Made by a program: the position numbers and the translations under genes | DNA from: Kaistella treverensis | GTDB taxonomy: Bacteria > Bacteroidota > Bacteroidia > Flavobacteriales > Weeksellaceae | Direction: 5' to 3' | Assembly: GCF_900114045.1 (NCBI RefSeq) | Contig: NZ_FORQ01000001.1 | Span: 372,001-436,000 of the forward strand | Length of the DNA: 64,000 nt | The notes under the pieces: generated by a model | Seen by the model: the letters and a program-made list of their open reading frames with translations, nothing else | The model's database searches: none | What the model was told of the DNA's origin: nothing | In this document: in pieces, positions 1 to 64,000 of the stretch | Layout: each line of letters opens with the position of its first letter | Numbering within the stretch: position 1 is the stretch's first letter

Positions 1-211
1 TTTTCTGCAAATTTTCCGCAATCTGCGGATGGTTAAAAGTTTCGGTTTCCATCTTTTTGCAGGTCACACAAATGTCTGTATAAAATTCAATCAGAATTTT
101 TTTCGGAACAGTTCGTTGCGCTTCCACAGCTTCTTCCAACGTCATCCACTTAATCTGACCGGACGTAAAAATCAGAAAAAAAAGGGCTAAAAAGAGGGAA
201 ATTTTTTTCAT
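1..211 (-). CDS. Thioredoxin-family protein, N-terminal part (runs off window)
   Basis: An open frame of 70 codons starts at the ATG complementary to 209-211 and leaves the window. The first 18 or so residues (MKKISLFLALFFLIFTSG) form a signal peptide, so the protein is probably exported. It is followed by IEFYTDICVTCKKME, with a CVTC pair at residues 48 and 51 in the position of a thioredoxin-fold CxxC. The usual WCxxC tryptophan is replaced by isoleucine. A periplasmic thiol-disulfide role is inferred from the fold; the C-terminal part is not visible. It lies 29 bp beyond the end of the downstream-coded POT transporter on the same strand. Confidence 0.75.
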   Translation of the reverse strand, partial: MKKISLFLALFFLIFTSGQIKWMTLEEAVEAQRTVPKKILIEFYTDICVTCKKMETETFNHPQIAENLQK

Positions 212-240
212 TTGCTTTAGGATTAAGCCAGTTTTTCAGC

Positions 241-1752
241 TTACCGAACATCCTGCATCAATTTCTTAACCAAAGGGGAAATTATTATTAAAACAACACC
301 AGCAATTACAGCATATAAGCCAAGCTGCTTGTAACCTTCGGTATATGCCAAAAGCGCGTCCATATTTGTTGAGCCTTCTTTTGCGGTCGCCATGCTTGCA
401 CCGATAATACCGGCGACATACTGGCCGTATGCTGAAGCCAAAAACCACATTCCCATCATCATTCCCTGTAGTTTTTCGGTGGAAAGTTTGGTCATAATCG
501 ACAGGCCGATAGGAGATAAGCACAGTTCACCAAAAGTGATGACCAACAAAGCGATGGTGAAAATGTTCAATGAAGTTACACCTTGCAAATCAGCAAAAAA
601 CCTTGTCGCGAAGAGCACATAATAACCTAACCCGAGGAAAATAAAGCCCAGACCGAATTTAATTAAAGTATTCGGCTCCAGCCTTTTTTTGCTAAGCCAA
701 ATCCAGAATAAACCCAGAACTGGCGCTAGGAAAATAATGAAAAATGCTCCGCCGGAATTGTTCACGCCGTTTGGATCAAGTCCGAGTAAATCTTTATTTA
801 AATTGTTTGCAGCGAAAATGCTTAGTGAACCGCCTGATTGCTCGTAAATTCCCCAGAAAATAATGGAAAACATGATGAAGACAAGCGCCGCCCAAAGTTT
901 TTTTCTTTCGGAAGCTGTTACTTTGGACATTTCATAAAAGAGGTAAATCAGGGTTAAAGGACCTACGGTCCACATAAAATAATCGGTGTATTGCGGCACA
1001 GAAACCATGGTCATAATCAGCGGAACGAAAACCAAAGTCAGCGCATAAACGCCGTAAACTTTCCATTTTTCCATCGGAACAGAAGTTCCGTCGGCAAGTG
1101 TTTTCTGCGGCATTAAACCAATCGGCCCGAGACTTCTTTGTGTAAAAACAAAATTTATTAAGCTGATGACCATTACAATTGCAGCTAAACCAAAAGCAAC
1201 ATTCCAGCGTTTGTCTTCCGGAATCAGGCTTGAAAGCATTTCGCCTTTACCAATTGCTATACAAAGGTACCCGCCGAGCAGCGCGCCAAGATTTATTCCG
1301 GCATAAAAGAGGGAAAAACCTGCATCTGTACGCGTGTCGCCATTTCTATAAAGTTTGCCCACCATGGTGGAAATATTTGGTTTAAAAAAACCTGTGCCGA
1401 CAACGGTAAATGAAATTCCCAAAAAGAAAAAATCATGCGGATTAGTGGCTAAAATTAAACTTCCGACAATCATTAATAAGCCGCCCCAAAACAGCGATTT
1501 CCTGAAACCTAAAATCTTATCAGCGAAAAGCCCACCAACGAAGGTAAATGCGTACACAAAAGCCTGCGTAGCACCGTACTGCAAATTCGCCTGCTCATCA
1601 CCGAACTTCAGTTGCGAAATCATGAAAAAGACAAGCATTCCGCGCATTCCGTAGAAGCAGAACCTTTCCCACATTTCCGAGAAGAAAAGTGACCAGATTT
1701 GTTTCGGATATTTCCCCTTAAAATCCTGTATTTGTTCTAGTGTTAAATTCAT
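241..1752 (-). CDS. POT/PTR-family proton-coupled peptide transporter (copy 1)
   Basis: 503-residue inner-membrane protein of the major facilitator superfamily. The POT signature EMWERFCFYGMRG (ExxERFxYYG type) lies near residue 26, and GFFKPNISTMVG near 122 matches the second POT signature, which is enough to place it in the proton-dependent di- and tripeptide uptake family. About 12 to 14 hydrophobic segments cover the length, as expected for the family. It is the last of three paralogues in a row on the minus strand. A hairpin terminator separates it from the paralogue upstream, so it probably has its own promoter. Substrate range cannot be read from the sequence. Confidence 0.93.
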   Translation of the reverse strand: MNLTLEQIQDFKGKYPKQIWSLFFSEMWERFCFYGMRGMLVFFMISQLKFGDEQANLQYGATQAFVYAFTFVGGLFADKILGFRKSLFWGGLLMIVGSLILATNPHDFFFLGISFTVVGTGFFKPNISTMVGKLYRNGDTRTDAGFSLFYAGINLGALLGGYLCIAIGKGEMLSSLIPEDKRWNVAFGLAAIVMVISLINFVFTQRSLGPIGLMPQKTLADGTSVPMEKWKVYGVYALTLVFVPLIMTMVSVPQYTDYFMWTVGPLTLIYLFYEMSKVTASERKKLWAALVFIMFSIIFWGIYEQSGGSLSIFAANNLNKDLLGLDPNGVNNSGGAFFIIFLAPVLGLFWIWLSKKRLEPNTLIKFGLGFIFLGLGYYVLFATRFFADLQGVTSLNIFTIALLVITFGELCLSPIGLSIMTKLSTEKLQGMMMGMWFLASAYGQYVAGIIGASMATAKEGSTNMDALLAYTEGYKQLGLYAVIAGVVLIIISPLVKKLMQDVR

Positions 1753-1836
1753 ATTATTTTATAAAAAATAGTCGTTTTAGGCGGTAATAAATAGTTGGTC
1801 CAAGCTTTTTCCTAAATATGGAACACACGAAAATAG

Positions 1837-1866
1837 AAAAAACCACCGAATAATCGATGGTTTTTT
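1837..1866 (-). terminator. Intrinsic terminator after POT copy 2
   Basis: Arms AAAAAACCACCG and CGATGGTTTTTT pair with one mismatch around a 6-nt loop. On the minus strand the hairpin runs into a T tract, 23 bp beyond the stop codon of the gene ending at 1889. Confidence 0.75.
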
Positions 1867-1888
1867 GTATTAATTTAAAACGTGAATT

Positions 1889-3394
1889 TTAGTTCACACC
1901 GTGCATTTTCTTTTCTAACCAACGGCTCATTGCGAAAAGTACTGCAGCTGCAATACCACACATTACGATGAATACCAGGAAGAAATCGAAAAGGTTTTCA
2001 ATCTGGAAACCAAGGAATGAAGTCACTTTTGCTCCAGAACCTTCTTCGCCAGTTCCCGGAATCAAAGCTGAAAGCGTTCCCGCAAATTTATTCGCTGCCG
2101 CATTGGCTAAGAACCAGGTTCCCATTAATAAAGATGAAAAACGAAGTGGTGACAGTTTGGAAACCATTGATAGTCCAATCGGTGATAAGCAAAGTTCACC
2201 CATGGTGTGGATTACGTACAAGGCGATTAACCAGAACATAGAAACTTTGTCCATTGCGCCCATTCCGTACACTGCAAAGGCGATAACAACGTATCCTAAA
2301 GCTACAAGAGCTAAACCTAATGCCATTTTTTTCGGTGAAGAAGGTTCGCGGTTTCTGTTTCCAAGATTTAACCAAAGTGAAGAGAATAGTGGTGCCAATA
2401 AGATAATCGCCAGTGGATTTACAGACTGGAAATAGCTGGCAGGCATTTCCCAACCAAAAATGGTCCGGTCCGTCTGTCTGTCTGCGAAAATTGTCAATGA
2501 GGCTCCTGCCTGCTCAAATGCACCCCAGAAGAAGATTACAAAGAAAGCGAGGATAAAGATGACCATAATTCGGTCACGCTCTTCTTTTGAAAGTCCTTTA
2601 TCGGTTAATACGATTAACGGCATTAAAATCATTGCGCCATAAATTAGATATCCAATGATATCTAAATCGCTCTTGAACATGGTTTTAAAGTTCATGAAGA
2701 AGAAAATCATGGCAATTGCGCCGGCAACCATTCCGAACTGGGCGATCCCAAATTTGTTAGTTGGCAAACCGATAGGTTCTTTGTTTTCATCAACCAATAA
2801 TTTGTTTTTTTGGAGCATGAAGGTGATTAAACCGATTATCATCCCAATTCCTGCAGCTAAAAAGCCCCATTTAAAATCAACTTTTTCTGCTAATGTACCT
2901 GCAACCAGAGGTGCGAAGAACGCTCCCAAGTTAATTCCCATGTAGAAAATAGTGAAGGCTGAATCTACTCTTCGGTCGCCTTTTGGATACAACTGGCCCA
3001 CCATGGTGGAAATATTTGGTTTGAAAAATCCATTACCAATAATCAAAAGTGTAAGTCCGACCCACATTAGCGTGATTGCGCTCGCGCCGGAAGTAGAAGC
3101 TGAAAAGAACATGAAAAACTGACCCAAAGCCATCAAAATACCACCAATTTCAATACTTCGGCGGTTTCCTAAAAAGCGGTCAGATAGATAACCTCCCAAA
3201 AGCGGTGTTAAATAAACCAAGCCGGTATAACTTCCATAAATCTCGGAGGCTTCGGCATCGCCCATTAAAAGCATTTTGGTCATATACAGAACGAAGATCG
3301 CTCGCATTCCGTAGTAGCTGAAACGCTCCCACATTTCGGTCATGAACAAAAGGTACAATCCCTTCGGGTGGCCTTTCTGTACTGTGTTATCCAT
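1889..3394 (-). CDS. POT/PTR-family proton-coupled peptide transporter (copy 2)
   Basis: 501-residue membrane protein with the POT motif EMWERFSYYGMRA near residue 20 and GFFKPNISTMVG near 122. It keeps the ExxER proton-coupling motif and the second POT signature and is clearly paralogous to its two neighbours. Predicted function is proton-driven uptake of small peptides across the inner membrane. A TATATTTG -7 box lies about 35 bp upstream of the ATG on the minus strand, and terminators flank the gene on both sides, so it appears to be a single transcription unit. Confidence 0.94.
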   Translation of the reverse strand: MDNTVQKGHPKGLYLLFMTEMWERFSYYGMRAIFVLYMTKMLLMGDAEASEIYGSYTGLVYLTPLLGGYLSDRFLGNRRSIEIGGILMALGQFFMFFSASTSGASAITLMWVGLTLLIIGNGFFKPNISTMVGQLYPKGDRRVDSAFTIFYMGINLGAFFAPLVAGTLAEKVDFKWGFLAAGIGMIIGLITFMLQKNKLLVDENKEPIGLPTNKFGIAQFGMVAGAIAMIFFFMNFKTMFKSDLDIIGYLIYGAMILMPLIVLTDKGLSKEERDRIMVIFILAFFVIFFWGAFEQAGASLTIFADRQTDRTIFGWEMPASYFQSVNPLAIILLAPLFSSLWLNLGNRNREPSSPKKMALGLALVALGYVVIAFAVYGMGAMDKVSMFWLIALYVIHTMGELCLSPIGLSMVSKLSPLRFSSLLMGTWFLANAAANKFAGTLSALIPGTGEEGSGAKVTSFLGFQIENLFDFFLVFIVMCGIAAAVLFAMSRWLEKKMHGVN

Positions 3395-3480
3395 AATTTT
3401 TCAGTGTTAATTATTTGTTAAGATTAGCAAATATAGTTTTTTTTGGGTTTTTACAAACATATTTCACAATATTAAACAAA

Positions 3481-3507
3481 AAAACCGCAGAATTGTTCTG
3501 CGGTTTT
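3481..3507 (-). terminator. Intrinsic terminator after POT copy 3
   Basis: Perfect 12-bp stem, AAAACCGCAGAA and TTCTGCGGTTTT with loop TTG, followed on the minus strand by more T residues. It lies 21 bp past the stop codon of the gene ending at 3528. Confidence 0.9.
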
Positions 3508-3527
3508 AGCGTTAAAGAAAATTAGCC

Positions 3528-5207
3528 TTAATTCACCCCTTTTTCTTTCATAATCTTGTTCAATCTTTTCAGGATTGATAAGCCCAGCAAAGTGGCGAGC
3601 AACAGCAAGCCAAAGTTTACGATGAAGAAATTGGCTTTGTTGTCATATTCATACCAGAAACTTGCAAGTACACCCGAAAGCTTATTACCGATGGAGGTTG
3701 AAAGGAAAAATCCGCCCATCATCAAAGCCGTAATTCGCGGTGGTGAAAGTTTTGAAACCAGTGAAAGTCCCATCGGTGAAAGACACAGTTCGCCTAGTGT
3801 AATTACACCATAAGAAGCGATAAGCCAAATCGCGGAAACCTTTACCAAACCATTATCTCCGGCATACACTGCGCCAACCATCACGAGACACGAAAGTGCT
3901 GAAATGAAAAGCCCTAAAACAATTTTACCAGGCGTTGTTGGTTCTTTACCTTTTCTGCGCAGATACATGAAAAAGCCAACAACTACAGGCGTGAGCAAAA
4001 TTACCCACGCCGGATTTATCGACTGGAATAGTTCGGTGTTATAGAGCGCAATTTCCTTTTGCGGATTTTCAGCTAAATGCGCTTTCTGCTCTTCAGAAAT
4101 ATTGCGGAAATAGATGTCTGGTGCTACTTCTTTCTTCGGTTCGCCATTTGCATCTTTTTCGGCTCTGTACTGGTCATCGTAAACCGAAACTTCCTTCATT
4201 TCGTAGGTTTTTCCCTGTACGCCGTCTTTACCGTCAATTAAATTAATTGCACGCAGCGGTTCAACAAAAGGCGCCGGAATAGAACGGTCGGTATAGTTTT
4301 TCGCCCAGCGGGTTAATGCTGTTCCATTTTGCTTGAAAACCGCCCAAAACATCACGCTGACCGCAAAAATGGCAAGCAATGCGCCGATCGGTCTTTTGTC
4401 TTCTGAATTTGCTTTTACATACAGCATTACGTAGAAATAAATCACCGGAATACAGGCAAAAATAAAGGCGTCGGTAGAATCGCTGCCGAAAATATTATTC
4501 GGGATCATCCAACCGATAAAACCAGCGACAATTGCAGGTAAAAATACCTTAATTAAAATGTCGGAAATTTTGGTGTCACCTTCCTGCGAAGGTTTCAAAA
4601 TATTAGCTTCTAAAATATGTCTTCTTCCCATGGTGAAAACAATCAAACCGATGAACATTCCTGCACCAGCCGTCATAAAAGCTGGTCCCCAACCATATTT
4701 ATTCCGCATAAAAGCGGCAATAATATTACAGATAAAGGCACCGATATTAATCCCCATATAAAAAATATTATAGCCTGCATCTTTATTTTCTTTGTAAGGT
4801 TCTTCGTTATAAAGATTTCCTAAAAGCGTGGAAATACTTGGTTTAAAGAAACCGTTTCCTAAAATAACCAAACCTAACGAAGCGTAAAAAAGTGGTAATT
4901 CTTTGAACAAGCCCACGCCCAAATATCCGAGTCCCATTAATATTCCACCAATATAAATTGCCTTGATATAACCTAAAACTTTGTCCGCTAAAAATCCGCC
5001 GAGGAAAGGCGTTAAATAGGTCAAAGCGATGAAAGTCCCGAAGATATCATCGGCGCTTTTATCACTGAAGGCAAGGCCGCCTTTTTCACTGTCGATCATG
5101 TACAGAACAAAGATTCCGAGGATCAGATAGTATCCGAAACGCTCCCACATTTCCGTAAAAAATAAATACGGCAATCCTTTCGGATGTTTTCTGGTCGATT
5201 TTTCCAT
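3528..5207 (-). CDS. POT/PTR-family peptide transporter (copy 3, with enlarged loop)
   Basis: 559 residues, about 57 longer than its two neighbours. The N-terminal motif is EMWERFGYYLILG: ExxER is intact, but the Gly-Met-Arg that follows YY in the other copies is replaced. GFFKPSISTLLG matches the second POT signature. The extra length is a charged hydrophilic stretch at about residues 318-385 (containing DDQYRAEKDANGEPKKE), at the point where copy 2 has only a short loop between membrane segments. It is expected to face the periplasm. Proton-coupled peptide uptake is the likely role; the insertion suggests a different specificity or a partner, which is inference. Confidence 0.92.
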   Translation of the reverse strand: MEKSTRKHPKGLPYLFFTEMWERFGYYLILGIFVLYMIDSEKGGLAFSDKSADDIFGTFIALTYLTPFLGGFLADKVLGYIKAIYIGGILMGLGYLGVGLFKELPLFYASLGLVILGNGFFKPSISTLLGNLYNEEPYKENKDAGYNIFYMGINIGAFICNIIAAFMRNKYGWGPAFMTAGAGMFIGLIVFTMGRRHILEANILKPSQEGDTKISDILIKVFLPAIVAGFIGWMIPNNIFGSDSTDAFIFACIPVIYFYVMLYVKANSEDKRPIGALLAIFAVSVMFWAVFKQNGTALTRWAKNYTDRSIPAPFVEPLRAINLIDGKDGVQGKTYEMKEVSVYDDQYRAEKDANGEPKKEVAPDIYFRNISEEQKAHLAENPQKEIALYNTELFQSINPAWVILLTPVVVGFFMYLRRKGKEPTTPGKIVLGLFISALSCLVMVGAVYAGDNGLVKVSAIWLIASYGVITLGELCLSPMGLSLVSKLSPPRITALMMGGFFLSTSIGNKLSGVLASFWYEYDNKANFFIVNFGLLLLATLLGLSILKRLNKIMKEKGVN

Positions 5208-5270
5208 AAAGTTTTTAATTTTCTCAAAAATAGGATTTTTTATTGAATACCAAAACCACGGTGAACTTTA

Positions 5271-5300
5271 AAAAATTCGCCGTTAAAAAGGCATTTTTTT
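5271..5300. repeat. Single copy of the short GCCG/GGC palindromic repeat
   Basis: AAATTCGCCG TTAAAAA GGCATTTTTTT lies between the third POT gene and the peptidase terminator. It matches the intergenic palindrome family seen as a tandem array at 60116-60335 and singly elsewhere in this window. Confidence 0.55.
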
Positions 5301-5407
5301 CTAATTTGCTGAATATTAAAAAAGTGAAACTGAATTTTTTCGGCCATATTCCGACCAATTTTTTGCTTATGGAAATTTCAAAAAAATACTGGTTTTACCG
5401 GCAAAAA

Positions 5408-5433
5408 AAAGCCGCTCAGATTTGAGCGGCTTT
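5408..5433 (-). terminator. Intrinsic terminator of the dipeptidyl peptidase gene
   Basis: Perfect 11-bp stem AAAGCCGCTCA / TGAGCGGCTTT with loop GATT, followed on the minus strand by a run of T. It lies 20 bp past the peptidase stop codon. Confidence 0.9.
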
Positions 5434-5452
5434 AAGTTTAATTTAAACGAGA

Positions 5453-7579
5453 TTAAAGATTTTCCAAAATGAAATTCGTCATCTTCTGGTAAAGTTGTGG
5501 TCTCGTCTGTCCACCGAAAATACCGTGGTTTTTATCCGGATACGCCATAAATTCAAACTGTTTTTTGTTCTGAATCAATGCTTCCGAAAACTCCATTGAA
5601 TTCTGGAAATGTACGTTATCATCGGCCGTACCGTGAATAAGCAAAAATTTTCCTTTCAAAAGCTGGGCATAACTCGTTGGTGAGTTGTCATCGTAACCTT
5701 TCGGATTTTCCTGCGGCGTTCTCATGAATCTTTCGGTGTACACCGTATCGTAATATCTCCAGTTGGTTACTGGCGCCACGGCGATTCCGGTTTTGAAAAC
5801 ATCAGCACCTTTTGTCAACGCTAAAGACGCCATATAACCACCGTAACTCCAGCCGAAAATCCCGATACGGTCTTTGTTGATGTACGGTTGTTTTCCGAAC
5901 CATTTTGCAGCAGCAATTTGGTCTTCAATTTCATATTTTCCGAGGTTTAAATAAGTAACTTTTTTATAATCGGTTCCTTTGTAGCCAGTTCCGCGACCAT
6001 CAACACACGCCACGATATAACCTTGCTGAACGAGGTGATTAAACCATAAACCATTTCCTGTATCCCAGGAATTAGTCACTTGCTGCGAGCCCGGCCCGGA
6101 ATATTGGAACATAAACAGCGGATATTTTTTCGCCGGATCGAAATCTTTCGGTTTCATAATCCAGGCGTTCATTTGGTCGCCGGCTTCATTTGGAATGGTG
6201 AAAAATTCTTTAGTCACCATATTGTCAGCTTCCAATTTTTTCAGTTGTTCCTGATTATTCTGAAGTTCTTTCAGCACTTTTCCGTTTCCGTCTTTCAAAA
6301 CATACGTGTAAGGTTTTTGTGCTGAAGATGAGGTTTCAATGAAATAATTAAAATTCTGGCTGAAATTTGCACTGTTTGTGCCGGAATTATTTGAAATTAC
6401 GGTGGATTTTCCGGTATTGATATTTACTTTCGAAACCACTTTATTAATGCTTCCCAACTGAGTTGTCTGGATGAAAACCTCGTTTGTTTTCGGGCTGTAG
6501 CCGTAGTAATTGGTTACTTCCCAGTTTCCGTTGGTGATTTGCTTTTTCAACTTTCCATTTTGATCGTACCAGTAAAGATGTCGGTTACCGTCGCGCTCAG
6601 CGCCCCAAATAAAAGAATTGTCATCTAAAAATTCCAAGGTCACATTGTCGGTATCAATCCATCTTTTGTCGGATTCTGTGAAGAGTTTGGTCACATTTCC
6701 GGTTTTGGTATTCACCTTTAAAACATCGGAAGCATTTTGCAGTCTTTCTGAAGTGATTAAAATAATTTCATCAGCTTTTGCCGTGTGATATACATTTGGA
6801 ATGTAATAATTTTTGAAGTTGGAAAGGTTTAAAGCAATGGTTTTAGCATTATCCAAACGGAAAAGTTGTGCTGAAACAACCGAGTTTTTTTCACCCGCTT
6901 TCGGATATTTAAAACGCATTTCCGACGGGTAGAGCTGCTTTTCGTAAATCGGGATGTACATTTCCGGAACTTGTGATTCATCAGATTTTACAAAAACAAT
7001 AGCGTCAGAATTTTTTGTCCATTCATACAATCTCGCGTGCCCGAATTCTTCTTCATAAACCCAATCTGCAAGTCCGTTCAGAATTGAATTTTTCTTGCCG
7101 TCGGTGGTGATTTTTACAATATTTCCAGAGTTTAAATCCTGATAAAAAAGATTATTATCTGCCACGAAAGCTACTTTGGTGCCGTCTGGTGAAAAAGTGG
7201 GTTCCTGAACGAAATTTCCGCCGTTTAAATTCACTATTTTTCCGGTTTTCAAATCGCGGACGTCAAACTTTCCTAAAAATGAATGACGGTAAATTGGCTG
7301 ACTCTCCTTTAATAATAAAATCTTGGATTCATCATCATTAAAAATATACGACTGGAAGTTGCCTTCCACGATATTTCCGTCTTTTTTGGTGGTTTTATAG
7401 GAATATTTTGCGATTCCATCAGGTTCGATAACGACATAATTTTCGCCGTTTTTTAGCGAAGAAATTCCAGAAATTCCTTTGCCGCGGTAATAACCAGAGT
7501 AAATTTTGTCTAAAGTTATCGTCTGCGAGAAAAAGGAAACCGAGCTAAAAATAGCCAGCGAAATGAGGATTTTTTTCAT
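5453..7579 (-). CDS. S9-family dipeptidyl peptidase IV-like protease, exported
   Basis: 708 residues with a signal peptide (MKKILISLAIFSSVSFFSQ), an N-terminal beta-propeller region up to about residue 450 and a C-terminal alpha/beta hydrolase domain. The nucleophile motif GWSYGG places Ser578; HGTADDNVHF supplies the acid at 653/654; KNHGIF supplies His685. The sequence YEEEFG in the propeller matches the double-Glu motif that binds the free N-terminus of substrates in DPP-IV. It should release dipeptides from peptides in the periplasm or at the surface, which suits the three peptide transporters next to it. A TATCTTTG -7 box lies just upstream on the minus strand. Confidence 0.93.
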   Translation of the reverse strand: MKKILISLAIFSSVSFFSQTITLDKIYSGYYRGKGISGISSLKNGENYVVIEPDGIAKYSYKTTKKDGNIVEGNFQSYIFNDDESKILLLKESQPIYRHSFLGKFDVRDLKTGKIVNLNGGNFVQEPTFSPDGTKVAFVADNNLFYQDLNSGNIVKITTDGKKNSILNGLADWVYEEEFGHARLYEWTKNSDAIVFVKSDESQVPEMYIPIYEKQLYPSEMRFKYPKAGEKNSVVSAQLFRLDNAKTIALNLSNFKNYYIPNVYHTAKADEIILITSERLQNASDVLKVNTKTGNVTKLFTESDKRWIDTDNVTLEFLDDNSFIWGAERDGNRHLYWYDQNGKLKKQITNGNWEVTNYYGYSPKTNEVFIQTTQLGSINKVVSKVNINTGKSTVISNNSGTNSANFSQNFNYFIETSSSAQKPYTYVLKDGNGKVLKELQNNQEQLKKLEADNMVTKEFFTIPNEAGDQMNAWIMKPKDFDPAKKYPLFMFQYSGPGSQQVTNSWDTGNGLWFNHLVQQGYIVACVDGRGTGYKGTDYKKVTYLNLGKYEIEDQIAAAKWFGKQPYINKDRIGIFGWSYGGYMASLALTKGADVFKTGIAVAPVTNWRYYDTVYTERFMRTPQENPKGYDDNSPTSYAQLLKGKFLLIHGTADDNVHFQNSMEFSEALIQNKKQFEFMAYPDKNHGIFGGQTRPQLYQKMTNFILENL

Positions 7580-7693
7580 AATTAAATAGGATAATTTTCA
7601 AAGATAATAAAATAACCAAAACGCGGCGAACTTCTGCTATCATTATCTTGGCAAAATTATTGATGTATCGAAGCACATTAAAAAAACGAAATT

Positions 7694-8167
7694 ATGGAAA
7701 CTTTTGACAGTGATAAACTGGTAAAATATGAGATCGATGACCAAAAACTTTATGTTGGTTTTCCCACATTTCAGGCGGCTGAAGAATATGCAGCGCAAAA
7801 TTTAGGTGAACTGGTGGAAGTTGCTTTTACCGATGGAAATGATAATCCGCGGGTGACCAATGAAGTAGGTTTGGTGAACCGGAAACTACATTTTAATGTT
7901 CAGGCTGGGCCGGAATATCGTTTCATTCACTCGTCCGATCCGGATTTTAAAGATTATGCGGATCATCTGCAGGAAATCCAGTCGGATTTGCGCGAAAAAA
8001 GCCCGGAGGAAATATACATCACCGATGCAGAACCGCAAATGACGGAAGATCCGATTATCGTTTTGAAAAATGACCAGTTTGAATCCATCACATCGCGCGA
8101 AAGATCAAAATATTTAAAACATGCAAATGTTTATGAAATAGGTGTTTTACGGAATTCTAACCATTAA
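7694..8167 (+). CDS. Conserved-looking hypothetical protein, 157 aa
   Basis: Soluble 157-residue protein with no signal peptide or membrane segment and many acidic residues. I do not recognise a domain. Mixed alpha/beta content is suggested by alternating hydrophobic stretches (KLHFNVQAG, DPIIVLKND). It is divergent from the peptidase gene and followed after 11 bp by a small Lys-rich gene, so the two are probably co-transcribed. Codon use resembles the neighbours. Function unknown. Confidence 0.75.
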   Translation: METFDSDKLVKYEIDDQKLYVGFPTFQAAEEYAAQNLGELVEVAFTDGNDNPRVTNEVGLVNRKLHFNVQAGPEYRFIHSSDPDFKDYADHLQEIQSDLREKSPEEIYITDAEPQMTEDPIIVLKNDQFESITSRERSKYLKHANVYEIGVLRNSNH

Positions 8168-8178
8168 AATACAGCAAA

Positions 8179-8364
8179 ATGGCAGAAAAAAAATATTCAA
8201 AAAAAGCGCAGGACAAAATTGAAAAAGTGATGCATGAGTTCAAAGAAGGAGAGCTGAAATCTTCTTCAGGCGACAAAGTAACCAACCGCAAACAGGCGGT
8301 GGCAATTGGCATTTCCGAAGCAAAAGAAGACGGATTGAAAGTGCCAAAACAGAAAAAGAAATAA
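8179..8364 (+). CDS. Small Lys-rich DUF6496-type protein
   Basis: 61 residues, very basic, with a central KVMHEFKEGELKSSSG and KQAVAIGISEAK stretch that resembles DUF6496-type small proteins of Bacteroidota and Proteobacteria. No signal peptide. It follows the 157-aa gene by 11 bp and is closed by a bidirectional terminator, so it is the last gene of a two-gene unit. Nucleic-acid binding is possible from its charge, but nothing in the sequence proves it. Confidence 0.75.
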   Translation: MAEKKYSKKAQDKIEKVMHEFKEGELKSSSGDKVTNRKQAVAIGISEAKEDGLKVPKQKKK

Positions 8365-8365
8365 T

Positions 8366-8398
8366 AAAAAATTACCGCATTTAAGCGGTAATTTTTTT
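8366..8398. terminator. Bidirectional terminator between convergent genes
   Basis: Perfect 12-bp stem AAAAATTACCGC / GCGGTAATTTTT with a 7-nt loop; T tracts on both strands. It serves the small plus-strand gene and the minus-strand AAA ATPase. Its core resembles the ACCGC/GCGGT palindromes of the intergenic repeat family. Confidence 0.85.
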
Positions 8399-9740
8399 AG
8401 TCCTCTGTGCCAGATTTAAATCCGATGGATTTTCGCGGTTTTTCCACCACACGGTAATATTCCAATTCTTTTGATAAAGCCTTAATTCTCTGCTGAAACT
8501 CATCATAATTATTTCGCGAAACTTCTTTTAAAAACTGTTCAACCTGGTTTAAATATTGGTCGGTCAATTTCGTCGCCGCGTCTTTAAATGAGGCATCAAG
8601 CAGCTTTTTATCCAGTTTTATTTCGGTAGAATTTTGGTTTAAATAAAGATTTCTGACACGCTTTTTAAAACTTTGGGTAAAATCTACCAACATGGTGTTG
8701 GAATAAGCTTTCATTTTTTCAGCAATTTCCTGCCAGAAAGGGAGCAAATTTGCTTTGTTAAATTCCAAAATTTTCAGCAAAAGCGCGTCCGACGCCAATT
8801 CTTTAGTCATGTGATACAGTAGCATTTCTGAGCGCTCTTTTGCATTCGGCGGAAAGATCGGTATTGCAACATCAAATCTTCCTGGCGCCAACAATTCGCG
8901 GTCAATTTTAAATAAAGAATCCGCCGCACCAATCATCAGGATTTTTTCTTCCTCAAAGTGACCAATGTAATGCAGAATAATTTCCTTGGTTTCCTCATCG
9001 CAGCCATTTACGGAAGTTTCTTCATTTCTCACAGCCATCAACTGATCAAAATTTTCCAGGAACAAAATCACATTTTCTTCCTGCATCATCGTTACCAGAA
9101 AATCATTAAAGTCGGTTTTCTCATTATCTACGAGCGTAGTTCCGAGAAAATGCTTTTTAATTTCTTTAAAATCATAACCAGTTATCTCAGCAATTTTATT
9201 CGCCCAGAAAATTTTTCCACTTCCTGGAGGACCGTACAGAATAATTCCCGCAGGCTTGTGAATTCCCCAGTTTTCCACAGAAACATTGCTTAGATAAGGT
9301 TCCAAAGCTTCAGAAATGAAGAAAAAAAGGTCGCGGTACCCGATAAAACTGCGTTTGGTGAGTTTGGTGTTTTTACCGAAATAGTTGTAAACAAACTGGT
9401 AATTTCCGCCCAGTTTATTATCGATACCAAAGCTTGAAACCGATGAACGGTACATTCCATTTTCGAAAATTTGCGGCTTTTCGTCCTTAATAACCTGTGC
9501 AACTTTTTCGGTTGGCTGCTTAATGTTAGCAGCAATTTGCTGTACTGATTTGGTTTTGGTTAAATCTTCAGCATATTTTCTCAGAAAATCTTTGTTTTCG
9601 CGTGCAAACTTGATGAATTCCGGTTTTACTTCAAAAGTGGTGGTAAGACAATCGGCGAGTTCCAGGTCGAAGTCCTGAATGAATTTAAGAAAACTTTGAA
9701 TGGATATTTTTAATTCTTTAGCGAGTTCGGCGAGTTTCAT
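8397..9740 (-). CDS. AAA-family ATPase with non-canonical Walker motifs
   Basis: I start the gene at the ATG at 9740 (447 aa) because MKLAELAKELKIS opens an IF2-N-like helical domain (residues 1-55); the upstream in-frame ATG adds only an unlikely 8-residue extension. An AAA module covers about 130-330. The P-loop is GPPGSGKI (170-177), with Ile instead of Thr/Ser. The Walker B position reads VILFLEN (224-230), Glu-Asn instead of Asp-Glu. The Arg-finger-like GRFD (287-290) is kept. A helical, charged C-terminal region follows. The fold is AAA, but hydrolysis may be slow or lost. It lies 48 bp downstream of an XRE regulator on the same strand and probably shares its transcript. Function unknown. 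Confidence 0.85.
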   Translation of the reverse strand: MKLAELAKELKISIQSFLKFIQDFDLELADCLTTTFEVKPEFIKFARENKDFLRKYAEDLTKTKSVQQIAANIKQPTEKVAQVIKDEKPQIFENGMYRSSVSSFGIDNKLGGNYQFVYNYFGKNTKLTKRSFIGYRDLFFFISEALEPYLSNVSVENWGIHKPAGIILYGPPGSGKIFWANKIAEITGYDFKEIKKHFLGTTLVDNEKTDFNDFLVTMMQEENVILFLENFDQLMAVRNEETSVNGCDEETKEIILHYIGHFEEEKILMIGAADSLFKIDRELLAPGRFDVAIPIFPPNAKERSEMLLYHMTKELASDALLLKILEFNKANLLPFWQEIAEKMKAYSNTMLVDFTQSFKKRVRNLYLNQNSTEIKLDKKLLDASFKDAATKLTDQYLNQVEQFLKEVSRNNYDEFQQRIKALSKELEYYRVVEKPRKSIGFKSGTED

Positions 9741-9788
9741 ATAACAAATTTGAATGATACTCAAATGTACAACATAATTTTTTTTGCT

Positions 9789-10313
9789 TTACGGCTCAAA
9801 AGTTTCAAACTTGCCATTTTCATAAAACAGCACAATTCTTTTCACATTAGATTGAGGACTCGCCGGTGCAGTTTTGGGTTCTGAAATCGATGCAGATTCT
9901 AATCGCTGAGAATCGATTATTTCTTTTTTTTCCGGCTCACTGTTAGTTTCACGCGATTCTGGGGAAGGCTGCGCCACAATTTTATCTTCAGATTCGGTTA
10001 CGCCGAAAGATTCGTCGTTGATTAAAGAAAATAAATCGGGCAGGGAAGTAGTTTTCCGTTTCAGTTCAATTTCCGAATTATTTGCCGCTGTTTCGGCATT
10101 TTTTAGCATTTCACCTTTGTCTTCGATGAGCCATTCCCATTCCAGTTCCGGAAAACGGCTTTTAATTTTCATCAAAAAATCCAGCGACGGTTTATTTCTT
10201 CCGGATGTAATATGCGAAATGCTGGAACGCTGCACTTCGATTTCGTCTGCAAATTCTGAAAGCGAAAAGTGCGAATATGCGATAACCTGTGAAATTCTTT
10301 CCTTTAAATCCAT
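9789..10313 (-). CDS. XRE/Cro-type helix-turn-helix regulator with long acidic tail
   Basis: 174 residues from the ATG at 10313; the longer open frame to 10364 would run through the operator cluster and is rejected. Residues 2-65 form an XRE-type HTH: LSEFADEIEVQRSSISHITSG followed by RNKPSLDFLMKI and a WEWLI-type end as in Bacteroidota helix-turn-helix proteins. The rest (about 70-160) is low-complexity and Glu/Ser/Pro-rich, ending in a short hydrophobic segment (KRIVLFYENGKFETFEP). Its start codon sits directly behind three TACA-N2-TGTA dyads, so autoregulation is likely. The AAA ATPase gene follows. Confidence 0.88.
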   Translation of the reverse strand: MDLKERISQVIAYSHFSLSEFADEIEVQRSSISHITSGRNKPSLDFLMKIKSRFPELEWEWLIEDKGEMLKNAETAANNSEIELKRKTTSLPDLFSLINDESFGVTESEDKIVAQPSPESRETNSEPEKKEIIDSQRLESASISEPKTAPASPQSNVKRIVLFYENGKFETFEP

Positions 10314-10315
10314 AT

Positions 10316-10359
10316 TACAAATGTAATATTTATTTTTACAAGTGTATAATACAAATGTA
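10316..10359 (-). promoter_or_regulatory. Cluster of three TACA-N2-TGTA dyads at the XRE gene promoter
   Basis: Three exact inverted repeats TACA-N2-TGTA lie at 10316-10325, 10337-10346 and 10350-10359 (spacers AA, AG, AA), starting 3 bp upstream of the XRE start codon. The first is extended to ATTACA-AA-TGTAAT. On the minus strand the first and third contain TACATTTG, a match to the -7 box TAnnTTTG, so a protein bound here would cover the promoter. A half-matching copy, TACAAAAGTA, is at 10383-10392. Assignment to the XRE protein is inference. Confidence 0.6.
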
Positions 10360-10393
10360 AACAAGCTTCAAGTTCTTAAGGTTACAAAAGTAA

Positions 10394-10423
10394 AATAGGA
10401 TATCAACTAATTGATATCCTATT
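10394..10423 (-). terminator. Perfect 13-bp dyad downstream of terC, probable terminator
   Basis: AATAGGATATCAA and TTGATATCCTATT pair perfectly around CTAA. It lies 24 bp past the terC stop codon; on the minus strand a moderately T-rich tract (TATTTTACTTTTG) follows. The weak T tract leaves open that it is a protein-binding dyad for the regulator promoter just beyond it. Confidence 0.55.
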
Positions 10424-10446
10424 ATTTATGTTATTTGTAAATGTGA

Positions 10447-11538
10447 TTACTTTCGTAAATGGTTGTCTTTTTCCGGGTCATATTTAAGTTTTCTTACCTT
10501 TTTTCTTTCTGGTAAAACCAAGGATAGGAATATACTTCCACCTAAAATTCCTACAATTATAAAGAGTGAATCGGTGGTTGAAAAACCAATATCATCCAGG
10601 TAATGGTGGAATAACATTTTCAAACCGATGAATGTTAAGAGTAAAGCCAGACCTACTTTTAGATATCTGAATTTGTCAATAATACCGGCTAAAAGGAAAA
10701 ACATGGAACGAAGTCCGATGATCGCAAAGATGTTGGAAAAGAACACCACATACGGATCTTTTGTTACTGAAAATATCGCCGGGATGCTGTCCACCGCAAA
10801 TATTAAATCGGTGAACTCGATGATGACTAAAACCAAAAATAACGGCGTCATTTTTCTCACACCGTCGATAGTTACAAAAAACTTATTTCCCACAAACTGG
10901 TTATGAACTTTAAAATGCTTGTTGGCAAACTTAACTACAGGGTGATTTTGCGGATCTATTTTATCTTCATGGTCTTTTTCCAGAAACATCTTCACCCCGG
11001 TAAATACCAGAAAAGCACCGAAGACATACATAATCCATTCAAACTTCTGAATTAAGGCCGCGCCAACGAAGATGAAGATGAAACGCATTACAATAGCGCC
11101 CAGAATGCCCCAGAACAGCACACGATGATAGTTTTTCGGCGCTACACCAAAAGCGGTAAAGACCAGAACCATTACAAATATATTATCCACAGACAACGCA
11201 TATTCCACCACATAACCGGTGAGATATTCAAGACCCAAATTCTGGTTATATAAATAGATACTGTCTTCCAGGTTTCCCGGAATAATTTTCACGGGATGGT
11301 GATGGCGCGAAACCACTTCCTGAAGTTTTTCAATACTGTCGATGCCGTGGAGTAGGTGACCGTAATGGGTGAGTACAAAATAAAAAACCATGGAAAGCGC
11401 AACGACGAAAAAGCTCATCAGCCCTGCCTGTTTCATTGATACCGTATCGGATTTTTTGTTGAGTAAACCCAGATCCAGTGCCAAAATAATAATAATGAAT
11501 ACCAGGAAACCCAGTAGGAAAATAGTCTCGTTTGCCAT
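10447..11538 (-). CDS. TerC/Alx-family integral membrane protein
   Basis: 363 residues from MANETIFLLG; the upstream extension in the open frame is hydrophilic and overlaps the promoter. About nine membrane segments are visible. The family motifs are present: EYALSVDNIFVM near 125-136 and EFTDLIFAVDSIPAIF near 240-255, with the acidic residues thought to bind metal. Length and the His-rich loop between segments 2 and 3 fit the Alx branch. Family members are implicated in manganese efflux and tellurite resistance; the exact ion here is inference. The promoter region carries a TATATTTG box and one TACAATTGTA dyad. Confidence 0.92.
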   Translation of the reverse strand: MANETIFLLGFLVFIIIILALDLGLLNKKSDTVSMKQAGLMSFFVVALSMVFYFVLTHYGHLLHGIDSIEKLQEVVSRHHHPVKIIPGNLEDSIYLYNQNLGLEYLTGYVVEYALSVDNIFVMVLVFTAFGVAPKNYHRVLFWGILGAIVMRFIFIFVGAALIQKFEWIMYVFGAFLVFTGVKMFLEKDHEDKIDPQNHPVVKFANKHFKVHNQFVGNKFFVTIDGVRKMTPLFLVLVIIEFTDLIFAVDSIPAIFSVTKDPYVVFFSNIFAIIGLRSMFFLLAGIIDKFRYLKVGLALLLTFIGLKMLFHHYLDDIGFSTTDSLFIIVGILGGSIFLSLVLPERKKVRKLKYDPEKDNHLRK

Positions 11539-11554
11539 ATTATATGTTAAAAAG

Positions 11555-11599
11555 CAAATATACTGAATTTGACCAAAATTAATACATGTTACAATTGTA
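11555..11599 (-). promoter_or_regulatory. terC promoter with upstream TACA-AT-TGTA dyad
   Basis: On the minus strand a TATATTTG -7 box (11555-11562) lies 16 bp before the terC ATG. A dyad TACA-AT-TGTA (11590-11599), extended to TTACAATTGTAA, lies 27 bp further upstream and matches the three sites at the XRE gene. One such match could arise by chance in AT-rich DNA. Confidence 0.4.
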
Positions 11600-11836
11600 A
11601 AAACATGCAACAGATACAATATTTATTACCGGTCAATGTTTATGATAATTACCGTCAAACAGGCTTTTACCGGCAATATTGCTCTTAAAGTACAATTAAT
11701 ATTTTACTTTAATTATTCTCTTTAAGTAACTGATTTTAAGTGATATTAAAAATTTAAATTAAAATTAATGCAATCCACAAATTAATCAACAGACAAACTG
11801 ACATTTAGTCATGTTTAATGAATTTACAAAAGTTAA
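11600..11836. other. AT-rich gene-free stretch between terC and the M14 peptidase
   Basis: Part of a 351-bp gap between divergent genes. Apart from the two promoter regions at its ends I see no convincing ORF, RNA or repeat here; GACAAACTGACATTTAGTC near 11790 is a loose inverted repeat of doubtful meaning. Confidence 0.5.
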
Positions 11837-11869
11837 TTGTCTTAGTTTGCTATAAAAGTTTTAAATTTG
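11837..11869 (+). promoter_or_regulatory. Bacteroidota-type promoter of the M14 peptidase gene
   Basis: TTG at 11837-11839 and TAAATTTG at 11862-11869, 22 nt apart, fit the -33/-7 pattern. The predicted start of transcription leaves about 15 nt before the ATG at 11890, which supports that start codon over the one at 11818, which lies upstream of the promoter. Confidence 0.5.
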
Positions 11870-11889
11870 ATAATGTAAATTTTAAGCAC

Positions 11890-12996
11890 ATGTCGATTTC
11901 TAAATATTATATCGAAAACCCAAACTTTCCAAAGCGCTATATTTCCCCGGAAAAATTATTTTTTTTCCTACAGCAGAACTACAGCGACTTTATTCAACAG
12001 GTTGGCACATCGGATTTGAACAAACCGATTTATATGTTAAGCTTGGGAAATGGTGATGTAAATATCTTGGCGTGGTCACAAATGCACGGGAACGAATCAA
12101 ATGCTACACATGCAATCCTCGACTTGCTTGAAATCTTCAGAAATCATGCTGAATTAAAGGAAGAATTATTTTCGAAAATGTCGCTCGATTTTGTTTTAAT
12201 GTTAAATCCAGACGGCTCTGAAAAATGGACGCGCAGAAATGCACTTGATATTGATATCAACCGTGATTTTTTAAAGGAATCGAGCAAGGAGATTTTAGTA
12301 CTGAAAGAACTTTACACAAAAAAAAAGTATGATTACGCACTGAATTTGCACGAGCAGCGAACTATTTTCAGCACCGATGGTGTTCATCCCGCGACTCTGT
12401 CATTTTTAGCGCCGTCGCAGGATTTCGAGCGAACTTTAACTGTCGGCCGTCAAAAATCAATGGCAGTTATCAGCAGGATATTTGAAAAATTAAATCCGCT
12501 TTTGCCAAACCAAATCGCTCGCTATACCGACGAATTTTACCCGACATCGTTAGGTGATAATCTGATGAGAAAAGGGATTCCCAATGTTTTATTTGAAGGC
12601 GGACATTTTCAAAACGACTATCTGCGGAAAGAAACGCGCAAATTTTATACAATTGCGCTCTACGAAGCTTTGCACGCAATGGGAGAATTAAATGGAAGCA
12701 CCGAAGGTTGGGAAAATTATAAGGAAATACCTCAGAATAAAGAAACGCATTTCGATATTATTTACCGGAATGTAAAATTAAACACCGAATATCTCTGCGT
12801 TTTAGATATTGCCGTACAGTTTAAGGAAATCATTGATCCCGGAAATTCTGAAATATCCTTTGAGCCGATTGTGGTTGAAGTTGGTGATGTCGGCAGAAAA
12901 AAAGGCTGGCAGGAAATTGAGTGTACTGGGAAAACTTTTGTTTCCGAACACCGCTTTCCGAAACTGAATGAGAAAGTAGATTTTACCATCGAATAA
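11890..12996 (+). CDS. M14-family zinc carboxypeptidase-like protein
   Basis: 368 residues from MSISKYYIENP; the upstream in-frame start at 11818 precedes the promoter. The M14 zinc site is recognisable: HGNES (His and Glu ligands) near residue 67, with LNLHEQR near 155 as the third ligand. NPDGSEKWTRRNALDIDINRD between them gives the substrate-binding Asn-Arg pair. The C-terminal part carries ARYTDEFYPTSLGD and VLFEGGHFQNDY, where the catalytic Glu is expected. No signal peptide, so cytoplasmic. Family members trim C-terminal residues or amide-linked groups; the substrate is unknown. It stands alone, divergent from terC. Confidence 0.88.
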   Translation: MSISKYYIENPNFPKRYISPEKLFFFLQQNYSDFIQQVGTSDLNKPIYMLSLGNGDVNILAWSQMHGNESNATHAILDLLEIFRNHAELKEELFSKMSLDFVLMLNPDGSEKWTRRNALDIDINRDFLKESSKEILVLKELYTKKKYDYALNLHEQRTIFSTDGVHPATLSFLAPSQDFERTLTVGRQKSMAVISRIFEKLNPLLPNQIARYTDEFYPTSLGDNLMRKGIPNVLFEGGHFQNDYLRKETRKFYTIALYEALHAMGELNGSTEGWENYKEIPQNKETHFDIIYRNVKLNTEYLCVLDIAVQFKEIIDPGNSEISFEPIVVEVGDVGRKKGWQEIECTGKTFVSEHRFPKLNEKVDFTIE

Positions 12997-13027
12997 AAAA
13001 ACGAAGACAAACGCTTCGCTTTTTAAT

Positions 13028-13522
13028 TTATTTCACCACCCGGATTCCGCTTGCCAGAAACCGGATTTCTTCTTTAGGTTTTGTAATCGCTTCGATTTCC
13101 GCGGTCGGTTTTTTCGCGTCTTCCGCGTAATGGCGCTGCTCTTCTACCGAAATGGTTTTCGTTTCCGCATTTCCCTCTAAAATGATATTTTTTCCAACCA
13201 GCGACGTTGGAACGAAGAAAGCGTAATCTTTCATTTTAACGAAAAACCTTTCGTTATTATCCGTTTTAATGGTGATCCAACAGCCTTTATTTTCACAGAC
13301 TTCTACCACTTTCCCTTTCACAGCAATATTTTCAAGCTTTGCTGAACTTGAGAGTTTCTGATCTAATTCTGCTGGTGAAATGGCCATTTTTTCTGCTTTT
13401 GCTGAAACTTGAGCACCGTAAAAATCACCAACCAAAGCTTTTCCCGCCGGTGGAGCGGGCGTTTCCTGAGCCAAAATAGTTGTAGCGAACATCACCGATA
13501 AAACAATTGCAAACTTTTTCAT
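13028..13522 (-). CDS. DUF4920 exported protein
   Basis: 164 residues with a signal peptide (MKKFAIVLSVMFATTILAQ). The core VKGKVVEVCENKGCWITI, with two Cys in a CENKGCW motif, and the following beta-rich segment (RFFVKMKDYAFFVPTSL, GKNIILEG) match DUF4920, an OB-like fold found in Bacteroidota. Periplasmic location is expected; function is unknown, with metal or redox binding by the Cys pair possible. A TATTTTTG -7 box lies upstream on the minus strand. It is convergent with the M14 peptidase, 31 bp apart, with a weak CGAAG/CTTCG hairpin between them. Confidence 0.88.
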   Translation of the reverse strand: MKKFAIVLSVMFATTILAQETPAPPAGKALVGDFYGAQVSAKAEKMAISPAELDQKLSSSAKLENIAVKGKVVEVCENKGCWITIKTDNNERFFVKMKDYAFFVPTSLVGKNIILEGNAETKTISVEEQRHYAEDAKKPTAEIEAITKPKEEIRFLASGIRVVK

Positions 13523-13699
13523 AATTGATATTTGAACAAAAATACACTTTTTAAATATTCAGCAATTAAAATTTTTCGATGCTTTTCATAATTCCAAATA
13601 AAATGCGCGGTTAGGTGCAGAAAATTTATATATTTACCGCTTTCAAAGCGAAAAAGTTTAGTTTTTTACCTTTTTACCGCGGCGGGAAAACTTTAAAAA

Positions 13700-13732
13700 A
13701 ATGCCGTTTTAGCGGAGAATTTTTTTGAACTT
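13700..13732. repeat. Short palindromic repeat between DUF4920 and permease genes
   Basis: AATGCCG TTTTAG CGGAGAATTTTTTT in the 249-bp gap between divergent genes. Two related fragments precede it (TTTACCGCTTTCAAAGCG at about 13633 and a TTTTTACCGCGGCGGG stretch at about 13671). Same family as the array at 60116-60335. Confidence 0.5.
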
Positions 13733-13771
13733 GATTATCAAAACATTACAAAAATATTTTTACACTATTTT

Positions 13772-15202
13772 ATGAATAAAAAACTTTCCCTTTGGGACGC
13801 CACAATGCTCGTCATGGGCTCCATGATCGGTAGCGGAATTTTTATCGTGAGTTCAGATATGATGCGGAATTTAGGTTCTGGTTACTGGCTCCTCACCGTT
13901 TGGCTCCTCACCGGAATCATGACCGTAGCGGCAGCAATTTCCTACGGCGAACTTTCTTCAATGTTCCCAAAAGCGGGCGGGCAGTACACCTACATCACCG
14001 AAATTTTTGGCAAAATGACCGGATTTTTATACGGCTGGGGTTTGTTTACGGTAATTCAGACCGGAACAATTGCCGCGGTGGCAATGGCTTTCGGAAAGTT
14101 TACAGCGTATCTCATTCCCGCGCTTAATAATTCCGATCCCATTTTCCAAAGCGGAACTTTCCGCATAACGTGGGTGCAGATTTTAGCAATCGTGGTCATT
14201 TTATTTCTCACATTTATCAATACCAAAGGTGTAAAAAACGGCAAAATATTGCAGAATTTATTTACGACTTCCAAAATAATTGCGCTGCTCGGAATCATCG
14301 TTTTCGGTTTTCTGTTGGTAAAAGATTCGCAGTGGGCGTCGAATATGAGTTTTGGCTGGAACAGTTTTCAGGATTTCGGTAAAGAAGTCGGCAATGATTT
14401 GGTTCCAACTGGCTGGAAATCCATCGGAAGCATCACCCTTTTGGGTGGAATTGCTGCGGCAATGGTCGGTTCGGTTTTCAGTTCCGTCGCTTGGGAAAAC
14501 GTAACTTTCGTGTCGGGCGAAATAGAAAATCCGCGAAAAAACGTCGTAAAATCAATGGTTTTGGGCACCACGATCGTGATGGTTTTATACATGCTCGTCA
14601 ATTTTGTTTATCTGAATGCTTTAGACCGAGACGCCATCGCATTTGCTGATAAAAACCGACCTGCTGTTGCCGCTTCCGAAGTTATTTTCGGTAATCTCGG
14701 CACCGTAATTATGGCGATTTTGGTCATGATTTCCACGTTTGGTTGCATTAACGGTTTGGTTCTCGCCGGCGCGCGCGTTTTTCAAACCATGGCAAAAGAC
14801 GGTTTGTTTTTCAAATCAGCCACCGAAACCAACAAAAACGGCGTTCCGGAAAAATCCCTTTGGATGCAGGGAATCTGGGCATGTATTCTGGCGCTCAGCG
14901 GCCAGTACGGCGATTTGCTGGACATGATTTCATTTGTCATCGTACTGTTCTACATGATCACCGTTTTCGGCGTCATTTACCTTCGCATCAAAAAACCAAA
15001 CCTCGACAGACCTTATAAAACCTGGCTTTATCCGGTAACGCCACTGCTTTATTTGCTCATCGGAACCGCATTTTGCGTGCTGCTCATCTGGTTCAAACCG
15101 AATTACACCTGGCCAGGCTTCATCCTCATTTTGCTCGGCGTGCCCGTTTATTGGTTCATAAACCGGAAAAAAGAGCCGAATAACAGCCAGAAAATGCTTT
15201 AG
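13772..15202 (+). CDS. APC-superfamily amino-acid permease
   Basis: 476 residues with about 12 membrane segments. SMIGSGIFIVSS in the first segment is the APC substrate-binding glycine motif, and FSSVAWENVTFVSGEIENPRKN in the middle is typical of the family. Likely an amino-acid transporter of the inner membrane, antiport or symport unresolved. The C-terminus is short and polar (NRKKEPNNSQKML). It stands alone between a repeat-rich promoter region and a REP-like hairpin that begins about 33 bp past its stop codon. Base composition in this gene is somewhat more GC-rich than in its neighbours. Confidence 0.92.
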   Translation: MNKKLSLWDATMLVMGSMIGSGIFIVSSDMMRNLGSGYWLLTVWLLTGIMTVAAAISYGELSSMFPKAGGQYTYITEIFGKMTGFLYGWGLFTVIQTGTIAAVAMAFGKFTAYLIPALNNSDPIFQSGTFRITWVQILAIVVILFLTFINTKGVKNGKILQNLFTTSKIIALLGIIVFGFLLVKDSQWASNMSFGWNSFQDFGKEVGNDLVPTGWKSIGSITLLGGIAAAMVGSVFSSVAWENVTFVSGEIENPRKNVVKSMVLGTTIVMVLYMLVNFVYLNALDRDAIAFADKNRPAVAASEVIFGNLGTVIMAILVMISTFGCINGLVLAGARVFQTMAKDGLFFKSATETNKNGVPEKSLWMQGIWACILALSGQYGDLLDMISFVIVLFYMITVFGVIYLRIKKPNLDRPYKTWLYPVTPLLYLLIGTAFCVLLIWFKPNYTWPGFILILLGVPVYWFINRKKEPNNSQKML

Positions 15203-15234
15203 GAGCAACGAGATTTTTCATGTGCTCGAAGACT

Positions 15235-15331
15235 GCAACCCGTTTTCCGCACTCGCTTTTTTTGGTTGCGGCGGCGAAGCCGCCGCCGCAACCAAAAAAG
15301 AGCTCAAACAATTGCTCCAACCGGGGCTAGA
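15235..15331. repeat. REP-like hairpin element, copy A
   Basis: A GC-rich hairpin, GGTTGCGGCGGC against GCCGCCGCAACC, is flanked by T7 and A6 runs that extend the stem. Outside lie GCAACCCG on the left and CGGGGCTAG on the right. Read on the minus strand the order is CCCCGGTTGGAG, GAGCTCTTTTTTGG, hairpin, CCAAAAAAAGCGAG, GCGGAAAACGGG. The same order recurs at 43973-44046 and, more loosely, 27677-27742. It may also terminate the permease transcript. Confidence 0.7.
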
Positions 15332-15410
15332 AGTTTTTTTCTTCCTTCTTTCACGGTTTTTCGCGCAAAATACTTCAGCAAAAAATCGCTAACTTTCGGA
15401 AAAAGAAAAT

Positions 15411-15650
15411 ATGTCAGAGTTGGTCCCAATTTTTCAATCCTCTTATTTATATGAAATCGAGTTGGCGAAAACCAAGTTGGCTTCGCGCGAAATTCCGAGT
15501 TATATAAAAAATGAATTCGTAAACAACATCGCGGTTTTTCCAATGTCACAAAATTATTTTCTCATGGTCAGCGAGCGTGATTTCGAAGCTGCTGAAAAAA
15601 TTCTGCAGGAAAACGACGAAATCACCGACGAAGATTTCAAGGAACTATAA
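15411..15650 (+). CDS. DUF2007 (putative signal-transducing) protein
   Basis: 79 residues, soluble. The pattern MSELVPIFQSSYLYEIELAKTKL followed by SREIPSYIKNEF and VSERDFEAAEKIL matches the DUF2007 family, small alpha/beta proteins resembling the regulatory PII/ACT-like fold. No partner is encoded next to it. Function unknown; the family name reflects structural resemblance only. The downstream side is a repeat cluster. Confidence 0.85.
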   Translation: MSELVPIFQSSYLYEIELAKTKLASREIPSYIKNEFVNNIAVFPMSQNYFLMVSERDFEAAEKILQENDEITDEDFKEL

Positions 15651-15664
15651 ATTTCAAAACGTAA

Positions 15665-15894
15665 AAATTTGCCGCTAAAACGGCATTTTTTTTTGAATTA
15701 ACTGCTGAAAGATTTCTAATTTTTTACCTGCTATTTGGGCAAATTTTTTCAATTTGCGTTTCAAATTATTCTACATCATTTTCCAAAATTTTACCTGTTT
15801 TAGCGGCAAATTTTTCATTTTTGAAAAATTCTGCTTTTTACCGCATTAGCTCTACAAAATTTTAGTTGCTTTTTTGGCAAATTTTTTCAATTTT
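15665..15894. repeat. Cluster of AT-rich palindromic repeats in a 354-bp gene-free gap
   Basis: At least four related units fill the gap between the DUF2007 gene and menB: AAATTTGCCG CTAAAA CGGCATTTTT (15665-15690), then units around TTGGGCAAATTTTTTC (about 15735-15755), TAGCGGCAAATTTTTC (15801-15816) and AAAATTTTAGTTGC with GGCAAATTTTTTC (15857-15888). The last one matches 27590-27620 almost base for base. Spacing is about 60-70 bp. No ORF of note occurs here. Confidence 0.6.
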
Positions 15895-16004
15895 CTTTAA
15901 TCAAATTTCCACTCCATTAATTATAATTTTTAAACCACACAACCATATTTCTCTTTGTGCTCCCTCTTTAAATTCCTTATCTTTACGCAAAATTTTTACG
16001 TAAA

Positions 16005-16841
16005 ATGACAGATTGGAAAACCGTAAAAGAGTACGATGATATCACGTACCAAAAAAGTGGTGGCGTGGCCCGAATCGCGATAAACCGTCCGGAAGTTCGT
16101 AACGCTTTCCGCCCAAAAACCACCTCGGAATTGTATGATGCTTTTTACCACGTTTCAGAAGATTCTTCCGTAGGTGTAGTGTTGCTCACGGGTGAAGGTC
16201 CGAGCCCGAAAGACGGCGGCCACGCTTTTTGCAGCGGAGGCGACCAGAAAGCGCGTGGCGAACAGGGTTACGTAGGTGAAGACGGCAGACATCGTTTAAA
16301 TATTTTAGAAGTTCAGCGCTTGATCCGTTTTATGCCGAAAGTGGTCATTGCGGTTGTGAATGGTTGGGCTGTCGGCGGTGGACATTCTCTGCACGTTGTC
16401 TGTGACTTAACCTTAGCCAGCGAAGAGCACGCGATTTTCAAGCAAACCGATGCTGATGTTACCAGTTTTGATGGCGGCTACGGCTCGGCTTATCTCGCAA
16501 AAATGGTCGGACAGAAAAAAGCACGTGAAATTTTCTTTTTGGGCAGAGATTATTCCGCGCAGGAAGCAGCAGATATGGGAATGGTCAACGCGGTGATTCC
16601 GCACGCGGAACTTGAAAATACTGCGTACGAATGGGCGCAGGAAATTTTAGGAAAATCGCCAATGTCCATCCGCATGTTGAAATTCGCAATGAATTTAACT
16701 GACGACGGAATGGTAGGCCAGCAGGTTTTTGCAGGCGAAGCCACGCGTTTGGCATATATGACCGAAGAAGCCAAGGAGGGACGCAACGCTTTCCTGGAAA
16801 AAAGAAAACCTGATTTCGGCGACAATAACTGGATTTCGTAA
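16005..16841 (+). CDS. menB: 1,4-dihydroxy-2-naphthoyl-CoA synthase
   Basis: 278 residues, crotonase fold, the usual MenB length. It closes the second ring of menaquinone from o-succinylbenzoyl-CoA. Diagnostic pieces are FCSGGDQKARGEQGY (oxyanion loop and the MenB-specific SGGDQ), VVIAVVNGWAVGGGHSLHVVCDL, and TSFDGGYGSAYLAKMVGQKKAREI, with the MenB Asp-Gly-Gly-Tyr segment. Cytoplasmic. menA follows after 213 bp, so the last aromatic steps of menaquinone synthesis are grouped. The repeat cluster directly upstream makes the promoter hard to place. Confidence 0.96.
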   Translation: MTDWKTVKEYDDITYQKSGGVARIAINRPEVRNAFRPKTTSELYDAFYHVSEDSSVGVVLLTGEGPSPKDGGHAFCSGGDQKARGEQGYVGEDGRHRLNILEVQRLIRFMPKVVIAVVNGWAVGGGHSLHVVCDLTLASEEHAIFKQTDADVTSFDGGYGSAYLAKMVGQKKAREIFFLGRDYSAQEAADMGMVNAVIPHAELENTAYEWAQEILGKSPMSIRMLKFAMNLTDDGMVGQQVFAGEATRLAYMTEEAKEGRNAFLEKRKPDFGDNNWIS

Positions 16842-17054
16842 TTGGAGGATGGAGTATGAAGGGTTGAAGATGAGGAAGGAATATGAAGTGTAATTATACA
16901 GTTTTAGTGGCGGTTTGAAGTCTCTGGTTTATAGAGCTAAAAAGTTATTGCTTCAGCGTACTTTACTTTTTTAAAATCATTACTCTAAAATCAATTATTT
17001 CTAACCTCAAACTACAAACCTTAATCTCAAATCTGACAACTGACAACTGAATAT
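16838..17054 (+). other. Strand-asymmetric spacer between menB and menA
   Basis: From 16838 to 16898 the plus strand contains no C (G-, A- and T-rich; GGAGGATGGAG and GAGGAAGGA runs). From about 16975 to 17050 it is nearly free of G, and ends with two copies of TGACAACTGA-like sequence (CTGACAACTGACAACTGA). No ORF of note. Confidence 0.5.
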
Positions 17055-17987
17055 ATGATAGACTGGATAAAAGCAGCGCGGCTGCGGACTTTGCCACTTT
17101 CGGTAAGCGGCATTATTCTCGGCTCCTTTATCGCGCGTTGGCGTGTTGTGGAAGCCGGCGGAGACTGGGATTGGCGAATTTTTGCGTTGGCGCTTTTGGT
17201 GACTTTGCTGTATCAGGTGCTTTCGAATTTTGCAAATGATTACGGCGATGGCATTCGTGGCACCGATGAATTGCGTGTAAATGAAGCCGAACAGCGTGCT
17301 GTAGCTTCAGGAAAAATTACCGCAAACCAAATGCGAAATGCGGTAATATTGTTTTCTATATTATCATCAGCAGCCACAGTTGCGCTTTTATATTTTGCGT
17401 TTTTTAAGGATGGTTTTATCACGGAATTTTACACTTTTGTTGGTCTTGGAATCGCCTGTATTTTAGCAGCGATTGGCTATACCGTCGGTAAAAAACCATA
17501 TGGATACATGGGTTTGGGAGATATTTTTGTATTTATATTTTTCGGTTTGGTCTCGGTGTGTGGCAGCTATTTTCTTTTCACCAAAGAATTTCATTGGGAC
17601 ACGTTATTGCCCGCATCGGCAATTGGTTTGCTAAGCGCTGCTGTTTTGAATCTGAACAATATGCGCGATATAGAAAGTGACGAATTAAGCGGTAAAAAAA
17701 CATTGGCGTTGCGCCTTGGTTTCAAAAGAGCAATGGTTTATGAAATCATTCTTTTGCAGCTGCCGTTGCTTTTCGTTTTGGTATTTATGATGATGAACGG
17801 CTTGCACAACCAGGGAAAATATTATGCTTTTATCTTTTTTATCCTGATGTTACCGCTGACCGGTTTGCGACGCAAAATTATGCAGGTCACCACGCCAAGA
17901 GAACTGGATCCGTTTTTAAAACAGGTTGGAATTATCGCTTTAACGATGGCGGTTTTAGTCGCATTTGGACTTAATTATTTTAATTAA
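17055..17987 (+). CDS. menA: 1,4-dihydroxy-2-naphthoate octaprenyltransferase
   Basis: 310 residues with eight or nine membrane segments, a UbiA-superfamily prenyltransferase. The first Asp-rich motif is present as NFANDYGDGIRGTDE (near residue 58), where the MenA family has NDYFDxxxGxD-like sequence, and the second as NNMRDIESDELSGKKTLA (near 197). It attaches the isoprenoid chain to dihydroxynaphthoate in the inner membrane. Following genes start 11 and 2 bp apart, so menA probably leads a three-gene transcript with the metallo-hydrolase and the NUMOD4 protein. Confidence 0.94.
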   Translation: MIDWIKAARLRTLPLSVSGIILGSFIARWRVVEAGGDWDWRIFALALLVTLLYQVLSNFANDYGDGIRGTDELRVNEAEQRAVASGKITANQMRNAVILFSILSSAATVALLYFAFFKDGFITEFYTFVGLGIACILAAIGYTVGKKPYGYMGLGDIFVFIFFGLVSVCGSYFLFTKEFHWDTLLPASAIGLLSAAVLNLNNMRDIESDELSGKKTLALRLGFKRAMVYEIILLQLPLLFVLVFMMMNGLHNQGKYYAFIFFILMLPLTGLRRKIMQVTTPRELDPFLKQVGIIALTMAVLVAFGLNYFN

Positions 17988-17998
17988 AAAACACACAG

Positions 17999-18694
17999 AT
18001 GATGGATGCTAAAATTAAATTTAAATTTTTGGGACAAAACTGTTTTTTGTTCACTTATAACGGCAAAAATATCCTGTCTGATCCTTTTTACAATTACCAG
18101 AAAGAAAAATCAGGGTTTGATATCGCTGCGCAGAAAATCGATTATGTTTTAATTACACACGCGCACGGCGATCACATTGCCGATGTGAAAGAAGTTCTGG
18201 AAAACCACCCGGAAGCTCAGGTTATCGGTCAGCCGGAAATTTGCGGCTATTTTGGGCATAAAAATTCAATTGATATTAATTTCGGTGGTTCTGCAAAAAT
18301 CGATGATCTGAAAGTTTCAATGGTTCCGGCAAGTCACACCAGTTCTTTTCCCGACGGAACTTATGGTGGCGAACCTGCAGGATATTTTTTCCGCCTTCCG
18401 GGCAAGAATATTTACTTTTCCGGCGATACCGGCGTTATGGCTGATATGGAAATTTTTCCGAAACTTTTTGGTTTTATTGATTTAGCGATACTTCCCGTGG
18501 GCTCACATTACACCATGTGCGCCAAAAAAGCGAGTTTTGCTGCTTTGGAATTACTGAAAACGCCACGCGTTATTGGCTGTCATTTCGATACTTTTCCCCC
18601 GATTACCATCAATCACGACGAAGCTGAACAACATTTTAAAGAAAAAAACATTGATTTTACCTTGCCAAAATTAGGTGAAGAATTTGAAATCTAA
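17999..18694 (+). CDS. UPF0173-type metal-dependent hydrolase (metallo-beta-lactamase fold)
   Basis: 231 residues. The metal motif THAHGDHIAD (HxHxDH) lies near residue 54, with PASHTSSFPDG, YFSGDTGVM and the late IGCHFDTFPPI giving further ligands. This pattern and length match the UPF0173 group of cytoplasmic metal-dependent hydrolases. The substrate is not known. It starts 11 bp after menA and ends 2 bp before the next gene, so it is translated from the same message; no evidence ties it to menaquinone chemistry. Confidence 0.92.
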   Translation: MMDAKIKFKFLGQNCFLFTYNGKNILSDPFYNYQKEKSGFDIAAQKIDYVLITHAHGDHIADVKEVLENHPEAQVIGQPEICGYFGHKNSIDINFGGSAKIDDLKVSMVPASHTSSFPDGTYGGEPAGYFFRLPGKNIYFSGDTGVMADMEIFPKLFGFIDLAILPVGSHYTMCAKKASFAALELLKTPRVIGCHFDTFPPITINHDEAEQHFKEKNIDFTLPKLGEEFEI

Positions 18695-18696
18695 AA

Positions 18697-19494
18697 ATGC
18701 TGTATCCGACCGAAATATGGAAAGAATATCCTCTGAATCTGGAAATTGATTCGCCGTACCGCGTTGAAGTTTCTAACTACGGCCGTGTGAAAACCTATAA
18801 CAAAAACCGTCCGGATGGAGGTTTAATTAAAGGTTCACTGCAAGGTGGCTATCCCATTGTTCGGTTTACATTATTTAAAGAAAGACCTTTAGATGTCGCC
18901 GAAAAAATTGAAGCGCTGAATGAACTTATAGCTTTTCTGGAAGACAGAAGAAGAACATTGGTTAAAAAAAGCCTTAAAACACCGGAAGAAATTGCGGAAA
19001 TAGAAGAGTTGAAAAACCAAAGGCTTTCTGTAATTGCAAAGCGGAAAAAATATATTTTAAAAACCGACCGTAAGCGTCAGGTTTTTTCTCATTTCCTAAT
19101 TCATCGCGCGGTGGCAGAACTTTTCCTCGAAAAACCTGCTGATGCTGAAGTGGTGATACATAAAGATTTTAATAAAGAAAATAACCTCGCAAGTAATCTG
19201 CAATGGGCGACAAAAGAAGAAGCTTTCGCGCGTTATGCCGATAATCCGTATTACAAAACGAAAAAATACGCGGAAAACACTTTCGGGCAGGAAAGAAAAA
19301 AATCCACCAACGAAAAACTTTCCGTAGAAAATGTGCTTTATATCAAAGAAAAACTAGCTCAGGGAAAAACTCTTCGCGAACTCGCGCAACAGTTTAAAGT
19401 TTCTGATATGCAAATTCACCGCATCAAAAGGGGAGAAAATTGGAAAAACGTAAAGACTTTAAGTGAAATAAAAACTCAAAACGAGAAGAAATAA
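18697..19494 (+). CDS. NUMOD4/HNH-type protein with coiled coil and C-terminal HTH
   Basis: 265 residues. Residues 5-60 (EIWKEYPL..YRVEVSNYGRVKTY..GYPIVRFT) look like NUMOD4, a DNA-binding module of homing endonucleases. Residues 62-120 are charged and helical, probably a coiled coil. Residues 128-172 (FLIHRAVAELFLEKP..VVIHKDFNKENNLASNLQWAT) match HNH_3, with His, Asp and Asn-Asn at the expected places. Residues 205-250 (LAQGKTLRELAQQFKVSDMQ) form a helix-turn-helix. It is not inside an intron or intein and sits 2 bp behind a conserved gene, so it may be a domesticated nuclease or regulator rather than an active homing enzyme. The first two assignments are fairly sure; the role is not. Confidence 0.8.
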   Translation: MLYPTEIWKEYPLNLEIDSPYRVEVSNYGRVKTYNKNRPDGGLIKGSLQGGYPIVRFTLFKERPLDVAEKIEALNELIAFLEDRRRTLVKKSLKTPEEIAEIEELKNQRLSVIAKRKKYILKTDRKRQVFSHFLIHRAVAELFLEKPADAEVVIHKDFNKENNLASNLQWATKEEAFARYADNPYYKTKKYAENTFGQERKKSTNEKLSVENVLYIKEKLAQGKTLRELAQQFKVSDMQIHRIKRGENWKNVKTLSEIKTQNEKK

Positions 19495-19497
19495 AAA

Positions 19498-19597
19498 ATG
19501 GCAAGCTACCTAAATCACACCGCTACAACCGATTACCTTTGCTGCGTTCCCACCCTGGAGGAGTTTCAGGAGCTGGTTGTTTAGGACTTGCCGTTGC
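19498..19597 (-). ncRNA. ffs: Small bacterial signal recognition particle RNA (4.5S)
   Basis: Reading the minus strand from about 19597: GGCAAGTCC, then CTCCTCCAGGGTGGGAACGC, then AGCAAAGGTA, and finally AGCTTGCC before ATTTTTTATTT. GGCAAG (5' end) pairs with CTTGCC (3' end), giving the long closing stem. The GGGTGGGAACGCAGCAAAGG portion corresponds to the conserved domain-IV internal loop that binds Ffh. The T-rich tract after the closing stem is a terminator and overlaps the end of the convergent NUMOD4 gene. Ends are approximate. Confidence 0.92.
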
Positions 19598-19665
19598 AAA
19601 GATACGCCTTTAATTCAAAATTCAAAATTCTACGCCTTAAAAAGGCAAATTTTATTAAAATAAAT

Positions 19666-20244
19666 ATGACTAAAAACATTTACACCATTGGTTTTGTGCT
19701 CTTTCTAATTACCATGGCAATTTTTCTGGGACTGTATTTTTTCGGCATGAATACCGATTATTTTAACAATTCGCTTCTCATCAACGCTTTTATACTTCCC
19801 GTAATTTATCTCGGCGGCGCTTATGTTTCGGTAAATTCTGTCCGAAAAGCCGGTATAAAAATGGGTTTCCGTGATGCTTTCGGCCGTGCTTTTAAACCAA
19901 TGTTCATCGGCGGACTTCTTTCGATCATCACGATGTTTTTATTCTTGAATTTTGCTGATCCTATCGCAAAAGATTTACTTAATTTTCAATACATCGAGCG
20001 GCAAAAAACCGAGCTTGAAGCGGAATACGCCAAAGCCAGCCAGTTTGTAAAAACGCCCGAAGAAAAAGCGGAACTCGATAAAAAATATCAGGAAAGAAAG
20101 GAAAGTTTTGCACCAAAAATGATTGAAGGAAAGGACATGTTTAGTTTCCGCCAGTTTGCGTATTATTTCGCCGCAGTCTTGGTTTTTTATATAATTCTTT
20201 CCACCTTTTTCGCCAGTTTTTTCAGAAGCAGAACCGAACTTTAA
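19666..20244 (+). CDS. DUF4199 membrane protein
   Basis: 192 residues from MTKNIYTIG; the open frame upstream of this overlaps the SRP RNA promoter and is rejected. Four membrane segments: about 5-27, 38-60, 75-97 and 165-187. A charged helical stretch (about 110-150, KTELEAEYAKASQ..DKKYQERKE) lies between segments 3 and 4. Arrangement and length fit DUF4199 of Bacteroidota. Function unknown. It directly precedes a DPM1/GtrB-type glycosyltransferase, a pairing that I recall from other Flavobacteriia. Confidence 0.82.
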   Translation: MTKNIYTIGFVLFLITMAIFLGLYFFGMNTDYFNNSLLINAFILPVIYLGGAYVSVNSVRKAGIKMGFRDAFGRAFKPMFIGGLLSIITMFLFLNFADPIAKDLLNFQYIERQKTELEAEYAKASQFVKTPEEKAELDKKYQERKESFAPKMIEGKDMFSFRQFAYYFAAVLVFYIILSTFFASFFRSRTEL

Positions 20245-20303
20245 TTCAAATGGATGCTGCAAAGAAATAATGCCTTAATTTTGTGTCAAATCTAATTTTA
20301 TCA

Positions 20304-21254
20304 ATGAATTTATCGATTATCATTCCGCTACTTAATGAAGAAGAATCTTTAGAAGAACTTTTTTCCCGCATTGATAAAGTGTGCAATTCCGAAGGTTTGT
20401 CCTACGAAATCTGGTTTGTAGACGATGGCAGCACTGATTTGTCCTGGAGCATTATCGAGAATTTACGCGTGCAGAATCCACAAATTCACGGAATTAAATT
20501 TTCGCGCAATTATGGTAAATCGCAGGCGCTTCATGCGGCTTTTGAAAAAGCGCAGGGCGATGTTATCATCACCATGGATGCCGATTTACAGGATTTTCCC
20601 GAAGAAATTCCGGAGCTTTATGACATGGTCAAAACAGAAGGTTACGATATTGTCTCGGGCTGGAAAAAAAAGCGTTTCGACAATGTGATGACGAAAAATA
20701 TTCCGTCAAAAGTCTTTAATGCTGCGGCGCGAGGAATATCCGGAGTTTCACTTCACGATTTCAACTGCGGTTTGAAGGCGTACAGAAAGCAGGTCGTAAA
20801 ATCAATTGACGTGTATGGCGATATGCACCGATATATTCCTGTTTTAGCGGCTAATGCAGGCTTCCGGAAGATTACCGAAAAACCGGTGCAACATCAGGCC
20901 AGACCGTACGGAACTTCAAAATTTGGTACCGAGCGTTTCGTGCGCGGCTTTTTAGATTTAATAACACTTTGGTTCGTAAGCCGTTTCGGTGGCCGGCCGA
21001 TGCATTTTTTCGGCGCAGTTGGTACCGTAATGTTTATTGTTGGTTTTCTTTCGGCTCTTTGGCTTGGAATCTCAAAATTAATCGACGTTTCGAAAGGAAT
21101 TTACGGACATTTATTAACGGATAATGCGTGGTTTTTTATCTCTTTAACCATGATGATTTTGGGAACACTTTTATTTATCGCCGGCTTTTTAGGTGAAATG
21201 CTGATCCGTACCAATCGCCCGCACGAAAATTATCATGTGGAAGAAGTGATTTAA
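20304..21254 (+). CDS. GT2 glycosyltransferase, polyprenol-phosphate sugar synthase type
   Basis: 316 residues from MNLSIIIPLLNEEESLEEL; the 7-codon extension from GTG at 20283 is less likely. GT-A domain in the N-terminal 230 residues: VDDGSTD (near 43), ITMDADLQDFPEEIPEL (DxD-type metal site) and DFNCGLKAYRKQV. Two C-terminal membrane segments (about 235-260 and 275-300) are those of GtrB/DPM-like enzymes. It should transfer a sugar from a nucleotide to polyprenyl phosphate at the inner membrane. A TAATTTTG -7 box (20275-20282) lies 21 bp before the ATG. The sugar is unknown. Confidence 0.9.
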   Translation: MNLSIIIPLLNEEESLEELFSRIDKVCNSEGLSYEIWFVDDGSTDLSWSIIENLRVQNPQIHGIKFSRNYGKSQALHAAFEKAQGDVIITMDADLQDFPEEIPELYDMVKTEGYDIVSGWKKKRFDNVMTKNIPSKVFNAAARGISGVSLHDFNCGLKAYRKQVVKSIDVYGDMHRYIPVLAANAGFRKITEKPVQHQARPYGTSKFGTERFVRGFLDLITLWFVSRFGGRPMHFFGAVGTVMFIVGFLSALWLGISKLIDVSKGIYGHLLTDNAWFFISLTMMILGTLLFIAGFLGEMLIRTNRPHENYHVEEVI

Positions 21255-21282
21255 AAATTACCTGCTATTTGACCCTTTTTTT

Positions 21283-21987
21283 ATGAAAAATCTGTTTTTG
21301 CTTTTGCTTTCATTTTTGATTCTTTCCTGCGGAAAAGTGCGCCCGAAAGGCGATATTTCCAGCACCGATGTTAAAGTGGAAGATTTTGTAAACCTGAATT
21401 TAGATGGAAAATTCCGCGCGTTTTATGTCAAAAGTGACAGCAGTTACGTGAATATTGAAACGTATAAAAACGTGAGCAAAAACCTGAAACTAAAGGTAAA
21501 AAACAAAACTTTAAATATCACCGAAAGCCGCGAAACAGAAGGCGTGGATTTCTATAATGTCACCATTTATTCCAAATATAATTTAGAAAAAGTTGCAGTT
21601 GCTAAATCGGTTGAACTGAATATTTCCAGCGAAATCAAGACCGATAATTTCCGGCTGAATTTAAAAAATAATGCTAAATTTATTGGATCAGTAAATACGC
21701 GCCGCGCGGAAGTTGAAATGAACCAGAAAAGCCGTGCTAATTTTTTAGGAAAAACCACTGAAGCAGTGCTGAAGATTTCTGATACCGCAAGTATCATCGC
21801 GCCGTACTGGATGATAGAAAGCGCAAAAATTTCGGCAAAAAACGGCAGCTACACCGAAATAAATGTAACCGATTCTTTAAAAGGCTCCGTTGAAAAAACC
21901 GCAAAACTCGCGTATTACGGCGATCCTATTCAGGCTTTAAAAATTGAAAAAACAGCAAATGTTCAGCACGAAAAATTAGATTTATAA
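21283..21987 (+). CDS. GIN-domain (DUF2807) lipoprotein
   Basis: 234 residues with a lipoprotein signal, MKNLFLLLLSFLILSCG, Cys at 16. The rest is the repetitive beta-strand pattern of the GIN domain: LKLKVKNKTLNIT, FYNVTIYSKYNLEKVAV, TDNFRLNLKNNAKFIG, RAEVEMNQKSRANFLG, suggesting a right-handed beta-helix. Such proteins are common, exported and of unknown function in Bacteroidota. It lies 28 bp behind the glycosyltransferase and 31 bp before the phosphomutase, all in one direction, so one operon is plausible. Confidence 0.85.
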   Translation: MKNLFLLLLSFLILSCGKVRPKGDISSTDVKVEDFVNLNLDGKFRAFYVKSDSSYVNIETYKNVSKNLKLKVKNKTLNITESRETEGVDFYNVTIYSKYNLEKVAVAKSVELNISSEIKTDNFRLNLKNNAKFIGSVNTRRAEVEMNQKSRANFLGKTTEAVLKISDTASIIAPYWMIESAKISAKNGSYTEINVTDSLKGSVEKTAKLAYYGDPIQALKIEKTANVQHEKLDL

Positions 21988-22018
21988 TTTACTTCCGAAT
22001 ACTAGAAATTAAAAAATT

Positions 22019-23764
22019 ATGACCACTTTAGAAAAAGCAAATCTTTGGCTCACAGATACTTTCGATGCAGAAACCCAAAATGTAATCCGTCAGTGGATCG
22101 AGGCTGATTCCGATGAAATGGAAGATTCTTTCTACCGAGAACTGGAATTCGGCACTGGCGGAATGCGCGGAATAATGGGCGTTGGTACTAACCGTTTAAA
22201 CAAATATACGTTAGGTCAGGCAACACAGGGACTTGCAAACTACCTTCACCAGCAGTTTCCAAATCAGGAAAGCGAAGGTTCGGCGAATTCGGAGAAGAGT
22301 CAAATAAAAGTGGCTATTGCTTATGACGTTCGACACAATTCGAAAGAATTTGGTAAAATGTGCGCCGATGTTTTAACGGCAAATGGCATCAAAGTTTTGC
22401 TTTTCAAAGAGCACCGCCCAACTCCGGAGCTTTCGTTTACTGTTCGTGACAAAAACTGCAACGCCGGGATTGTCTTAACAGCGTCACATAATCCGCCGGA
22501 ATACAACGGCTATAAAGTATATTGGAATGACGGCGCGCAAATCGTTCCGCCAGACGATGAAGCGATAATTAAAGAGGTTTATTCGGTAAAATTTGAGGAA
22601 ATTAAATTTCAGGGAAATGACGATTTAATTGAATGGGTCGGTGAAGAACAAGACGATGTTTACATTGATGCATGTATGGAAAATTCGCTGTACCAAAATG
22701 TAGGTCGCGATAATTTAAATATCGTTTTCACCTCCATTCACGGCACGACTTACACTACAGTTCCAAAGGCGCTGGAAAAAGCAGGCTTTAAAAAAGTTGA
22801 TCTGGTGCGCGAGCAAATGATTCCCAGCGGTAATTTCCCGACCGTAGCTTCACCAAATCCGGAAGAACCGGCCGCGCTGGAAATGGCGCTGGATTTAGCC
22901 AGAATTACCAATGGTGATATTGTTATCGGAACGGATCCGGACGGCGACCGTTTGGGAATTGCAGTGCGAAATTTGGATGGTGAAATGCAGCTTCTGAACG
23001 GAAATCAAACCAACACGATTTTAACCTATTATATCCTCGATCAGTGGAAAAAAGCCGGGAAAATTACGGGTAAAGAATTTATTGGATCAACCATTGTGAC
23101 TTCTGATATTTTCTATGACATTGCTGAGAAATTCGGTGTGGACTGCAAAGTTGGTTTAACTGGTTTTAAATGGATCGGAAAAATGATTCGCGATTTTGAA
23201 GGTGTAGAAAAATTCATCTGTGGTGGCGAAGAAAGTTTCGGTTTTATGACCGGAGATTTCGTGCGCGATAAAGATTCCTGCGGTTCTATTTTATTGGCCT
23301 GTGAGATCGCGGCATGGTGCAAAGCCAATGGTAGTACGATGTTCGAATATATGATTGATATTTACAAAGACCTTGGTTTATATTACGAAGGCTTGGTAAA
23401 TGTGGTGCGAAAAGGCAGAACTGGTGCAGAAGAAATTCAGCAAATGATGAAAGATTTCCGTGAAAATCCGCCAGAAATGATCGCAGGTTCCAAAGTGGCA
23501 ACGGTGAAAGATTTCCAGGAACAAACATCATTAAATCTTTTGAACAACGAAAAATCCACGATGGACGACATTCCAAAATCCAACGTGCTGATTTATTACA
23601 CCGAAGACGGAACAAAAGTCTGCGTGCGCCCTTCCGGCACGGAACCTAAAATTAAATTTTATGTTTCCGTTAAAGACGAAATTCAGTCCAAAGAAGAATT
23701 TAAAGAAAAAATTGCGCATTTAAGCAGTAAAATTGATCAGGTAAAAAGCGATTTGCAATTGTAA
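22019..23764 (+). CDS. Phospho-sugar mutase (phosphoglucomutase/phosphomannomutase)
   Basis: 581 residues, the long form of the alpha-D-phosphohexomutase family. All four signature regions are visible: TASHNPPEYNGYK with the catalytic Ser, GTDPDGDRLG binding magnesium, GGEESFGFMTGDFVRDKD for sugar recognition, and RPSGTEPKIKFYV for the phosphate. Cytoplasmic; interconverts hexose 1- and 6-phosphates and so feeds glycan precursors. It follows the glycosyltransferase and GIN lipoprotein genes. The specific sugar (glucose or mannose) cannot be read from sequence. Confidence 0.94.
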   Translation: MTTLEKANLWLTDTFDAETQNVIRQWIEADSDEMEDSFYRELEFGTGGMRGIMGVGTNRLNKYTLGQATQGLANYLHQQFPNQESEGSANSEKSQIKVAIAYDVRHNSKEFGKMCADVLTANGIKVLLFKEHRPTPELSFTVRDKNCNAGIVLTASHNPPEYNGYKVYWNDGAQIVPPDDEAIIKEVYSVKFEEIKFQGNDDLIEWVGEEQDDVYIDACMENSLYQNVGRDNLNIVFTSIHGTTYTTVPKALEKAGFKKVDLVREQMIPSGNFPTVASPNPEEPAALEMALDLARITNGDIVIGTDPDGDRLGIAVRNLDGEMQLLNGNQTNTILTYYILDQWKKAGKITGKEFIGSTIVTSDIFYDIAEKFGVDCKVGLTGFKWIGKMIRDFEGVEKFICGGEESFGFMTGDFVRDKDSCGSILLACEIAAWCKANGSTMFEYMIDIYKDLGLYYEGLVNVVRKGRTGAEEIQQMMKDFRENPPEMIAGSKVATVKDFQEQTSLNLLNNEKSTMDDIPKSNVLIYYTEDGTKVCVRPSGTEPKIKFYVSVKDEIQSKEEFKEKIAHLSSKIDQVKSDLQL

Positions 23765-23831
23765 AAAAAAGCCTGTTTTAGCCGGATATTTTTTAGCGGA
23801 TTCCGGAAAAATTTTAATTAAAACTAAGAAA

Positions 23832-25085
23832 ATGAAAGTATCAAAGCTCGCCGAAAATTTAATTGGTTCGGAAATCATCAAAATTGGTAATCAGGTAAAT
23901 GATCTGAAAACGCAAGGCGCCGAGATCGCCAATCTTACCATCGGTGATTTGGATGCCAATATTTACCCGATTCCCGCAAGGCTGAAAGAAGAAATTCAGA
24001 AAGCTTACCAAAATAACCTGACCAATTATCCGCCGGCAAACGGCCTTTTGTCTCTGAGAAAAGCTGTTTCCGAAGATCTAAAAAATCGCTGGAATCTTAA
24101 ATATTCTGCAGATGAAATCTTAGTGGCAGGCGGCTCCAGACCTTTAATTTATGCTACTTTCAAAACGATTGTTGATGAAGGTGATAAAGTGGTTTATCCA
24201 ATTCCTTCGTGGAACAACAACCATTATGCCTATTTGACTCACGCTGAAAAAATTGAAGTTGAAACGGCTCAGTCCAATAACTTTTTGCCGACTGCAGAAG
24301 AATTGAAACCTCATTTGGAAGGTGCAGTTCTGCTGGCTTTATGTTCTCCGCTGAATCCGACCGGAACAATGTTTACTAAAGATCAGCTCACCGAAATTTG
24401 TGAACTTGTTCTGGAAGAGAATAAAAAACGCGATGAGAATGAAAAACCGCTTTATCTGATGTATGATCAGATTTACGCGATGCTTACTTTTGATGAAGAG
24501 CATTTCAATCCGGTTTCTCTTTTCCCGGAAATGAAGAAATACACCGTTTTTATCGACGGAACTTCAAAATGTTTTGCGGCAACGGGAGTCAGAGTAGGCT
24601 GGAGTTTTGGTCCTACGGAAATTATTGACAAAATGAAAGCATTACTCGGCCACATCGGGGCCTGGGCGCCAAAACCTGAGCAGCAAGCCGTTTCGGTATT
24701 TTTGGGTGAGACGGAACATTTAGACTTTTTTGTGAATGACTTTAAGGGAAAAATCGCTGACAGTTTAAAGATTCTGCATACAGGAATTCAGGAAATGAAA
24801 TCCCGTGGGTTGCAGGTCGACAGTATTAAACCGATGGGTGCACTGTATCTCACCATCGAGCTTGATTATTTAGGCAAAACAAAACCCGATGGTTCGCAGA
24901 TTGCGGATTCGTCTGACCTTGTATTTTATCTGATCAACGAAGCTGGTGTGGCGCTGGTACCATTTTCGGCGTTCGGAAATTCACGGAATATGCCTTGGTT
25001 TAGGGCATCAGCGGGTGGTTTATCAGCTGATGAAATAAAAAAAATGTTGCCGAGATTAGAAGCTGCTTTAGAAAAATTAGCCTAA
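23832..25085 (+). CDS. PLP-dependent class I/II aminotransferase
   Basis: 417 residues of fold-type I. Key pieces are NPTGTMFTKDQL (Asn contacting PLP), LMYDQIYAML (Asp and Tyr) and the Schiff-base Lys in FIDGTSKCFAATGVRVGWSFGP, followed by the Arg-containing C-terminus (PWFRASAGG), which binds the substrate carboxylate. This matches aspartate/aromatic-type aminotransferases. The amino-acid substrate is uncertain. It ends with a hairpin terminator overlapping the stop codon, 41 bp before kdsB. Confidence 0.92.
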   Translation: MKVSKLAENLIGSEIIKIGNQVNDLKTQGAEIANLTIGDLDANIYPIPARLKEEIQKAYQNNLTNYPPANGLLSLRKAVSEDLKNRWNLKYSADEILVAGGSRPLIYATFKTIVDEGDKVVYPIPSWNNNHYAYLTHAEKIEVETAQSNNFLPTAEELKPHLEGAVLLALCSPLNPTGTMFTKDQLTEICELVLEENKKRDENEKPLYLMYDQIYAMLTFDEEHFNPVSLFPEMKKYTVFIDGTSKCFAATGVRVGWSFGPTEIIDKMKALLGHIGAWAPKPEQQAVSVFLGETEHLDFFVNDFKGKIADSLKILHTGIQEMKSRGLQVDSIKPMGALYLTIELDYLGKTKPDGSQIADSSDLVFYLINEAGVALVPFSAFGNSRNMPWFRASAGGLSADEIKKMLPRLEAALEKLA

Positions 25086-25103
25086 AAAAGAGGCTTTTTT
25101 TTA
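25079..25103 (+). terminator. Terminator overlapping the aminotransferase stop codon
   Basis: AGCCT at 25079-25083 pairs with AGGCT at 25091-25095, followed by a run of eight T. Short stem but good T tract. Confidence 0.6.
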
Positions 25104-25126
25104 TCATTTAAAATCACAATAAAAAT

Positions 25127-25855
25127 ATGAAAATTATCGCTGTAATTCCGGCCCGCTACGAAGCTACGCGTTTTCCCGGAAAGTTAATGCAAAAATTGGG
25201 CGATAAAACGGTGATTTCTACAACTTACCAAAACGTAGTAGAAACGCAGCTTTTTGATGAAGTTTTCGTCGCAACAGATTCCGAAATAATTTTTGAAGAA
25301 ATTTTGTCCCTCGGTGGAAAAGCCGTGATGACCGGAACGCACGAAACGGGCAGTGACCGCATTGCCGAAGCGGTGGAAAAAATCGACTGCGATATTGTGG
25401 TAAATGTTCAGGGTGACGAGCCTTTCCTGAAAACCGAACCGCTGAAAAAATTGATTTCAGTTTTCAATTCTGATTTCAACAAGGAAATTTCGCTGGCTTC
25501 ATTAAAAATAAAATTAAACAGGAAAAGCGAAATCGAAAATGCCAATAATGTGAAAGTTATTACCGACGGCGACGGTTTCGCGCTGTATTTCAGTCGCTCG
25601 GTGATTCCATACACGCGCGGTAATATGGAGGATACAGAATATTTTAAACATATCGGCGTTTATGCTTTCAGAAAAGAAGCTTTGAAGCAGTTCACGCAAC
25701 TGCCGATGAAACCGCTGGAAATCGCGGAAAAAATAGAATGCCTGCGCTTTCTGGAATACGGCATGAAAATAAAAATGATCGAAACGGACTTTGTTGGCGT
25801 GGGAATAGACGTTCCTGCGGATTTGGAGGAAGCGCGCAGACTTTTGCGATTATAA
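25127..25855 (+). CDS. kdsB: 3-deoxy-manno-octulosonate cytidylyltransferase
   Basis: 242 residues, standard length. It activates Kdo as CMP-Kdo for lipid A core assembly in the cytoplasm. The N-terminus [18 protein letters not shown] is the KdsB nucleotide-binding signature (PARxxSTRxPxKxL type), and [19 protein letters not shown] and [12 protein letters not shown] follow in family order. [15 protein letters not shown] near the C-terminus is also diagnostic. It appears to be a single-gene unit after the aminotransferase terminator. Confidence 0.96.
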
Positions 25856-25966
25856 TTTCTTTCAATTAAAAAAGTATATATTTGGTCGCTTTTTCGGATT
25901 AAATTTTTTAGCCCTTAAAGCACGTAATTTTTTAAAAACGCAATTTTTATATTGCCAATGATTATA

Positions 25967-26629
25967 ATGAAAAAGATTTTTTTAGTTTTTCTACTCGCTT
26001 TCAGCACCATTATTTCAGCACAAACCGCAAAGGAAATTATCGATAAAAACATCGAAGTTTCGGGCGGACTTACCAATTGGAAACTTCTGAATTCCGTTTT
26101 GCTGCAGGGAAAAGTAACTTTGGGAATTAATGATGACTATCCGATAAAAATTTATCAGCAAAGACCAAATCTTACCAAAACCACCATTATGATTGGTAAA
26201 AAAGAATCTGCGGTGGAAGGTTATGACGGTACGAAAGGTTACGCGATGAACTACGCCACCAACAAAATCCAGGAATACCCGAATTATTCACCCGAAAGTT
26301 TCGACAATGATTTTATCGATTGGGAAAACAAAGGTTTTGAAGCTGAATTTGTAGGTAAAGAAAAAGTGGGTGATGTGGTTTGCCTGAAAGTTGAACTGAC
26401 AAAAAACGTCAATAAAACCCTGTATTTTTTCAATGCTAAAACGTACATGCTAATAAAGGAAGTGCAGAAAGATGAAACTTTAACGTATGATGACTACCGT
26501 GCGGTCGGAAATTTGATGATGCCTTTCCGGATAGAATCTACATCGCCGAAAAAGGACAGCGATTACGTGATGATTTTAAATAAAATAGAAACCAACAAAG
26601 TTTTCCCGGCGAATACTTTTAAATTTTAA
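25967..26629 (+). CDS. LolA/LolB-like outer-membrane lipoprotein-sorting protein
   Basis: 220 residues from MKKIFLVFLLAFSTIISAQ, a clear signal peptide; two in-frame codons upstream (TTG 25952, ATG 25958) are less likely starts. The mature part alternates strands typical of the LolA-like incomplete beta barrel (VGKEKVGDVVCLKVELTKN, TLYFFNAKTYMLIKEVQKD, YDDYRAVGNLMMPFRIES). Periplasmic. Bacteroidota carry several such proteins, often of unknown cargo. It is followed after 1 bp by the glutathione peroxidase gene, so the two are co-transcribed. Confidence 0.8.
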   Translation: MKKIFLVFLLAFSTIISAQTAKEIIDKNIEVSGGLTNWKLLNSVLLQGKVTLGINDDYPIKIYQQRPNLTKTTIMIGKKESAVEGYDGTKGYAMNYATNKIQEYPNYSPESFDNDFIDWENKGFEAEFVGKEKVGDVVCLKVELTKNVNKTLYFFNAKTYMLIKEVQKDETLTYDDYRAVGNLMMPFRIESTSPKKDSDYVMILNKIETNKVFPANTFKF

Positions 26630-26630
26630 T

Positions 26631-27209
26631 ATGATGAAAAAATTATTTATTTTGTTTTTAGCAGGCGGCGCGTTGCTCCAAAGCTGCAAAAACATTAACA
26701 AAAATACCGCAAACATGAGCACAAACGAAACAGCGAACAAATCTCTGTTCGATTACAAAGTAGAAAGTCTGGACGGTAAAGAGATAAATTTTGCCGATTT
26801 TAAGGGCAAAAAAGTGCTGATCGTAAACACCGCTTCGGAATGTGGTTTTACGCCTCAATATGCTGATCTTGAAAAACTTTCAAAAGATTATGCGGACAAA
26901 CTTGTAGTTGTAGGTTTTCCGGCAAATAATTTCGGTGGGCAGGAACCCGGAACAAATGAAGAAATCGGAGCTTTTTGCGAGAAAAATTTCGGCGTAACTT
27001 TCCCGATGGCTGCTAAAGTTTCGGTGAAGGGTGACGACATCGCACCGATATTTAAATATCTGACTGAAAAAGATTTGAACGGAGTAAAAAACACCGCTAT
27101 TCTTTGGAATTTTACCAAATTTCTGGTGGATGAAAACGGAAAGTTAATCGATTCATATATCAGCACCACAAAACCGGACAGCGACGCGATTACAAAATAT
27201 TTGAAGTAA
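26631..27209 (+). CDS. Lipoprotein glutathione peroxidase-like thiol peroxidase
   Basis: 192 residues. A lipoprotein signal (LFILFLAGGALLQSC, Cys19) precedes a complete GPx domain, so this copy is membrane-anchored outside the cytoplasm. The active Cys71 is in NTASECGFTPQY; Gln and Trp of the catalytic group are in FPANNFGGQEPG and TAILWNFTKFL. No selenocysteine codon. It should reduce peroxides with thiol donors such as thioredoxin-like proteins. It starts 1 bp after the LolA-like gene. The exported location is less common than the cytoplasmic form. Confidence 0.92.
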   Translation: MMKKLFILFLAGGALLQSCKNINKNTANMSTNETANKSLFDYKVESLDGKEINFADFKGKKVLIVNTASECGFTPQYADLEKLSKDYADKLVVVGFPANNFGGQEPGTNEEIGAFCEKNFGVTFPMAAKVSVKGDDIAPIFKYLTEKDLNGVKNTAILWNFTKFLVDENGKLIDSYISTTKPDSDAITKYLK

Positions 27210-27318
27210 AAATTGGTCTTTTTACTGTTTTTAAGGTTGGTTTACGGAATTTTTCCGTAAACTTTTTTTTGGAAAAAAACAGTTGTTTAGCGCGGAAAAT
27301 ATGGTTGAATGCTTTGTG

Positions 27319-27655
27319 GCGCGAGCGAAGCGAGCGTCAATTTCCACAAAGTTCTAGAGAAATAATTCGTCGCGAACCTTGTCAATGTTTTTTTAAAAAA
27401 AAAATATGCCGCTAAAAAGGCAAATTTTTAGAAAACAGAAACGGCGCGAGCGAAGCGAGCGCCATATTTTCAATGCTTTTGTGGTTTACTAAATTTTATC
27501 TGCATTTTAGGCAAATTTTTCGAATTTGTAAAAGTCTGATGTTGAGCAAGAAGCGACTGCCAATACTTTCAACGTTTTTGTGGTTTATTAAATTTTAGTT
27601 GCTTTTCATGCAAATTTTTTGGTTTTGAAAATTTTAGCGCGAGCGAAGCGAGCGT
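27319..27655. repeat. Three dispersed copies of GCGCGAGCGAAGCGAGCG
   Basis: The 18-mer occurs at about 27320-27336, 27444-27461 and 27637-27654, each time in AT-rich surroundings; two copies continue as TCAATnTCCAC. The core GAGCGAAGCGAG is a mirror repeat, reading the same in both directions on one strand. Confidence 0.75.
27469..27632. repeat. Pair of diverged direct repeats, about 63 bp each
   Basis: 27469-27531 and 27567-27632 share TTCAAnGnTTTTGTGG, TTTAnTAAATTTTA, TGCnTTTnAnGCAAATTTTT in the same order. The second half is the same unit as 15856-15890, showing that it is dispersed in the genome. Confidence 0.7.
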
Positions 27656-27676
27656 CAATATCCACCGAATTGTCAC

Positions 27677-27742
27677 TAGCCCGGATTGAAGCGGCATCCT
27701 TTTGCGAAGCGCAGCGCAGAAAAAGATACAGCGAAAAGCCGG
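27677..27742. repeat. REP-like hairpin element, copy B
   Basis: TAGCCCGGATTGAAGCGG, CATCCTTTTGCG, a short GCGAAGC/GCGC hairpin centre, AGAAAAAGATACAGCG and AAAGCCGG follow in order. The outer CCCGG and CCGG boxes and the inner T/A runs match the order in the elements at 15235-15331 and 43973-44046. Confidence 0.6.
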
Positions 27743-27827
27743 AAAAAACTTCTAAATAAAATACAAAAAAGTGCACGTTGTACGGCAAATAAAAAGGATC
27801 AATAATATTAATCCTATTTTATTTTAA

Positions 27828-29282
27828 CTACCGATAACGCTGGTGTTCTTTGTTTTTCGAAAATTTTGCAATAATCGGTTTGAAAAGCGCTTTATATTTT
27901 TCAATATCGAAAAGTTGAGAATCTGTCAATGCTTTATAAGTGAGCCAAATTCCGAACGGAAAAAGCACCATATTCGGGAGCCACGCCGCTAAGTACGGAT
28001 CCATCTCGCCCGCCCACGCGAAGTTTTCTGCCGATAAATTCAGTAAATAAAACAGGATAAATACCACAATCGCAATAACTACCGGAAGTCCCAGACCGCC
28101 TTTCCGGATAATTGAACCTAAACTGCTGCCGATTAAAAAGAAAATAATACACGTCACGGAATATGAAACAATCCTTTGCTGATGCATAATTACGCGCGAA
28201 AAATAGCCGTGCATATCTTTAATCTGCGAATCTTTACCTAAGGTCGTAAGCTTTACATTTTCAATTTTATTGTACGCTGAAAACAGCATTTCGTTTTTTT
28301 CTTTTTGCTTCAAAGAATCAACGTTCGGTGGCGCGGTAATTTTCGTCTGTGCTTTTGTATTATCAATGTACGTCACATAGCTGTTCGCCTGACTCACCAA
28401 TTCGTAAGTCATGTTGTTCAGGATATTTTCGTTGCTTTTTTTGGTTTCTTTGATGGTGCTGTTCAACTCCAAGATATTCTGGAAAGAGTAGTCATCAGTG
28501 ATTTTTTCAGCTTCAATGGCTTTATTAATGATCTCCGAAATGTTAAAATGCGACACCAGTGTATCGAATTTTATCGCCTGGTCGGGCTGTTTTAAACGTT
28601 GATTATAGTCGGCGCCGCTTAGTTGATCTTCATAAACATGACCGTTAAACAGAACCAACTTCAGAAAATTTGGGTTTGCGGCCGGAACAAATTTTCCTTT
28701 TTCAGCTACGATAGATTGCTGGTCTTCAAAGGAGTTTGCCATTCTGTGAATGAAAACGCCGGTTAAATTTTCGCCGCTATCGCCGGATATTTTGTCAAAT
28801 TTTACACTGTAACCCGGAATTTGCTGAATAAACTGTCCGGGTGTGAAATTTAGGGCAGGTTTTGAAGCCGCGATATTATAGAGCATATTTTTGGCTTTCC
28901 GCTGGAAATCGGGGACGACATTATTGGAAAAAACGAATAAAAGAAGGGAAAAAAATAGCGTGGTAAAAAACAGCGGCAACATAATTCGCGTCAGCGAAAT
29001 TCCTGCGGCTTTCATCGCCGCAAGCTCGTAACGCTCACCGAAATCACCGAAAGTCATAATAGATGAGAGCAAAATGGTAAGCGGCAAAACCAATTGCACC
29101 ACAATAGCAGAAAGGTAGGAGAGGAGTTTCAGGATTTCCCAGTAACTCAAACCTTTTCCGGTGAATTGCGCCAGGCGGATCCAGATAATATTAACCACGA
29201 AAATGAAAAACAGCACGCTGAAAATGAAAACGAACGGGCCGAAAAAAGTTTTGATGACGTAGCCGTCAAGTTTTTTTATCAT
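27828..29282 (-). CDS. LptF/LptG-family permease
   Basis: 484 residues with the LptF/G plan: three membrane segments near the N-terminus (about 12-35, 50-80 and 95-120), a large periplasmic domain (about 125-375) and three C-terminal segments (about 380-470). The N-terminal KKLDGYVIKTFFGPF and the GERYELAAMKAAGISL coupling helix are typical. It forms the transmembrane part of the ABC complex that moves LPS to the outer membrane. Its ATG is only 4 bp from a TAAATTTG box, suggesting a leaderless message. The order ftsK, lolA, this gene is conserved in Flavobacteriia. Confidence 0.92.
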   Translation of the reverse strand: MIKKLDGYVIKTFFGPFVFIFSVLFFIFVVNIIWIRLAQFTGKGLSYWEILKLLSYLSAIVVQLVLPLTILLSSIMTFGDFGERYELAAMKAAGISLTRIMLPLFFTTLFFSLLLFVFSNNVVPDFQRKAKNMLYNIAASKPALNFTPGQFIQQIPGYSVKFDKISGDSGENLTGVFIHRMANSFEDQQSIVAEKGKFVPAANPNFLKLVLFNGHVYEDQLSGADYNQRLKQPDQAIKFDTLVSHFNISEIINKAIEAEKITDDYSFQNILELNSTIKETKKSNENILNNMTYELVSQANSYVTYIDNTKAQTKITAPPNVDSLKQKEKNEMLFSAYNKIENVKLTTLGKDSQIKDMHGYFSRVIMHQQRIVSYSVTCIIFFLIGSSLGSIIRKGGLGLPVVIAIVVFILFYLLNLSAENFAWAGEMDPYLAAWLPNMVLFPFGIWLTYKALTDSQLFDIEKYKALFKPIIAKFSKNKEHQRYR

Positions 29283-29286
29283 GCGT

Positions 29287-29294
29287 CAAATTTA
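29287..29294 (-). promoter_or_regulatory. -7 promoter box immediately before the lptF-type start codon
   Basis: TAAATTTG on the minus strand ends 4 bp before the ATG. With the usual Bacteroidota spacing, transcription would begin at or next to the start codon. No clear -33 box is seen. Confidence 0.4.
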
Positions 29295-29301
29295 CCAAAA
29301 A

Positions 29302-29330
29302 AAGTCACAAAGTATTTGGCTTTGTGACTT
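29302..29330 (-). terminator. Intrinsic terminator of the lolA-like gene
   Basis: Perfect 11-bp stem AAGTCACAAAG / CTTTGTGACTT with a 7-nt loop; on the minus strand a T7 run follows. It lies between the lolA-like gene and the lptF-type gene, separating their transcripts. Confidence 0.9.
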
Positions 29331-29353
29331 ATTAATATGATTGTAGCTGGTTT

Positions 29354-30001
29354 TTACAGCTCAGTAATTAAATAATTCTTGTAATTATCTTTATTAAAGC
29401 TAAACATGCTGCTGCTTAGGTTTTGGTTTTCGCGATAATCCTGAATGGCGATTACCGAAACATTGTTATCTGAGGTAAATTGCTCGATTTTTACGAGTTG
29501 TTTTTTCGGACCGTTGACGAAAATTCTGACTTCTTTAATGCCGTTGGTTTTTGTGGGCGTCAACTTAATGTAATCAGCATTTACGCCATTTACATTCAGT
29601 TTTCCAATATATTTTACGTTGTATCCTTTTTTATATTCTTCAATGTAATTCAAAGGGGAAAACATTTGTTCGCTGCCGGTTGGCTTTGCTACGGTAACTT
29701 CCTGATCTTCTGCGGAAATATTATAGATTTTATTTCCGTCAAAAATCTGCTCCGTACCCATAATTTTCAGTTTGTACTGATCATCTGCAGAGTAAAAAAT
29801 TCCGGGTTCTGTTTTGGTAACTTTCTGTCCTGTTCCAGTTCCGTAAACAAATTTGAAGTAGACGTTTTTTTTGCTTTTATAATTGTTCGCAACAGCATCT
29901 AAAATGCTTTTTGCTTTGGCATCTATTTTCTGTGCTGAAAAACTTGCTGTGGTTGCGACAACTAAAATTCCTAATGATATTTTTCTAAAAAGTGTTTGCA
30001 T
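29354..30001 (-). CDS. LolA-like outer-membrane lipoprotein carrier
   Basis: 215 residues with a signal peptide (MQTLFRKISLGILVVATTASFSAQ). The body fits LolA: AKSILDAVANNYKSKKNVYFKF, YSADDQYKLKIMGTEQIFDGNKIYNIS, and VRIFVNGPKKQLVKIEQF. LolA ferries lipoproteins through the periplasm. Its position between ftsK and the lptF-type gene is the usual one in Flavobacteriia, which supports the call over other LolA-fold proteins such as the one at 25967. A strong terminator closes the gene. Confidence 0.9.
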   Translation of the reverse strand: MQTLFRKISLGILVVATTASFSAQKIDAKAKSILDAVANNYKSKKNVYFKFVYGTGTGQKVTKTEPGIFYSADDQYKLKIMGTEQIFDGNKIYNISAEDQEVTVAKPTGSEQMFSPLNYIEEYKKGYNVKYIGKLNVNGVNADYIKLTPTKTNGIKEVRIFVNGPKKQLVKIEQFTSDNNVSVIAIQDYRENQNLSSSMFSFNKDNYKNYLITEL

Positions 30002-30067
30002 TATTTGTGATTTGCGTTTTTGATTAAAATTTTAAAGCGAAGTTAAACTTATGTTTAAAATCAAGCT

Positions 30068-32536
30068 TTATTTGCGCAAACCTTCCAAAAACTGTTCCAA
30101 AGAATTGAGGTCTGAAATCAGCACTTCACGCGCCTTTGCGCCGTTAAAACCTCCTACAACGCCGCTGGCTTCAAGCTGGTCCATAATTCGTCCGGCACGG
30201 TTATAACCCAATTTCAGCTGGCGCTGTAACATTGAAGTTGAACCTTGCTGCGTGGAAACTATGATTCTGGCAGCATCTTCGAAAAGTACATCTTTTTCAT
30301 TTGGGTCAAAAGCTGCAACTGTGGAAGTACTTTCCTCGCTTGAATATTCCGGAAGCATAAAAGCACTGGCGTAGCCTTTTTGTTCCCCGATAAATTCAGC
30401 AATTTTTTCAACTTCAGGAGTATCAACGAATGCACATTGCAAACGCATGATCTCATTGCCGTTAAAATAAAGCATATCACCTTTACCGATAAGTTGGTCC
30501 GCGCCCGGTGAATCCAGAATCGTACGGGAATCTACACTTGAAATTACACGGAAAGCCGCTCGGGCAGGGAAGTTGGCTTTAATCATACCGGTAATTACGT
30601 TTACCGAGGGTCTTTGCGTCGCCACAATCAGGTGAATTCCCACGGCGCGCGCCAGCTGTGCTAAACGGGCAATTGGCAATTCAACTTCTTTTCCCGCAGT
30701 CATAATTAAATCTGCGAATTCGTCCACCACCAAAACGATGTAAGGCAAATAGCGGTGACCGTTTTCCGGGTTCAGTTTGCGTTCGGAAAATTTCTTGTTG
30801 TATTCCTTGAGATTTTTACAAAATGCATTTTTCAGCAAGTCGTAGCGCTGATCCATTTCGATACAAAGGGAATTCAGCGTGTTAATTACTTTGTGCGTAT
30901 CGGTGATAATTGCGTCTTCGCCATCCGGAAGTTTTGCTAAATAATGTCGTTCAATTTTTGAGTAAAGTGAAAGTTCCACTTTTTTAGGATCAACCATTAC
31001 GAATTTCAGTTCGCTTGGATGCTTTTTATAAAGCAATGAAGTTAAAATCGCATTAATACCAACCGATTTTCCCTGTCCGGTTGCTCCAGCCATCAAAAGG
31101 TGAGGCATTTTAGCTAAATCTGCGATGAAAATTTCGTTCGAAATGGTTTTACCAAAAACTACCGGCAAATCCATGTCTGTATTTTGAAATTTCTGCGACG
31201 CAATAACGCTGCGCATCGAAACCATTGAAGGATTTTTACGCGGGACTTCAATACCGATTGTTCCTTTTCCGGGCATCGGCGCGATAATCCGGATTCCCAA
31301 CGCAGAAAGATTCAGCGCGATGTCATCCTGTAGTTTTTTAATTGAAGCTACTCGAATTCCGGCTTCGGGAACGATTTCATACAACGTAACAGTCGGTCCG
31401 ATTGTCGCTTTAATTTCCGCAATCCCAACATTAAAATTTTTAAGAAGTCCAACGATCTTATTTTTATTTTCCTCTAATTCGTCCTTATTTATAGAGATTT
31501 CCTCGTTTCCGTAATCACGAAGCAGATCGATGGTCGGCATCTGGAATTTTGCCAAATCAAGTTTATGGTCGTAGTAACCGTGCTTATCTACCAATTCCTG
31601 TGATTTTAAATCAGATTCGTCCAACACATCTACTGGTTTCGCAACTTCAACTTTAAAATTTATTTCTTCCTCTACAGGCATATTTTCCAAAATTGGCGGT
31701 GTACTAGCCAAATTTAAATTGATTGAATTTGCAGCAGTTTCACCATCATATGAAGTTTGGTTCGGTGTTTTTATGGTTTCAAATTCCGGCTCCGGCGCAC
31801 TATTTTTTACCGGCGCTGAAAGATTTTCTTTCTGGATTCCGGCACTTTCGGTTACGGTAATTAAAGGAGATTCAACCTCCGAAAAATGTTCAAGTTCTTC
31901 ATCCGCTTCAAAACTTTCAGCAGATTTCGGCAGCATTCCTTTCACGCGGCCGACGGTGTTGTCGTTCAAATCCGTCAGTTTTGATTTGATATTATTCGGA
32001 TTTAAATTAAATTCTAAAATAAAATACAGCGCAATACTTACCAGAATTACAAGCCACAAACCGGCAGTTCCAATTACAGAATTCAGGAAATCCATGATTT
32101 GAAAACCGTAAACACCGCTTAAAACGCCTTCGCCTTGGGTGATCGCGCCGAAAAAAATCGGCAACCAACAAATGAAAAACAGCGAATGTCCAATTGTTTT
32201 CCAGGGTTTGAAATAATTTTTTTTAAGAATAATTAAACCACATACAAAAAACAGAAATGCTACTAAAAAAGCCGCAACACCAATACTTTCGAAAATAAAA
32301 ATATTTCCCAGCCAATCGCCGATTTTACCGAAGAAATTCGATGATTTTATGGTTTTGTCCAGCATGGTTCCGGCCTGGCTTTGGTCGGCCTTCCAGTTCA
32401 TGAGGTATGAAACGAAAGAAAGTGCCGCCACCACGGAGATGAGCAGAAATAAAATACCGAAAAATATACGAGGTTTAGAAAGGATTTTGTTTTGGTCCAT
32501 CGCGGCGGATGGCGTTTTTTTAGCGCTTTTTTCCAT
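30068..32536 (-). CDS. ftsK: DNA translocase FtsK/SpoIIIE
   Basis: 822 residues from MEKSAKKTPSAAMD; the 12-codon upstream extension lies over the -7 box TAAATTTG and is rejected. Four N-terminal membrane segments (up to about 190), an acidic linker (about 200-330), and the motor: the alpha domain with KATIGPTVTLYEIVPEAGIRV, the beta domain with Walker A GATGQGKS and Walker B IVLVVDEFADLI, and a gamma winged helix (SMLQRQLKLGYNRAGRIMDQLE) that reads KOPS-type sequences. It pumps chromosome DNA at the division septum. The linker is short compared with the E. coli protein, as is normal outside enterobacteria. Confidence 0.96.
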   Translation of the reverse strand: MEKSAKKTPSAAMDQNKILSKPRIFFGILFLLISVVAALSFVSYLMNWKADQSQAGTMLDKTIKSSNFFGKIGDWLGNIFIFESIGVAAFLVAFLFFVCGLIILKKNYFKPWKTIGHSLFFICWLPIFFGAITQGEGVLSGVYGFQIMDFLNSVIGTAGLWLVILVSIALYFILEFNLNPNNIKSKLTDLNDNTVGRVKGMLPKSAESFEADEELEHFSEVESPLITVTESAGIQKENLSAPVKNSAPEPEFETIKTPNQTSYDGETAANSINLNLASTPPILENMPVEEEINFKVEVAKPVDVLDESDLKSQELVDKHGYYDHKLDLAKFQMPTIDLLRDYGNEEISINKDELEENKNKIVGLLKNFNVGIAEIKATIGPTVTLYEIVPEAGIRVASIKKLQDDIALNLSALGIRIIAPMPGKGTIGIEVPRKNPSMVSMRSVIASQKFQNTDMDLPVVFGKTISNEIFIADLAKMPHLLMAGATGQGKSVGINAILTSLLYKKHPSELKFVMVDPKKVELSLYSKIERHYLAKLPDGEDAIITDTHKVINTLNSLCIEMDQRYDLLKNAFCKNLKEYNKKFSERKLNPENGHRYLPYIVLVVDEFADLIMTAGKEVELPIARLAQLARAVGIHLIVATQRPSVNVITGMIKANFPARAAFRVISSVDSRTILDSPGADQLIGKGDMLYFNGNEIMRLQCAFVDTPEVEKIAEFIGEQKGYASAFMLPEYSSEESTSTVAAFDPNEKDVLFEDAARIIVSTQQGSTSMLQRQLKLGYNRAGRIMDQLEASGVVGGFNGAKAREVLISDLNSLEQFLEGLRK

Positions 32537-32809
32537 AATATCAATGTCGACAAATTTAATAATATATTTCAATTAATTTCGGCTGTGACCTATAATATTT
32601 CGATAATTCAGGAATATTTTGGTTTAAAAATGATGTTTAGAAATTTCAGTTTTTTGCCGCTTTTAAGGGCAAATTTTTCATTTTAAACTTTTGACTGTTT
32701 CTAGGTTAAAATTAAATTTTGAAATTTTATAAAATTAAATTTTCGGCAAGGCTTAATAATTGCACTTCAATTGCGTATTCAGTATTTCATTAATTACAAA
32801 ACCGAAGTC
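32537..32809. other. Intergenic region with one palindromic repeat
   Basis: 273 bp between divergent genes. TTGCCGC TTTTAA GGGCAAATTTTT at 32654-32678 is a copy of the short palindrome family. The rest is AT-rich, with an ftsK -7 box near 32551-32558; I see no other feature. Confidence 0.55.
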
Positions 32810-33043
32810 ATGGAAAATAATAAAAACCTTCCGGAAGACACCGAAAAATCTATAGAAAGCGGATTACCAATAAATGAGCGAAGATTGCTTACCGAGGAAG
32901 AACGAAAATTAAAAAGCATAGTTGATAACCGAAATCGCAAAGTTGCGGAAAACGCCGTTCCGCCGGATTCCTGGGAAAACCAGCAAAAAGCATACAATGA
33001 CGCCTGGGAAAATAATAAAAACCGAGAACTGGACGATGATTAA
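32810..33043 (+). CDS. Small charged hypothetical protein, 77 aa
   Basis: I start at the ATG at 32810 (MENNKNLPEDTEK) because the upstream extension (MRIQYFINYKTEV) is of different character. The protein is hydrophilic, rich in Glu, Asn and Lys, with no membrane segment; it is probably disordered or helical (LTEEERKLKSIVDNRNRKV). No family recognised. A second small acidic gene follows after 72 bp. Confidence 0.65.
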   Translation: MENNKNLPEDTEKSIESGLPINERRLLTEEERKLKSIVDNRNRKVAENAVPPDSWENQQKAYNDAWENNKNRELDDD

Positions 33044-33115
33044 TTAAGAGCTATTATATAAAAGGAGTGATTTTTAAAAAAAAGCATCAAACATCAACCA
33101 AAAAATTATAAAATT

Positions 33116-33409
33116 ATGGGACTTTCAGACAATATCGAAGAACAAAATGAAAAGTTAAAACAAATGAATTACAGTCCGGAAAAGGATATTTTTAATCAGG
33201 AAGAACATGTTCCGCTTGATGGCGACGGAAATCCAATGCTTAACGAACAACCGGATGTAGAGCGCCTAGGCGACGATTTGGACGTACCGGGAAGCGCAGC
33301 AGACGACGCAATGGAACAAATCGGTTCGGAGGACGAAGAAAACAATTTTTACAGCCTCAGCGATAATGAAGACAATCACGAAGAAACCAACGAAGACCTT
33401 TTAGGCTAA
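33116..33409 (+). CDS. Small, strongly acidic hypothetical protein, 97 aa
   Basis: 97 residues with a very high share of Asp, Glu and Asn and almost no hydrophobic core; expected to be intrinsically disordered. HVPLDGDGNPMLNEQPDVERLGDDLDVPG is the most ordered-looking stretch. No signal peptide. A perfect terminator follows directly, so it is a genuine transcription unit end. I do not recognise the family; a stress- or nucleoid-related role would be a guess. Confidence 0.7.
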   Translation: MGLSDNIEEQNEKLKQMNYSPEKDIFNQEEHVPLDGDGNPMLNEQPDVERLGDDLDVPGSAADDAMEQIGSEDEENNFYSLSDNEDNHEETNEDLLG

Positions 33410-33413
33410 AATT

Positions 33414-33441
33414 AAAAACCTTGCTGCAAAGCAAGGTTTTT
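33414..33441 (+). terminator. Intrinsic terminator after the acidic protein gene
   Basis: Perfect 11-bp stem AAAAACCTTGC / GCAAGGTTTTT with loop TGCAAA and a T6 end. Confidence 0.92.
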
Positions 33442-33528
33442 TAATGCAAAGATGGAAATTTGCTTTGTATTTCTTAATTTGAATATCTTTAAAAACAGAA
33501 AAAACCATAAATTTCGAAAAACAAAACC

Positions 33529-35514
33529 ATGACTTTTCAAGAAGAAATCCAGCAGGGAATTCCTGATTTTTTACCACAGCCAAAACCTTATAATCCAGCA
33601 ATAAACCACGCGCCGAAACGCAAAGATATTTTAACTTCCGAAGAAAAAATACTGGCGCTGAAAAACGCCTTGCGCTATTTTGATCCGAAATTTCACGCCG
33701 AACTGTTGTCGGAATTCCGTCAGGAGCTGGAAGATTTCGGCCGCATTTATATGTTTCGTTTTCGTCCGGAATATGAAATGAAAGCACGAAATATCGCCGA
33801 TTATCCCGGAAAATCTGAGCAGGCAAAAGCCATTATGCTGATGATTCAAAATAACCTCGATTATGCCGTGGCGCAACATCCGCATGAGCTGATTACCTAT
33901 GGTGGAAATGGCGCGGTTTTTCAAAATTGGGCGCAATACCTTTTGACCATGAAATATCTTTCGGAGATGTCGGATGAGCAGACTTTGGCAATGTATTCCG
34001 GACATCCGATGGGATTATTTCCGAGTAATAAAGATGCGCCGCGCGTCGTGGTCACCAACGGAATGGTGATTCCAAATTATTCAAAACCCGACGATTGGGA
34101 AAAATTCAATGCTTTAGGTGTTTCGCAATATGGCCAGATGACTGCCGGAAGTTTTATGTACATCGGTCCGCAGGGAATTGTACACGGCACCACGATTACA
34201 GTTTTAAATGCTTTCAGAAAAATAAAAAAATCGCCGAAAGGTGGAATCTTTTTGACTTCCGGTTTGGGCGGAATGTCCGGCGCACAGCCAAAAGCCGGAA
34301 ATATTGCAGGCTGTATAACAGTTTGTGCCGAGGTGAATCCAAAAATTGCCAAAATCCGGCACGAGCAGAAATGGGTTGATGAAATTCATGAAAATCTTGA
34401 TGATTTGGTTGAAAGAGTTCGAAAAGCACAGCAAAATAAGGAAACGGTTTCGCTCGCCTATCTTGGAAATGTGGTAGAAGTTTGGGAAAAATTCGACTTA
34501 GAAGGGCTAAAAATTGACATCGGTTCTGATCAAACTTCTCTTCACAATCCGTGGGCTGGCGGTTATTATCCGGTCGGAATTTCATTCCAGGAAGCCAATA
34601 AAATGATGGCAGAAAAGCCCGAAATATTTAAGGAAAAAGTTCGCGAAAGTTTACGACGACACGCTGCGGCAATAAATAAGCACACCGATAACGGCACCTA
34701 CTTTTTCGATTATGGAAATGCATTTTTGTTGGAAGCGAGCAGAGCAGGCGCTGATGTGATGTCGGAAATCCGGAGTCTGGGGCGAGAATTTAAATATCCG
34801 AGTTATGTGCAGGATATTATGGGACCGATGTGTTTTGATTATGGTTTCGGGCCGTTTCGTTGGGTTTGCGCAAGCGGAAAACCGGAAGATTTAGCAAAAA
34901 CCGATGAGATTGCCTGCGAGGTTTTAGAAAAAATTATGAAAAATTCGCCGGCAGAAATTCAGCAGCAAATGCATGATAATATAACGTGGATTAAAGGCGC
35001 GCAGCAAAATAAATTGGTTGTCGGTTCGCAGGCGCGAATTCTTTATGCTGATGCTGAAGGTCGCATGAAAATCGCGGAAGCTTTTAATAATTCCATAAAA
35101 AAAGGAGAAATAGGCCCAATAATTTTAGGTCGTGATCACCACGATGTTTCAGGTACCGATTCTCCGTACCGCGAAACTTCGAATATCTATGATGGTTCGC
35201 GTTACACGGCAGACATGGCGATTCAAAATGTAATCGGCGACAGTTTCCGAGGCGCGACATGGGTTTCTATCCATAACGGCGGTGGAGTTGGCTGGGGCGA
35301 AGTTATAAATGGTGGTTTCGGGATGTTGCTGGACGGGAGCCCAGATGCTGAACGGCGTTTAAAATCCATGCTTTTCTGGGATGTCAACAACGGAATCGCG
35401 CGTCGCAGCTGGGCCAGAAATGACGGAGCTGTTTTTGCAATTAAGCGTGCGATGGAAATGGAACCGAATCTGAAAGTTACGCTGCCAAACTTTGTAGACG
35501 AAAAACTACTTTAA
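33529..35514 (+). CDS. hutU: Urocanate hydratase, long form
   Basis: 661 residues, about 100 longer than the common bacterial enzyme. It converts urocanate to imidazolonepropionate in histidine breakdown, using tightly bound NAD. Family blocks are plain: GQMTAGSFMYIGPQGIVHGTT, FLTSGLGGMSGAQPKAG, SDQTSLHNPWAGGYYPVG, RDHHDVSGTDSPYRETSN and VSIHNGGGVGWGEVINGGFG. The added length lies at the N-terminus and in the middle (about 380-480). No hutH, hutI or hutG lies nearby, so the rest of the pathway must be elsewhere. Confidence 0.95.
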   Translation: MTFQEEIQQGIPDFLPQPKPYNPAINHAPKRKDILTSEEKILALKNALRYFDPKFHAELLSEFRQELEDFGRIYMFRFRPEYEMKARNIADYPGKSEQAKAIMLMIQNNLDYAVAQHPHELITYGGNGAVFQNWAQYLLTMKYLSEMSDEQTLAMYSGHPMGLFPSNKDAPRVVVTNGMVIPNYSKPDDWEKFNALGVSQYGQMTAGSFMYIGPQGIVHGTTITVLNAFRKIKKSPKGGIFLTSGLGGMSGAQPKAGNIAGCITVCAEVNPKIAKIRHEQKWVDEIHENLDDLVERVRKAQQNKETVSLAYLGNVVEVWEKFDLEGLKIDIGSDQTSLHNPWAGGYYPVGISFQEANKMMAEKPEIFKEKVRESLRRHAAAINKHTDNGTYFFDYGNAFLLEASRAGADVMSEIRSLGREFKYPSYVQDIMGPMCFDYGFGPFRWVCASGKPEDLAKTDEIACEVLEKIMKNSPAEIQQQMHDNITWIKGAQQNKLVVGSQARILYADAEGRMKIAEAFNNSIKKGEIGPIILGRDHHDVSGTDSPYRETSNIYDGSRYTADMAIQNVIGDSFRGATWVSIHNGGGVGWGEVINGGFGMLLDGSPDAERRLKSMLFWDVNNGIARRSWARNDGAVFAIKRAMEMEPNLKVTLPNFVDEKLL

Positions 35515-35538
35515 GTTATAAAAAAATAGTAACTAATT

Positions 35539-35561
35539 AACCTTGCAGACCTTGCAAGGTT
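35539..35561 (+). terminator. Intrinsic terminator of hutU
   Basis: AACCTTGC pairs with GCAAGGTT, followed by eight or more T. An alternative CCTTGCAAGG palindrome lies inside the same stretch. Confidence 0.8.
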
Positions 35562-35648
35562 TTTTTTGTTGAAAACGGTATTTTTTTCATCGATAATATA
35601 AATAGTATTAATTTATACTAACGTGTATTATTTAGTAAGTAAATGTAC

Positions 35649-35656
35649 TATATTTG
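35649..35656 (+). promoter_or_regulatory. -7 box of the small ORF upstream of the TonB receptor
   Basis: TATATTTG lies 12 bp before the ATG of a 33-codon ORF. The preceding 50 bp are very AT-rich (TAATATAAATAGTATTAAT). No clear TTG at -33. Confidence 0.45.
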
Positions 35657-35668
35657 AAAAACCAAATT

Positions 35669-35770
35669 ATGAGAAAAATGCCATTAAAAAAATTGGAAAA
35701 ATTTGCCTTTAAAAGACTTGATTTTTCCGTTTTTACTGGTCTGAAAAAATTAGTTTTAGTTTCATTATAG
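35669..35770 (+). CDS. Possible small basic protein or leader peptide, 33 aa
   Basis: A 33-codon ORF encodes MRKMPLKKLEKFAFKRLDF followed by SVFTGLKKLVLVSL: a basic, amphipathic N-terminal half and a hydrophobic end. It sits behind a good -7 box and ahead of a hairpin (TAAGCGTCC / GGGGCGCTTA, 35795-35820) that precedes the TonB-dependent receptor. Part of its DNA resembles the intergenic repeat (ATTTGCCTTTAAAAG), so it could be non-coding. There is no homology I can recall. Confidence 0.3.
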   Translation: MRKMPLKKLEKFAFKRLDFSVFTGLKKLVLVSL

Positions 35771-35794
35771 TGTTTTTGTAGTTAGTTTTTAATG

Positions 35795-35820
35795 TAAGCG
35801 TCCTATTTTCGGGGCGCTTA
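35795..35820 (+). promoter_or_regulatory. Hairpin ahead of the TonB-dependent receptor gene
   Basis: TAAGCG at 35795-35800 pairs with CGCTTA at 35815-35820; TCC/GGG can extend the stem with one imperfection. A weak T tract follows. It could stop or attenuate transcription between the small ORF and the receptor gene starting at 35845. Confidence 0.4.
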
Positions 35821-35844
35821 TTGTAATTTTACCAAAAAAATTTT

Positions 35845-38229
35845 ATGAAGTTTCTCTTTTCCTTTTTTTTAATCGCCGTGTCAGTCGCTTTTTCGGCGCA
35901 AACCGGAGGCATCAACATCAACGTATACGATGAGTTCAGCAAAAAAGCACTTCCAGCTATAGTTTCGATTTCAAACGATGGGCGCACATTTACCGGTGAG
36001 GGAAATATTGCGGTGAGCGATCTTCCGTCCGGAAATTATACTTTTGAAATTCGCTCCGCGAATTATGAAACCGGCTTTTTAAAGGACATTAATATTCTTC
36101 CGAACCAAAATTTAACGTATTCAATTGGTTTAAATAAAGTCGCGCAAAAAATCGACGAAGTTGTTGTCACCAAAAAACAATACAAGACCACAGCAGAAAG
36201 TCCGCTTTCCCTGCGAAATATTACGAGTGAAGAAGTGCAGAAAAATGCCGGTTCAACGCGAGATGTTTCCAAAGCGATTTTAAGTTTTCCCGGTGTTGGA
36301 AGCACTGCTACTTTCAGAAATGATTTATTTATCCGCGGTGGAAGTTCTTCTGAAAATAAATTTTACATCGACGGTATTGAAGTTCCCGTAATCAACCACT
36401 TTCAAACGCAAGGCGCTTCCGGCGGTCCGCGTGGCATCATCACTATCGATTTTGTAAAAGATGTAGATTTCTACAGCGGTGCTTTTCCGGCTGCACGAAA
36501 CGGCGTATTGTCGTCGCTGTTTGAATTCAATTTGAAGCAGGCGCGAAAGGATAAATTGGGTTACAAAGCCGTGATCGGTTTGGACGATATGCAACTGATG
36601 GCCGACGGTCCGCTTTCGAAAGATCAATCCTGGACCGGACTTTTCAGCGTAAGAAAATCCAATTTGCAGCTTTTGTTCAAAGCCATCGGTTTACCGTTTT
36701 TGCCAAGTTATTACGACGCCACTTTCAAAGTCGCTAAAAAATTCAAATCCGGTGATGAATTGTTTTTCCTGGGTTTAGGCGCAAAAGACAGCTTTAAATT
36801 TAATGAAAATGCGGAAAATACTTTATCAAATCTAACTTTGATTGAGCAGCTTCCGGTTTCACCACAATGGAATTATACTTTTGGCGCGGGCTACCGTCAC
36901 CTTGCCGAAAATGGAAACTGGCTTTTGACCGCAAGCCGAAATATGCTCGATAATCAAGCTTTAAAATATTACCGAAATATTGAAGTTCCAGAAAACTTGC
37001 TTTATGATTATAAATCTCAGGAAAGCGAAAATAAAGTGCGTTTTGACCGCAATTTTTCTTTGAATGATTATAAATTCAGCGCTGGAACGAACGTGAATTT
37101 TGCGAAATATTTTAACAATTCAACCATAAAAAATGTGACGCAAAATGCTGTAAATTTTGATGAAATTTTTTCTGAGCTTAATATTGTGCAATATGGTTTG
37201 TATGCGCAAACTTCGAAAAGATTTTTCAGCGACCGCCTGCAGCTTTCGGGAGGTTTTCGGATTGATGCGAGCAATTATTCCGATGAAACAAACAACCCTT
37301 TAGACCAGTTTTCCCCACGTTTTTCATTAAGTTATAAACTTACGCCAAAAGTTTCCCTGAACTTCAACACCGGAATTTTCTACCAGCTTCCGGCGTACAC
37401 GTCGCTTGGATATGAAGAAAATGGTGAATTCATTAATAAAAATACTTTAAAATACATCAGAAACTCCCATTTGGTGGGTGGTGTGGAATATAACGGTGAC
37501 GATAATCTACGCTTTACGGTGGAAGGTTATTTTAAAAAATACAAAAATTATCCGTTTTCGCTCCGTAACGAAATTTCTTTGGCAAATGTCGGCGGAGGTT
37601 TTGGCGTAGTTGGAAATGAGCCGCTGGATTCACGCGGTTTTGGTGAAACTTATGGTTTGGAATTTTTGGTTCAAAAAAGAACGGTTAATAATTTTTACGG
37701 AATCATGGCGTACACTTTTGGTTACTCGAAGTTTTCGAATGGTGAAGGAAATCTGTTGCCGTCGAGCTGGGATTCGCGACATATTTTGGCGCTTACCGCC
37801 GGAAAATATTTCAACCGAAACTGGAACCTGGGCGCGCGCTTCCGTTTGCAATCCGGTTTGCCGGAAACGCCGTATGATTTGCAGCGCAGCGCTTTGGTGA
37901 GTATCTGGAATATTTCCAATGGTCCGTTGCAGGATTTTAACCAGTTAAATTCTCAACGCGGAAATCTTTCGCATCAGCTGGATTTGCGCGCTGAAAAGAA
38001 ATGGATTTTCAGTAAATGGCAATTTACAGCGTACATTGATGTTGTAAACGCTTATGGATCAAAAAGCCCGAGCCGTTTGCCGGTCGTGAATTTACAGCGC
38101 GACGCTAATAACAACGGAATTATCGCCAATCCGGAAGCGTCACAAAACGAACAGTATTATTTGCTTCAAACCGGTGAAAACGACGGTTCTACACCGTTAC
38201 CATATTTCGGTTTTATTTTCGAATTTTAG
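35845..38229 (+). CDS. TonB-dependent outer-membrane receptor
   Basis: 794 residues with a signal peptide (MKFLFSFFLIAVSVAFSAQ). Residues 23-95 are a carboxypeptidase-like regulatory domain (INVYDEFSKKALPAIVSISNDG..GNYTFEI), 110-230 the plug (VVVTKKQYKTTAESPLS, FPGVGSTATFRNDLFIRGGSS), and the remainder a 22-strand barrel ending in an aromatic residue (FGFIFEF). It imports a ligand across the outer membrane with TonB energy. No SusD partner or iron gene is adjacent, and the ligand is unknown. The DNA upstream contains a small ORF and hairpin. Confidence 0.93.
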   Translation: MKFLFSFFLIAVSVAFSAQTGGININVYDEFSKKALPAIVSISNDGRTFTGEGNIAVSDLPSGNYTFEIRSANYETGFLKDINILPNQNLTYSIGLNKVAQKIDEVVVTKKQYKTTAESPLSLRNITSEEVQKNAGSTRDVSKAILSFPGVGSTATFRNDLFIRGGSSSENKFYIDGIEVPVINHFQTQGASGGPRGIITIDFVKDVDFYSGAFPAARNGVLSSLFEFNLKQARKDKLGYKAVIGLDDMQLMADGPLSKDQSWTGLFSVRKSNLQLLFKAIGLPFLPSYYDATFKVAKKFKSGDELFFLGLGAKDSFKFNENAENTLSNLTLIEQLPVSPQWNYTFGAGYRHLAENGNWLLTASRNMLDNQALKYYRNIEVPENLLYDYKSQESENKVRFDRNFSLNDYKFSAGTNVNFAKYFNNSTIKNVTQNAVNFDEIFSELNIVQYGLYAQTSKRFFSDRLQLSGGFRIDASNYSDETNNPLDQFSPRFSLSYKLTPKVSLNFNTGIFYQLPAYTSLGYEENGEFINKNTLKYIRNSHLVGGVEYNGDDNLRFTVEGYFKKYKNYPFSLRNEISLANVGGGFGVVGNEPLDSRGFGETYGLEFLVQKRTVNNFYGIMAYTFGYSKFSNGEGNLLPSSWDSRHILALTAGKYFNRNWNLGARFRLQSGLPETPYDLQRSALVSIWNISNGPLQDFNQLNSQRGNLSHQLDLRAEKKWIFSKWQFTAYIDVVNAYGSKSPSRLPVVNLQRDANNNGIIANPEASQNEQYYLLQTGENDGSTPLPYFGFIFEF

Positions 38230-38293
38230 AAAAAATGAAAAATTTACTGCTTTTAGCGGCAAATAAATATTTAGCAATGGTAAAATGTAACTG

Positions 38294-38325
38294 TTTGTAA
38301 ATCTAATATATAAGTCCTATCTTTG
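38294..38325 (+). promoter_or_regulatory. Strong Bacteroidota promoter for the Rnk-like gene
   Basis: TTTG at 38294-38297 and TATCTTTG at 38318-38325 are separated by 20 nt, a full match to the -33/-7 pattern. Transcription should start near 38331, leaving a leader of about 277 nt before the coding region at 38608. Confidence 0.7.
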
Positions 38326-38607
38326 CTTTTCAGTAGAAACAAAAATGACGTTAGTTTACCTTTTTTTGGAGAAATTTTCAGACGATGTAAAGTCGTCATT
38401 TTTGTGCTATCTGCTTGACGACAAATTTCTTAAAAATTCTAAAGAGTTTATATAATCCTCCCTGTCGCGGTTCAGGGCAGGGAACTTCCAAAATTAAATA
38501 CTCAATTCATCAATTTTGAATGCTTACGCAGAAAATCAAACCAATAATTTTGTTTCTGCCTGAATCAGCTTTGGTATTCAAGAATTAAATTTAGAAAAGA
38601 AATCAAC
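38326..38607 (+). promoter_or_regulatory. Long structured leader of the Rnk-like gene, candidate cis-acting RNA
   Basis: Several pairings are visible. GACGA (38381-38385) and TCGTC (38393-38397) form a stem followed by ATTTTTG. GTCGTCA (38392-38398) can pair instead with TGACGAC (38416-38422), so the two are exclusive. TCCCTG (38459-38464) pairs with CAGGGA (38478-38483). TTGAAT (38517-38522) with ATTCAA (38576-38581) encloses GCAGAAA (38528-38534) with TTTCTGC (38553-38559). A 36-codon ORF (38345-38455, MTLVYLFLEKFSDDVKSS start) overlaps the first two stems and may be a leader peptide. A copy of the repeat core, CTGCTTTTAGCGGCAAAT (about 38249), lies just upstream of the promoter. Confidence 0.5.
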
Positions 38608-38985
38608 ATGTCCGAACAAATCATTTTAACCACAGGTATTTACGACTTAATTAAAGAACATTTACGCAGAAAAGGCACAACCATCGAAGAAGAAGAAATT
38701 CTTTTAAACCAGCTGAGATATGCAAAACAGGTGCGCCGCCGCGAGTTGCCCGAAGACGTTGTAACGGTAAACCGCGCGATTACGGTGAAAGATATAGAAA
38801 CCGAAGAAGAGGAAAAATTCCTTTTTGTGCAGACGAGCAAAGAAAAAGTAAAAAAGGGAAAATATTCCATTTTATCGCCGATAGCGCTTGCAACAGTAGG
38901 AAATAAAGTTGGCGATGTAATTACGTGGCCATTTAAAGATGGCGATAAGAAAATCGAAATTCTTAATGTTGAACACTATAATTAA
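38608..38985 (+). CDS. GreA/GreB-family (Rnk-like) transcription factor
   Basis: 125 residues. The C-terminal half (VVTVNRAITVKD..KFLFVQ..GKYSILSPIALATVGNKVGDVITWPF) is the FKBP-like domain of GreA/GreB. The N-terminal part (about 45 residues) is far shorter than the coiled coil of GreA, as in Rnk and similar regulators. Such proteins bind the secondary channel region of RNA polymerase; without the long coiled coil and its acidic tip they do not promote RNA cleavage. Expression is probably controlled through the long leader. A bidirectional terminator ends the gene. Confidence 0.85.
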   Translation: MSEQIILTTGIYDLIKEHLRRKGTTIEEEEILLNQLRYAKQVRRRELPEDVVTVNRAITVKDIETEEEEKFLFVQTSKEKVKKGKYSILSPIALATVGNKVGDVITWPFKDGDKKIEILNVEHYN

Positions 38986-38992
38986 AAATAAA

Positions 38993-39019
38993 AAAAAACT
39001 CCTTATTTAGGAGTTTTTT
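38993..39019. terminator. Bidirectional terminator between Rnk-like and S41 genes
   Basis: Perfect 10-bp stem AAAAAACTCC / GGAGTTTTTT with loop TTATTTA. The minus-strand stop codon of the protease lies inside it. Confidence 0.88.
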
Positions 39020-40556
39020 TTGTTTCTGCTTTCTTGATGTCATTAAAAACCCATTGAAGCTGAATATCTTTTTTCTGAAAAATTTGCTCTAAAGTGGGCA
39101 GAATTTTTTCATCCGGAACCACGCCTTTTTTTGTAAAAGTAAAATCGATATCCGGCTGAATGAGCATCAATCCAATCGGCAGTTTTAGCTTGCTGTTCGG
39201 CAGTTTTTTCGTAGAATATCTTCCGGCAACGGTGCCGTCATTTGCGCCGCCGGTTTCTTCACCAACCAAAAAAGCGCGTTGATCATTTTTTAATTTCGAA
39301 GCGATGATCGACGAGGCGGAAAAACTGCTGCCGTTGATCAGAATATAAATTTTGCCGGTAAAACGGTCTTTTTTTGGTTTTCTTATGGAGAAAAATCCGT
39401 TATTCTTCAGGAAAAAACCGTCGTTTTCTTTTTTCACCGAAAGCGCCGAACCCACAAAATAAAACGGATAAACTAAAACCGCAAGCGGTTTCAGCAAAGT
39501 TGGGAATTCGCGGAAATAATCTGCCTGCAACATCGAAGCGCGCGATGTAACTTCAATATCATTGATAAACTGAAAATTCTCGGAAACCAAGTAGGAATAA
39601 AGGTTATTGATTTCTGCCAGCGAGCCGCCCAAATTATCGCGGATGTCTAAGATTAAATATTTTGCCGGTGATTTTTTTAAAACAGCAAAACTCTGGCGGT
39701 AAAATTTCCGCGAATAGGTGCCTGAAAAAGTTTTGATTTTCATGTACGCAACCGCAGAATCTTTCTGCGGAAACTGCAGATCTCGGTTGAAACTTTTGGT
39801 GATGATATTATAATCTTTGGTTTTTCCCGAATCGCTTTTGGTGAGTTTTTTCTCCTGCTTTTCCTTGCTTTTCAGCTCTTTTTCGGTTATTTTTTCGCGG
39901 CGCAGATAAAATGTATTTTTTTGATTTTCAAATAATGTTTCAACTTTTACGCTGTCTAAAATCCCGAATTCTTCGGTAAAAAATGTCGGCCAGCGCCGCG
40001 CCATGGAATATTTTTGAAAAGTGGTGTTGAAACCGTCGCTATTTACAAAAGGTTTATATTTTTCAATTAAATTTTTTACGGGAATATCTTTAATGCTGAT
40101 AATTTCGCTTCCGACTTTCATATTTGGAAGTTTATCCGGATTGTCTTTTACGAAAACACGGTTATCATCGACCACAAAATTATAGCGCGAAAGCAAACCT
40201 TTTTGCTTTTTCAGATCACGGATTTCTTTTTTGGTCAAGCGTTTTTCAGCGGAATATAAACGGAGATGACCCTCTCGAATATCAGCGATGACCGGCGCAA
40301 GCTTCTGGTAAAATTCGTTCGGTTTTAAAGGTTTATTGATGGTTGTTTTTAAACTGTCAAATTTAAAATCCAAGTCTTCTTTGCTGATGTACCAATACAG
40401 TTTCGGATGCAGTTTTTCCAGCTGATGCTGCGCAAAATCCACGTCTGCTTTTAGCTTTTCAGCGGAAACAGGCTTCTCTAATCCTTCATTAAATTTCTTC
40501 ACCGAAACACACGACGTCAGCAAAAAAAAACCGGCAAAAAGGAGGAAATTTTTCAA
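39003..40556 (-). CDS. S41-family (C-terminal processing) peptidase, lipoprotein
   Basis: 517 residues with a lipoprotein signal (MKNFLLFAGFFLLTSC, Cys16). The S41 core is recognisable: YLILDIRDNLGGSLAEINNLYSYL, YILINGSSFSASSIIASKLKND with the presumed nucleophile in GSSFSAS, and LVGEETGGANDG. A PDZ-like segment (LPNMKVGSEIISIKDIPVKNLIEKY) precedes it. Located at the cell envelope, it should cleave proteins near their C-terminus. It is convergent with the Rnk-like gene and stands alone on its strand. Confidence 0.9.
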   Translation of the reverse strand: MKNFLLFAGFFLLTSCVSVKKFNEGLEKPVSAEKLKADVDFAQHQLEKLHPKLYWYISKEDLDFKFDSLKTTINKPLKPNEFYQKLAPVIADIREGHLRLYSAEKRLTKKEIRDLKKQKGLLSRYNFVVDDNRVFVKDNPDKLPNMKVGSEIISIKDIPVKNLIEKYKPFVNSDGFNTTFQKYSMARRWPTFFTEEFGILDSVKVETLFENQKNTFYLRREKITEKELKSKEKQEKKLTKSDSGKTKDYNIITKSFNRDLQFPQKDSAVAYMKIKTFSGTYSRKFYRQSFAVLKKSPAKYLILDIRDNLGGSLAEINNLYSYLVSENFQFINDIEVTSRASMLQADYFREFPTLLKPLAVLVYPFYFVGSALSVKKENDGFFLKNNGFFSIRKPKKDRFTGKIYILINGSSFSASSIIASKLKNDQRAFLVGEETGGANDGTVAGRYSTKKLPNSKLKLPIGLMLIQPDIDFTFTKKGVVPDEKILPTLEQIFQKKDIQLQWVFNDIKKAETKKTPK

Positions 40557-40601
40557 ATTTTAATTTTGCTAAAAATAATATTTAATTCAGTAAAACGAAA
40601 A

Positions 40602-40628
40602 AAAATCCCCTTCGAAGGGGAAATTTTT
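40602..40628 (-). terminator. Intrinsic terminator of pncA
   Basis: CCCCTTCGAAGGGG self-pairs and is flanked by A and T runs that lengthen the stem (AAAAATCCCC / GGGGAAATTTTT, one bulge). On the minus strand it ends in eight T, just past the pncA stop codon. Confidence 0.85.
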
Positions 40629-40638
40629 TAATTAATTT

Positions 40639-41244
40639 TTAGCCTAAAACCGTCACCGTGTTTTGCAGCATTTCGAAAATGGCATCTTTACCATTATCCG
40701 GTTTTACATTCACCGCGCGCGTTCCGTTAAAATGAAGACACGTGACATAACCTAATTGCGCCGCGTCCAGACACGTAAACTTTACGCAATAATCCAGCGC
40801 CAGTCCAACGATTTCTACCAACTCGATGTCGTGATATTTGAGAAAATCATCAAGGCCGGTTTTTACAAAATGATTATTGTCCTGGAAACCGCTGTAACTG
40901 TCGAATTCAGCATTGGTTCCTTTCCGGACAATATGCGTCACTTTTTCGCGGTTTAAATCCGGGTGAAAATCCGCGCCGTGCGTTCCCTGCACGCAATGGT
41001 CGGGCCACATAAATTGCGGAATGCCATTTAAAATAATGGTTTCCCCCACTTTTTTTCCGTTGTTGGAGGCGAAACTTTTATGGTCTGCGGGATGCCAATC
41101 CTGGGTGAGGACAATTTCGTCATATTCATTATCCTGCATCAGAAGGTTGATGTACGGAATTATTTCATTAGCGCCGGGTACCGCAAGCGCGCCACCGTCG
41201 CAAAAATCGTTTTGAACATCAACTATAATCAGGGCTTTTTTCAT
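40639..41244 (-). CDS. pncA: Nicotinamidase/pyrazinamidase
   Basis: 201 residues, isochorismatase-like fold. It deamidates nicotinamide to nicotinic acid for NAD salvage. ALIIVDVQNDFCDGGALAVPGA carries the catalytic Asp; DWHPADHKSFASN supplies the metal-binding Asp/His/His; GLALDYCVKFTCLDAAQLGY contains the catalytic Cys. Length and motif order agree with PncA. Cytoplasmic, single-gene unit. Confidence 0.96.
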   Translation of the reverse strand: MKKALIIVDVQNDFCDGGALAVPGANEIIPYINLLMQDNEYDEIVLTQDWHPADHKSFASNNGKKVGETIILNGIPQFMWPDHCVQGTHGADFHPDLNREKVTHIVRKGTNAEFDSYSGFQDNNHFVKTGLDDFLKYHDIELVEIVGLALDYCVKFTCLDAAQLGYVTCLHFNGTRAVNVKPDNGKDAIFEMLQNTVTVLG

Positions 41245-41364
41245 ATTTCTTAAATTTTGTAAATCAGAAGCGATTCCGTATTTTTTGTAGTAAATTTACA
41301 GAACTAAACACAAATCGCCCGCCAATTCTCTGGCTGCGCCAAATAGTCTAACTGAAGAATTAAA

Positions 41365-41901
41365 ATGGACAATATTGAACAAAAAAAATATCCAATCGGC
41401 AGATTTCCGGAACCTTCGGAAATTTCTGACCAGCAGATCGATGGCTATATCAAGAGTTTAAAAGACTTTCCGAACAAGCTAAAAAACGTGGTGGAGTCGT
41501 GGACGGATGAGCAACTGGATACGCAATACCGCGAAGGCGGCTGGAAAGTCCGGCAGGTAATTAATCATCTTGCGGACAGCAGCATGAACAGTTACATGCG
41601 CTTCAAACTGGCTTTAACAGAGGAAAATCCGACCATAAAACCATACGACGAACAGCAGTGGGCGGAACTTCAGGACAGTTTCAGCATTGAAATTAAACCT
41701 GCGATCCAAACGCTGAAAGGCGTACACAAACGTTGGGTTTATGAGCTGAAATCCTTAACCAACAAAGAATTTGAAAGCACGTTTTTTCATCCGGGTCAAA
41801 ATAAAAGCATCAGTTTAAGAGAAAATCTCGCTTTCTGCGCGTGGCATTGTGACCATCATTTTGCCCACATCGACCAGTTAAAAAAAGAAAAAAACTGGTA
41901 A
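41365..41901 (+). CDS. YfiT-like DinB-superfamily metal-dependent protein (bacillithiol transferase type)
   Basis: 178 residues. The N-terminal MDNIEQKKYPIGRFPEPSEIS and the metal motifs (VRQVINHLADSSMN early, CAWHCDHHFAHIDQL late) fit the YfiT/BstA branch of DinB-like four-helix proteins. His residues in NHLAD and WHCDHHFAH would bind one metal. Family members conjugate bacillithiol to reactive compounds; in this organism that reading is supported by the adjacent ytxJ gene, 37 bp downstream. The metal and substrate are not proven by sequence. Confidence 0.88.
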   Translation: MDNIEQKKYPIGRFPEPSEISDQQIDGYIKSLKDFPNKLKNVVESWTDEQLDTQYREGGWKVRQVINHLADSSMNSYMRFKLALTEENPTIKPYDEQQWAELQDSFSIEIKPAIQTLKGVHKRWVYELKSLTNKEFESTFFHPGQNKSISLRENLAFCAWHCDHHFAHIDQLKKEKNW

Positions 41902-41938
41902 ATAGCGGCATATTTTTACGAATTAAAATTTTTGAATT

Positions 41939-42313
41939 ATGAGTTTTTTTGATAAAATATTTAGCAGCGACAGTTCCGCAAATTCTTCAGATACGTTTTG
42001 GAAAAATATTCAGTCCGAAGAAGATTTAGATAAAGCAATTGCAGAATCCAACGATAAAAAAGTGGTAATTTTCAAACATTCCACACGGTGCCAAATCAGT
42101 AAAAGAGTTTTAAGCAATTTCGAATCGGAAGTGAAAGCTTCGGACAAAGATGCAACGTATTATTTTTTGGATTTAATAAAATACCGTCCGATTTCGAATA
42201 AAATTGCTGACGATCTGGATGTTACGCATCAAAGTCCACAAATTATTGTTTTAGAAAATGGGAAAGCGGTGAAAAACGCATCGCACAGCAATATTTCTTT
42301 AAGTTTAGTTTAA
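41939..42313 (+). CDS. ytxJ: YtxJ, bacillithiol-system monothiol redox protein
   Basis: 124 residues, thioredoxin-like fold. The active site KHSTRCQISKRVLSNFE has Cys-x-x-Ser, i.e. a single thiol, as in YtxJ proteins thought to remove bacillithiol from modified proteins. ATYYFLDLIKYRPISNKIADDLDVTHQSPQIIVLENGKAV completes the fold with the cis-Pro before QIIV. It lies between the YfiT-like gene and a Crp-family regulator (3 bp downstream). The three genes read as one operon. Confidence 0.9.
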   Translation: MSFFDKIFSSDSSANSSDTFWKNIQSEEDLDKAIAESNDKKVVIFKHSTRCQISKRVLSNFESEVKASDKDATYYFLDLIKYRPISNKIADDLDVTHQSPQIIVLENGKAVKNASHSNISLSLV

Positions 42314-42316
42314 CCG

Positions 42317-42907
42317 ATGAATAATATTACAACTTATCTTTCTGAGGTTTTAGAAGTACCGAAAGATTTAATGGATCCCTGCAGCGCGCATTATTCGGTG
42401 AAAAATGTGGCTAAAAATGAAGTTTTGCTGCAGCCGGGCGACGTTTGCCGCGAAACGTATTTTGTGGAAAAAGGTTTGCTGCGCATGTATTCTATCGACA
42501 GAAACGGTAAGGAACACATCATACAGTTTGCGCCGGAAACCTGGCTGATTTCTGACCGAAGTTCGCTGTACTTTAATGAAAAATCAAATTATTACATCGA
42601 CGCTGCCGAAGATTCAAAGGTTTTGTTGCTTAACAATGATTTTTTCACGCGCATGATGGAGAAATTTCCGCAAACCGCAGAAAATAACGATTTGCTTTTG
42701 CAAAAACACATCCGCAATCTGCAAAACCGCGTAAATTCTTTGCTGGCCGACACTGCGGAAGAACGCTATATGACTTTCATAAAAATGTATCCGGATATTT
42801 TGCAGCGCGTACCGCAATGGATGGTTGCAAGTTATTTGGGAATTACGCCGGAAAGTTTAAGCCGCGTCCGAAAGGAACTGGCAAGGAAAAATTTTCAGAC
42901 TTCATAA
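42317..42907 (+). CDS. Crp/Fnr-family transcriptional regulator
   Basis: 196 residues. A cyclic-nucleotide-binding-like fold occupies about 20-140 (ETYFVEKGLLRMYSIDRNGKEHIIQFAPETWLISDRSSLYF) and a short C-terminal winged helix about 150-195 (VPQWMVASYLGITPESLSRVRKELA). Arg/Ser residues for cAMP binding are not clear and no Fe-S Cys cluster is present, so the signal is unknown. It begins 3 bp after ytxJ, so it probably regulates or responds with the thiol genes. A bidirectional terminator closes it. Confidence 0.9.
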   Translation: MNNITTYLSEVLEVPKDLMDPCSAHYSVKNVAKNEVLLQPGDVCRETYFVEKGLLRMYSIDRNGKEHIIQFAPETWLISDRSSLYFNEKSNYYIDAAEDSKVLLLNNDFFTRMMEKFPQTAENNDLLLQKHIRNLQNRVNSLLADTAEERYMTFIKMYPDILQRVPQWMVASYLGITPESLSRVRKELARKNFQTS

Positions 42908-42909
42908 AA

Positions 42910-42935
42910 AAAAGGAACTCAATTGAGTTCCTTTT
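42910..42935. terminator. Bidirectional terminator between the Crp-family gene and rpoD
   Basis: AAAAGGAACTC and GAGTTCCTTTT pair perfectly around AATT; T/A runs occur on both sides. Confidence 0.9.
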
Positions 42936-42953
42936 CTATTTTAACTAAGAATT

Positions 42954-43820
42954 TTATTTACCTAAATAAGATTTCAAAATCTTGCTTCTGGTATTGTGTT
43001 TCAGTCTTTTGATGGCTTTTTCTTTTATCTGGCGAACGCGTTCTCTTGTAAGGTCGAAAGTTTCACCGATTTCTTCCAAAGTCATCGGATGTTTTCCATT
43101 CAAACCGAAATAAAGTCGGACAAGATCGGCTTCACGTGGCGTTAATGTCTGCAAAGCTCTTTCGATTTCAATCTGAAGAGATTCCAACATCAAATCTTTA
43201 TCCGGACTTGGTGATTCACCGGAACGCAAAACGTCATATAAATTAGAATCTTCACCTTCCACAAGCGGCGCGTCCATCGATAAATGTCGCCCGGAATTTT
43301 TCATTGATTCCTTAATGTCGTCTTCGCTCATGTCCAGCACTTCCGCTAATTCTTCCGGTGACGGCGGTCTTTCATTCTCCTGCTCAAGGTGCGCATACGC
43401 TTTGTTGATTTTGTTAATCGAACCAATTTTATTCAACGGCAAACGTACAATTCTGGACTGTTCCGCAAGCGCCTGTAAAATCGATTGGCGAATCCACCAC
43501 ACCGCGTAGGAAATAAATTTAAAACCTCTGGTTTCATCGTATCTTTTCGCGGCTTTCATCAAACCGAGATTCCCTTCGTTAATCAAATCGGGTAGGGAAA
43601 GACCCTGATTTTGGTATTGTTTAGAAACAGAAACCACGAAACGCAAGTTGGCTTTTATCAGTTTTTCCAGCGCCACACGGTCGCCGGCGCGGATTTTTTG
43701 TGCCAATTCTACTTCTTCATCGGCCGTTATCAAATCAACTTTTCCAATTTCCTGCAAATACTTGTCAAGCGAAGCGGTTTCTCTGTTGGTAACCTGTTTG
43801 GTAATTTTTAATTGTCTCAT
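42954..43820 (-). CDS. rpoD: RNA polymerase principal sigma factor (RpoD/SigA)
   Basis: 288 residues from [14 protein letters not shown], the characteristic flavobacterial start; the 6-codon extension in the open frame is rejected. Regions 1.2 to 4.2 are present: [20 protein letters not shown] (1.2), [38 protein letters not shown] (2.1-2.2), [19 protein letters not shown] (2.3-2.4), and the 4.2 helix [25 protein letters not shown]. Region 1.1 is lacking, as in other Bacteroidota. It directs transcription from TTTG/TAnnTTTG promoters such as those marked in this window. Confidence 0.97.
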
Positions 43821-44276
43821 GTAGTAAATAGTGTCCACTTTAGGACTGCAATAGATTATACGCTGAGAAGTGCAGAAAGGTTACAAAGTTTTTATTATAT
43901 TACCGTTAAGCTTTTAAAAACAAATTTTTTCGGTGTTTCAATGGCAAATTATTTATTTTTTTTGGGCGACTTTTCCGCCTTCCGTTCCCGCTTTTTTGGG
44001 GCGCGCGCTTCGCGCGCGCGCCAAAAAGAGCTCCACTCAAGTCGGGTCGCACCGCGCATGAAACATTTTAGTTTATATAAAATTACCTGCTATTTCCTTA
44101 GATTTTTTACTTTTAACAAAACCGCAAAAAAAACCGCCATTTAGCACAAAATTTTTCAAAGAAAATAAACCGCCTTAAAACGGGCATTTTTTCAGAAATT
44201 AAAAAAGCTTTCAAACAGCAATATTCAAAACCAAAAAAAATCGCCTTAAAGCGGCAAATTTTTCTAAATTGTACTC
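43821..44276. other. 456-bp gene-free region with REP-like and short palindromic repeats
   Basis: Between rpoD and the divergent aldo/keto reductase. It holds a REP-like hairpin (43973-44046) and three units of the short palindrome family: ACCGCC ATTTAG CACAAAATTTTTC (about 44129-44155), ACCGCC TTAAAACG GGCATTTTTTC (44168-44193) and TCGCC TTAAA GCGGCAAATTTTTC (44239-44264). The rpoD promoter must also lie here. No ORF of note. Confidence 0.65.
43973..44046. repeat. REP-like hairpin element, copy C
   Basis: Read on the minus strand: CCCGACTTGAGTGGAGCTC, TTTTTGG, a GC-rich hairpin (GCGCGCGCG-AA-GCGCGCGC type), CCAAAAAAGCGGGAACGG and AAGGCGGAAAAG. GAGCTCTTTTTGG and CCAAAAAAGCG are shared with copy A at 15235-15331. 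Confidence 0.7.
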
Positions 44277-45140
44277 ATGAATTTTTCTCCAATTATCATA
44301 GGAACCATGCGCTGGGGAATTTGGGGCGCCAATCATTCCACGCGCGACGTGCAAAATCTCATCGAAACTTCGCTCGCAGAAAATCTCACGACTTTCGATC
44401 ACGCCGATATTTACGGCGATTATACGACCGAAAAACTTTTCGGCGAGGCTTTTTCAGAAATGAAAATCGACCGCGACACCGTGCAGTTCATTTCAAAATG
44501 CGGAATCGAAATGCCGTGCAAAAACCGCGATTTTAGGTTGAAATCTTATAATTATTCAAAAGAACATATTTTAAAGTCAATAGACAACAGTTTAGAAAAT
44601 CTGAAAACCGATTTTCTGGATGTTCTTTTGCTACACCGGCCGTCACCATTAATGAATCCGACCGAAATCGCAGAAGCTTTTTCAATTTTGCGCGAAGAAA
44701 AAAAAGTGAAACATTTCGGAGTTTCCAATTTTTCACCGTCGCAGTTTGATTTGATAAACGACGCTTTTCCTTTAATTACAAACCAGGTTGAAATTTCGAT
44801 AAACGAAACAAAAGCATTTTGCGACGGAACATTAGACCAAATGATGCTGAAAAATCTGCAGCCAATGGCGTGGTCTGTCCTGGGAAATTTTTTTACCGGC
44901 AAAACCGACCAAAATTTGAGAATTAAAAAAGTGCTGTCGCAACTTTGTGAAAAATATAATGCTGAAGAAAACCAAATTTTACTGGCGTTTATTTTGAAAC
45001 ATCCGGCGCGGATACTGCCTGTAATCGGAAGTTCGCGCGCGGAAAAAATCGTGGAGCTTAAAGAATCTCTGGATTTGGAGCTGAGCCGCGAAGACTGGTT
45101 TTGGCTTTTAGAAGCCAGCACAGGAAAAGAAGTTGATTAA
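44277..45140 (+). CDS. Aldo/keto reductase
   Basis: 287 residues, (beta/alpha)8 fold. Catalytic Asp and Tyr are in FDHADIYGDYTTEKLFGEAF (Asp-x4-Tyr type), the Lys in VQFISKCGIEMP and the His in DFLDVLLLHRPSPLM. The NADP-binding end is ILPVIGSSRAEKIVELKESLDLEL. This fits the YdhF-type branch of cytoplasmic NADPH-dependent reductases, which act on carbonyl compounds. The substrate is unknown. It stands alone behind a repeat-rich promoter region. Confidence 0.93.
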   Translation: MNFSPIIIGTMRWGIWGANHSTRDVQNLIETSLAENLTTFDHADIYGDYTTEKLFGEAFSEMKIDRDTVQFISKCGIEMPCKNRDFRLKSYNYSKEHILKSIDNSLENLKTDFLDVLLLHRPSPLMNPTEIAEAFSILREEKKVKHFGVSNFSPSQFDLINDAFPLITNQVEISINETKAFCDGTLDQMMLKNLQPMAWSVLGNFFTGKTDQNLRIKKVLSQLCEKYNAEENQILLAFILKHPARILPVIGSSRAEKIVELKESLDLELSREDWFWLLEASTGKEVD

Positions 45141-45280
45141 AATAAACGCAAAAATAATTGCATATGTAATAAAATATTGTATCTTGCAACCGTTTTTATA
45201 TCCTGAAATCAATTTTTGTTCATCAATTGTTGACTTTCAACTATAATTTCAACAGTATTAATAATTAATTTTTTTTTAAG

Positions 45281-45637
45281 ATGAACATTTTTGTTTCAAA
45301 CATTAACTACGCAACACAAGAACAGTCGTTGCAAGATTTATTTTCAGAATTTGGTGACGTACAGTCTGCCAAAATCATTACGGACAGAGAAACTGGGAGA
45401 TCAAGAGGATTTGGTTTCGTAGAGATGAGCGACGAAGATGGCAAAAACGCTATCGAAGCTCTAAACGGGAAAGAATTGGATGGTAAAGAACTTAACATTT
45501 CTGAAGCTAAGCCAAGAGAAGACAAACCAAGAAGAAGCTTTGACAACAACCGTTCTGGCGGTGGTGGTTACGGAGGTGGAAATCGTGGTGGTGGAAGCGG
45601 ATACGGTGGTTCAAGCCGTGGCGGTTCTAACTGGTAA
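45281..45637 (+). CDS. RRM-type RNA-binding protein with Gly-rich tail
   Basis: 118 residues. One RNA recognition motif covers residues 1-78: RNP2 is IFVSNI and RNP1 is RSRGFGFVEM. The tail (about 85-118) is Gly/Arg/Ser-rich (GGGGYGGGNRGGG), resembling cold-inducible RNA-binding proteins. Cytoplasmic RNA chaperone activity is likely. The 140-bp upstream gap includes TTGTATCTTGC near 45177, a near-match to the -7 box, giving an untranslated leader of about 90 nt. A perfect terminator follows. Confidence 0.93.
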   Translation: MNIFVSNINYATQEQSLQDLFSEFGDVQSAKIITDRETGRSRGFGFVEMSDEDGKNAIEALNGKELDGKELNISEAKPREDKPRRSFDNNRSGGGGYGGGNRGGGSGYGGSSRGGSNW

Positions 45638-45656
45638 GATTTACCTTTATAAACAT

Positions 45657-45685
45657 AAGCGACTTTTTAAAGTCGCTTTTTTTTG
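45657..45685 (+). terminator. Intrinsic terminator of the RRM protein gene
   Basis: Perfect 10-bp stem AAGCGACTTT / AAAGTCGCTT, loop TT, followed by eight T. Confidence 0.92.
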
Positions 45686-45737
45686 GCCTAAAACCGAGGT
45701 TTTTTTCGGTTTTACCGAAATCCGAAAACCAGAGCTT

Positions 45738-47537
45738 TTAGTTTTTCTTCACTAAAATTAAAACAGATTCAGCATTCGTGCTGAACACTTTTTTATTTTC
45801 ATTATTGGTTATTTGGACCAAATTACCAAAAATAATTCTGAATTCGTAACCGTCGATTTTTTTGGTGATGTTTAAATCAGCAATGCGAGCTTCTCCCATT
45901 CCGGGATTTTTAGCAAAAAGCTGGCGGACCTCCGGCAACAGATCAATTTTCTGCCCGTTGAAAACCAGGAAAAATTCAGATTGAAATTGGTTTTTACTCA
46001 AGTTTAGTTCCAGCTTATTTCCCTCGAAATTAAAGGAATTTTCTCTGTAAGTATACGCTTTGAAAAGGTATTGGTAGCCGCTGATGGCAATCTGATTATT
46101 TTTTGAGATAAGCGTTCTGTTTCTTTGTGTAGCTTCAACGGTGACGCTGGACGCATCGTAGCTTATATTTGTAAAATCTGCTCTGACGAGGCCATTGATC
46201 TCATACAAATTGCCTTTTTTGATATATTCTGCAAGGTTTCTTTGAAGATCACCCTTTACCAAAGTCTGTAAAAATTCACCTTCATGTCGTTTTGCGAGAA
46301 AATCGAATTTATCTGCGATGTCAGCGGCGACGGAATTATTAGTTTTTTTGTTAAAATCGATGGTGCCGTTTTTCAGCAGTTTATTTTTCGCTAAAACATT
46401 AATCAGCTCGGCTTTCTGACTGCGTTTTGCCGTTGAAAAAGCATTAAAATAAGGAAAGATTAAAGCAAATAAACCAAATGCGAACAAACTTATCGGTACG
46501 AATTTAACTGTCGGGCGCGAAATAAAAATAAAGTAAAATACAACTGACGTAAGCCAAAGCGCGATAATCAGAACGAAATATCTTGGTTCGGTGTAGCCGT
46601 ACTCTAAAATTCTGGTAAAAATTGCGGTGAAAAGCAATATAATTAAAGGAATCAGCGTGTAATAAAATATTTTCGAAAACATTTTTACCCATGATTTCGC
46701 AGAATTTTCTTTTAATGGATGCACGAGCAGAATTGCAAAAATTCCAACTACGGAATAAGCAAGGATTAAATAGGAAACCCAACCGCGTGGCAATTCCCAG
46801 TTGATAAGGATTTTCGCGGAATAGAAGTATAAGATTATTGCGTATATAATTAAGAGCGGGATGAGAATGTACTGCGTGAAAAATTTCAGCACAACCGGAA
46901 AATCACCATTGCGCTCTAAATATTGCAAGCCTTTTTCATTAAAAAGCAGGAAAATAAAACAGCTTCCGAAGATGGAAAAAAAAGTAAAAATGTAACTGTA
47001 ATAATGGTCGTCGAAATTGAAATCGAAAAGCTGGTCGACCGCCAAAATTGCCAATAAAACTCCGCCCGTTAGAACGCCGGTAAATATGCCTGTCAGAAAA
47101 GTATTGATGAAAAGATTCTTGTTATACTGCCAAAAATTCAGCTCTTTATTTTTTCCGATGAACGCTACGAAAGACACCAAAAGATGTGAGAGCAGGAAAA
47201 CCGGAATCAGCACAAACGCGTAAACTTCGGTAAAATCTTTTTCTCGAGCAGGTAAAATAAAGTAAATAACGACCAGAACTAAAATGCCGATTAACTGTAA
47301 AACCAGTTCGCGCCCAATTCTTTGCGAAAGCATTTTAAGCCCGAAAAAAAGCGAGATTCCCAACGCTGAAACCAGCGCTACTTTTAGAAATTCAAAAGTC
47401 GGTTCAGTCGTCGGAGCGTTTAACTCTACAAAACAAATCATTGAAATGGCAGCAATGAATGCCATGACCAAAACCATAGCATAGTTTTGAAATACAGCAC
47501 CGGTTTTTCCTAAAATATCCTTCAATTTGTTCAGCAT
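45738..47537 (-). CDS. DUF4153 multi-pass membrane protein
   Basis: 599 residues from MLNKLKDILGKTGAV; the longer frame to 47666 would overlap the BlaI gene by 104 bp with a Lys/Arg-only extension and is rejected. The first 400 residues hold about 12 membrane segments; the last 200 (from about RSQKAELINVLAKNKL) are soluble. Layout and sequence fit DUF4153. Function unknown. It follows a BlaI-type repressor gene by 25 bp and is the last gene of a PAP2-BlaI-DUF4153 unit. Confidence 0.85.
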   Translation of the reverse strand: MLNKLKDILGKTGAVFQNYAMVLVMAFIAAISMICFVELNAPTTEPTFEFLKVALVSALGISLFFGLKMLSQRIGRELVLQLIGILVLVVIYFILPAREKDFTEVYAFVLIPVFLLSHLLVSFVAFIGKNKELNFWQYNKNLFINTFLTGIFTGVLTGGVLLAILAVDQLFDFNFDDHYYSYIFTFFSIFGSCFIFLLFNEKGLQYLERNGDFPVVLKFFTQYILIPLLIIYAIILYFYSAKILINWELPRGWVSYLILAYSVVGIFAILLVHPLKENSAKSWVKMFSKIFYYTLIPLIILLFTAIFTRILEYGYTEPRYFVLIIALWLTSVVFYFIFISRPTVKFVPISLFAFGLFALIFPYFNAFSTAKRSQKAELINVLAKNKLLKNGTIDFNKKTNNSVAADIADKFDFLAKRHEGEFLQTLVKGDLQRNLAEYIKKGNLYEINGLVRADFTNISYDASSVTVEATQRNRTLISKNNQIAISGYQYLFKAYTYRENSFNFEGNKLELNLSKNQFQSEFFLVFNGQKIDLLPEVRQLFAKNPGMGEARIADLNITKKIDGYEFRIIFGNLVQITNNENKKVFSTNAESVLILVKKN

Positions 47538-47562
47538 TTTTTGTTGTAAAAAATTAGATTTT

Positions 47563-48075
47563 TTAGTTATCTTTTTTCTTTTTCTTGCTTTTCTTCTTCT
47601 CGGCTTTATTTTTTTTCTTGCCTTCTTTGTCGGTTTTTTTTGCTTTTGGCGCAGTAATTTCCGCAATGAAATCGCTGATCTCGGATTCGTTTTCTTCTTT
47701 TTTGTGCGTGGAATGAAGCGTAGTTTTTACTTCAAAAAAATCCTGAAAATCGGTGGGCGCAATTAAGTTTTCTTTGAACATCATTTTCAGCAGGTTTTTT
47801 GCGGAATTTTCGCAGTAATGCGCCAGAAAAATCTGAAGCTTAAATTTCCTGTATTCTTCGAACGGAACTGCTACCGAATATCTGAAAACCCTGCCTTCAC
47901 GTGTTGAGGAAACAAATTCTTTTTCAAGTAAAATTTTCAGAAAGGTGGAAATGGTGTTTGGATGCGGTTTCGGTTCGGGATAAGATTCAATTATTTCCCG
48001 CATATAAGCCGAATGTAGTTTCCACAAGACATTCATCAGTTGTTCTTCGCCGGCAGTTAATTCGCTAATTTTCAT
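47563..48075 (-). CDS. BlaI/MecI/CopY-family repressor with Lys-rich tail
   Basis: 170 residues. The winged helix (residues 4-75: LTAGEEQLMNVLWKLHSAYMREI, HPNTISTFLKILLEKEFVSS) is that of BlaI/MecI; a dimerisation segment follows (FAHYCENSAKNLLKMMF-like, about 95-115). The last 30 residues are almost only Lys and Glu. BlaI repressors are normally cleaved by a BlaR1-type M56 protease, but none is coded here; the neighbours are a PAP2-like protein (7 bp upstream) and a DUF4153 protein. What relieves repression is unknown. Confidence 0.9.
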   Translation of the reverse strand: MKISELTAGEEQLMNVLWKLHSAYMREIIESYPEPKPHPNTISTFLKILLEKEFVSSTREGRVFRYSVAVPFEEYRKFKLQIFLAHYCENSAKNLLKMMFKENLIAPTDFQDFFEVKTTLHSTHKKEENESEISDFIAEITAPKAKKTDKEGKKKNKAEKKKSKKKKKDN

Positions 48076-48082
48076 GATTTTT

Positions 48083-48682
48083 TTAGGTTAATTGAATCTG
48101 GACATAAAGGTAAATAAAAGAAATTGCAGTGGCGATTACCGCGCCCGAAATTACTTCGGCCCACGTGTGTCTTTTTAAAACAACTCTGCTAACCGCAACT
48201 GCCGCTGTAATGATGATCCAACCAGCGCCAAGCAACGGATCTAAAGTGAACATCAGCGCAGCGACAAAAACATTTAAAGCGGTATGCATGGAGCTTTTTA
48301 TGAAATAATTGCTGATCTGCAAAATTATCAGCAAAATCAAAAGGAAAAACAGCACCCAATCTACACGCTCGAAACGGAAGAAAACGTACATTAAATAAAT
48401 GATGATGGCGCAGGCGATAAAGAAATATAAGTTCTTGCGTTGATGCCGGTCGGAAACATCAGTATCTGAAAATTCTCCGCTTTTCACTTTCCAGAAAATC
48501 CAGCCGGAAATTGGGGCAATTATCAGAAAAAAAATCGGTAAAAAATTTTGGAAAGCTTCCTTTAAACCTAAATTTTTAATGCTGAATAAAACGAAATAAA
48601 TGACCAGAGAATTCATCGGATTGAAAAAATTCGAAAGCCATTTGGAAACGCGTTCTGAAGTTTTCGTGGAAGATTCTGTCAT
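48083..48682 (-). CDS. PAP2-superfamily membrane protein
   Basis: 199 residues with five or six membrane segments. Motifs of the phosphatidic-acid-phosphatase superfamily are recognisable but altered: SDRHQRKN for the first, SSMHTALN for the PSGH motif, and SRVVLKRHTWAEVISG for the third, with Glu where the family has Asp. It could dephosphorylate a lipid phosphate at the periplasmic face, but activity is not certain. It leads the PAP2-BlaI-DUF4153 unit on the minus strand and is divergent from pdhA. Confidence 0.78.
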   Translation of the reverse strand: MTESSTKTSERVSKWLSNFFNPMNSLVIYFVLFSIKNLGLKEAFQNFLPIFFLIIAPISGWIFWKVKSGEFSDTDVSDRHQRKNLYFFIACAIIIYLMYVFFRFERVDWVLFFLLILLIILQISNYFIKSSMHTALNVFVAALMFTLDPLLGAGWIIITAAVAVSRVVLKRHTWAEVISGAVIATAISFIYLYVQIQLT

Positions 48683-48774
48683 AAATATTTTTATGTGACC
48701 AAAAGTAATATTTTTAAATAACTAAAACCTGACAATTGTCCTGCTATGCTACCTATAAAGACAAAGTTTTTTAT

Positions 48775-48782
48775 TATTTTTG
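48775..48782 (+). promoter_or_regulatory. -7 box of pdhA
   Basis: TATTTTTG lies 64 bp before the pdhA ATG. The resulting leader of about 60 nt contains GGTGAGGTGCC, and no -33 match is obvious. Confidence 0.4.
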
Positions 48783-48846
48783 CTGAATATTTATAACCAA
48801 CACAAGCCGAAAGGTGAGGTGCCTATTAAAATAGCAAAATCAACAC

Positions 48847-49851
48847 ATGAAAGAATTTTCGAAAGAAGTCTACCTGCAGTGGTATGAAGACATGACGATG
48901 TGGAGAAGATTTGAAGACAAATGCCGGTCACTCTATCTCAAACAGAAAATCAGAGGTTTTTTACATTTATATAACGGTCAGGAAGCGATTCCAGCCGGTT
49001 TTACCCACGCCATGGATTTGTCCAAAGACAGCATGATCACGGCGTACCGTTGCCACATTCACCCGATGGCGATGGGCGTAGACCCGAAAAGAATTCTTGC
49101 AGAACTTTGTGGTAAAGCAACGGGAACTTCAGGTGGAATGGGCGGCTCAATGCACGTTTTCAGCAAAGAAAAAAGATTTTACGGCGGTCATGGTATTGTC
49201 GGCGGTCAGATTCCACTAGGTGCAGGTATTGCTTTCGCAGATAAATATTTTGAAACAGGTGGAGTAAACATCTGTTTCTTCGGCGATGGTGCGGCGCGTC
49301 AGGGTTCACTTCACGAAACTTTCAATATGGCGATGAACTGGAAATTACCTGTGGTTTTTGTGGTTGAAAATAACCAGTATGCAATGGGAACTTCGGTTAA
49401 AAGAACCGCGAACCACGAAGATATTTATAAATTAGGTTTAGGTTACGAAATGCCGTGTTTACCAGTAGACGCAATGGATCCTGAAAAAGTGGCAGAAGCT
49501 GCTTATGAAGCGATTGAAAGAGCAAGACGTGGCGACGGCCCAACTTTCATTGAAGCCAGAACTTACCGTTTCAGAGGTCACTCGATGTCTGATGCGGAAC
49601 CTTACAGAAGCAAGGAAGAAGTTGCGGAAAACAAAAAAGACGATCCAATTGAAATCGTAAAACATAAAATTTTATCACAAAACTGGGCGACCGAAGATGA
49701 GTTGGCGGCGCTCGATGAAAAATCGAAAGATTTTGTGGAAGAATGTGTAGAATTTATGGAGCAGTCACCTTATCCGGATGAATCTAAAATCTACGATTAT
49801 GTCTACGCACAGGAAGATTATCCGTTCCTGAACAAGCTTGAAAATAACTAA
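48847..49851 (+). CDS. pdhA: Pyruvate dehydrogenase E1 component, alpha subunit
   Basis: 334 residues. The thiamine-diphosphate motif runs from FFGDGAARQGSLHE (about 145) to FVVENNQYAMGTS (about 172). The regulatory-loop region RFRGHSMSDAEPYRS near 239 is also typical. It decarboxylates pyruvate as part of an alpha2beta2 E1. The E2 gene follows after 92 bp; no beta-subunit gene is between or beside them, so pdhB must be elsewhere. AAATAAC-CCG-GTTATTT at 49881-49897, followed by TTTTCTTTT, could weaken transcription between the two genes. Confidence 0.95.
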   Translation: MKEFSKEVYLQWYEDMTMWRRFEDKCRSLYLKQKIRGFLHLYNGQEAIPAGFTHAMDLSKDSMITAYRCHIHPMAMGVDPKRILAELCGKATGTSGGMGGSMHVFSKEKRFYGGHGIVGGQIPLGAGIAFADKYFETGGVNICFFGDGAARQGSLHETFNMAMNWKLPVVFVVENNQYAMGTSVKRTANHEDIYKLGLGYEMPCLPVDAMDPEKVAEAAYEAIERARRGDGPTFIEARTYRFRGHSMSDAEPYRSKEEVAENKKDDPIEIVKHKILSQNWATEDELAALDEKSKDFVEECVEFMEQSPYPDESKIYDYVYAQEDYPFLNKLENN

Positions 49852-49943
49852 ATCAATTTGAAGATTTGAGTTTTTTTGCCAAATAACCCGGTTATTTTCT
49901 TTTAAAGCTCGTCTTCATTTTAATATAAAACAATTTTTTAATT

Positions 49944-51590
49944 ATGGCAGAAGTAATTACAATGCCCCGTCTTTCTGATACAATGACCGACGGTAAGGTG
50001 GCGAAATGGCACAAGAAAGTAGGTGATGCAGTCAAAGAAGGAGATATCCTGGCCGAAATTGAAACCGATAAAGCCGTACAGGATTTTGAATCAGAATTTA
50101 ACGGAACGCTGCTTTACGTGGGAACCGAAGAAGGCGGTTCCTCACCTGTAGATTCTGTTTTAGCCATAATTGGTGAGCAGGGCGAAGACATTTCTCAACT
50201 GAAAGGTGGAATGTTAGATGAAGGTGTTTCTGAGAAAAAAGAAGAACAGAAAATAGACGAAGAACATAAAACGGAAAACGAATCCAGCAGCATTGAAGAA
50301 ACAACAGCAGAAATTCCGGCTGGTGTGGAAGTCATTACAATGCCAAGACTTTCTGATACAATGACCGAAGGTAAAGTGGCAAAATGGCACTTTAAAGTAG
50401 GTGATGAAGTAAAAGAAGGTGATGTTCTAGCTGAAATTGAAACCGATAAAGCAGTTCAGGATTTTGAGTCTGAAGTGAAAGGAACTTTGCTTTACGCTAG
50501 CGTTGCTGAAGGTGAAGCAAGTCCGGTAGATACCGTTTTAGCAATTATCGGACCTGCGGGAACCGATGTTTCCGGCCTAACTTTGGGCGGTGCAAAAAAT
50601 TCTGCATCAAAACCTGCAGCAACAGAAACTTCAGCAACAGCTGAAACTTCTCAAGAAAAAACTGAAACACCATCTGCAGAAAATTCTTCCACTGAAAGAC
50701 TTGCGATTTCACCTTTAGCCAAAAAAATGGCGGAAGACAAAGGAATTGATGTGCAGTCTTTAAAAGGTAGCGGTGAAAACGGCAGAATTGTCAAAAAAGA
50801 TATTGAAAATTATCAGCCTGAAACATCGGCAGCTAAATCGGAAAAAAATGCCGTTTCAGCACCGAAAAATTCAGAAGCTGCGGCGCCGGCTCCAATGAAT
50901 TTTGTTCAGGGCGAAGATTCCGAAACACCAAACTCCCAGGTTCGGAATATTATCGCGAAACGACTTGCAGAAAGCAAATTTACAGCGCCACATTATTATC
51001 TGATTGTGGAAATCAATATGGATAAAGCGATTGTTGCACGCAAAGAAATAAATTCTCTGCCAAACACGAAGATTTCATTTAATGATATGATTATTAAAGC
51101 AACAGCGATTGCTTTAAGAAAACATCCGCAGGTAAATTCTACCTGGAGAGACGATAAAATCATCCACCACGGAAACATTAATGTTGGTGTTGCGGTGGCA
51201 ATTCCAGATGGCTTGGTAGTTCCTGTTTTGAAAAACGCGGACCAGATGAACTACAACCAGATTTCTGCGGCGGTGAAAGATATGGCAGGCAGAGCAAAAT
51301 CTAAAGGTTTGAAAGCCAATGAAATGGAAGGTTCTACTTTCTCAATTTCTAATCTTGGAATGTTTGGTATTGAAACGTTCACGTCGATTATCAACCAACC
51401 GAATTCTGCAATTCTTTCTGTAGGTGCAATTGTTGAAAAACCAATAGTAAAATACGGTCAGATCGTGGTCGGAAATGTGATGAAATTATCATTAGCCTGC
51501 GACCACAGAGTAGTAGACGGCGCAACCGGTGCCGAATTCTTACAGACTTTAAGAACTTATCTGGAACAACCGTTAACGTTGTTGCTCTAA
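49944..51590 (+). CDS. pdhC: Pyruvate dehydrogenase E2, dihydrolipoamide acetyltransferase
   Basis: 548 residues. Two lipoyl domains (3-78 and 129-205) carry the lipoylated Lys in ETDKAVQDFE at residues 43 and 169. Acidic and Ala/Thr/Ser-rich linkers separate them from a peripheral-subunit-binding domain (about 253-289, ISPLAKKMAEDKGIDV) and the catalytic domain (about 320-548) with the active-site DHRVVDGATGAEF near the end. It passes the acetyl group to CoA and forms the core of the complex. It follows pdhA. A good terminator lies 20 bp past the stop. Confidence 0.96.
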   Translation: MAEVITMPRLSDTMTDGKVAKWHKKVGDAVKEGDILAEIETDKAVQDFESEFNGTLLYVGTEEGGSSPVDSVLAIIGEQGEDISQLKGGMLDEGVSEKKEEQKIDEEHKTENESSSIEETTAEIPAGVEVITMPRLSDTMTEGKVAKWHFKVGDEVKEGDVLAEIETDKAVQDFESEVKGTLLYASVAEGEASPVDTVLAIIGPAGTDVSGLTLGGAKNSASKPAATETSATAETSQEKTETPSAENSSTERLAISPLAKKMAEDKGIDVQSLKGSGENGRIVKKDIENYQPETSAAKSEKNAVSAPKNSEAAAPAPMNFVQGEDSETPNSQVRNIIAKRLAESKFTAPHYYLIVEINMDKAIVARKEINSLPNTKISFNDMIIKATAIALRKHPQVNSTWRDDKIIHHGNINVGVAVAIPDGLVVPVLKNADQMNYNQISAAVKDMAGRAKSKGLKANEMEGSTFSISNLGMFGIETFTSIINQPNSAILSVGAIVEKPIVKYGQIVVGNVMKLSLACDHRVVDGATGAEFLQTLRTYLEQPLTLLL

Positions 51591-51609
51591 TAATTTTCTA
51601 AAATAAATA

Positions 51610-51640
51610 AAAGTCCTTTCCTTATGGTAAGGACTTTTTT
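51610..51640 (+). terminator. Intrinsic terminator of pdhC
   Basis: AAAGTCCTT pairs with AAGGACTTT around a 10-nt loop; T7 follows. Confidence 0.88.
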
Positions 51641-51700
51641 TATAGCACAACTACATTTTTTACCGGCTATTTTACCTTATTTTTTAGTATTTTTGAAACC

Positions 51701-52375
51701 ATGATTAAAGCGCGTAATATTCATAAATCGTACGGCGATTTGGAAGTTTTGAAAGGGGTAGACCTGCACATTGAAGAAGGTGAAGTTATTTCAATTGTTG
51801 GTGAATCCGGTGCCGGAAAATCTACACTTTTGCAGATTTTAGGAACTTTGGATAAACCGACCACACCAAAAAAATTCGATACACAGATCGATTTGGCGGG
51901 CCAGTCTTTCATCAATATGAACGACCGCCAGCTGTCGAGCTTCCGAAACCAGAACATTGGTTTTGTCTTCCAGTTTCATCAACTTTTACCGGAATTTACA
52001 GCGCTGGAAAACGTACTTTTACCAACCAGAATTGCCGGAAAAAACGAAAAAGAATCGCTGAAAAAAGCCTATTCTTTATTTGAAGATTTAAATATCGCGC
52101 ACCGGATTCACCATAAACCGAACGAAATGTCGGGTGGTGAAGCGCAAAGAACCGCTGTGGCGCGCGCGCTCATCAATTCGCCGAAAATTATTTTTGCGGA
52201 TGAACCGACCGGAAATCTCGACTCCAAAAATGCGGATGATTTGCACCAACTTTTTTTCGATTTGCGCGACAAATATCATCAAACCTTTGTTATCGTAACA
52301 CACAACACACATCTTGCAGATACAACCGACCGAAAACTGGTGATGAAAGACGGCATGATAATTCAGGGTCTTTAA
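51701..52375 (+). CDS. lolD: ABC transporter ATPase of the lipoprotein-release system
   Basis: 224 residues. Walker A GESGAGKS (about 36-43), Q-loop with FQFHQLLPEFTALENV, signature MSGGEAQRTAVARAL, Walker B IIFADEPTGNLD, and the switch His in VIVTHN. FQFHQLLPEFTALENV is the LolD-type sequence, so the protein probably powers transfer of lipoproteins to LolA. The LolC/E partner is not adjacent. A TATTTTTG -7 box (51688-51695) ends 5 bp before the ATG, suggesting a leaderless message. Confidence 0.92.
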   Translation: MIKARNIHKSYGDLEVLKGVDLHIEEGEVISIVGESGAGKSTLLQILGTLDKPTTPKKFDTQIDLAGQSFINMNDRQLSSFRNQNIGFVFQFHQLLPEFTALENVLLPTRIAGKNEKESLKKAYSLFEDLNIAHRIHHKPNEMSGGEAQRTAVARALINSPKIIFADEPTGNLDSKNADDLHQLFFDLRDKYHQTFVIVTHNTHLADTTDRKLVMKDGMIIQGL

Positions 52376-52431
52376 AATTGAATTAAATTTTATTTTCTTA
52401 ATTTTAAATTCAATTTGTAAATGAGCTGTAA

Positions 52432-53109
52432 ATGTCCATTAAATTACTGGCTGAAGACGACCGACCGCGCGAAAAATTTTTGCTGAAAGGTAAAAATTCG
52501 CTTTCTGACGCGGAGTTATTGGCAATCATTATGGGCAGCGGAAACCGCGAAGATTCAGCAGTAGAATTAGCCCGAAAAATACTCAATTCAGTCGGAAATA
52601 ACTGGCATAACTTATCCCTTTTACAGATTTCAGATCTTACCAAATTCAAAGGTGTTGGCGAAGCAAAAGCCATTTCGATTGTAGCCGCGCTGGAAATCGG
52701 ACGACGCCGCGCCGCGCAGGAAGTTCCGGAAAAAATCCAGATTACAAACAGCCAGGAAACTTACAAAATTTTAGCGCCTTTTTTGTCAGATTTACAGACT
52801 GAAGAATTCTGGGCAGTTTTCCTTAATCAAAATAACAGAATTATCACAAAAAGCAGGTTGTCGTCAGGAGGAATTAACCAATCTGTGGTTGATATTCGGA
52901 TACTTTTTAAAACTGCTTTGGAGCATTTTGCTACCGGTTTAGTTGTTGCACACAATCATCCGTCCGGAAATCTGAAGCCGAGTCAGGAAGATTTAAAAAT
53001 TACAAAACAGATCGCTGAAGCCGGTAAAATTCTCAATATCCAGCTGCTGGATCACCTGATTCTTGCGCAGAATTCCTACCTCAGTTTTGCTGATGAAAAT
53101 TTATTATGA
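52432..53109 (+). CDS. radC: RadC/JAB-domain protein
   Basis: 225 residues. The N-terminal helix-hairpin-helix part (LSDAELLAIIMGSGNREDSAVELA, LTKFKGVGEAKAISIVAALEIGRR) is followed by a JAB1/MPN-type metallo domain: the His pair and Ser/Asp of HNHPSGNLKPSQED plus an upstream Glu in TEEFWAVFLNQ. Originally described as a DNA repair protein; the biochemical role is still uncertain. Its last codons overlap the next gene by 4 bp, so the two are translationally coupled. Confidence 0.94.
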   Translation: MSIKLLAEDDRPREKFLLKGKNSLSDAELLAIIMGSGNREDSAVELARKILNSVGNNWHNLSLLQISDLTKFKGVGEAKAISIVAALEIGRRRAAQEVPEKIQITNSQETYKILAPFLSDLQTEEFWAVFLNQNNRIITKSRLSSGGINQSVVDIRILFKTALEHFATGLVVAHNHPSGNLKPSQEDLKITKQIAEAGKILNIQLLDHLILAQNSYLSFADENLL

Positions 53110-53984
53110 TTAAAAAGCTTCAGCATTCGGAAATTGATTTTGAGAAATATCAAAATACTTTACAAAATTCCGTTCAGCAAAATTTTTACGCAGAATCTTC
53201 TGTTCTAAACCAGCTTTGCGAAAGTTGGGATCTTTTGGTTTTTGGTGATTACGACTTTGTGATGCCCGTTCCGGTGAAGAAAAAATACAGTTTTAAATTT
53301 GTCATCATTCCGCTTTTCTGCCAGCAACTTGGGATTTCGGGGCCGCGTTTTGACGCGGATATTGAAGAAAAATTCCGCCTTTATTTGACCAAAAATTACA
53401 AAATTATTTATTACGCTTTTCATCATTCAAATGAATTTAATTCAGATTTAGCGCAAAAGAAAAATTATTTTATTCCAAAATCCGATTATCAAAAGCTTCG
53501 AAAAAAATATTTCAAAGGCAGAAAATCGGCGGTTAAAATGGCAAAAAATCTGGTTTTAAAAGAAATTCCATTTGAGGAAAATTTGCCATTTGTACAGCAT
53601 AATTTTAAAGGTTTACCCAAGAAAAGGGATTTAAGGAAATTCATTAATTATCTGAAATTTTTGGAAAAATCTAATTTGCTTAAAATTGTCGGAGCCTTCA
53701 AAGAAAATCAAATTATAAGTCTCGCAATCCTAATTTCTACAGGAGAAAAACTTTCGCTTTTAGGTTTGGTGAATGACGAAAATTTGAAAGCGGAAAACGG
53801 CGCTTCGTTTTTGGTTGATTCACTTTTGCAGGAAAATATCGCAAAACAATCCTTTGATTTTATGGGTGGCAATATCCGTGGTTTGGAAGTGTTTTTTAAA
53901 AGTTTCGGCGCCGAACTTCAGCAGTACGCAATGATCGAAAATTCTCCTAAAGATTTACTTAAAAAACTGCTAAAAAAGGGCTAA
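53106..53984 (+). CDS. FemAB/GNAT-like acyltransferase fold protein
   Basis: 292 residues. The layout resembles proteins of the FemAB/acetyltransferase type: an N-terminal half with WDLLVFGDYDFVMPVPVKKKY and a C-terminal half with GAFKENQIISLAILISTGEKLSLLGLVNDENLKAENGASFLVDSLLQENIAKQSFDFMGGNIRGLEVFFKSFGA. No catalytic residue can be named with confidence. No signal peptide. It overlaps radC by 4 bp (ATGA). Substrate unknown. Confidence 0.75.
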   Translation: MIKKLQHSEIDFEKYQNTLQNSVQQNFYAESSVLNQLCESWDLLVFGDYDFVMPVPVKKKYSFKFVIIPLFCQQLGISGPRFDADIEEKFRLYLTKNYKIIYYAFHHSNEFNSDLAQKKNYFIPKSDYQKLRKKYFKGRKSAVKMAKNLVLKEIPFEENLPFVQHNFKGLPKKRDLRKFINYLKFLEKSNLLKIVGAFKENQIISLAILISTGEKLSLLGLVNDENLKAENGASFLVDSLLQENIAKQSFDFMGGNIRGLEVFFKSFGAELQQYAMIENSPKDLLKKLLKKG

Positions 53985-54014
53985 AATTCGTAATTTTGTG
54001 CTTTCGCAAAAAAC

Positions 54015-54524
54015 ATGATAGATTCGCCTTATTTTCCGTACGCTTTTGCCTTGCTTTTGGCGCTGCCTTTTTTAATTTATATGCGGCAGTTTGTGTACAC
54101 TTCCATCAAATTAAAAAAACAGCAGATCAATCTAATGACCGTTAAAGGACAGTCGGAACAGCGCATCCACGCCTATGAACGCATTACACTTTTTCTGGAA
54201 CGACTGAAACCTGCGAACCTGGTTTCGAAGTTTGATGAATCTCTGGCGACGCACGAATATCTTTTTTTGCTTGAAAAAACCATTAATGAAGAATTTGATT
54301 ATAATGCTTCTCAGCAGCTTTATTTAACAAAAAATTCCTGGAATAAAGTCGTAAACTGTAAAAATAATATTCTGCATTTGCTTCACAAAACTTATGAAAA
54401 CCTCAGCAATGAAAGTACGCTGCAGGATTTTAAAACGGTCTTTCTCATGAATTATATGAATGAGCAGGATTATATTTCGGCCTCAATTGAAGACTTACGA
54501 AAAGAAAACTTAATTGTAAATTAA
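54015..54524 (+). CDS. Membrane-anchored hypothetical protein, 169 aa
   Basis: One N-terminal membrane segment (residues 6-24, PYFPYAFALLLALPFLIYM) followed by a helical cytoplasmic domain rich in Leu, Asn and Lys (HAYERITLFLERLKP, YLFLLEKTINEEFDY). I recognise it only as a type often seen in Bacteroidota next to metabolic genes. A TAATTTTG box (about 53991-53998) precedes the ATG by 16 bp. It lies 9 bp before ppa, so the two are probably co-transcribed. Function unknown. Confidence 0.72.
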   Translation: MIDSPYFPYAFALLLALPFLIYMRQFVYTSIKLKKQQINLMTVKGQSEQRIHAYERITLFLERLKPANLVSKFDESLATHEYLFLLEKTINEEFDYNASQQLYLTKNSWNKVVNCKNNILHLLHKTYENLSNESTLQDFKTVFLMNYMNEQDYISASIEDLRKENLIVN

Positions 54525-54533
54525 AATAAATAA

Positions 54534-55145
54534 ATGATACCTAATTTTAAAGCACATCCGTGGCACGGGATTCCGGTCGGCGAGGAGGCTCCAAATGTTG
54601 TAAATGTATTCGTGGAAATTGTTCCGAGCGACACGATAAAATATGAAGTTGATAAACAGAGTGGTTATCTGAAAGTTGACCGGCCACAGCAGTTTTCGAA
54701 TATTATTCCGGCTTTGTACGGTTTTGTTCCAAGAACGTACTGCCATGACGAAGTTTTGAAATTAGCAATCGAAAGCGGCGCTACAGATGTTGATTCCGGA
54801 GATTTGGATCCGCTGGATATCTGCGTTTTAAGCTCGCATAACATTCACGCGGGCGGTTTGTTGATGGAAGCTATTCCAATCGGAGGTTTTAAGATGATCG
54901 ACAAAGGTGAAGCTGATGATAAAATTGTAGCGGTGATGAAAGGCGATCACGCATTCGGTCATTTCCGTGATATTACAGAATTGCCGCAGGCCGAAGTAAA
55001 AAGACTGATGCATTATTTCCTGACTTACAAAAATTTGCCAGATGAGCCGGCAAAATGTAGAATCCAAGAAGTTTATGGTGCTGAACACGCTAAAAAAGTG
55101 ATTGCCGCTTCGCAGAAAGATTACGCTGATAAATTCGGCGGATAA
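54534..55145 (+). CDS. ppa: Soluble inorganic pyrophosphatase, family I
   Basis: 203 residues. Metal- and PPi-binding motifs are present: DSGDLDPLDICVLSS (the family DGDPLD-type motif), YEVDKQSGYLKVDRP, and GDHAFGHFRDITELP. Slightly longer than the E. coli enzyme and of the type found in Bacteroidota. Cytoplasmic hydrolysis of pyrophosphate to phosphate. It precedes a membrane pyrophosphatase gene by 142 bp, with a strong terminator between, so PPi-handling enzymes are grouped but separately expressed. Confidence 0.96.
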   Translation: MIPNFKAHPWHGIPVGEEAPNVVNVFVEIVPSDTIKYEVDKQSGYLKVDRPQQFSNIIPALYGFVPRTYCHDEVLKLAIESGATDVDSGDLDPLDICVLSSHNIHAGGLLMEAIPIGGFKMIDKGEADDKIVAVMKGDHAFGHFRDITELPQAEVKRLMHYFLTYKNLPDEPAKCRIQEVYGAEHAKKVIAASQKDYADKFGG

Positions 55146-55171
55146 ATTTTTACGAAAATCGAATATTTAAG

Positions 55172-55198
55172 AGACAAATGCTTGCATTTGTCTTTTTT
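55172..55198 (+). terminator. Intrinsic terminator of ppa
   Basis: Perfect 10-bp stem AGACAAATGC / GCATTTGTCT with loop TT, then T6. Confidence 0.93.
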
Positions 55199-55287
55199 AA
55201 TTTACCAATCGCCACGGATTGTACAAAAAAATGTGTATTTTCGGGTTATATTTAATTTAACAAATAATTAACATTAAACATTAAAAT

Positions 55288-58020
55288 ATGGATTTATTTA
55301 TTTTGGTACCAATCTTTGGTATTCTCGCCTTAATTTACACTTTCGTCCAGAGTGCCTGGGTGCAAAAGCAAAATGCCGGAAACGACCGTATGAAGGAAAT
55401 CAGCGGTCACATTGCCGATGGTGCGATGGCATTTTTGAAAGCCGAATACAAAATCATGCTTTATTTCGTGGTTATTGTGGCGGTTTTACTTGCATTAATG
55501 GGAGCTTCCAATGAAAATTCGCACTGGACAATTGGTGTCTCATTTATTTTAGGGGCCATTCTTTCCGCTTTAGCAGGTTTTATCGGAATGCGTATCGCGA
55601 CTAAAGCAAATGTTAGAACTGCAGAAGCTGCAAAGACTTCCCTTTCAAAAGCGCTGAAAGTTTCTTTCACCGGCGGTTCTGTAATGGGAATGGGTGTTGC
55701 TGGTTTAGCGGTTTTAGGTTTAGGCGGATTATATTTAATCCTGAAACAAATTTTTGCACCTGGTGCCGGCGTGGATTCTGTAGAGATGGAAAGAACCATC
55801 GAAATCTTAACAGGCTTTTCTTTAGGTGCTGAATCAATAGCACTTTTTGCCCGTGTTGGTGGTGGTATTTATACAAAAGCTGCCGACGTTGGTGCCGACT
55901 TGGTAGGAAAAGTTGAAGCGGGTATTCCGGAAGATGATCCGCGAAACCCTGCAACTATTGCAGACAATGTTGGTGATAACGTAGGTGATGTTGCCGGTAT
56001 GGGCGCCGACTTGTTCGGTTCCTACGTGGCGACGGTTTTAGCAACCATGGTCTTAGGCCGTGAAACTTTCTCCGATGATGCATTTGGTGGTTTTGCGCCG
56101 ATTCTTTTACCAATGTTAATCGCTGGAACCGGAATTATTTATTCAATGATCGGTACTTTATTCGTGAAAATCAGCGAAAATACCGAATTGGATACTGCGC
56201 CGGTGCAGAATGCTTTAAACCTCGGAAATTGGGGAAGTATTGTGCTTACAGCAATTTCATCTTACTTCTTGGTTAATTATTTAATGCCGGACACGATGTC
56301 ACTTCGTGGTCATGAATTCACCAAAATGGGTGTTTTTGGTGCAATCATGGTTGGTTTGCTTGTAGGTACGCTGATGAGTATCATTACCGAATATTATACA
56401 GCAATGGGTAAACGTCCTGTAAAAAGCATTATCAAACAGTCCTCAACCGGTCACGCAACAAATATCATCGGCGGACTTTCTGTCGGTATGGAATCTACTT
56501 TTCTTCCGATTTTAGTTCTTGCCGGTGGTATTTACGGATCTTATTTATGTGCCGGGTTATACGGAGTTGCGATTGCTGCTGCCGGAATGATGGCAACTAC
56601 CGCGATGCAACTTGCAATTGATGCTTTCGGACCGATTGCTGATAATGCTGGGGGAATTGCCGAAATGAGTGAATTACCTAAAGAAGTTCGTGAAAAAACG
56701 GATATTTTAGATGCTGTAGGAAATACAACTGCTGCAACCGGAAAAGGTTTTGCAATCGCTTCTGCAGCATTAACAGCACTTGCGTTATTTGCAGCATTCG
56801 TAGGTATTGCCGGTATTGATGGTATTGATATTTACCGTGCCGATGTTTTAGCCGGATTGTTTGTAGGTGCTATGATTCCATTCATTTTCTCTTCTTTGGC
56901 GATAAAGGCTGTAGGAGAGGCTGCAATGGCGATGGTAGAGGAGGTTCGCCGCCAGTTCCGTGAAATTCCGGGAATTTTGGAAGGGAAAGCCGTTCCGGAA
57001 TATGAAAAATGTGTCGCTATTTCTACTGATGCTTCAATCAGAAAAATGTTGCTGCCAGGCGCAATTGCTTTGGTCTCTCCATTATTGATGGGCTTTATTT
57101 TCGGTCCTGAAGTTTTAGGTGGATTTTTAGCAGGAGCAACCGTTTCCGGAGTGTTGATGGGTATGTTCCAAAATAACGCCGGTGGCGCTTGGGACAATGC
57201 TAAAAAATCTTTCGAAAAAGGCGTAGATATCAACGGACAAATGTATTACAAAGGTTCCGATCCGCACAAAGCGTCTGTAACAGGTGATACTGTTGGTGAT
57301 CCCTTTAAAGATACTTCTGGTCCATCCATGAATATTTTAATTAAATTAATGTCAATCGTTTCTTTGGTAATCGCACCTACACTTGCAGTTTTACATAAAG
57401 ACACCATCGATAATAACAGAGCTGAAAAATTAGAATCACTTCAAAAAATGTCCGGCGCTGCCGTTCAGCCTGTCGCGGCTGAAGGTATGGATGCAGGCGT
57501 TCCTGCGGCTGTTGCGGTTGGAACTTTAAATGAAGACGGCGATTATGTTTACGACACCGGAAATGTGCAGGAAGTAAAACTTGGTGATAAATCCATCGCG
57601 CTTGGTGAAAATAGCCAGCTGTATGCACTCAATAGCGGATTGAAATTACAGGATAAAGCCCTATTGGTGCCGGAGCGTTGGTACACGATTGAAAATTTAT
57701 TTTTCGAAAGTGGCAGCAGTAATTTAAAGCCAGGTGCAGAGCAGCAGCTACAAAATTTAGCTGAAATTTTAAACGCTTATCCAAATGCAAAAATTAAATT
57801 AGGCGGTTACACCGATAATAGTGGAAATGAAGATACCAACATGAAACTGTCTAATCTTCGTGCCCAGTCTGCGAAACTGAAATTGCTGGAATTAGGCATC
57901 GCTTCAGACCGAATCGAAGCGGAAGGGTACGGCTCTCAATTCCCGGTTTGTCCTGCGAACGACACCGATGAATGCAAAGCACAAAACCGCAGAATTGCAG
58001 TTCGTGTTTTAAACTTCTAA
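55288..58020 (+). CDS. hppA: Ion-pumping membrane pyrophosphatase fused to an OmpA-like domain
   Basis: 910 residues; the usual bacterial enzyme is about 650-750. Residues 1-715 are a complete membrane pyrophosphatase: [50 protein letters not shown] and [15 protein letters not shown]. Ala in [10 protein letters not shown] is the mark of the potassium-dependent class, most members of which pump sodium. From about 780 an OmpA C-terminal-like domain follows ([66 protein letters not shown]). The last pump helix ends near 720; the linker is Ala-rich. Both ends of these pumps face outside, so the added domain would reach the periplasm and could bind peptidoglycan. One frame, no break. Confidence 0.95.
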
Positions 58021-58034
58021 AAACTCAAATCAAA

Positions 58035-58063
58035 AAAAATCCCTGCTAAAAGCGGGGATTTTT
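58035..58063. terminator. Bidirectional terminator between hppA and corA
   Basis: AAAAATCCCTGC pairs with GCGGGGATTTTT (one G-T pair); A and T runs on both sides serve both converging genes. Confidence 0.87.
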
Positions 58064-58082
58064 CCGTTATATAAAGTGGCAT

Positions 58083-58985
58083 TTACCAGCCTTTTTTGCG
58101 AACATAAACGAAAGTTATAAGCGCGATTACACCCATCACGCCGAGCGTAATAAAATAACCGTTTTTCGCTTCAAGTTCCGGCATCACATCGAAATTCATT
58201 CCGTAAATTCCGGCGATAAAAGTAATCGGGAAAAAGTACATGGAATAGATCGCAAGCACTTTCATCACCTGGTTTGCTTTCTGGTCGCTCATCGCCAGAA
58301 ACATCGAAATTAAGTTCGTCACCTGCGCATTCAAATGATCAAAATCTCCGACGACATCTTTATATTTATCTTTGAGGTCCGTAACTGAAGCATCTTTCAA
58401 ATCCAGCATTTTAAATTTTTCCACCCAAACAGATGAAATATTTAAAATTCTCGCGTTCAGTCCCGATTTTCTTTTCAAACGGTACAAACGACGAATGTGT
58501 GTGGAATGATTCGTGTTCTTTAAAAATATCTCGTTTTCAAGCTGGTCCATAATTTCCATCAAATTATTCGACTCGTCATCATAGGATTTCATCACCTTTA
58601 AAGCGAGATTCAAGGCAATCGTGTCGCGCGAAATATCTTTATTTTCCGGCAGCAGAACTTCTTTTTTAAATTCGTAAATGCTTCGGTTGTTCATGCGGTG
58701 AATTGTGATAATCACTTTATCAAGCAGAAAAACACCGAGCTTTGTTGATACATCGCTGATGGTATTTAAATTCGAGCGTTCCGACTGCGTATTTTCGCGC
58801 ATCAGAAAAAATTCAACATTTCCGTCCTGCTCGAACTTAGGCAGATGATTCACGTCAACCGTATCTTCCAAAAGCAGGCTGTTGATCTGATATCTTTGCT
58901 GCAGATAAGCGAAATCTTCGTCGGTCGGGTGCTCAACATCAACCCATTCGCATTTCGAATTTTTAAAAAGTATTTCTATCGCCAT
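58083..58985 (-). CDS. corA: CorA-family magnesium/cobalt transporter
   Basis: 300 residues. A large cytoplasmic N-terminal domain is followed by two membrane segments at the C-terminus (about 240-262 and 272-295). The selectivity motif YGMNF lies at the end of the first. Pentameric channel for magnesium in the inner membrane. A TACATTTG -7 box (58990-58997 on the minus strand) ends 4 bp before the ATG, suggesting a leaderless message. The gene is convergent with hppA and divergent from fabH. Confidence 0.95.
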   Translation of the reverse strand: MAIEILFKNSKCEWVDVEHPTDEDFAYLQQRYQINSLLLEDTVDVNHLPKFEQDGNVEFFLMRENTQSERSNLNTISDVSTKLGVFLLDKVIITIHRMNNRSIYEFKKEVLLPENKDISRDTIALNLALKVMKSYDDESNNLMEIMDQLENEIFLKNTNHSTHIRRLYRLKRKSGLNARILNISSVWVEKFKMLDLKDASVTDLKDKYKDVVGDFDHLNAQVTNLISMFLAMSDQKANQVMKVLAIYSMYFFPITFIAGIYGMNFDVMPELEAKNGYFITLGVMGVIALITFVYVRKKGW

Positions 58986-59047
58986 TACACAAATGTAGGA
59001 TAAAATTAGATTTTATTGGAAAAAACCGGCAATCCTGCAAAATATTT

Positions 59048-59055
59048 TATCTTTG
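59048..59055 (+). promoter_or_regulatory. -7 box of fabH
   Basis: TATCTTTG lies 16 bp before the fabH ATG. No well-placed TTG is seen upstream. Confidence 0.4.
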
Positions 59056-59071
59056 CTAAAACCTAAAGTTT

Positions 59072-60094
59072 ATGATAAAAAGTTCCATCAAGGGGATCGG
59101 CCATTACGTCCCGGACAATATAGTGACCAACGATGATCTGTCGAAGCTGATGACTACAAATGATGAATGGATTACCGAAAGAACCGGCATCAAAGAACGT
59201 CACCACCGCAAAAACCGAAATGACTCCGAAGAAACTACTGCTTTTCTCGGTTTCAAAGCTTCGGAAGCGGCTTTAAAAATGGCCGGACTCGAGGCTAAAG
59301 ATTTGGATTTTATCGTTTTCGCGACACTTTCGCCGGATTATTTTTTTCCGGGATGTGGAGTTTTGCTTCAGGAAATGTTAGGTTGCGAAACCATCGGCGC
59401 GCTGGATGTCCGCAATCAGTGTTCCGGATTTATTTATGCGATGAGCGTGGCGAATGCTTTTATTAAAGCAGGTCAGTATAAAAATATTCTCGTCGTCGGT
59501 GCTGAAATCCATTCCTTCGGACTCGATTTTTCTGATGCAGGCCGCGGAGTTTCGGTGATTTTTGGCGATGGTGCCGGCGCTGTAATTTTGTCGGCTTCGG
59601 AAGACGAAAACAGCGGCGATATTTTAGCGACAAATATGCATTCCGAAGGAAAACATGCTGAAGAATTGTGTACGAAATTCCCGGGTTCAAAATTTGGCTG
59701 GAGCGACCGAATGCGTCTGGAACCTGAAAATGTTACCGATGCTGAAATTTACCCGATAATGAACGGAAATTTTGTCTTTAAACATGCCGTGACACGCTTC
59801 CCGGAAACCATGAACGAAGCTTTGCAGCAAGCCGGAAAAACTCCTGAAGATTTGGATATGTTTATTCCACACCAGGCGAATCTGCGTATTTCTCAGTTCG
59901 TGCAGCAGCGTTTCGGTTTGCCGGACGAAAAAGTGTATAACAACATTCAGCGTTTCGGAAATACCACGGCGGCTTCAATCCCTATTGCGCTGAGCGAAGC
60001 GATTCAGGAAGGAAAAATAAAGCGCGGTGATCTGGTTTTGCTTTCCGCTTTTGGAAGCGGCTTTACCTGGGGTTCTGTCTTATTTGAATTTTAG
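59072..60094 (+). CDS. fabH: 3-oxoacyl-ACP synthase III (KAS III)
   Basis: 340 residues of the thiolase fold. The catalytic Cys117 is in DVRNQCSGFIYAMSVAN, the His in DMFIPHQANLRISQFVQQRF and the Asn in FGNTTAASIPIALSEA. DEWITERTGIKERH at the start is also typical. It condenses acetyl- or branched acyl-CoA with malonyl-ACP to begin fatty-acid synthesis; the starter preference cannot be read. No other fab gene is adjacent, and the gene ends just before an array of palindromes, the first of which is a good terminator. Confidence 0.94.
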   Translation: MIKSSIKGIGHYVPDNIVTNDDLSKLMTTNDEWITERTGIKERHHRKNRNDSEETTAFLGFKASEAALKMAGLEAKDLDFIVFATLSPDYFFPGCGVLLQEMLGCETIGALDVRNQCSGFIYAMSVANAFIKAGQYKNILVVGAEIHSFGLDFSDAGRGVSVIFGDGAGAVILSASEDENSGDILATNMHSEGKHAEELCTKFPGSKFGWSDRMRLEPENVTDAEIYPIMNGNFVFKHAVTRFPETMNEALQQAGKTPEDLDMFIPHQANLRISQFVQQRFGLPDEKVYNNIQRFGNTTAASIPIALSEAIQEGKIKRGDLVLLSAFGSGFTWGSVLFEF

Positions 60095-60115
60095 AAATAA
60101 AAATATTTTAGAAAT

Positions 60116-60335
60116 AAAAATTTGCTGCTAAAACAGCAAATTTTTTTGTTTTTATTTTTAAAAAATCCGCCGCTAAAACGATGAATTTTTTCGTTTTCTA
60201 AATCAGAAAAAATTTGCTTTTTAAACAGCGAATTTTGTTTTCTAAATCAGAAAAATTTGCCGTTAAAACATCAAATTTTTCTCTTTTCAAATTTGAAAAA
60301 AAACGCCTTTAAAGCGGCAAATTTTTAACTAAAAA
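60116..60335. repeat. Tandem array of five imperfect palindromic units after fabH
   Basis: Unit cores begin at about 60121, 60166, 60212, 60256 and 60302 (period 43-47 bp). The first is a perfect 12-bp stem, AAAAATTTGCTG / CAGCAAATTTTT with loop CTAAAA, and can serve as the fabH terminator. Others are weaker: CCGCCG CTAAAA CGATG, TTGC TTTTTAAA CAGCG, TTTGCCG TTAAAA CATCAAA, CGCC TTTAAA GCGGCAAATTTTT. The spacers contain a second small dyad, TTTTC-N7-GAAAA (TTTTCTAAATCAGAAAA twice). No gene lies inside. Confidence 0.75.
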
Positions 60336-60359
60336 AATGCGTCAACCGACGCATTTTTT
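60332..60359. terminator. Bidirectional terminator overlapping the lipoprotein stop codon
   Basis: Perfect 12-bp stem AAAAAATGCGTC / GACGCATTTTTT with loop AACC; the minus-strand stop codon is at its edge. Confidence 0.9.
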
Positions 60360-60540
60360 ATCTTGCTTCAAGCGAATCTTCCACCTGATCTTCATCATCG
60401 AAAGCCGCAGAATCTACGCCCGCATTTCGCTTTTCTTCCGCGCTGTGCTCTTCTTTGTATTCTTCCCGCTGCTCTTCTTTCTGGGCACAGCTTCCGAAAA
60501 ATAATCCGCCTAAAACGGCAAATAAAATCAACTTTTTCAT
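60358..60540 (-). CDS. Small Glu-rich lipoprotein, 60 aa
   Basis: A lipoprotein signal MKKLILFAVLGGLFFGSC gives an anchored Cys18; the mature part is about 43 residues, almost all charged (EEQREEYKEEHSAEEKRNAG). Very similar little lipoproteins occur in Chryseobacterium genomes. Function unknown. The gene is short, but its signal peptide, terminator and codon use all support it. Confidence 0.75.
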   Translation of the reverse strand: MKKLILFAVLGGLFFGSCAQKEEQREEYKEEHSAEEKRNAGVDSAAFDDEDQVEDSLEAR

Positions 60541-60596
60541 AATGATATTTTTAATGTTCCGAAGTGTTCAGCAAACATTATGCAGTTTTGAAGAAT

Positions 60597-60630
60597 TAAA
60601 AATTTTCGGCGGTAAAACGGCAAATTTTTT
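60597..60630. repeat. Single short palindromic repeat
   Basis: AAAAATTTTCGGCG GTAAAA CGGCAAATTTTTT lies just past the stop codon of the isoaspartyl peptidase gene (minus strand) and may act as its terminator. Same family as 60116-60335. Confidence 0.6.
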
Positions 60631-60641
60631 TCTTTTGAAAA

Positions 60642-61484
60642 CTATTCAAAAACTTCAAATTGCTGTCCGTCGAAGCTTGCAAAAACCATGGTCGGATGAG
60701 AATCCCGGTGCTGAATATTTCCTAAATGATCAATCGCAATTGCGCCTGCAAAACCATCAATTTCTTTCAGCTCGGCAAATGTTTTGTCGAAAGCTTCAGC
60801 AAGCGACATTCCGTCCGTCACGCGGATTACAATTTTTGCTGCCGTGGCATTACTGACGATATCTTCACCAACTCCAGTGCAGCTTACGCCGCAAAATTTA
60901 TTTGCAAAATTACCCGCAACGGTCGCGGAATCTGAAATTCTTCCTTCAAGCTCGAAACCTTTTCCGCCCGTAGAAGTTGCAGCAGCAATTTTTCCCCTTT
61001 TGTCGAAAGCTACACAACCAACCGTTCCTTTGCCGCCGTTTTTCGATTTTTCTTCGAACTCTCTTCGGCGCTGCGCGGTTTCGGTAGAGTAGTCGGGAAA
61101 ACCGTTTTTGGTCGCATAGTTTTTAGCTCCCTGATCTCCTAAAACGCGGTCGTCTTCTTTCATCAAAAATTCGGCTATTTCCACGGGATTTTTTACATTT
61201 TGAATATTGATGACACCTGAAAATTTTTGCGTATCGCCATTCATTAGCGAAGCGCTCATCCGTATTTTTCCGTCGCTCTGAATTTGCGATCCGGTTCCGG
61301 CGTTATAAAGTTCGTCGTCTTCCAGAAGTTTAACGGCAAAAACCGCAGTTTCCGCCGCGCTGTGTGTCTCCAGATAATGAAAAGCTTTTTTGACTATAGA
61401 TTTTAGTGAATCCTGTTTTGCAACTTTTACTTCGTGACTTTGGTCGCTTTCCGAGAAAAAACCACCGTGAATTATAATTTTCAT
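60642..61484 (-). CDS. iaaA: Isoaspartyl peptidase / plant-type L-asparaginase
   Basis: 280 residues from MKIIIHGGFFSESDQ; the 30-codon upstream extension is hydrophobic and unlike the family. This is an Ntn hydrolase that cuts itself before the Thr in KGTVGCVAFDKRGKIAAATSTGG; GRISDSATVAGNFA is the substrate loop. Length is on the short side for the family. It hydrolyses beta-aspartyl dipeptides, including beta-Asp-Arg, the product of cyanophycinase, and a cyanophycinase gene lies 0.5 kb away on the same strand. GGFFSES replaces the more common GGAG start. Confidence 0.93.
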   Translation of the reverse strand: MKIIIHGGFFSESDQSHEVKVAKQDSLKSIVKKAFHYLETHSAAETAVFAVKLLEDDELYNAGTGSQIQSDGKIRMSASLMNGDTQKFSGVINIQNVKNPVEIAEFLMKEDDRVLGDQGAKNYATKNGFPDYSTETAQRRREFEEKSKNGGKGTVGCVAFDKRGKIAAATSTGGKGFELEGRISDSATVAGNFANKFCGVSCTGVGEDIVSNATAAKIVIRVTDGMSLAEAFDKTFAELKEIDGFAGAIAIDHLGNIQHRDSHPTMVFASFDGQQFEVFE

Positions 61485-61554
61485 AGCGTGTATTATTTCT
61501 CCAAATATAATTAAACAAAAAAGATATTTTTTTGCTTTAAAAAGAGGCAGATTT

Positions 61555-61905
61555 TTATTGAATGGCACCACCAAACTCGGCTACCGCCATGCCTGCAGCA
61601 ATAATTACAACGACACCTACAGCTCCTGCGACCAAACCGATGGTTTTACCGTAAGAAAATTTCTTTTCGCGAAGCAACAGAACGGAATCGGTAGAAATCA
61701 ATGCCGTTTGCCCGTCTTTGTTGGTGTATGTGTATTGGTCGCCGTCTTTCCTCAGGTCGGTTACACGCATTTTTTCATTGTTTTTCAGTGAGATTTCGTA
61801 GGTTTTATCTATATCCGGAACGGTCGAAGTATTATCAGAAACCGCTTTGTAAGAATAGCAATTTACCAGGAACAGAAGTGCGAGAATTGAAGCTAAAGTT
61901 TTCAT
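61555..61905 (-). CDS. Small lipoprotein with one membrane segment, 116 aa
   Basis: Lipoprotein signal MKTLASILALLFLVNC (Cys16), a hydrophilic middle (YEISLKNNEKMRVTDLRKDGDQYTYTNKDGQTALISTDSVLLLRE) and a C-terminal hydrophobic segment (TIGLVAGAVGVVVIIAAGM). Short beta-type domains of this kind are common in Bacteroidota. Function unknown. It lies between the isoaspartyl peptidase and cyanophycinase genes, 70 bp from the former and 121 bp from the latter, which has its own terminator, so its presence in this block may be incidental. Confidence 0.78.
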   Translation of the reverse strand: MKTLASILALLFLVNCYSYKAVSDNTSTVPDIDKTYEISLKNNEKMRVTDLRKDGDQYTYTNKDGQTALISTDSVLLLREKKFSYGKTIGLVAGAVGVVVIIAAGMAVAEFGGAIQ

Positions 61906-61971
61906 AATGAGTGTTTTTGGTTAAAGTAAAGTTACATTTAATTTAAAAAACTCGGAATAAAAACAATAAAA

Positions 61972-61994
61972 AAACGAAACCTGAGATTTCGTTT
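61972..61994 (-). terminator. Terminator of the cyanophycinase gene
   Basis: AAACGAAA pairs with TTTCGTTT around a 7-nt loop; on the minus strand T7 follows. Confidence 0.75.
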
Positions 61995-62026
61995 AATATT
62001 TAAATAATGATAAAATAACTTCTACT

Positions 62027-62914
62027 TTAATTCACCTGCGGAATCGGGTTGTACTGAGAATTAACGATTGTAAGGTCTTTGGTCTTCAAATCATAAAAAT
62101 CGTTTTGTGAGAGAACGTGAACCACAAGATTGTCTATTGAAATCGGTTGGCCAAGCTCAACGTTAGTCAAATTAGTATCTTTAATAAAACGGCCATCCAC
62201 CAAAATTACCAGCCCGGAACCAATCGCGGTCATATTGTCTTTATAAATGTACAAACCGGTGTCTTCACCGAGACCAATCCCCAAAGTCCGCGGATTGTTT
62301 ACCACAGCCTGGAACAAACGTCCAATTCTGCCGCGCTGAACAAAATGCGTATCGACAATTACATTTTCTATAAAACCCAAACCTTGCGTGGTTTTTATTT
62401 CACCTTTTAGCAAAGCTTCACCGCTGGAGCCCTGATAAATCATATTTTCGGAAGCTGCTGCGGCACCTGCAGAAGTTCCGGCATAAATGAAATCTTCCTT
62501 TAGATATTTCATTAAAATAATATCGTGAAAACGGCTGCCACCTAAAATAGAAGTGAGGCGCAGCTGATCTCCACCGGTAAACATTACGACGTCCGCTGCA
62601 GTTGCCCGTTCTGTAATGACGTCGCTGTTTGCCTGCTCACGTGTTGTAATGTCTAAAATATTTACGTTTTTAGCGCCCAGAAATTCAAAAGCTTTTTTGT
62701 ATTCCGGTCCCACGATTTGCGGAATCTGTGAAGCGGTGGTAATAATCTCGATGACGGAATCTTCTTTCAACCGCGATTCGTTGATGATTTTACGGAGGAT
62801 TCCGCGTTCGAAGAAATTAAGGTTTTTTTCTATATTTTGATCATAATCGGTTTCCGAAAAGCTGCCTTTATTTACTGCGCCACCGATAATCATTAATTTT
62901 CCAACTGCTTCCAT
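62027..62914 (-). CDS. cphB: Cyanophycinase
   Basis: 295 residues from MEAVGKLMIIGGAVNKGSF; the 9-codon extension lies over the -7 box TACATTTG, which ends 5 bp before this ATG. S51-family serine hydrolase: the nucleophile is in YAGTSAGAAAASENM, with VMFTGGDQLRLTSILGGS and GLGFIENVIVDTHFVQRGRIGRL, all close to known cyanophycinases. It cleaves the Asp-Arg polymer cyanophycin to beta-Asp-Arg in the cytoplasm. It is divergent from cphA, 198 bp away. Confidence 0.94.
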   Translation of the reverse strand: MEAVGKLMIIGGAVNKGSFSETDYDQNIEKNLNFFERGILRKIINESRLKEDSVIEIITTASQIPQIVGPEYKKAFEFLGAKNVNILDITTREQANSDVITERATAADVVMFTGGDQLRLTSILGGSRFHDIILMKYLKEDFIYAGTSAGAAAASENMIYQGSSGEALLKGEIKTTQGLGFIENVIVDTHFVQRGRIGRLFQAVVNNPRTLGIGLGEDTGLYIYKDNMTAIGSGLVILVDGRFIKDTNLTNVELGQPISIDNLVVHVLSQNDFYDLKTKDLTIVNSQYNPIPQVN

Positions 62915-62919
62915 ATTTG

Positions 62920-62927
62920 CAAATGTA
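62920..62927 (-). promoter_or_regulatory. -7 box of cphB
   Basis: TACATTTG on the minus strand lies 5 bp before the ATG, giving an almost leaderless transcript if used. Confidence 0.4.
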
Positions 62928-63057
62928 GAAAAAAATACCATTTCTGCCGTTAATTTTTCGGAGTTGGTTCCGTCTGAAAATGAGCCTTTTTAGCTCCGAA
63001 AAAAGGTTTTCAACCAGCGCTGAAAATAATTTTTCACCATTTATTATGCTTTTCTAT

Positions 63058-63065
63058 TATCTTTG
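63058..63065 (+). promoter_or_regulatory. -7 box of cphA
   Basis: TATCTTTG lies 47 bp before the cphA ATG; the -33 region has no clear TTG. The predicted leader is about 40 nt. Confidence 0.5.
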
Positions 63066-63112
63066 ATTGTAGAAAAAACATAAAAGCATTAAAAAAAAGA
63101 CAGTTATTCTCT

Positions 63113-64000
63113 ATGAAAATTGAAAAAATACAAGTTTTACGCGGTCCGAATATTTGGAGCATCAGGCGTCCAAATCTTATTCAGATGCGTTTGGATTTAG
63201 AAGAAATAGAACATTTACCAACCAATAAAATACCGGGTTTTCGTGAACGACTGGAACGTTTGATTCCGTCCTTAATTACGCATCGCTGTTCCGAAGGTGT
63301 GGAAGGTGGATTTTTTCAGCGCGTAGAAATGGGAACCTGGATGGGCCACGTGATTGAACATATAGCGCTCGAAATTCAGACCGTTGCCGGCATGGACACT
63401 GGTTTTGGGCGAACCAGAGAAACAAAAACGCCGGGCGTTTATAATGTGGTTTTCAGTTATCTCGAAGAAAATTCCGGCGTGTACGCGGCAGAGCAATCCG
63501 TAGAAATTGCAAGATGTCTTATTGAAAATATTGATTATGACATTGATGCGTGCATCCAGAATTTAAGAGAAATCCGTGAAAGACACCGTTTGGGACCATC
63601 AACCGGAAGTATTGTGGAAGAAGCGGTGAGCAGAAGAATTCCATGGATTCGTTTGGGTAGGAATTCTCTTGTTCAGCTCGGATATGGCGTAAATCAGCAA
63701 AGATTTCAAGCTACAATTACCGGAAATACCAGCTCCATTGCGGTGGAAATTGCCTGCAATAAAGAACTGACGAAAAGAATGCTGGACCAGGCTGCAATAC
63801 CGGTTCCGTCGGGAGATTTGGTTTCCGACGAAGAAGGTTTACGGACCGTTATTGAAAAAATAGGTTATCCGATTGTTTTAAAGCCGCTGGATGGAAACCA
63901 TGGCAAAGGTTCATCAATTAACGTTAATGACTTCGAAACTGCTTTAATTGGTCTCCAGCATGCGCAGAATTTTTCACAAAATGTAATTGTAGAACGTTAT
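63113..64000 (+). CDS. cphA: Cyanophycin synthetase, N-terminal part (runs off window)
   Basis: 296 codons to the window end without a stop; full-length CphA is about 875 residues. MKIEKIQVLRGPNIWSIRRP is the standard CphA start. The N-terminal domain (1-160) and the beginning of the ATP-grasp domain (CNKELTKRMLDQAAIPVPSG, KIGYPIVLKPLDGNHGKGSS) are visible. It polymerises Asp and Arg into cyanophycin using ATP. Divergent from cphB. The MurE-like ligase half lies beyond the edge. Confidence 0.95.
   Translation, partial: MKIEKIQVLRGPNIWSIRRPNLIQMRLDLEEIEHLPTNKIPGFRERLERLIPSLITHRCSEGVEGGFFQRVEMGTWMGHVIEHIALEIQTVAGMDTGFGRTRETKTPGVYNVVFSYLEENSGVYAAEQSVEIARCLIENIDYDIDACIQNLREIRERHRLGPSTGSIVEEAVSRRIPWIRLGRNSLVQLGYGVNQQRFQATITGNTSSIAVEIACNKELTKRMLDQAAIPVPSGDLVSDEEGLRTVIEKIGYPIVLKPLDGNHGKGSSINVNDFETALIGLQHAQNFSQNVIVERY

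Follow-up and report, generated by a model that had tools for sequence, protein, structure and literature searches.

TnaC, SpeFL, ErmCL and SecM are regulatory nascent leader peptides (arrest peptides), and to our knowledge the known arrest peptides and attenuators mostly guard secretion, antibiotic-resistance or amino-acid genes. In the repY/repZ leaders of IncI-alpha/IncB-type plasmids, translation of a leader ORF is tied to an activating pseudoknot; the start site is sequestered until the leader ORF has been translated, and an antisense RNA is directed against the hairpin loop. Within Bacteroidota, according to the accessible part of one report, uORF clusters confined to this phylum end in proline (N-S-P or N-A-P) and precede secA or secDF (PMC10987492). 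The available portion of another study describes E. coli greA as autoregulated through its GraL leader, with an intrinsic terminator and short transcripts (PMC6829880), and structured, Rfam-negative 5' regions, some with clues to leader-peptide attenuation, are described for Flavobacterium psychrophilum in a source that was likewise seen in part (PMC9723704). No account of the leader element analysed here was found in the open-licence literature, subscription papers lying outside the scope of the search.

The element lies in a 64,000-nt stretch of the Kaistella treverensis genome (hereafter the window), upstream of a gene for a GreA/Rnk-like protein, and comprises the following features:

38294-38325, + strand: Bacteroidota-type promoter, with TTTG at -33 and TATCTTTG at -7 (from sequence)
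38345-38455, + strand: uORF of 36 codons, MTLVYLFLEKFSDDVKSSFLCYLLDDKFLKNSKEFI* (motif, pN/pS and length conservation)
38408-38452, + strand: conserved C-terminal codons of the uORF, YLLDDKFLKNSKEFI (Tyr, Phe, Leu and Lys invariant, third positions variable)
38460-38482, + strand: hairpin P1, CCCUGUC (38460-38466) with GGCAGGG (38476-38482) (covariation, pairing and fixed spacing)
38469-38475, + strand: P1 loop strand of the predicted pseudoknot, GGUUCAG (covariation of loop with partner)
38516-38581, + strand: predicted hairpin P2 (38516-38523 with 38574-38581) enclosing P3 (38528-38534 with 38553-38559) (predicted folds and alignment)
38560-38566, + strand: predicted pseudoknot partner CUGAAUC, directly 3' of P3 (own versus permuted partners)
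38608-38985, + strand: GreA/Rnk-like gene, 125 aa (Pfam GreA_GreB, E 9.4e-18)
38991-39021, either strand: bidirectional terminator behind the GreA/Rnk-like gene (terminator scan)

Like the leaders of arrest peptides, this locus combines a short uORF, whose conserved C-terminus lies within tunnel distance of its last codons, with a single downstream gene and, on geometry only, with an RNA structure (P1) placed where a paused ribosome would disturb it. It differs from them in a peptide without proline or a RAPP-like end, in its long-range pseudoknot, in having no conserved intrinsic terminator and in preceding the gene of an RNA-polymerase factor, and the motif Y-L-H-D-D-x-F-L-K-x-S-K-E-F-I is not among the arrest motifs known to us. 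As in the repY/repZ leaders, a hairpin loop appears to pair with a segment 5' of the regulated start, but here the peptide is conserved and the hairpin comes after the conserved codons. With GraL the element shares its position as a putative regulatory leader of a secondary-channel factor gene; it differs in carrying a uORF, none being mentioned for GraL in the accessible part of that source, and in a T-run after P1 that is little longer than elsewhere. The F. psychrophilum regions are also Rfam-negative leaders of Flavobacteriaceae, whereas the genes named in the available portion of that report are pheA, hisG, ftsY, acsA, alaS and rimP, none of them greA- or rnk-like (PMC9723704).

Promoter and overall layout

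The TTTG box occupies 38294-38297 and the TATCTTTG box 38318-38325, leaving a leader of about 277 nt before the ATG at 38608; we take TAnnTTTG to be the promoter box of Bacteroidota. The promoter match and the long leader had been pointed out in the initial annotation, and both are present in the sequence, as is every other sequence that it named (GACGA, TCGTC, the stems and the ORF), each at or beside the position given for it. The boxes recur beyond chance: TTTG and TATCTTTG-type boxes are both found in 39 of 55 distinct leaders, as opposed to 2% of shuffled windows. In the 43 leaders in which the -7 box and the uORF start could both be placed, the box is 14-25 nt 5' of that start in 34. Since the boxes and the spacing from the -7 box to the ORF are conserved, one transcript most likely holds the uORF, the linker and the GreA/Rnk-like gene. 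Directly after the stop codon of the upstream TonB receptor, the stretch 38235-38300 (ATGAAAAATTTACTGCTTTTAGCG...) reads like the start of a signal peptide and soon stops; 29 nt of it recur at 93% identity elsewhere in the genome, and it is possibly a gene remnant.

An attenuator-like switch had also been proposed, in which GACGA (38381) pairs with TCGTC (38393) or, exclusively, GTCGTCA (38392) pairs with TGACGAC (38416). These segments are part of the uORF coding sequence. Of the 11 close relatives aligned, only two, the window and L038, keep the two folds, so the switch was rejected. The only stretch that the terminator scan flagged within the leader, 38381-38397 followed by ATTTTTG, belongs to this same region and is kept in the same 2 of 11 relatives; no conserved intrinsic terminator was found in the leader. 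The view that the leader is not a known riboswitch agrees with the Rfam search, which gave no accepted match in the leader at the gathering score; at E values up to 5 it returned three matches, all on the opposite strand and far below gathering.

The uORF and its conserved C-terminus

The working set comprised 66 leaders (L001-L016 and L037-L086), some of them representing the same genome twice. A motif scan with a score cut-off of 40 found the C-terminal motif Y-L-[HL]-[DT]-D-x-F-L-K-x-S-K-[ED]-F-I encoded in 65 of the 66 (55 distinct), the lowest scores being those of Pelobium (41) and Pedobacter (42) and the sole leader without it being L066. Codons 0, 6, 7 and 11 encode Tyr, Phe, Leu and Lys in every one of the 55 distinct sequences, with variation in the third codon position; over 21 uORF codons, the entropies at codon positions 1, 2 and 3 are 15.7, 13.3 and 27.2. 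The pN/pS ratio is 0.32 in the uORF frame versus 1.17 and 1.39 in the other two, for which only 14 and 11 stop-free columns were usable. Judged by these substitution patterns, the 36-codon uORF, already noticed as an ORF in the initial annotation and present at 38345-38455, is a true coding sequence under amino-acid selection.

Conservation is strongest in the 15 codons up to Ile, whereas the N-terminus is variable and the length nearly constant: an ATG lies 26-60 codons 5' of the stop in 53 of the 55 leaders, and the uORF spans 33-40 codons in 52 of these 53 and 49 codons in the remaining one. From this combination of 15 conserved terminal residues, a free N-terminus and near-constant length, we infer a nascent peptide of the type that acts in the exit tunnel. 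A regulatory codon run is not apparent, as no run of more than three identical residues occurs in the last 35 residues of the 55 uORFs; runs of three Leu occur in 11 of them and are absent from the window's own. Amino-acid attenuation of the his/trp type was thus rejected, there being neither such a run nor a conserved intrinsic terminator. A codon bias was seen at the Glu/Asp position that precedes the conserved Ile by two codons (38444-38446 in the window), where Glu is written GAG in 36 of 39 cases and Asp is written GAC in 13 of 16; in the long open frames of the window, GAG makes up 126 of 911 Glu codons (14%). No partner for the G/C third base of this codon was found at a fixed distance.

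Hairpin P1

A stem of the form CCCUGUC/GACAGGG comes after the conserved uORF codons. The initial annotation had listed it as a TCCCTG/CAGGGA stem and suggested that stem covariation be checked in orthologues; P1 does covary, beyond shuffled controls, whereas the exclusive switch stems are not conserved. The statistics were computed on 48 of the 55 distinct leaders, omitting six near-duplicates and L013, in which the stop falls inside P1. Across these 48 leaders, 97.3% of P1 cells are paired, the covariation score is 0.196 versus 0.126 in shuffles (0 of 500 as high), and four of the seven pairs have changed on both sides, which only 4 of 500 shuffles reach. The count of additional pair types discriminates less well, as 49 of 500 shuffles reach it.

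P1 starts 6-8 nt 3' of the conserved Ile codon in all 55 leaders, while the stop codon follows that Ile after 0, 1 or 4 codons in 16, 38 and 1 leaders, respectively. Even where the ORF extends into P1, as in the held-out leaders L096-L098, P1 begins 7 nt after Ile. Because the spacing from P1 to Ile is fixed while the stop moves, P1 is registered to the last conserved codons rather than to termination, and this register with Lys-Glu-Phe-Ile points to ribosome pausing at the end of the uORF. Intrinsic termination at P1 was rejected, as the T-run is not unusual: the longest T-run 3' of P1 averages 2.8, against 2.5 elsewhere in the leader.

Long-range pairing of the P1 loop

The loop of P1 in the window can pair with a segment before the gene (GGUUCAG/CUGAAUC), a pairing absent from the initial annotation. 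Across leaders it is maintained by compensated pairs such as AACUUAGG/CCUGAGUU, UGAUUCAC/GUGAAUUA, AAUCGGG/CCCGAUU and UCGUUCGCA/UGCGGGCGA. When the whole downstream leader was searched, the mean pairing score was 17.05 (n=55); shuffling the loops lowered it to 12.87 (sd 0.27), and swapping downstream regions between species lowered it to 13.2 (sd 0.39). Best partners that score 14 or more and sit 40-57 nt 5' of the ATG occur in 47 of 55 leaders; in 43 the distance is 45-55 nt. In a fixed-window test, with the partner confined to a stretch 33-62 nt 5' of the ATG and each distinct loop represented once (n=39), own partners scored 16.5 versus 11.4 for permuted ones (sd 0.44, maximum of 1000 permutations 12.9).

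With the same fixed window, 48 of all 55 leaders score at least 14 and seven fall below. L057 and L014 have a good partner for the P1 loop outside the preset window, two Tenacibaculum leaders have no good partner within it, and in Pedobacter the element lies far upstream of the gene and a convincing pseudoknot is absent. A held-out set of 15 leaders outside both the covariance model and the pseudoknot set, several of them closely related to each other, gave 16.8 versus 12.0 (sd 1.07, maximum of 1000 permutations 16.3; n=14); 11 of these 14 score at least 14, the others being L127 (13), L095 (12.6) and L128 (8), and in held-out L099 the P1 caller returned no P1. In 11 aligned Kaistella sequences, the pseudoknot is 93.5% paired with one-sided changes only and no double change, so its support comes from the wider leader set. 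On this comparative evidence, with covariation far beyond the controls, the P1 loop is predicted to pair with a stretch some 45-55 nt ahead of the gene start.

The P2/P3 region

Two nested stems had been described in the initial annotation, TTGAAT/ATTCAA (P2) around GCAGAAA/TTTCTGC (P3); the region as a whole stands out beyond chance, whereas P3 taken alone is weak. Folds were analysed in 48 leaders with the best partner 38-60 nt before the ATG, in which the region from P1 to the ATG exceeds its shuffled versions in predicted stability (mean z -1.57). A P2 of at least five pairs encloses the partner in 47 of 48 leaders when the partner is held unpaired and in 43 of 48 without constraint, but such enclosure alone is weak evidence because it also occurs in 65% of shuffles. 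The partner lies 0-4 nt after the last upstream helix in 44 of 48 predicted folds, a count that has no shuffle control.

The 11 Kaistella sequences were aligned by sequence only; an alignment of Chryseobacterium-type leaders contributed to none of the counts. Over all helices, 88.7% of positions are paired and the covariation score is 0.196 versus 0.149 (0 of 500 shuffles as high); by helix, pairing reaches 98.7% in P1, 97.7% in inner P2, 77.3% in outer P2 and 75.3% in P3, and the consensus fold of these sequences contains P1 and P2 and lacks P3. The A-rich start region is unpaired in most predicted folds, so classical sequestration of the start site is not seen in those folds.

Distribution of the gene and its leader

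The gene product carries a GreA/GreB domain at its C-terminus (Pfam). Its best NCBIfam model is PRK05753 (nucleoside diphosphate kinase regulator), at 60.6 bits under a cut-off of 109; among solved structures, the protein comes nearest to Rnk 3BMB (E 1.3e-6), followed by 2PN0 and GreA 1GRJ (E 9.7e-5). Kaistella solincola is the closest named relative, at 95% protein identity. Strong orthologues were found in 30 of 36 genus genomes (E <= 8.9e-43), the other six having weak paralogues only, and in 31 of 100 genomes of the family sample (E <= 4.6e-33). All 26 orthologue loci of the family sample outside the genus were taken, as sets of 20 and 6, together with all of the 17 loci from named contigs except L017 (Gilvimarinus, 33% identity); the six extra family orthologues and nine leaders from the phylum scan served as held-out leaders.

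A covariance model of the last 15 uORF codons plus P1 gave one strong match per genome. It matched 29 of the 30 genus genomes with the gene, most of which had been used to build it, and none of the six without. In the phylum sample, run with stricter filters, matches occurred in 13 of 395 genomes (E <= 6.3e-7), nine of which lay outside the model; the same 13 genomes carry the gene at E <= 1e-20, and each strong match adjoins it. Each of the six family orthologues that had not entered the model has the element as well (E <= 1.7e-9). Weak matches in ten more phylum genomes (E 0.01-0.05) were attributed to chance, as no GreA-like gene is present in those loci. The named carriers are Kaistella, Chryseobacterium, Tenacibaculum, Gelidibacter and Flavobacterium and, more weakly, Pelobium and Pedobacter.

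In L066 (genome G034), the gene is kept and the uORF and P1 are lost, while P2, P3 and the partner seem, by eye, to be retained; in sequence terms it is a natural deletion mutant, the leader's 5' half having been replaced. Among ten neighbour proteins of five orthologues, two have no family, two are HTH_3 proteins, lying downstream of the gene in L011 and L013, and the rest share no common function. As the neighbours differ in the five loci, apart from HTH_3 in two, the gene and leader look like one patchily distributed unit. In the Kaistella loci L002 and L004, the upstream ORF has 794 codons, the same length as the TonB receptor in the window. L099, from a genome of another family, has two tandem GreA/Rnk-like genes behind one leader (1732-2570).

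Possible mode of action and alternative explanations

The initial annotation had suggested that the long leader regulates the gene; this is supported, at the level of comparative sequence, by promoter position, uORF, P1 and pseudoknot in leaders of the Flavobacteriaceae type, the elements being weaker in two or three leaders from another class. The order is promoter, uORF, P1 at a fixed distance from Ile, and a pseudoknot partner 3' of P3 inside P2. A ribosome at the Lys-Glu-Phe-Ile codons would cover or melt the 5' arm of P1, a purely geometric argument that draws on the generally known size of the ribosome footprint. Since such a ribosome would occupy this arm, the fold of P1 with the pseudoknot and a ribosome dwelling on the last uORF codons should be mutually exclusive. 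The conserved C-terminus may be a nascent-peptide signal that prolongs this dwell in certain circumstances; the state of the fold beside the initiation region may set expression of the gene, and the output of this RNA-polymerase factor would then track translation. To the proposal that this is a ribosome-operated cis-regulatory leader of the GreA/Rnk-like gene we give an even chance. As for direction, our guess, leaning only mildly to this side, is that the closed fold represses (low expression) and a stalled ribosome releases (high expression).

The wider proposal, which we hold tentatively and rate somewhat below even, is a Bacteroidota leader class in which a new arrest motif senses the state of the ribosome and sets a secondary-channel factor via a long-range pseudoknot, in place of a terminator or a hairpin at the start site. 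If true, transcription would be adjusted to translation through a factor of the RNA-polymerase secondary channel, and a conserved arrest peptide on such a gene would constitute a direct wire from ribosome to polymerase. A small ORF 5' of the orthologous gene is also expected in many Flavobacteriia. The element is compact, its covarying pairing is clear and its peptide motif is sharply defined, which makes it testable by point mutations.

The main rival to repression by the closed fold is the reverse direction, with an enhancing pseudoknot. A distinct alternative, which we think unlikely, is that the leader is a translation-coupled enhancer without peptide arrest, in which ribosome traffic on the uORF times an activating pseudoknot as in repY/repZ, with conservation of codons and peptide serving the timing of termination. 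The layout is the same, a leader ORF and a hairpin loop pairing 5' of the gene start, and in 39 of 48 predicted folds P2 ends just outside the initiation region, 21-31 nt 5' of the ATG (a count with no shuffle control). However, such an enhancer needs neither strong amino-acid conservation nor a register to Lys-Glu-Phe-Ile, and the stop position varies.

The occurrence of strong model matches only beside the gene in the scanned genomes would also suit a uORF product that acts in trans as a small protein, with RNA polymerase or the Rnk-like protein as a possible target, while P1 and the pseudoknot form a separate stability or translation element; we regard this as distinctly improbable, as constraint in the last 15-20 residues, the variable N-terminus and the fixed P1 spacing fit action in cis better. 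The leader might instead be bound by a protein, with the GreA/Rnk-like product regulating itself, or by a small molecule, as in a riboswitch, the uORF then being secondary. A precedent is E. coli GreA, which represses its own gene via GraL according to the accessible part of that study (PMC6829880). The prospects of this account appear slim, since no Rfam match was found in the leader and the sequences of P2, P3, the loop and the partner vary freely across species, unlike a binding pocket, while the codons and the P1 stem are conserved. Recoding would have the pseudoknot, 7 nt past the conserved codons, promote frameshifting, readthrough or bypassing, or in short form yield a frameshift product ending before the gene. 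It resembles known stimulators in spacing and pseudoknot but is barely credible: entry into the gene is rejected because no frame (readthrough, -1 or +1) is open to it in 44 of 55 leaders, the open frame is inconsistent in the other 11 (5, 3 and 3), and the codons at the site vary, by eye, in third position, so there is no fixed slippery sequence.

Other RNA features of the window

Beyond the leader, the Rfam search identified a Flavo-1 RNA at 27674-27749 on the + strand and a small SRP RNA at 19495-19600 on the - strand.
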